A stretch of 21,860 bases of DNA. Origin: Rhizomucor pusillus. Its lineage: Eukaryota; Mucoromycota; Mucoromycetes; Mucorales; Lichtheimiaceae. The DNA lies in contig FWWN02000641.1 in assembly GCA_900175165.2 (NCBI GenBank), forward strand, positions 1-21,860. The letters run 5' to 3'. Each line of letters begins with the position of its first letter. The first letter of the stretch is position 1. A program made the translations under genes and the position numbers. The notes under the pieces are model-generated. The model was given only the letters and a program-made list of their open reading frames with translations. It made no database searches and was not told the DNA's origin. Shown in pieces: positions 1-21,860 of this stretch.

Positions 1-699
1 CCTGCTAGTGATGCACGGGATACTTCATCAGAAAGAATACGACGCCCAGCAAACGCGTTTTTTGTATACGCAAGTGTCATGCGAAAAAAAGTGCATAGTC
101 TTTTCCCAGAGTATAGCAACCAAGAGATATCCAAACTCCTCGGCGCCTTATGGAACACTGCTAGTGCTGACATAAAGCAGAAATATCAAAAGATCGCGGA
201 AGACGAGAAGCTTCTACACAAAGTGCTGTTTCCATCTTTCAAGTATCATGAACGAAAGCAACATAATAGTACAGGACTCGAACATCATCAAGACTACCCC
301 GCACAGCACACCTCAAGTCTGCAGAACGAATCAGTGGAGNATTGTACCTCNTGTNTAGCTACCACGTCTAGTCTATCCCATGCGCGACAATGCATCACCT
401 CATCGTTTGACTCTTCGCNTTGCCTTTCACCNGAGGACCCGCTTGCTATCGACTTTGGAGCTATGGATGATGCTCTTGTTTCAAACGTTCGCGAAGATTT
501 TCCATCTATCCCGGCTGACATTGAGATGACAAGTTGGCAAGAAGTAGTTAATATCATCGCCGCCGCCTGCCCTGATTTCTCGGTGACAGAAATGTCAATG
601 GGTGAAACCACTATACCGATCTCCGCCGATCCCTCCGCCGCCACCGAATATCCTATGCTCGATCACGACAGCTGGGAGTATCAAAAAGACAGTTCCTAA
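1..699 (+). CDS. HMG-box (MATA/SOX-type) transcription factor, 5' end outside window
   Basis: The frame is open from base 1, so the start codon or an upstream exon lies outside the window; the first ATG inside (79) is in the middle of the HMG box and is not the start. The box covers about nt 40-258. It begins with RIRRPANAFFVYAS, has the central LGALWNTAS with its Trp, and ends with FPSFKYHERK, the basic tail usual in mating-type/SOX-like HMG boxes. The remaining ~145 residues are Ser/Thr-rich and then acidic, resembling a regulatory or activation tail; no second domain was recognised. The stop is TAA at 697-699. Single N bases at 340, 351, 355, 419 and 432 leave four or five residues undefined. 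The family binds and bends DNA; in Mucorales the sex-determining genes are HMG-box proteins, but the usual flanking triose-phosphate transporter and RNA helicase are not visible on the right side, so a mating role is only a possibility. Confidence 0.85.
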   Translation, partial: PASDARDTSSERIRRPANAFFVYASVMRKKVHSLFPEYSNQEISKLLGALWNTASADIKQKYQKIAEDEKLLHKVLFPSFKYHERKQHNSTGLEHHQDYPAQHTSSLQNESVEXCTXCXATTSSLSHARQCITSSFDSSXCLSXEDPLAIDFGAMDDALVSNVREDFPSIPADIEMTSWQEVVNIIAAACPDFSVTEMSMGETTIPISADPSAATEYPMLDHDSWEYQKDSS

Positions 700-948
700 A
701 TGCCTCCAAGCCATCGAAACCCCCAACTTTGACTTTTGTCTGTCGAATCAATTCATCCTCAAGCTAATATACAAAGAAATGTGATCGTTTGGCGCAATTT
801 ACTAAATTACAATTTCTGCAATATCGAACTGGAGCAGATCCATTTCACTTACTGTTTCAGTTTTGTACGAAGTCTTCTCTTACTAAAATCAAGAGAATGG
901 TGACCCTATTCTCAGTATTTATGATTGCAATCCCAACCATATTGTCAA

Positions 949-2426
949 TTAAAGCTCTATGAACTCTAGCTTCTCTTTGAGACTTTCAATAGCATGCCAT
1001 GACTTGGTCTTCCCCTGCCAACGGCCCTTTCCACCGCCTTTAACACCATCATCCGCAAGTGTCTGCGAAACAACTTTGGATACTTGTTGGACCACGGCAT
1101 CATTGCCGCCTACAACGATTAGCGGTCCTCCTGTACTCTTTTCGCCCGCAGCCAGTACGATGGCCCTGTTGCTGCGCTCTTCCAATATTTTACGTTCCTT
1201 GATAACGTTGGCAATAGTTACCAAGAACTCCATGTCGGCGGTGTCGTCAGAACGATAGAATACGGTGACGCTCTTTGTCTCGAGGTCACGGGTGATATTT
1301 TCAACAATGTATCCAGCTGTCTCGGCCATCCAGCGCTTTGCCATTTTCATATTGTTACGGTTGGAGAGTTGAAGTTTCTCGACATTTTCGATAAAGGTCT
1401 CTTGCGGCCCAGATAGCAATGCAGTAAGTTGACACGAAATCTTGTAGCTGGTTTCCAAAGTGTTCAGCACACGTTGGCCAAATAAGAAAAACAGCCGAGT
1501 GTTCCCACCACGGACTTTCTCAGTATGCAAGAGTTTCATGCACTGCAAGTCTCCAAGCCGCGCGACGTGGGTACCGCAGCAGGGGTTGCTGTCCAAATCT
1601 CTGATCTTGATTGTACGTATAGTACCTCCGCCGACGTAGTCTGCGGGCAGTGATTCGGGTCTTTCCACATCTTCGTGATTCGCTTGTGTGTGTACCATCA
1701 CAGGCCGATCTTCAATGATAAGCTGGTTGACAGCTCGCTCGACCTTTGCCAGTTGCTCCGCAGTTGGCACCTTCGATTTATCGTCTTTAGTGAGTAATTC
1801 TATGTAGCTCTTATCGGAGCCAAGATTCCTATCGATTGAAAGGACCATTATGTGTCAACTCTCATAGTATCTATGACGGAATAGAATGGGATGATTGTGC
1901 AACTCACCATGAGCCCGTCTCGACTTTGTAGGGTTCTTGTTCAAATACCGCAGATAAGAGATGCTGTCCACTATGCTGCTGCATATGATCCCTTTTTACA
2001 ATATCTCGGTTAATGTAATTCTATGCGCATTAAAGAACCAGAGCATATACCATCTTCTCTCCCAGTCAAGTTTTACCATAACGGACTTGCCAACAGGAAC
2101 AGGCTCCTTGGTAAAATGAACATGCTGTAACTTCTGCCTTTGAACATTATATACTCGTATGTCATCAATATATCCTGTGTCAAACGGTTGTCCTCCACCT
2201 TCAGGAAATAATACTAGTGGGAATTGTGTTAGTGAATTGGGCATATCTTGTCCGTTGTTTCAAGGGCCGTACCTGTGTCCTGAAGCATGACAGAATAAAA
2301 GCCTTGCTTGTCCGGCTTTTCGCTGCAATCGAGACAAGTCGTTGTTAATTCGGTTGCATAGGAGTTCCTTTGACAATGCAGCTCGCCAACAGGTATTTGG
2401 GTTGGGTATGGTGCCGATGGTGACAT
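949..2426 (-). CDS. AARSD1: Alanyl-tRNA editing protein, AARSD1/AlaX family
   Basis: The product is a free-standing editing hydrolase that removes wrongly attached amino acids (mainly Ser) from tRNA-Ala in the cytosol. Exons on the minus strand are 2426-2273, 2213-2051, 1991-1908 and 1828-949, giving 426 aa, close to the ~410 aa usual in eukaryotes. All junctions keep phase and restore conserved sequence: QDT|VLFPEGGGQP, ERRW|DHMQQHSGQH and GSW|NLGSDKS. Zinc-binding motifs are HMQQH at about 108-112 and CCGTH at about 217-221. The C-terminus carries the conserved Gly-rich GGGKGRWQGK. The start at 2426 was chosen because VGELHCQRNSY, the conserved N-terminus, lies just downstream; a shorter N-terminus from an unseen exon is possible. 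It is divergent from RIO1 (124 bp apart) and convergent with the HMG gene (249 bp apart). The family assignment is firm; the substrate is taken from family knowledge. Confidence 0.93.
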
Positions 2427-2550
2427 TGCGGAGGAATAAGAGGTCGTACTATGTGGTGAGAACTTCTCGAAGCCACCACTTTCATGCTATGCACATTTTT
2501 CGTAACCAGCTTCTTTTTTTCCCTTGCATTTTTTGTTTGCACACTGGAAA
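2427..2550. promoter_or_regulatory. Shared 124-bp divergent promoter, AARSD1 / RIO1
   Basis: The two start codons (2426 minus, 2551 plus) are 124 bp apart, so both core promoters and both 5' leaders must lie in this stretch or overlap the first exons. I see no clear TATA box or known operator. The plus-strand side is T-rich just before the RIO1 start. Confidence 0.5.
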
Positions 2551-4641
2551 ATGCCCTTGCCAGTAGTTACAGAAAGGCTCGAGCAGCAAGATCCTGTACA
2601 GGACCAAGATATCATACTTAACGAAGAAGAAGAAGACTACGACGATTACGACGATTACCTTGACGATGAGCTCAACGATGCCGACATGTGGGACAGTGCT
2701 ACTGGAGGTATGACCTTTGTGGAGATATATTATATGCCTTGGCAACCATATTTAATATGCAATAGATTTTACCAAGCAATACAACAAACTTCGTCAACAA
2801 GTAGCAGCTACCACAAACAGAGCGGCCCCAGCAGCTGGATCGAAAAGAGCAACGGCGGCAACGACTGTAACGACTGTAACGACTCGTGTGCCTAGCAGCA
2901 ATAGCACGAGCCAACAGCTTAGGGAAAAGCGACGAGTGCTTGAAAGTCAAATCGAGAGCTTGGGTCATTTTGCGAGCAGAATCCAAACTCAAGACTATGT
3001 TCCACGTGGTAGCAAGAAAGCCAGCGGCGAAAGGTAACTTTTTCTCCTCAATGTCTTAAACTTTGAAGGAATGGCTTATTCGCAAAATACTTAGAACTGT
3101 GAACAAAGATAAAGCCGATCGTGCGACAGTGGAACAGGTGCTCGATCCACGCACACGTATCATCTTGTTCAAGATGTTAAATCGAGGCATCTTTTATGAA
3201 ATCAATGGGTGTGTCAGTACTGGAAAGGAAGCCAATGTATACCATGCAACCACAGAAAACGGAGAACATCGGGCCATCAAAGTCTACAAAACCTCTATTC
3301 TTACATTTAAAGATCGTGATCGTTACGTTACTGGCGAGTTCCGGTTCCGTCACGGATATAGCAAGTCCAACCCGAGAAAGATGGTCAAAGTCTGGGCAGA
3401 AAAGGAAATGCGAAACCTGCGACGATTGCAGCAAGCAGGTATCCCATCACCGAGAGCTCTTGTACTACGAATGCATGTTTTGGTCATGGAATTCTTGGGA
3501 GACAAGCATGGATGGCAAGTAAAAGCACACAGCATATTGTGACGACTGAAAAGAATAACGGCATAGTAACATTTATGATCAGGGCATACCCTCGACTTAA
3601 AGACGCACAGATCGAATCGTCAAAGTATCCAGCATTGTATTATCAACTTGTAAAAAATGTGCGCACCATGTACCAGGTGTGCAAGCTTGTACATGCAGAT
3701 CTTAGCGAGTATAATATTTTGTATGTCTCTAATCTATAGAACGGCGATCAGAGATGAATATATGCTAACGTGTCTCCTTCTATAGGTATCATTCAAGGAC
3801 ATTGTATATTATTGACGTTTCGCAATCTGTTGAGCACGACCATCCTCACGCCTCAGAATTTTTGAGAAAGGATCTAGCCAACGTGACAGATTATTTTGCC
3901 AAGAAAGGCGTGCGGGTTATGAGTTTAATGGATCTGTTCTCGTTCGTCACTGATACGTCTTTTGGTAACTCGGATGAAGAAGTAGATCAAGCTCTTGAAA
4001 AGGTATGTTGCAAGGCTTTTTATATGACATGAGTACAATGCATTGAACAAACGATAACAGATCCAAGCCAAAATGAATGCTCAGCCTGAAGGAGAGCGTA
4101 ATAAGCTGGAAGAAGATATCTTTAAGCAATCATATATTCCACAAACGTTGAATGAAGTCATCGATGTAGAAAGAGATACATTAAAAGTTGCTGCTGGCCA
4201 AGGAAGAGATGTAAGTACTTTGTTGTAGCCAAATGAATGAAGGAATGAATATCTTTCGTATGCTGATGATCTTTTTGGCTTTAGCTTGTTTACGCTAACC
4301 TACTTGACGAAACTACGCTAAACGAAGAAAGCGGAGAGAAAGATGACGGGATTGCAAACAAGATTGCCAGCCTCTCAGTACAAAGTAGCGACGATGAAAG
4401 CGTCGAGGAGGAAGTGATATCGGCGGGTGATCTGACGGCTTCAGACAGCGAAGACGACGATGAAGAGGATGACAATGAAAATGATAAACCTCGAGGTCCC
4501 AAAGGCAAGAAATTTGAAGACAAAGAAGCCAAGAGAGAAAGAAAACAAAAGGCAAAGGAAGAAGCACGGGAACGTCGCAAGCATAAATTACCAAAATCCG
4601 AAAAGAAGAGAAAGATCAAAAATTCCAAGAGACGGAAATAA
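2551..4641 (+). CDS. RIO1: RIO1 atypical protein kinase
   Basis: RIO1 is an ATPase/kinase that acts on cytoplasmic pre-40S particles during late small-subunit maturation. Exons are 2551-2707, 2766-3033, 3095-3514, 3583-3720, 3786-4002, 4061-4210 and 4285-4641, giving 568 aa. An acidic N-terminus has repeated DDY units (about residues 25-40). The kinase core includes [16 protein letters not shown], the ATP loop [11 protein letters not shown] (about 183-193), the catalytic loop HADLSEYN (Asp about 321, Asn about 326) and the metal-binding IIDVSQ (Asp about 338); the pattern is that of RIO1 rather than RIO2. The C-terminus is an acidic block followed by a Lys/Arg-rich tail, as usual for RIO1. 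The intron at 3515-3582 starts with GC, not GT; only that boundary gives the conserved GWAYPRLK. An in-frame ATG at 2524 lies upstream, but 2551 (MPLPVV) is the better start. It is convergent with the phosphatase gene; an AATAAA overlaps the stop codon. Confidence 0.95.
3515..3582 (+). other. GC-AG intron in RIO1
   Basis: The exon ends GGATG and the intron starts GCAAGTA, a perfect match to the extended GC-donor consensus, and ends with ATCAG. The joined codon is TGG (Trp), giving GDKHGW|AYPRLK, as in other RIO1 proteins. The nearest GT (3519) leaves the wrong phase with this acceptor. Confidence 0.85.
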
Positions 4642-4651
4642 ATGAAAATGC

Positions 4652-5362
4652 CTATTGTTTAGGGATGCCAGGGAAATCTGGATTGTCCTGCTGCTCTTCG
4701 GCGTCTAGTTCATCGTAAATTCCCCAGATGCTCTTATCATAGTTTTCGATCAAGTCTGGTTCTTTGCGATACTTGGCGTGCCATCCTTCAAATCCACCTC
4801 GCAAGACCTTGACCTAAAAAATTTTGAAAAAAGACAAGGAATAAACGTTAAAGACTTGACCTCCTGCCTTTTCATGCATATCGTCGCATCTTTACCTCTT
4901 GAGGTTCTTGCACACCTGTCAAATGACGCATTTCGTTGTATATTCTGGCTGCCTTGGGCCCGCGCTGTTGCGAGAGAGCGCAGTGGAAGTATACCTGCGG
5001 CACGCCAGACAGCTTGCTAATAAGTGCATTGCCTTGATCTACGAGCTGACCGGCCGGCACGTTGATGGCGCCTGGAATGTTGCCTCCCTAGTTTTTGCTT
5101 GCGATAAGCTAACGATGACATTTACTATCCAGCAGCCCTAATCGCTGAGACATACAATAAAGTCCTTGTCACGGACATCTACAATGGCGTAATCTTTGCC
5201 TGCAACTTTGGATTTGTCGCGAACGAGCTCAACAAGCTCCTCGCTCTCGGCGTACGGGGCTGCATATGACATTATATTGCGATAAGATGTGCTCCGCGCC
5301 TTTGCCGACAGGCCCTTTTGAGCTTCAACGATCCGTATTCCAACAACCCTTGACCGGAACAT
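4652..5362 (-). CDS. YCH1: Cdc25/Ych1-like single rhodanese-domain phosphatase
   Basis: Exons on the minus strand are 5362-5156, 5087-4896 and 4813-4652, giving 186 aa. The rhodanese fold is shown by IVDVRDKDFIGGNIPGA (about 58-76), the active-site loop HCALSQQRGP (Cys about 105 and Arg about 111, a CX5R signature) and VLRGGFEGWHAKY near the end. The QQRGP loop is that of the small fungal Ych1/Ibp1 and plant Arath;Cdc25/ACR2 group, which have phosphatase or arsenate reductase activity; which activity applies here cannot be read from sequence. Two starts are possible: 5362, which adds an N-terminus of about 30 residues rich in Arg and Ser with almost no acidic residues (a possible mitochondrial presequence), or 5272 (MSYAAPYAES), which gives a cytosolic protein of the usual size. 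The stop lies 10 bp from the RIO1 stop on the other strand. Confidence 0.87.
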
Positions 5363-5860
5363 TATTTTTATCTCGCTAAATCTTTCTCAGTTTGTATACG
5401 CGATGAAACTGTTCCTATCGCAATTGGATGTGGAAGGATTTAGCCTTTGCTACTTTTTGATTTGCTGCACCACTTATATCTGTGAATCTGTAGACGTTGA
5501 TACACAAACAATAGTTTTGTGTTGCAAGTTGATTGCTTGCCCTTCCAATATCAGGTTCATTGCTTGCATCCTGTGGATGCCTTGATATCACTTTCATTCA
5601 CAAAGTTCTAGAGCAATATTAGATTTCTTATATTTGTCGCAAATTTCGTTACCCATCATTCTTTTCAGCTGTTTTAAACGTCTCTCATGTCTAATGTGTA
5701 TTCATAATATGAAGAGAAAAAAACAAACACGATTATAGCCTTTTGCGCAAGGAAGGAGGAGGAAAATGCGAATGTGCATCGCCTCAAATGGACACTGAGT
5801 CCCAAAACGGGGCGCGAGGGGACGCGATTTTTTCTTTTCCTTTACATATCAATTCTTGCC
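5363..5860. promoter_or_regulatory. Divergent intergenic region, phosphatase / CDC6, with an ACGCGA box
   Basis: About 500 bp without a supported gene lie between two divergent starts. Small reading frames here show no family features. The CDC6-proximal end has a purine-rich stretch (5748-5765), then GGCGCGAGGGGACGCGATTT; ACGCGA at 5822-5827 matches the MCB core used by fungal MBF at G1/S genes, 33 bp before the CDC6 ATG. The rest is AT-rich with no other signal I can name. Confidence 0.55.
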
Positions 5861-7648
5861 ATGCTGCGACGTACACGATCACAAACAAATCTTCGCTGTA
5901 CGTCTTGCTATACAGGAAATGAGATTAGCCTACAAACTTGCTAATTGCCCCTCATTACACAGCCACATCAACCAGACGTCGAACACGGCAGGAACTGGAA
6001 GACGAATCTGGACTGAAAGAAAATCTGCCCACACCACCATCGACACCGAAAAGAAAAAAGACATGCAGCCCTCCACAGACTCCACAAAACATTCGTCACA
6101 TTACTAATGAGCTTGAGAGAACTCAAGGTACGACAACGAAAGAAGGGAGCTCATTGCTCCCACTGCACAGCTGGTACCTGGGTTTGCTAAAAGTAGCGCT
6201 TTACCTAGTTTCCAAACCAACGACCAAACAGAACGAAACGCCACAAACATTTTCATCATCAACAAAAGCAGCAGCAGCATCGGCAACAACAACAACAGCT
6301 TTGAAATTGACACAAGATACGCAACAAGGTGAACAGTGTCGTCAGATACCCATTCTAGCCCGCGCAAAGGCTCTCTTCAGACGCACAGCCATTCCTTCCC
6401 GACTCGTCGCCCGAGACAACGAACGAGAAACAATGATGGATTTTTGGCAAACGCACGTTATCGGTAACCGACCAGGATCGCTCTACATCTCGGGCTCTCC
6501 GGGCACCGGCAAAACTGCCATGCTCATGGATATTATGCGCAAGAGCCAGGATGAGCTGGACAGTTTGTCAACTCACAAAGTGCAGACTGTGATGATCAAC
6601 TGCATGAGCGTTGGCGAACCTAAACAGATATACATGAAGCTAGTGACCGAATTAAAGGGCCCGAAAACGGCGCTATCAGCTGATCTAGTTCAGCAGGCAC
6701 ATCAATTGCTGATGAAGAAGAAGAATACACTCAGGTATACTCATTCTACTCTTCTTGGTGGCTCGTCAAACGCAGAATATTAATTCAATCTTTGATATTC
6801 ACAGTGTTGTTGTGCTCGACGAAATCGATCATTTGATTACCAAAGAACAAGACGTGCTTTATCGATTGTTCGAATGGGCTTCCCAACCTGATTCACATCT
6901 TGTTCTTATCGGCATTGCAAATGCACTCGACTTGACAGATCGCTTACTGCCTCGCCTACGCGCCAAAAGCTGTGAACCATGCTTACTCAATTTCAGCCCG
7001 TATACCGTCAAAGAAGTCACCGAAATCATACAGGATCGACTTTATTCGCTCGCAGACAACGACACTAAAGGAGAATTACCGCTGATGCATCAGAAAGCTG
7101 TAGAACTGTGTGCACGCAAAGTGGCAGCTGGCATGGGCGATTTACGATCAGCACTCGATATGTGCCGTCAAGCTATAGAGCTGGCGGAAGCAGAGTACAA
7201 CAAAAAGGCAGTGTTGAAGGATAATGCATCAAATGGAACGCAGGAGGCTCCCAAAGTAACGATCGTGCACATGTCAAAAGCGCAGCGATCCATTTTTGGC
7301 AATCCCAATGTCATGAAATTGAAACAGTTAAACCTGCAGCAAAAGGCGGCGCTAGTCGTGCTCGTCGTCATGAGTCGAACTGGCAAGAAGGATACCATCA
7401 CTCTCGGAAAGTTCCGCGAGCAGCATACCACCCTTTGGAAAAAGTTTGAAGGCATCCCCTCACTTTCTCACACAGAACTCAACGACGTACTGGCAATGCT
7501 TGAAGCGAGCGGCTTCATCACCGTAGGCAAGAGTCGGGAGGAACGAACACGTCGAATCCATCTGAACGTTCAAGAAAGCGAAGTGCTACAAATGGCACGC
7601 GACATTGAAGTATTAAATGTTTGGGTGAATGAAATATTAAGCGAATAA
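5861..7648 (+). CDS. CDC6: Cdc6/Cdc18 replication licensing AAA+ ATPase
   Basis: Cdc6 works with ORC and Cdt1 to load the MCM helicase at origins. Exons are 5861-5897, 5963-6127, 6209-6734 and 6805-7648, giving 523 aa, near the usual length. The first exon (MLRRTRSQTNLR) is only 37 nt. The N-terminal tail has likely CDK sites: TPPSTPKRKK (about 36-45; TPKR fits S/T-P-x-K/R) and SPPQTPQ (about 48-54), as expected for CDK-controlled Cdc6. AAA+ motifs are Walker A GSPGTGKT (about 163-170), Walker B VVVLDEID (about 244-251), sensor 1 near IGIANALDLTDRLLPRLRAK, and sensor 2 GDLRSALDMCRQA. A winged-helix domain fills the C-terminus. The intron 6128-6208 is 81 nt and free of stops; I splice it because its translation (including SSLLPLHSWYLGLLKVALYL) is hydrophobic and unlike the polar tail around it, and because donor, branch (GCTAAAA) and acceptor are present. 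ORC1 is excluded by the length and the lack of a BAH domain. Confidence 0.93.
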
Positions 7649-7674
7649 AGCATGCGAATTTATCATGTTTGCTA

Positions 7675-10600
7675 TTAAATGGTGACAAGGGAGAGTAATT
7701 TTGCCAAATCGACGTGCCGGTAACCTGATCTATCGAGATAGGCATCGGCCTTCCTTTTGACGGCTGCGTAAATGTCGTTATATCGGTTGACGATTGCTTC
7801 AACTTGCACTGAAGGTTCATGAAAGATGATTGGCATAAGATTATTTTAACAAGATTGTGGATGTTCGTATGCTTACCTGCTTTTGATGTACCGTATGCAT
7901 TTGTTTTAGCCTTGTCTGTATCCACGAGACTCGAATAGTATAGCAACTGGGTGTATAATTGCTTATCCGTGTATTCACGAGCCATCGCACCGTGGCAGTT
8001 ATCTCGCAAGCATCGTCTGCCGAATACAGACATTTGGCGAGTTCTGTTGCGGCATGTGGTATCGTCACATATTAACCAGCCTTCATAGTATTTTCGGATA
8101 TGTTTTCGAATAGCTAGAATCATTTGGGAACCAATGCATCCGCGGCTCATAATGTTACCGCACGAAGTACACTGGAGACCAGATACCAGAGTCTGTCCTT
8201 CTCCTTGCTCGCGTACAACACCTGCAAACTCTTGAGGAGTCTGGCAATGCTCACACTTTACGGTCAGTCGTTCACAGTTCTTGAAGCGTTCAGCGTCGCT
8301 GATCTGCGAGTCAAGTGTTGCAAACTCTTCAGACTGGTCCGCTTCAGAGCTACGCATGCCGACGTTGTATTTGCTAGGGTCTAAACCTAGACACTCCGCT
8401 AATCTTGAAGCATCCGTACCATCGATGGGTGCGCATAAACGGGCAACAGGTGGATGAATCTGTTGATTGAGATAATACCCGATATCCAACTTCATGTTGT
8501 TGCGCATCACATCGTCAGGGTGATATGCTCTCTCGGCAAAACCAGACTTGGTGCCACTAGGCATATTTTCAACGAGGCAAATGACGTAAGGAACGGTGTC
8601 GCCCGCTCGGACACTGATGCCAGCCTGGCGCATGCGAAGTGCTACTTGCACGTGCGGCTGGCTCTTTGCGTCTGCATATTCTTGTGGATTTTTAGTCAAT
8701 TGCTAGTGTGCAACCATTGTTAGCATTCCGTCGATAATAGTCTTACTCTATTGACTAACATCGCAGTACCTTGTTGATAACGTATTTCTCAAGAGGGATC
8801 TCGCCCTGCCGAATCTGTTCGCCTACTAGGCGGAGATAGGCATGGATATCCTCTACAACTTCTTCGCGATCCTTGTCGGATAGGATCGCCGCAAGTACAC
8901 GCGAAGATATGTCGTGTGAAAGGTCGCACCAGTCACGACGCACCAAGTCAAGACCCTTGGTTTCCACAGATTCGACTAGCGTACCATCTGGTTTCTCCTC
9001 GACTAACAGCGCAGCGTACTTTTTCTTCTTCAGTAATAGCATGTGCTTGAACATGCCGTCAATATCGATTTCCAGCAGACTGTAGTGCTCGTTGACCCGT
9101 TTCTTGAGCAGATTGCCCATTTCTCTGACTTTGCTGATATCATTCTCGTTCGTATAGACCATAATGGAATCGGTGTCACCGTAAATAACATTGAGATCCA
9201 AGTTACCGGCAAGGTCGACGGTGTTTTGCAGAATCTCACGGCCCTTGTGTGTAATAAGCATGGCAAGTGGTTTGGCGTAGAATCGAGAATGTGAAAAACC
9301 CAAACAACCGTACATACTATTTGCTGTCAGTTTCAGGGCTTTCTGTCTAATATCGTATTGCATCATGGTAGCTTCTGAAATTTTTGGGTCTTTCATAAGC
9401 TTTTTGACTTGTCGACGTCGATCAACGAGTGTCTTAATGAGCCGAGGTAGTACGCCAGCGGGTATATCTTTGTCAGGAATGTCTGGAACACGCTCTTCTT
9501 CATCTGCAGTTATTTGCTTTTGTCGTTCCACGGTTGTAAAGCATACATTGTATTCTTGGATAATAGATGGATACAAACTGTTGAAATCGAGCAGCAGCAC
9601 ATATTTGTCGTAAAAGCCCTTCTTTGGCTCCAAGACCAGACCGCCGGTGTATGCAGGTTTCCGGCGCGAACTCTTGGATTTGCGTGTCTGTATTTGTTCT
9701 GCCTCTGGTTTTTTTTTCACGCATTAATTTCATTTTTTTAGCTTTCGTTGTTTCATATCTCGTACCTTCATCTTGATCAAGTTCAATAGCTTCGATCACG
9801 GCTGCCTGTGATTTACCGAATTGAGCTTTGTCGGGGCAAATGTATTTTTGCCTGTGGAATTCATGTAGCAAGAGGAACTCGTTTCTCTCTGCTCTTGCAC
9901 CCGTCATTGTTCTCGACCACAGGTTACCAGCGAGATTGGTGAGTTGTTTTGTAAGCGGTAGGATTTGAAGCTTGAACATGAGGGCTGTAGATAAAAATGC
10001 ATCGAACGAGCAATGTTTCACCATGTGTAACAAGGATTGGGCATTTTCATAGTACTTTGTGATCTTATCGAATTCAATATCTTCGCGTACGATCTTGAGT
10101 TGAGACTGTGCTAGGTCTGACAGTCGGTACGATTTGCTGCGAATTAAATCTTTGGATGCGAGATAGGTGTCACACACAAGTCGACCGCTCATAATCATTC
10201 GTTCTTGGTATGTAGATTCACCAGCGCCACCGGCACCTGTTTGAAGCTTTGGCCAGCTACGATGTTATGAGTAAATTGCGGAAACTACATAGTTCCAAAG
10301 TTGTACTTACTTTTTTCTTCGCAGGCGGCCAAGCTTATGCCAGTTTTGAGTACCTAATGCTTTCATTCGATGTAAAAGCACATCCAAATCGAAACCTGCA
10401 AAGTTATGGCCAACGATCACATCAGGATCGCAAACATGGATTTTTGCCAGCAAAAAGTTGAGTAAAGCCCCTTCTGTGCGTTCGATCTGAATGGAGAATC
10501 CATTCTGCTGCTTTTCTCGAACAGCCATATCATTGAACCCAGCAGGATACGGAACGTTCGTCAGTTGTCGAATAATGGCAAATCGCATCTTCTTTTGTTC

Positions 10601-12697
10601 CTCTATCGGGGTTGGTTCATCGATTTTAACTGTCATTTAAACTATTAGTATACCCGTTCTAGTCTATCGAGAGCTTAAAGAGAAATGGAAACCTAACGAA
10701 CCTTCAGGACATACGACACCGCTAGCAGCAATAATCTCGTTTACACCTTTCTGTTGATTCACGACTGTGCGCAGACTGATCGATAAGACAACAAGAGGCG
10801 GGATCTCTGTGGGTCCGTTTCCATGTTCGTCGCGTATGGGATTGACGGTTTTCGGATCGTCAACAATAACTTGTACTTTGCACCATGTATCCTATTACAA
10901 ATGTGAATCGAGTATGCAAATAAAATATGTCATTTTCGTACTTACGTTTGCATTAACTATTTTTGCATTATCCACTTTGAGCCAGCAAGGTCCCATAATA
11001 TCACGCTTAACCAAAAAGTGTTCTAACGGACCGGTATTTGCACCAAATATCCGGCTAAATGTCTTGCCTTGGATATCAGCGGGAAGCGAAGGCTCTATTA
11101 ACAGATCACGTTAGATGGCGCATAATATGCCACGATTTTGAAGATACTTGCGTTCGTATGAATAGACCATTTTCAGATAGTCGGTTTCCATAGGTACATT
11201 GGGCAATTCAAAGGCATATTTACGAGTAACAGGTTTTGATGCCCATTGGTGAATCTTGTGTCTGCTGCAAAGCTCTGAAATTTCGCCGTGTACTTCGGCC
11301 ATAGAGACTTCTTCTTCTGTAGGTTTGCCGTCGTCTTGAAATGAAATACCATTTTAGTACGATATGCATCAGCTGGAGAAGATCTCAACCTTACCACCGA
11401 GTGCATATTCCCGTGGCAATACAAAAATATTGCGTTCAACGTTCCGTACAGTGACACAGCAACTGACGTACTTTTTGAGTGACTTGTTGAAAACCTTGCC
11501 AAATAAATAGACGTAGCCCTTGTCGTAGCGTTCGTAGGCATCGTACCACCAGATATGCAGACTGTCATCCTTTTCCAAAACTTCCAAAGTTTGACTATCG
11601 TCTCTAGCAAGTTCAGTTGCTGTGTCTGCTGAGAACATGTTATCTTCAGCATTTCGCCAAGTCTGAAGATCAGGACGATCTTCCTTAAACTTCATTTTAC
11701 GTTCCTCGGATTGAAGTTGGTGTACACTCAATGTCTCCACTACGTTCTCTTTCGGTTTTGTATCTATCTCCATGGATGTATCAGCCATATCCACATCAGC
11801 ATCTGTTGCATTGTAAAACTCTTCTTCTTTTTCTTCCGCAACTGTCGGTTTCTCTACTGCAGGCCCAGGTGCAGATGCTGGTGCAGTTGCATCAATTGTC
11901 TTTTGCAACTCTGTATGCTCCTCTACAGGAGACTCTTTTTGAACAGGGGAAGGTGCTGACGATCGAGATACTGTATATGATAGCGGCGAATTATATCGTG
12001 ATGTAGCCATCGATCGAGCACGTTTTGCTGGATTGATTGCAGTTTTACGTGGTGTAAGGTCCTGATCCATTTCTGAAAAGATATCGTTCATCAAATCATC
12101 ATCGGTTGCTTTGGATGAAGTCGATTCCTGGCACAACGCGAACGATCAGTGATCATTAGATCCAAGATTTCTTCGTTCGTAATATCCATGTACCTGTTTT
12201 GCTTCTTTGGGTGTTGTCTTTTGGTTGATCTTGGCGAACATATTTGCGAGGTTGCGTGAGACAGGAGGTTCTTTGACTTCTCTCTTTGCCGAAACTGCTT
12301 TTCGTTTTCGTTTGCCTGCAGTTAAAGAACAAGACAAGTTCAGCAATGTTGGATCTTGCGAGGTGAAACTGTCACGTCAAAGTCCACTTACTGCTGGTAG
12401 GCGAGCGTTCCTCTTCATAATCGTCTGAATGCACCATTTCTTCTTCAGACTCTTGACCTTTCACGTAGCCTCCCTTATCGTCGTCCTCGACAAAGTTTTC
12501 GTCGTCGTGGTAGGCATCATACTCGCCTTCGCTTACTTCCTCGTACAGGTCCTCTGTCTGGTGCCGGTAGTTAGAAAACTGACGTGATCTCGACATACGT
12601 CGTCCGAGGAGCAGCTTACATTGTCCTTTTGACTTTTTCCTTTGCGTTTCAAAAGCTCTGCCAGCCGTTTGTTTCTCTCGGCTCGGTTGGAACTCAT
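7675..12697 (-). CDS. POL1: DNA polymerase alpha catalytic subunit
   Basis: POL1 extends RNA primers made by primase to start leading strands and Okazaki fragments. Exons on the minus strand are 12697-12620, 12557-12392, 12315-12194, 12127-11395, 11334-11152, 11094-10946, 10891-10702, 10629-10311, 10256-9766, 9704-8770, 8702-7877 and 7808-7675: 1441 aa, or 1461 aa if the region 9705-9765 is coding with one A removed (human about 1462). The N-terminus starts MSSNRAERNKRLAELLKRKG, then TEDLYEEVSEGEYD, both typical of Pol alpha. Polymerase motifs are LDFNSLYPSIIQEYN (A), LTANSMYGCLGFSHSRF (B) and IYGDTDSIMVY (C; about 986-990 carries GDTDS). The exonuclease region has no DxE at the Exo I position (VVLSISLRTV), so proofreading is absent, as in all Pol alpha. 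The C-terminal cysteine modules are CEHC with CTSC, and CDDTTC with CLRDNC, which bind the B subunit. The intron 11095-11151 is GC-AG. The promoter carries four ACGCG boxes. Confidence 0.95.
9705..9765 (-). other. Ambiguous POL1 segment: A-rich intron or homopolymer frameshift
   Basis: The POL1 frame changes between exon sequence ending DQDE and the sequence AEQIQTRKSKSSRRK. A GTACGA...CCAG intron of 61 nt joins them in phase, but it has almost no pyrimidine tract. Alternatively all 61 nt are coding and the run of nine A (nine T on plus, 9709-9717) holds one base too many; eight A would give a Lys/Glu-rich linker that looks like normal Pol alpha sequence here. Confidence 0.6.
11095..11151 (-). 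other. GC-AG intron in POL1
   Basis: On the minus strand the exon ends TACGAAC, the intron begins GCAAGTATC and ends TTAATAG, 57 nt in all. The joined protein YSYE|Q|PSLPADIQGKTF lines up without gaps with animal Pol alpha. The overlapping GT at 11147 gives the wrong phase with this acceptor. Confidence 0.8.
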
Positions 12698-12861
12698 TGC
12701 TGGATTTTGGAAGAAAGCAAAGGGCGTGCGCTGTGTCTCTCGGTAACGCGAAAGCTGAGTGAGTACCTGGAATTTTTGCGAGAGAGCGCGCCGCACGCGT
12801 TAAGTCGCGTCAGCCACGCGGGACAGCAATCCTCAGTAGGGTGTGCGAACCAACTTTGCCA
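12698..12861. promoter_or_regulatory. 164-bp bidirectional promoter with four ACGCG (MCB-like) boxes, POL1 / ASNSD1
   Basis: ACGCGAAA at 12746-12753, ACGCGT at 12795-12800, CGCGT (ACGCGA on the minus strand) at 12806-12810 and ACGCGG at 12816-12821 lie between two divergent starts. ACGCGT is the MluI cell-cycle box bound by MBF in yeasts, where POL1 is a classic target. Three of the four are within 27 bp, nearer the ASNSD1 start. Confidence 0.75.
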
Positions 12862-15052
12862 ATGTGTGGTATACAATTCTGCCTGTCTCGATCAAGCGAT
12901 CGGCCAGCGATCTGGGACGATCTTGCCAAACACAATGTCAAACGAGGTAGATCGACTAGCATGGCCATTTTCCGGTACAGTCTCACTGAAGCAGAAAGCC
13001 TAGGGCCTGACTCGCAGAATATCCATCAAATACAAGTCAATGATACATTCATGACGTTTTATTCGACTGTGCTCCATCTAAGAGGCCGTAACAATGTAGC
13101 TCAGCCAGTGTGCACGCCAGGATGGGTTTTATGCTGGAACGGTGAGATCTTTGATGGACTGGAGGTATTTTATTCTTCCCGCATCTCTCCCCTTCTCAGT
13201 TGGAAACTCACACACAGCACAGATAAGACCGGAAGAGAACGATACATGGAAACTCATGGAAGCAATAAGCTGCACACCTGAAGGTGTTGTGGATGTAATG
13301 TCTCGAATTGAAGGCCCCTTTGCATTTGTGTTATGGAATGTGAGTTAAAATATGCGAACTATTCAGATTTGAGCAGTGTTACCAACCTTTTTCCTAAAGG
13401 AAAAGGAGCAGACTCTACTGTTTGGACGCGATTGTCTAGGGCGACGTTCGCTCATGTGGCGCCAGACAGTGGATGCATTTATGCTGTCGTCGGTTGGACT
13501 TGCAGAACCTGGTGCAGAATGGCAAGAAGTACCTGCAACCGGCTTTTTCTACATCAAGTTTGGTGAAACCGTAAAGGAACCAGCTTTTACTGCCTGCGGC
13601 TATCCGGTGCAGCTGATACCCTGGGTGTACGACTCCAAAGCGGACGAGAATTCAATGGTAGAACGACGAAGTTCAAGGAGATCTCAAAAAAGGTCATTAA
13701 GAATCTGTTTTAAAATAGCTTATGCCGTTTTCAAAAATCAACACTGCAATTCCCACCAGTCTGCCTGATAAATTCGAAGACGAAGAGCTTGCACTAAAGG
13801 CGGAGAATGAGGCTGTCGAGGTATTTGAAAAGGTACTCGACGACGCTGTACGAAGACGAGTGGCAGATATACCCTATCTTGAGTAAGATGATAATAATTT
13901 ATGATGAAAATTTATTCGACGTGAAACTAACATTTTAAAATGATTGCATAGCGCAAATCATTCGATTGCACGAGTAGCCATATTATTTTCGGGCGGTTTA
14001 GACTGCATTTGTCTTGCAGCACTTGCGAACAGACATCTGCCTATCAGCGAGCCGATTGATTTGCTGAATGTTGCATTTGACAACCCACGTGCTGCAGCTG
14101 CCTCTGGAAAACAAAATGTTTTTGATACGCCTGATCGAATAACTGGAAGGGATGGAGTGGCGGAACTAAGAAGAATTGCACCGGATCGTGTATGGAATTT
14201 CGTTGAAATCAATGTTCCGTTCCAAGAGGCGACAGAGCATCGACAGGAAATTATTGAAAGAATGTATCCCTTGGATACTGTAATGGACCTGGTGATTATT
14301 GTCTGGTATGCAAGGTATGTGAACTAGCACTCAATCTTCCAAGAGTATAGCCATGGCGCTTTGGTTTGCGGCGCGAGGCAAAGGTATCATAGAAAAGAAT
14401 GGTAAAAAGGAGGTATTTGTATGCAGATACATGTTCATTTATTGCTTGTAAATTGATTGCATCCATTCGCTGAAGCCTTATGAAAGTCATGCCCGCGTGC
14501 TGTTATCAGGCCTTGGTGCTGACGAGCAACTCGGCGGTTATTCAAGGCACAGGGAAGCATACAGACACGGTAGTTGGGAACGACTCATTCAAGAGGTACA
14601 AATATCAGAAAGGAAATTCCTGTTTAGAAGGATTGCTAATGATTGCCATGATTTAGACTCAACTGGATGTGGACCGGATATGGACTCGAAATTTAGGTAT
14701 TTAACAATACTCATGACTTTCGTCTGAATATCTTACACTTACGGTATTAATTATGCTAGGTCGCGATGATCGAATTATTTCAGACCATGGAAAAGAAGCC
14801 CGGTTTCCATACCTATGTACACGAGTTGTCAAACACCTATGCCAGCTGCAAATTAATGTGAAAATGGATATGCGGTATGGCCGCGGGGTAGGCGAGAAGT
14901 TACTGTTGAGACAAGTTGCACGACGGCTCGGTTTATTGCAAGCATGCCGTAACTGGAAACGGGCGATCCAGTTTGGGGCTAAAACAGCCAAAATGACCAA
15001 CAGCGCCGAGAGGGGCCAGCACAAGCTCGCTCAATCGTCTTCCTCTCCATGA
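12862..15052 (+). CDS. ASNSD1: Asparagine synthetase domain-containing protein 1 (ASNSD1-like)
   Basis: Exons are 12862-12946, 13004-13164, 13223-13339, 13400-13657, 13719-13882, 13952-14291, 14344-14412, 14476-14595, 14657-14696 and 14760-15052, giving 548 aa. The N-terminal glutamine amidotransferase class II domain starts with MCGI (Cys2 would be the nucleophile after Met removal) and includes [16 protein letters not shown] and [13 protein letters not shown]. The C-terminal synthetase-like domain has ILFSGGLDC (PP-loop, about 272-280), [40 protein letters not shown], then [21 protein letters not shown]. These match the ASNSD1 family, a conserved asparagine synthetase relative without a settled reaction. 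The PP-loop ends in Cys where SGGxDS is usual. The intron 12947-13003 is 57 nt and stop-free; it is spliced because KRG|PDSQ is the conserved form. An acceptor at 13399 (used) or 13405 would change the protein by two residues. One exon is only 40 nt. Confidence 0.92.
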
Positions 15053-15169
15053 TACATTACGACTTTACCCGGCCATCCTACGTGGAAAGGATAACTACAG
15101 TCAGTGTCTTATCACGTTGTATGTGGGCCCCAGCGTGTCAATAATTAATGTCTTCATTCCACCCTCCAT

Positions 15170-15673
15170 CTACCCTTCATTTCTTCTTCTTTGCTTACCG
15201 TGGAAGGCTTTAAAGATTAAATCCTTGACATGTTTCTCTTGTAAGCCGTCCAAATTTTCGTATGGAATTGCCAGCGAGAGTGTACCCAGTTGCTCGGCAA
15301 CTTTGCGTAACTGACTCAAACACGATTCCAAGTCAGCGTAACTAGTGCGGTTGTATACTTTCGGTTTTGTAACTAGGTAGTAGACGTGGCAGTGGTCGTG
15401 ACCGTAAGCGATTTGGCCAACCGTGCGTTTCTGTTGTCGAAGCATATGGTGTAAGTTGCTGTGCCGCTGTCTAAAGGTGGTTACTGCACCTGTGTAGGTG
15501 ATCGAAAAGTTTGCATACATATAATTGAGTATATCTGAAGACAAGTCCATGCTTACGTGCAACTTCATACCCTTTCCGGAACGCCAGTCTTCGCTTATAC
15601 ACAGGACAAGGGCGTCGTTGGGAGTTATGTTGTCAAATACGTTCCCGACGCACTCTTCAAAGTCAAAGGTCAT
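15170..15673 (-). CDS. OARD1: TARG1/OARD1-like macrodomain ADP-ribosyl hydrolase
   Basis: Exons on the minus strand are 15673-15571 and 15489-15170, giving 140 aa, near the ~150 aa of human OARD1. The macrodomain is shown by ALVLCISEDWRSGKG (about 21-35), LRQQKRTVGQIAYG, HVYYLVTKPK and LSLAIPYENLDGLQ. Enzymes of this group remove ADP-ribose from glutamate side chains and deacylate O-acyl-ADP-ribose. The Lys in YLVTK (about 76) and the Asp in NLDGL (about 115) match the catalytic Lys84/Asp125 pair of human TARG1. The loop before that Asp is shorter: the usual GCG is absent. The 81-nt intron has no stop codons and would add 27 residues if kept; it is spliced because SGKG|AVTTFRQ aligns with the family without a gap. 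Convergent with ASNSD1, 117 bp apart. A more distant Poa1-like phosphatase role cannot be excluded. Confidence 0.85.
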   Translation of the reverse strand: MTFDFEECVGNVFDNITPNDALVLCISEDWRSGKGMKLHVSMDLSSDILNYMYANFSITYTGAVTTFRQRHSNLHHMLRQQKRTVGQIAYGHDHCHVYYLVTKPKVYNRTSYADLESCLSQLRKVAEQLGTLSLAIPYENLDGLQEKHVKDLIFKAFHGKQRRRNEG

Positions 15674-15703
15674 TGCAAAACGATTTTAAAGCTTGTTGTT
15701 TTC

Positions 15704-15713
15704 AAATATATAA
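15704..15713 (-). promoter_or_regulatory. TATA-like element upstream of the macrodomain gene
   Basis: TTATATATTT on the minus strand, 31-40 bp before the ATG at 15673. The position is unusually close to the start codon, so transcription would begin nearly at the ATG. Confidence 0.4.
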
Positions 15714-15789
15714 GCAGCAGCAGGCGATAATCCAATATGAGATAAAGGATTAAGGACAGCAGAACAAGTAGAAAAAAAACCACAAAAAG

Positions 15790-15816
15790 GAGAGAAAGAG
15801 AGAGAGAGAGAGAGGA
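15790..15816. repeat. (GA)n simple repeat
   Basis: An almost perfect AG/GA dinucleotide run inside a purine-rich stretch between the macrodomain gene and the end of the FAR1-type gene. On the coding strand of the macrodomain gene it is a CT-rich promoter tract. Confidence 0.85.
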
Positions 15817-15920
15817 GAAAAAGGAATTTACAAACAACGCAGAGTAAGCAAGGGATGACAGAGTAAAAATATGCATTCAGGGGTTGGGGGAGATACAGGA
15901 GTTACGTGTCAAATAGGTGG

Positions 15921-17652
15921 TTACCAATACGCGTTGCCACTCTCGCCCGAAGTATTGCTTTCAGCAACAAATGCAGGAATCTAAAATATGCAACTGACGG
16001 GGTTAGCAAGAGATGTCACAAGATCCGCCGCTATTATCGCTTACCGGTTGTTGGTGCTCCATGGTGAGGGAATGATGTCTCGTTGCGGAAGCAGTGCAAG
16101 AAAGCAGAGGGATCTTATCGTTGTTAGGAAAGATGGGTTGCTGATGCAGTGGTGGTGGAGCCATAATGTATGGAGTGACAGGCTGACTGGCGCGTCGCTT
16201 GATTGCTTTAGGGTTTGGCGGGGACGGAGTACTGGCTACAGTAGCACTTGATGCATCGAGGGGCGGGTATTGCAGTCCATTCTCAGGTGACGATGTGCAG
16301 TACCCTGAGCTTGACGGACAGTACCCTGCGCTGTGAGCTGCATGCTGTGTGCTGACAGGTGTTTGCGGCATTGCCATGTACGGTGCTATTGGAACTGATG
16401 CTTCGTAGCTGACTTGGGACGTGGGAGTATACATGATGGACGGAGGCTGCTGGTGCTGGTGGGTGGGTGGAGGAGGATAGACGTTGTCAAGCTTGACAAA
16501 TTTGCGTCGACTATCATTATCAGGTTCATCTTGCGCCATCAACGAGAACGAACGACGAAGAGCTCGATGCGATTGTATTTCGTTTAATGAACGCTGGTTG
16601 TGCACCCGAACGATGTATTTATGCTCAGGTACGACAACAGTTGTGTATCCCTTGGGGACCGGCTGACCATCTTGCCAAGAATGCCGGACGATGGCCTGCG
16701 GTGTTTCTGGACTGAGGTCGTCGCTTTCTTCATCTTCGCCTGTACACTCAAACTCGGGGGCGCACGAGAACGACTCAGTATCTACCCGGGCCATCTCGCA
16801 AAGTGAACGGAGCAACTGTTCACCTTGGAAAAGCGCATACTTGGTCAATTCTTCTGAACCGGCCGCAGCCATGCAAACCTTTGTCCACAGTTCCGTGAGC
16901 TGATGTGCACGGGCCACGGTTTCTCGCTGTCGTATTCTCTGCCGTTCTTCAGAAAGGCGATTGTAGAAGCGTCGTTCGTTCCAGCTGATGTCGGAAAACC
17001 GCGTCTGGACTTGAGCCCGAATTTCGGGTGTGCTGAGACGTTCCCGGGCCAACTCGCAGATGTAATCCAAAACCTGCTTTGGCCACCCTTTCTCGATCTC
17101 CTCAGGGCGCAGTAATTCATGGTTGTGGAAGCAGGACTCTGGACTCTGCGATTTCCGGAAACGCCATATATGTGTATCTTTCGTTTCGTTAAGAATCACG
17201 CGCCATCGGCAATCACAGCGTTTCGATGGCCTTTTACGTTTGGGATGCCTTTTTGGGTTGCGGAGTGAGTCCGGTAATCCCTCACGGGAACAATACACAT
17301 AAATATTCTGCAGGCGATATGCACTTAGTATACAAAGAGACAAGTCACAAACAATCTGCAAACTAGACTTACTCGATGGGAACTCGATTCTTGCTTCACA
17401 GTGAAACCGAATTCAGCACAAAGTTCGCGGCAAAATTCGATCGCTGCAGCGCTGGTGGCAAAAGTCCGCTCCAGAAGGCGTTGGTAGAATCCATCAAACT
17501 AACGAATAACGCTTTGCATGTTAACTCACATAAGCCAGATTGGGAAACCAAGAAGGGAGACATAGGAGGATCCCGTTTACCAGAGCAACCTGCTGCTGCT
17601 TCTTTTGCTTCTGCTCTGCTTCTGCAGTGCTGTCTCGTCGCTGTTGCTCCAT
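15921..17652 (-). CDS. FAR1-type zinc-chelating DNA-binding protein, probable transcription factor
   Basis: Exons on the minus strand are 17652-17581, 17498-17373, 17307-16045 and 15980-15921, giving 506 aa. The N-terminal 24 residues are Gln/Lys/Glu-rich. A FAR1 DNA-binding domain follows (about 35-132): TFATSAAAIEFCRELCAEFG, NIYVYCSREG, then KRKRPSKRCDCRWRV and CFHNHEL. Cys72, Cys97/99 and HxH at 127-129 fit the C-C-HxH metal site of the FAR1/WRKY-GCM1 fold. A helical, charged middle (about 140-240) is followed by about 200 residues rich in Pro, Gln, Ser and Thr, resembling an activation region. No transposase catalytic domain or SWIM finger follows, so it is not an intact MULE transposase. 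Exon junctions are in phase throughout (FTVKQESSSHR|NIYVYCSREG). The first exon was chosen because its ATG opens a reading frame that joins in phase to the FAR1 domain; a different first exon is possible. Target genes are unknown. Confidence 0.82.
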
Positions 17653-18502
17653 TTTGGGTGTGACAGTGTAGATAGACTTGACAGCTTGTGTTAAAACTTT
17701 TTTGACAAGGCTCGTGACCCGGAGTAAGGTGGATTAAAAAAAGGTAAAAGAGAAGTGGGGGAAAGAGAGAGGAAGGAAAGAAAAGAGAGTGCGAATATTT
17801 ATCTCATCGTGCGGAAAAGGGCGTGCTGCACACGTTACTCTTGAAGGCATAGAGAGTGTAGTGAAGAAAAGAGTGAGTGTCGTCCGTCTTTGAACCTTGA
17901 GATTTGAAACCCTGCCAATCGCTGCTGCTCATTTCGTGCTTCTCTTGGTGTCACCCAGGAGTGCTGTCGCCCGCCAAAGATAGCATGCATAGCAGTGCCC
18001 ACGCATGTAACAGCGATCCGTTTCTTGCAACAGGTTGTGCTCACTTTATAATTTTCGATATGTAATACTTGTTTTTCTTATTTTCCAAACTTTTTATGAA
18101 TATCCTCATCTTTATCTGTTTGTTCGTGCGTAATCGCTGCGTTGCCAGGCGGTTGGCGCCATCGATGCTTATTGTTATGATTTTCGCACGATTCGATCAC
18201 CCTTTCGGTGTCGTCATCCCACTTCGTTTCTTCGCGTGTCTTTCTCCTACTAGATTTACTGCCTGATCCGAGGAAGGAGGGAAATTGGGGGGTTGGAATG
18301 GGGGGAAGGAGACAATGAAAACAGGCGTAAAAAACGCACTCCTGCCGAACGGGTTGTGCCCAAAGCGGCCATAATTTAGAAAGATTGACATTGTACCACT
18401 CCACGTTGACTCCACGTTGGAAGCACAAAGCATCCTATTTTCTACAGTTGACAAGGGTATCCTCTTCCGGAGGGAACCCGAAAATGTGGAAAAAACCTTT
18501 AT
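17653..18502. other. 850-bp region without a supported gene
   Basis: It lies upstream of the FAR1-type gene and downstream of RRP6 and must hold the promoter and leader of the former. The plus strand is strongly purine-rich at about 17730-17810 and 18260-18320, with a T-rich stretch at 18060-18110. Reading frames of 65-116 codons on both strands show no domain, no consistent start and no splice support. No tRNA or snoRNA box set was seen. A long 5' leader with introns, or an unrecognised noncoding RNA, remains possible. Confidence 0.5.
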
Positions 18503-21035
18503 TCACTGCTGGCCGTTATCTTCAAGTTTCTTCTTCTTATTTTTCTTCTTCTTTTTCTTCACCATCGTATCTTTCACTCTCACAATCTTTTTGTCTTCAT
18601 CCTGTTCTTTGTCTCCGTTGACTTCATCGTTATCGACTGGCATCGACCGTTTCTTGGTCATTCGTTCTTCAGGACGAGTATAAAGAACCTCTTGAGCAGC
18701 TGCAGGTTCTACAGAAGTAACAGTAATTGATTGCTGTGTGGCAACGGGTTTGGATGGAGCTGCGGCGTCAGATAGTTGAACATGCCTTTGTTTGATTTCT
18801 TCTCCTGTCTTTGTAATAAACTTAACACCGTCTAACGGCTGCAATAATTTGATTTTTGATTTGATTGCTTCTGCCAACCTCTCGGCAGCCAAGTCCTTAT
18901 CGAGCTGTGCCTCCATGTCTTCTTCTCCGGTTCCAAACAATGCAGAAACGGGTTTTGTCAGTTTGGCCGCAGCCTCCGCTCGTTCGCGATCAATACGCTC
19001 AAGATCAAACGTTGATGGATCCACTTGCTCTTTCGCATTCTTAGCAAATGTTGAACGCATGGATGCTTCCGGAGCTATTGTCGGAATTGTCTTTTCCTTC
19101 TCTTCTTCTTGCTCTAGATCCCTTGTTTGCGGCACGTTGGCCTTGAGACCATCCATTTTGGCACGATGGATAAGCATACCCAGTGCCTGTGCATTCATAC
19201 GCACCAGCGGCGGGCATGGGTTGCAGCAACCGAGCACACCGGCGGACTCGGTTGGCATTCTCTCCACCAAAGCAAAAAGCATGTGGTTAGGCAGCACATA
19301 TCGCAAGGATTCGTCTTCTTCGCGTGCAGTGTGGTCACGCCATGCATGCAGTGCTTTGAAAACAGCATGCTGCTGATTTGTCATGGGATGCCTCCATTTA
19401 CGCAACAAATTCTTCCATCCGTTCGGACCCAAGCCGAATTCGGCGTCGTATACTTCCTTTTCGTATTTTTTGAGCGCGACTTGATTGGAGTTCTGTAACA
19501 CTGTCCGTAAAAGATTTTCATGTCCGGATGATCCTTGTAAAAGTGTGTTGCGCAAACAATCGTATATGTACAGCAGGTAATGTGTATCTGCCCTGGCATA
19601 CTTTAACATTTCTTCAGGGAGCGGTCTATGCATCGAGTTTATATATTAACGACTGCAATTTTTGTGTCGGCAGTTTCCTTCCTGTACCTTATCCGCCAGT
19701 CTGCTAATTGATATTTCTTGTCGGCTTCAACGGAACAAAACTTGTTTAGGAGATATGCAAGACTGTGCATAGGATAATCTAAAGATGATATGACGTGCGT
19801 TAGTCGATGCTACCCTTAAAAGTGCACATGACAGGGCTTTCTCACCTAACGCTTTCGTTGCAAAATATGTATCAAACATATTTACAATGTAAAGACCAAA
19901 GTCGCGTTGTAACCATACGATATCAGACTCTGCACCGTGCAAAACCTAAACAAGTGTTTAATACGCGTTTTTATCCTTTTTCCATGCATATGTCCGGAGA
20001 AGACCAACCTTGACTATCTCGGGATTGGCAAAGTATTCATTTAGTTGCCATAATTGATCACGCAGTGCCAAAGTATCCACGATGTAATCTTCGTCTCGAG
20101 TGCTGATTTGCATTAAACAAGTAAAACCTTGGAAACTGCGATAATTGTGATGTTCCAAATCGATGGCAAGTTCCTTGACTCCTTTGAAATCATCCATCAT
20201 TTTTTCGAGTTGTTCACCGGTTTCTACCCAATGTGCAGATGTTTCGTCAAATGGATGGTATTTTATGGGTTCACGTTCTTGCAGCATGTGGTCCGGATAT
20301 TCCAGATTCATGATTTCATGTTCATATGGATGCGGAATGGTTTTTAATACTTCTGGATCTTCCATGTTACCCGTAAAGACTACGTGATCATGTTACTATC
20401 CAGTAGTTCTATAGTATTCCCACTTTTTTACTTACTTTGGTCCAATGGTACTTTGGCGTGTGGTTTGTACCGAATCTTTGGCACAAAAGGCATGTCGGCG
20501 CCGTTATCCACCTTATCCTTAAACTTTATCTGCGGTCGTACAATATTCTTTGCATAATACAATTCGCCCTCAAGCCTCTTCTTCTTTTCTGGTTTTTGTG
20601 CAGAAGTTTCTTCAGGTCTTATAACTCGGCCTTGCATCTCGTCCAGACAGACATCCTAACGGATACGTTACATACATGCTTGCATTTAAAAAAAGTATCA
20701 AAACTACGACTTACTGCACGCTCAAGTAAGCTGTCGACCACGTCAACCACGTTATCAAACTGATCTACAACATCGTCTACATCCTCGAAACTCTGTATTT
20801 GACTTCCAGTATCCAAAGCTGCGTGCTTTGTGATTCTGTTGGCGATCTGCAAAACTTTTGATCCGCAGATATCGAGATCTTTAGCAAATTGTCGATCTAG
20901 AGACCGGTAAAAGCCAATGTCCTCGGTCGAAATCGCATTGCTAGCTGCAGTGGCTGAAACTAGAGCCTTGAACAGCGATTGCTGATATCCTTTGTAATCT
21001 TGTCGCGGATCGGGTATGGACGGAGACGGTGACAT
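18503..21035 (-). CDS. RRP6: Nuclear exosome 3'-5' exoribonuclease Rrp6/EXOSC10
   Basis: Rrp6 is the nuclear exosome-linked exonuclease that trims 5.8S rRNA, snoRNAs and degrades nuclear RNA. Exons on the minus strand are 21035-20715, 20655-20436, 20379-20009, 19945-19846, 19778-19688 and 19625-18503, giving 741 aa. The PMC2NT domain (about 15-105) starts after [18 protein letters not shown] and would bind the Rrp47 partner. The DEDD-Y nuclease has Exo [10 protein letters not shown] (Asp254, Glu256), Exo [12 protein letters not shown] (Asp312) and Exo [12 protein letters not shown] (Tyr377, Asp381). An HRDC domain follows (about 430-510). The C-terminal tail is charged and ends in a Lys-rich [11 protein letters not shown] stretch, a likely nuclear signal. 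All six exons join in phase, for example [13 protein letters not shown]. The start at 21035 is the first ATG before PMC2NT; the frame stays open upstream to a stop at 21093, so an upstream exon is possible. Confidence 0.95.
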
Positions 21036-21454
21036 TTGATAAAAGAAAGGCAATTGCACTTTGCTCCGCTTTTCAAAATCAAGAAGTTCAACCTAGACAG
21101 TCACAAAAATGGTTATGCTGCATTTGAATTAGGCAGACTACTGCGTATTTAAAAACAGTTGGCGTTTGGAGCATCAAATTGCACGACAATCAAGACAAAT
21201 TTAAACCTTTCGAACCAAATTAATAAATATTCTTGTCGATCTATGGACGACGAAAACTTACCATATTGGTTCAAATTTGCCATGTAGTGCAGTTGCTCCA
21301 AACAATGCCAACCGGATCAATCAGTAAAAAATCCAGGTATTATAGGCTTGTATTCTCTTTTACTTACCGAGTCATCTAAAGAGAAGCAGTCTCAATATTA
21401 GTACCTCTATAATATTCAGAATCCAGGATGAACTGCAAGGCTTACCGTAAAAAC
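21036..21454. other. Interval between the Fanzor-like stop and the RRP6 start, with a chain of splice-like signals
   Basis: No complete coding frame was found. On the minus strand there are donor 21445 (ACG|GTAAGC), branch TACTAAT at 21403-21397, acceptor TTTAG at 21376, an 8-nt piece 21375-21368, donor GTAAGT at 21367, acceptor GGAG at 21296, a 34-nt piece 21295-21262, donor GTAAGT at 21261, and acceptor TCTAG at 21093, which opens into the RRP6 first exon. It could be an RRP6 leader, the 3' tail of the Fanzor-like transcript, or an element end. Confidence 0.45.
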
Positions 21455-21860
21455 CTAAACCCTTTTGGGTCCCACATTCGCAGTGGTGGGTTGATTTGAT
21501 GTTGGTCTGACAAATGGTTCCGGGTGGGCAAGTCCTTGTAAGACTCTTGAAGCGATATAATACATATTCTTAGAGGTATTTACATCTCTGTTCCACAGCA
21601 TGCCGCAGTTTTGACAGTCAAGGATGCCATGGTGAGAGATGTTAACCTCAGTAGTAACATTGCGGAGGCTCCTCGCCAAACAGGAATGACAAACCTAGGT
21701 CGATTGATATTAGCTTTCGTCACTAGTNACTTGCTAGTCGTTCCTTACTTGAGAGGTACGGTACTCGTCAATGGTCACAATAACTGCCTCTCCTCGTGCC
21801 TCGCGCCGTTTAAGCATTCTGTATAGGATGCCGACAATTCCGCTTTCATGTCCTTTGATT
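21455..21860 (-). CDS. TnpB/Fanzor-like RNA-guided nuclease homologue, C-terminal part, 5' end outside window
   Basis: On the minus strand the visible exons are 21860-21749 (open at the edge) and 21694-21455, joined over a 54-nt GT-AG intron, giving 116 complete codons. The visible order is IKGHESG, then VIVTIDEYRTSQVCHSC, then LDCQNCGMLWNRDVNTSKNM, ending near EPFVRP and a short tail PKRV. CHSC and CQNC form a four-cysteine zinc ribbon; NRDVN holds the RuvC-III Asp. This zinc-ribbon plus RuvC-III arrangement, with DEYRTS directly before it, is that of TnpB and its eukaryotic relatives, the Fanzor proteins. An intron and the fungal context favour Fanzor over a bacterial contaminant. RuvC-I and RuvC-II would lie beyond the right edge, so activity cannot be judged. 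A single N at 21727 falls in the intron. The stop is TAG, and the same frame after it continues into a strong splice donor, so the annotated end may not be the ancestral one. Confidence 0.8.

What the first reader, a model, noticed from the sequence alone, without database searches (positions are those of the whole stretch)
21455..21860. Fanzor-like (eukaryotic TnpB) C-terminus at the right edge
The spliced minus-strand product has CxxC...CxxC, the segment DEYRTS before it and NRDVN after it, which together are the C-terminal signature of TnpB/Fanzor RNA-guided nucleases. The copy sits 420 bp upstream of RRP6, a housekeeping gene. It may be an intact programmable nuclease or a relic; only the end is visible.
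Basis: partly seen in the sequence, partly recalled or inferred. Interest (0 to 1): 0.8.

Follow-up and report, generated by a model that had tools for sequence, protein, structure and literature searches.

The report
Fungal Fanzor transposon, right end only
The window ends inside one copy of a repeated jumping gene of a Mucorales fungus; the visible part is the tail of a Fanzor protein (the eukaryotic relative of CRISPR nucleases) and the stretch that probably encodes its guide RNA, a new family of a known kind.

Summary
Confirmed. The minus strand at 21859-21455 is the C-terminus of a Fanzor1-type protein: two exons around a 54-bp intron, the same joint as in an annotated Rhizomucor pusillus protein. 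It has the shifted RuvC-II glutamate six residues before CxxC, the four-cysteine finger and the RuvC-III Asp; it matches PF07282 (8e-11) and, among solved structures, best Guillardia theta Fanzor1. The window is a whole contig, so the rest of this copy is unread; RuvC-I DPG is present in a sister copy (96% DNA identity).

New: the element runs on to a terminal inverted repeat at 21141-21164 and a TA at 21139-21140, 105 bp from the presumed RRP6 start codon. Forty loci of the genome match (window included), and 35 places match the left-end pattern. The last ~160 bp is noncoding, mostly better conserved between subfamilies than the coding exon, with a covarying fold: a candidate guide-RNA scaffold. 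Left junctions read C-T(A/G) in 31 of 34, right flanks vary: a candidate target-adjacent motif. One subfamily has exchanged its 3' module. Three of five close sister copies have broken frames, so this copy may be a relic. Known kind, new family.

The parts
21749..21859 (-). Fanzor coding exon, cut by the contig end (37 codons), with the E_alt glutamate in ...VTIDEYRTSQ
   Evidence: sequence; spliced product to PF07282 E 8.2e-11; D31 E32 Y33 T35 S36 Q37 C39 C42 C64 C67 G68 W71 R73 D74 are among the 25 columns invariant in an alignment of 5 sequences, the window's included
21695..21748 (-). 54-bp intron GTAAGG...CCTAG (one N inside)
   Evidence: same joint in annotated protein P0001; GT...AG of 54-72 bp at the same place in C128, C189, L024, L051, L053, L059 (a strict pattern, 6 of 12 sequences matched, the window itself missed for its N)
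21458..21694 (-). Fanzor last coding exon: C4 zinc finger (CHSC-x21-CQNC) and RuvC-III Asp (NRD)
21455..21457 (-). stop codon TAG
21459..21486 (-). two small hairpins (CCAC/GTGG and ACCC/GGGT) over the last codons; possible 5' part of the guide-RNA scaffold
   Evidence: weak: both double changes come from one sequence (L028)
21376..21445 (-). intron-like signals (GTAAG..., TACTAAT, TTTAG) after the stop codon, shared by the close copies
   Evidence: alignment; splicing not tested
21141..21303 (-). conserved noncoding 3' region with three nested stems and a terminal hairpin: candidate omega-RNA scaffold
21141..21164 (-). right terminal inverted repeat, 24 bp (17-18 of 24 positions match the left repeat)
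21139..21140 (.). TA at the right junction (inferred target-site duplication)
   Evidence: TA in 28 of 31 right junctions
21119..21138 (-). first 20 bases of the right flank: the position a Fanzor guide would be copied from
   Evidence: position only; by analogy with PMC10432273 and PMC10711439
18503..21035 (-). RRP6-type exosome exonuclease (PMC2NT, 3'-5' exonuclease, HRDC), host neighbour; start codon and introns inferred

Best explanation
The right edge of the contig is the right end of a DNA transposon of a Mucorales fungus close to Rhizomucor. The transposon carries a Fanzor1 gene and, downstream of it, a structured noncoding RNA region, and it ends in a short terminal inverted repeat next to TA. 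In a working copy the Fanzor protein would bind an RNA made of this 3' region plus the first bases of host DNA beyond the end. It would then cut DNA that carries those bases behind a short motif, most plausibly ...CTA. That is the empty site left after excision, so repair would copy the element back. Shown here: protein identity, intron, element end, copy number, inverted repeats, conserved fold, left-junction motif. Inferred: TA duplication, RNA expression, guide use, cutting, and the role in keeping the element. This copy is probably decaying, and its upstream part is unread.
For: Protein. Sister copy C128, 95.9% identical in DNA over 723 columns, has the DPG block; its read-through matches SpuFz1 weakly in that block (whole sequence E 0.0072, block alone E 1.1). 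Past coding constraint: of 15 pairs of copies, dN/dS was 0.10-0.16 in the 4 computable ones between subfamilies (stop codons skipped, one with only 36 codons), 0.54 within the family (window-C128), and not computable in 10 for saturation. Ends: 43 matched pieces at 40 loci, window included, to the window's last 761 bases (40 of 48 candidates scored); 23 matches to the right-end pattern, all at loci, against 0 for the reversed control; 35 to the left-end pattern against 1. RNA: 93.5% of cells paired against 91.6 +- 0.3 in shuffles, 8 pairs changed on both sides against 3.5 +- 1.4, 0 of 500 shuffles reaching either; the terminal 162 bp is better conserved than exon 2 in 8 of 10 pairs of representatives.
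Against: RuvC-I, WED and REC of this copy are not on the contig. The strict published search pattern (12-18 residues between the two CxxC) is not met: 21 here, as in P0001 and P0002. For the RNA fold, relatedness is a partial explanation (the shuffles do not keep it); 4 of the 8 double-change pairs lie in the terminal repeat, which a transposase may constrain, and slid structures also show 1-5 such pairs. Rfam has no match there. No transposase was found that goes with these ends, and no complete copy with an undamaged gene was read. The AlphaFold model of a relative failed (pLDDT 34).
Confidence: 0.87

Rival explanations
1. A dead relic only (a sub-case, not an exclusive alternative): a Fanzor transposon copy with no protein, no RNA and no activity left.
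For: 3 of 5 close copies have stops or frame changes; in the window several residues depart from its sisters (V where they have D, A to T in NRDVNA, W to L).
Against: Both visible exons, the splice sites and the stop are undamaged and the fold is kept; identities of 94-96% speak for fairly recent spread.
Confidence: 0.6
2. The C before TA in left junctions is a target preference of the (unknown) transposase and says nothing on Fanzor.
For: Transposases have flank preferences (general knowledge); the C is also seen in C9, a copy of about 170 bp that cannot code for a Fanzor.
Against: A target preference of a TA-inserting enzyme should be mirror-symmetric; here C stands before T(A/G) in 31 of 34 left junctions (background before TA 626 of 3,498) and G after TA in only 5 of 31 right junctions (background 586 of 3,498).
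Confidence: 0.4
3. The gene is a TnpB from bacterial contamination or an IS607-type Fanzor2.
For: NCBIfam's guided_TnpB model reaches 31 bits.
Against: Intron with an annotated counterpart, intron-containing RRP6 105 bp away, 6 protein relatives of which 5 are from Mucorales and 1 is an unnamed JGI protein, best solved match Fanzor1, inverted repeats at the ends.
Confidence: 0.03
4. Copies sit at chromosome ends, i.e. a subtelomeric element with a fixed orientation.
For: 33 of 40 right-end loci have their upstream side within 3.2 kb of a contig end (counted by hand).
Against: Left ends behave alike in the opposite direction: 28 of 35 have the element side within 3.6 kb of a contig end (counted by hand); N runs sit inside copies; no (TTAGGG)3. 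The assembly breaks in the repeat.
Confidence: 0.03

Closest known systems
Fanzor1-like hypothetical proteins of Rhizomucor pusillus (VTP01DRAFT_10274, _10803, _1173, _4168)
   Same: Same family: the window's product is 89% identical to P0001 where aligned, with the same joint and the same end ...NVGPxRV
   Different: Annotated only as hypothetical proteins, P0001 lacking a middle piece that C128 has; no paper under Rhizomucor + Fanzor in the held library
Fanzor1 in Tc/mariner elements (Bao and Jurka 2013, PMC3627910; abstract, sections 6 and 12 and passages read)
   Same: Fanzor1 gene in a TIR transposon flanked by TA; Mucor, Rhizopus and Phycomyces are among their hosts
   Different: The mucoralean families described in the parts I read are MuDR-like with 9-bp duplications or unclassified without clear repeats; here imperfect 24-bp repeats, TA, no transposase found
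SpuFz1, GtFz1 and PpFz1, characterised Fanzor1 nucleases (PMC10432273, PMC11423790; passages read)
   Same: RuvC with zinc finger, RNA from the 3' side of the gene, short motif 5' of the target (CATA, TTAA, ATN)
   Different: Only distantly alike in sequence (GtFz1 E 1.1e-4, SpuFz1 E 0.038, PpFz1 not identified among the matches); candidate motif here would be CTA; RNA untested
Fanzor1 reRNA with three stems that takes in TIR and TSD (Yoon et al. 2023, PMC10711439; passages and section 27 read)
   Same: Three stems, with repeat and TA inside the conserved stretch
   Different: Here predicted from alignment alone; no small-RNA data

Membership tests
Fanzor/TnpB | C4 zinc finger of the OrfB/TNB type (PF07282) | tested here: met
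   42.3 bits, cut-off 26.3
Fanzor/TnpB | [TS][TS]xx-C4-x(5,50)-RD (PMC3627910) | tested here: met
   TSQV-CHSC...CQNC-GMLWN-RD; the upstream D of that motif is off the contig
Fanzor (DPG plus E_alt fingerprint) | Glu six residues before the first CxxC (PMC10711439) | tested here: met
   E-YRTSQV-CHSC
Fanzor (DPG plus E_alt fingerprint) | DPG motif in RuvC-I | not testable with these tools
   beyond the contig end; present in sister copy C128 and in P0001-P0003 and P0006; DPC in L032, DAG in L026
Fanzor (DPG plus E_alt fingerprint) | 12-18 residues between the CxxC pairs (search pattern of PMC10711439) | tested here: not met
   21 residues; P0001 and P0002 also have 21. A search pattern of that study rather than a stated definition of the family
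Fanzor1 | carried by a eukaryotic TIR transposon rather than IS607 | tested here: met
   right TIR and TA in the window; left TIR in relatives; both ends in C9, C14 and C16. IS607 TnpA was not searched for
Fanzor1 | RNA-guided DNA cutting | not testable with these tools
   needs RNA and protein work
Tc1/mariner | TA target-site duplication | tested here: inconclusive
   TA at 28 of 34 left and 28 of 31 right junctions; of the 3 copies with both ends C9 and C14 have TA on both sides, C16 only on the right; no empty site available
Tc1/mariner | DDE transposase between the same ends | tested here: inconclusive
   only a DDE_3 fragment beside another Fanzor copy in L035 (E 5.9e-4, under the cut-off); no complete long element read through

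The most novel reading that the evidence does not exclude
The asymmetric left-junction motif (V)C-TA is the target-adjacent motif of this Fanzor. Insertions then survive in the genome mainly where Fanzor can recognise and re-cut the empty site, so the insertion landscape records guide-directed retention of a cut-and-paste transposon in a eukaryote. Exchange of the 3' RNA/TIR module between subfamilies shows that nuclease and guide-RNA module are separable units.
Probability: 0.35. Interest if true: 0.65.

Novelty: new member of a known kind. Interest (0 to 1): 0.42.

Why it matters
What Fanzors do for their transposons in nature is little known (so stated in PMC10711439). This family offers a natural test: many copies in one small genome, defined ends, an RNA region whose conservation rivals that of the protein, and a one-sided junction motif that predicts the target motif before any experiment.

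Tried and rejected
Subtelomeric element: rejected, see rivals. Extending the contig: impossible, C172 is 21,860 bp. Fold comparison: AlphaFold2 of P0002 on a 4-row alignment gave pLDDT 34, so no fold search was run. Rfam on 20900-21860: one sub-threshold match elsewhere. RRP6 as species label: the five best relatives are 54-58% identical (two Lichtheimia, Zychaea, Phascolomyces, Apophysomyces), and none of the 120 listed of 2,834 is named Rhizomucor, so the host is named only as Mucorales close to Rhizomucor. L024, L026, L028 and L032 gave no convincing match to the left-end sequence. Rows dropped: from the 40-base alignment L035 (no match) and L042 (Ns); L026, L035 and L064 had no match to the hairpin pattern. 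In the 25-row RNA alignment the held right-end loci L038, L045, L048, L054, L055 and L060-L064 were not included, and the ends of L024 and L032 were set by hand. Left junctions: L062 and L102 of 36 were not called, and L097 is doubtful; right junctions: L032 and L055 of 33 were not called, and L038 is doubtful.

Full report
WHAT THE SEQUENCE SHOWS. On the minus strand the contig's last 406 bases read as two open exons and a 54-bp intron, followed by a stop at 21457-21455. The joint is confirmed by an independently annotated protein, R. pusillus VTP01DRAFT_10274 (P0001), which reads DEYHTSQVCHSC across it. GT...AG introns of 54-72 bp lie at the same place in C128, C189, L024, L051, L053 and L059 (a strict pattern that matched 6 of 12 sequences; the window was missed only for its N). 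Intron letters are less conserved (43-51% to the window in four subfamily representatives) than exon 2 (55-68%). The spliced 116 residues match PF07282 with 42.3 bits and NCBIfam guided_TnpB with 31 bits, below that full-length model's cut-off of 100. Among solved structures they match Guillardia theta Fanzor1 first (E 1.1e-4), then two LaTranC chains, TnpB-like protein L79, a chain called Transposase, and SpuFz1 (E 0.038). E_alt, the CxxC pairs and the RuvC-III Asp are in place.

WHY ONLY THE END IS VISIBLE. The window equals contig C172 of a 24.45-Mb, 353-contig assembly. The last 761 bases of the window match at 40 loci, itself included (43 pieces; 40 of 48 candidates scored). Five others are 94-96% identical over about 680-720 bases: C128, C11, C189, C29, C38. 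In 33 of the 40 the upstream side lies within 3.2 kb of a contig end; 28 of 35 left-end matches do the same in the other direction, within 3.6 kb (counted by hand). N runs lie inside copies. The repeat broke the assembly; this is not a chromosome-end effect.

THE ELEMENT. In 15 of 24 copies compared, similarity to the window ends at the same place, window 21139 or the base next to it (eight end 2-57 bases earlier, one ends 6 later). The end reads ...CGCCAACTGTTTTTAAATACGCAG-TA. A pattern from it has 23 matches in the genome, the window's included, all at right ends found, and 0 for the reversed control. The left end was found through two short copies, C9 (about 170 bp) and C16 (about 240 bp), and mostly reads TA-CAGSTTTTTCAAAAATTGTTGGCG; its core pattern has 35 matches against 1 for the control. 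The two ends agree in 17 or 18 of 24 positions as inverted repeats. C9, C16 and C14 (ends 2.4 kb apart, middle not fetched) hold both ends; C9 and C14 have TA outside on both sides, C16 only on the right. I read this as a TIR transposon with TA target sites, as described for Fanzor1 mariners (PMC3627910), but found no transposase that belongs to it.

THE LEFT JUNCTION. Of 36 left junctions examined a script called 34; the base before T(A/G) is C in 31 and T in 3, one of these (L097) from a doubtful junction. The next base out is A 19, G 8, C 6, T 1. In the window plus five loci C precedes TA in 626 of 3,498 cases. On the right side the base after the terminal dinucleotide is A 10, T 8, C 8, G 5 of 31. 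A TA-inserting transposase should give mirror-image flanks. A target-adjacent motif would lie on exactly this side, directly before the guide-matching right flank. This is an inference; a preference of the transposase, or a boundary one base further out, cannot be excluded without an empty site.

THE 3' NONCODING REGION. Between stop codon and end lie 314 bp. Its last 162 bp is better conserved than exon 2 in 8 of 10 pairs of five representatives (the exceptions: L032-L059, 70 against 87%; L059-L024, 65 against 67%). On 25 sequences RNAalifold gives nested stems and a terminal hairpin with 29 pairs, 9 with double changes. For a 35-pair version named by me, 93.5% of cells pair (shuffles 91.6 +- 0.3); 8 pairs have double changes against 3.5 +- 1.4 (0 of 500), and sliding the partners by 1-3 columns drops pairing to 29-47% with 1-5 double-change pairs. 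Against it: helix 1 has no double change, helix 2 has one poorly paired position (11 of 25 unpaired), 4 of the 8 double-change pairs lie in the terminal repeat, and related sequences inflate such counts. The window's own strand folds with z -2.1 (4 of 200 shuffles as good). Two further hairpins overlap the last codons; their evidence is weak, both double changes coming from L028. A guide-RNA scaffold whose 3' side takes in TIR and TA, as reported for Fanzor1 in PMC10711439 (passages and section 27 read), explains this. It would make the flank next to RRP6 the guide of this copy, aimed at the empty site.

MODULE EXCHANGE. L059 and L051 are 81-92% identical to L032 along exon 2 but only 48-73% to the window there. 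From about base 361 of the window's minus strand, the last codons, they turn to 82-95% with the window and, past a stretch shared by all (91-95%), 59-83% with L032. The right-end module was exchanged between Fanzor subfamilies.

STATE OF THE GENE. Between subfamilies dN/dS is 0.10-0.16 in the four computable comparisons; ten were saturated, and window-C128 gave 0.54. Of five close copies, C189, C29 and C128 carry stops or frame changes. The window copy's visible part is open, but with changes such as NRDVNT for NRDVNA I would not call it intact.

HOST. The closest proteins are from R. pusillus (four) and Apophysomyces ossiformis, and RRP6 also lies with Mucorales. I name the host only as a Mucorales fungus close to Rhizomucor. 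The genome carries at least 28 PF07282 matches (57 of 57 candidates scored); DNA comparison of the surroundings of all but the window's own, plus three stretches of the window's family, shows several families.

LITERATURE. Fanzor1 in fungi, in mariners and as RNA-guided nucleases are known (PMC3627910, PMC10432273, PMC10711439, PMC11423790: passages, plus sections 6 and 12 of the first and 27 of the third). Searches of the held library for Fanzor with Mucoromycota and with Rhizomucor found 0 papers; subscription papers are not covered. In the listings and the passages read I recognised no report of a left-junction motif read from insertion sites for a Fanzor.

VERDICT. An ordinary kind of object in a new family, with three features worth following: the one-sided C-TA junction, the conserved 3' RNA fold and the module exchange.

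Noticed in passing
21376-21445: Intron-like signals (GTAAGC, TACTAAT, TTTAG and a second GTAAGT) after the Fanzor stop codon, shared by close copies; splicing in the 3' region could shape the RNA.
   Followed up: partly
L059, L051 (C248, C14): Chimeric elements: coding part of one Fanzor subfamily, 3' noncoding end of another, with a sharp joint at the last codons.
   Followed up: yes
L046 (C222), L041 (C206), L061 (C9), L062 (C16): Internally deleted copies: N-terminal codons joined to the 3' end (L046, L041), and very short copies of about 170 and 240 bp with both repeats.
   Followed up: partly
L035:2908-3204: A DDE_3 transposase fragment about 750 bp upstream of a Fanzor C-terminal reading frame (below the cut-off).
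   Followed up: no
1-699: An HMG-box-like reading frame cut by the left contig end (by eye, not searched).
   Followed up: no
L078, L081, L085, L089, L091: Left junctions with TG instead of TA (5 besides the doubtful L097), while right junctions have 28 TA, 1 TG, 1 CA, 1 CC of 31.
   Followed up: no
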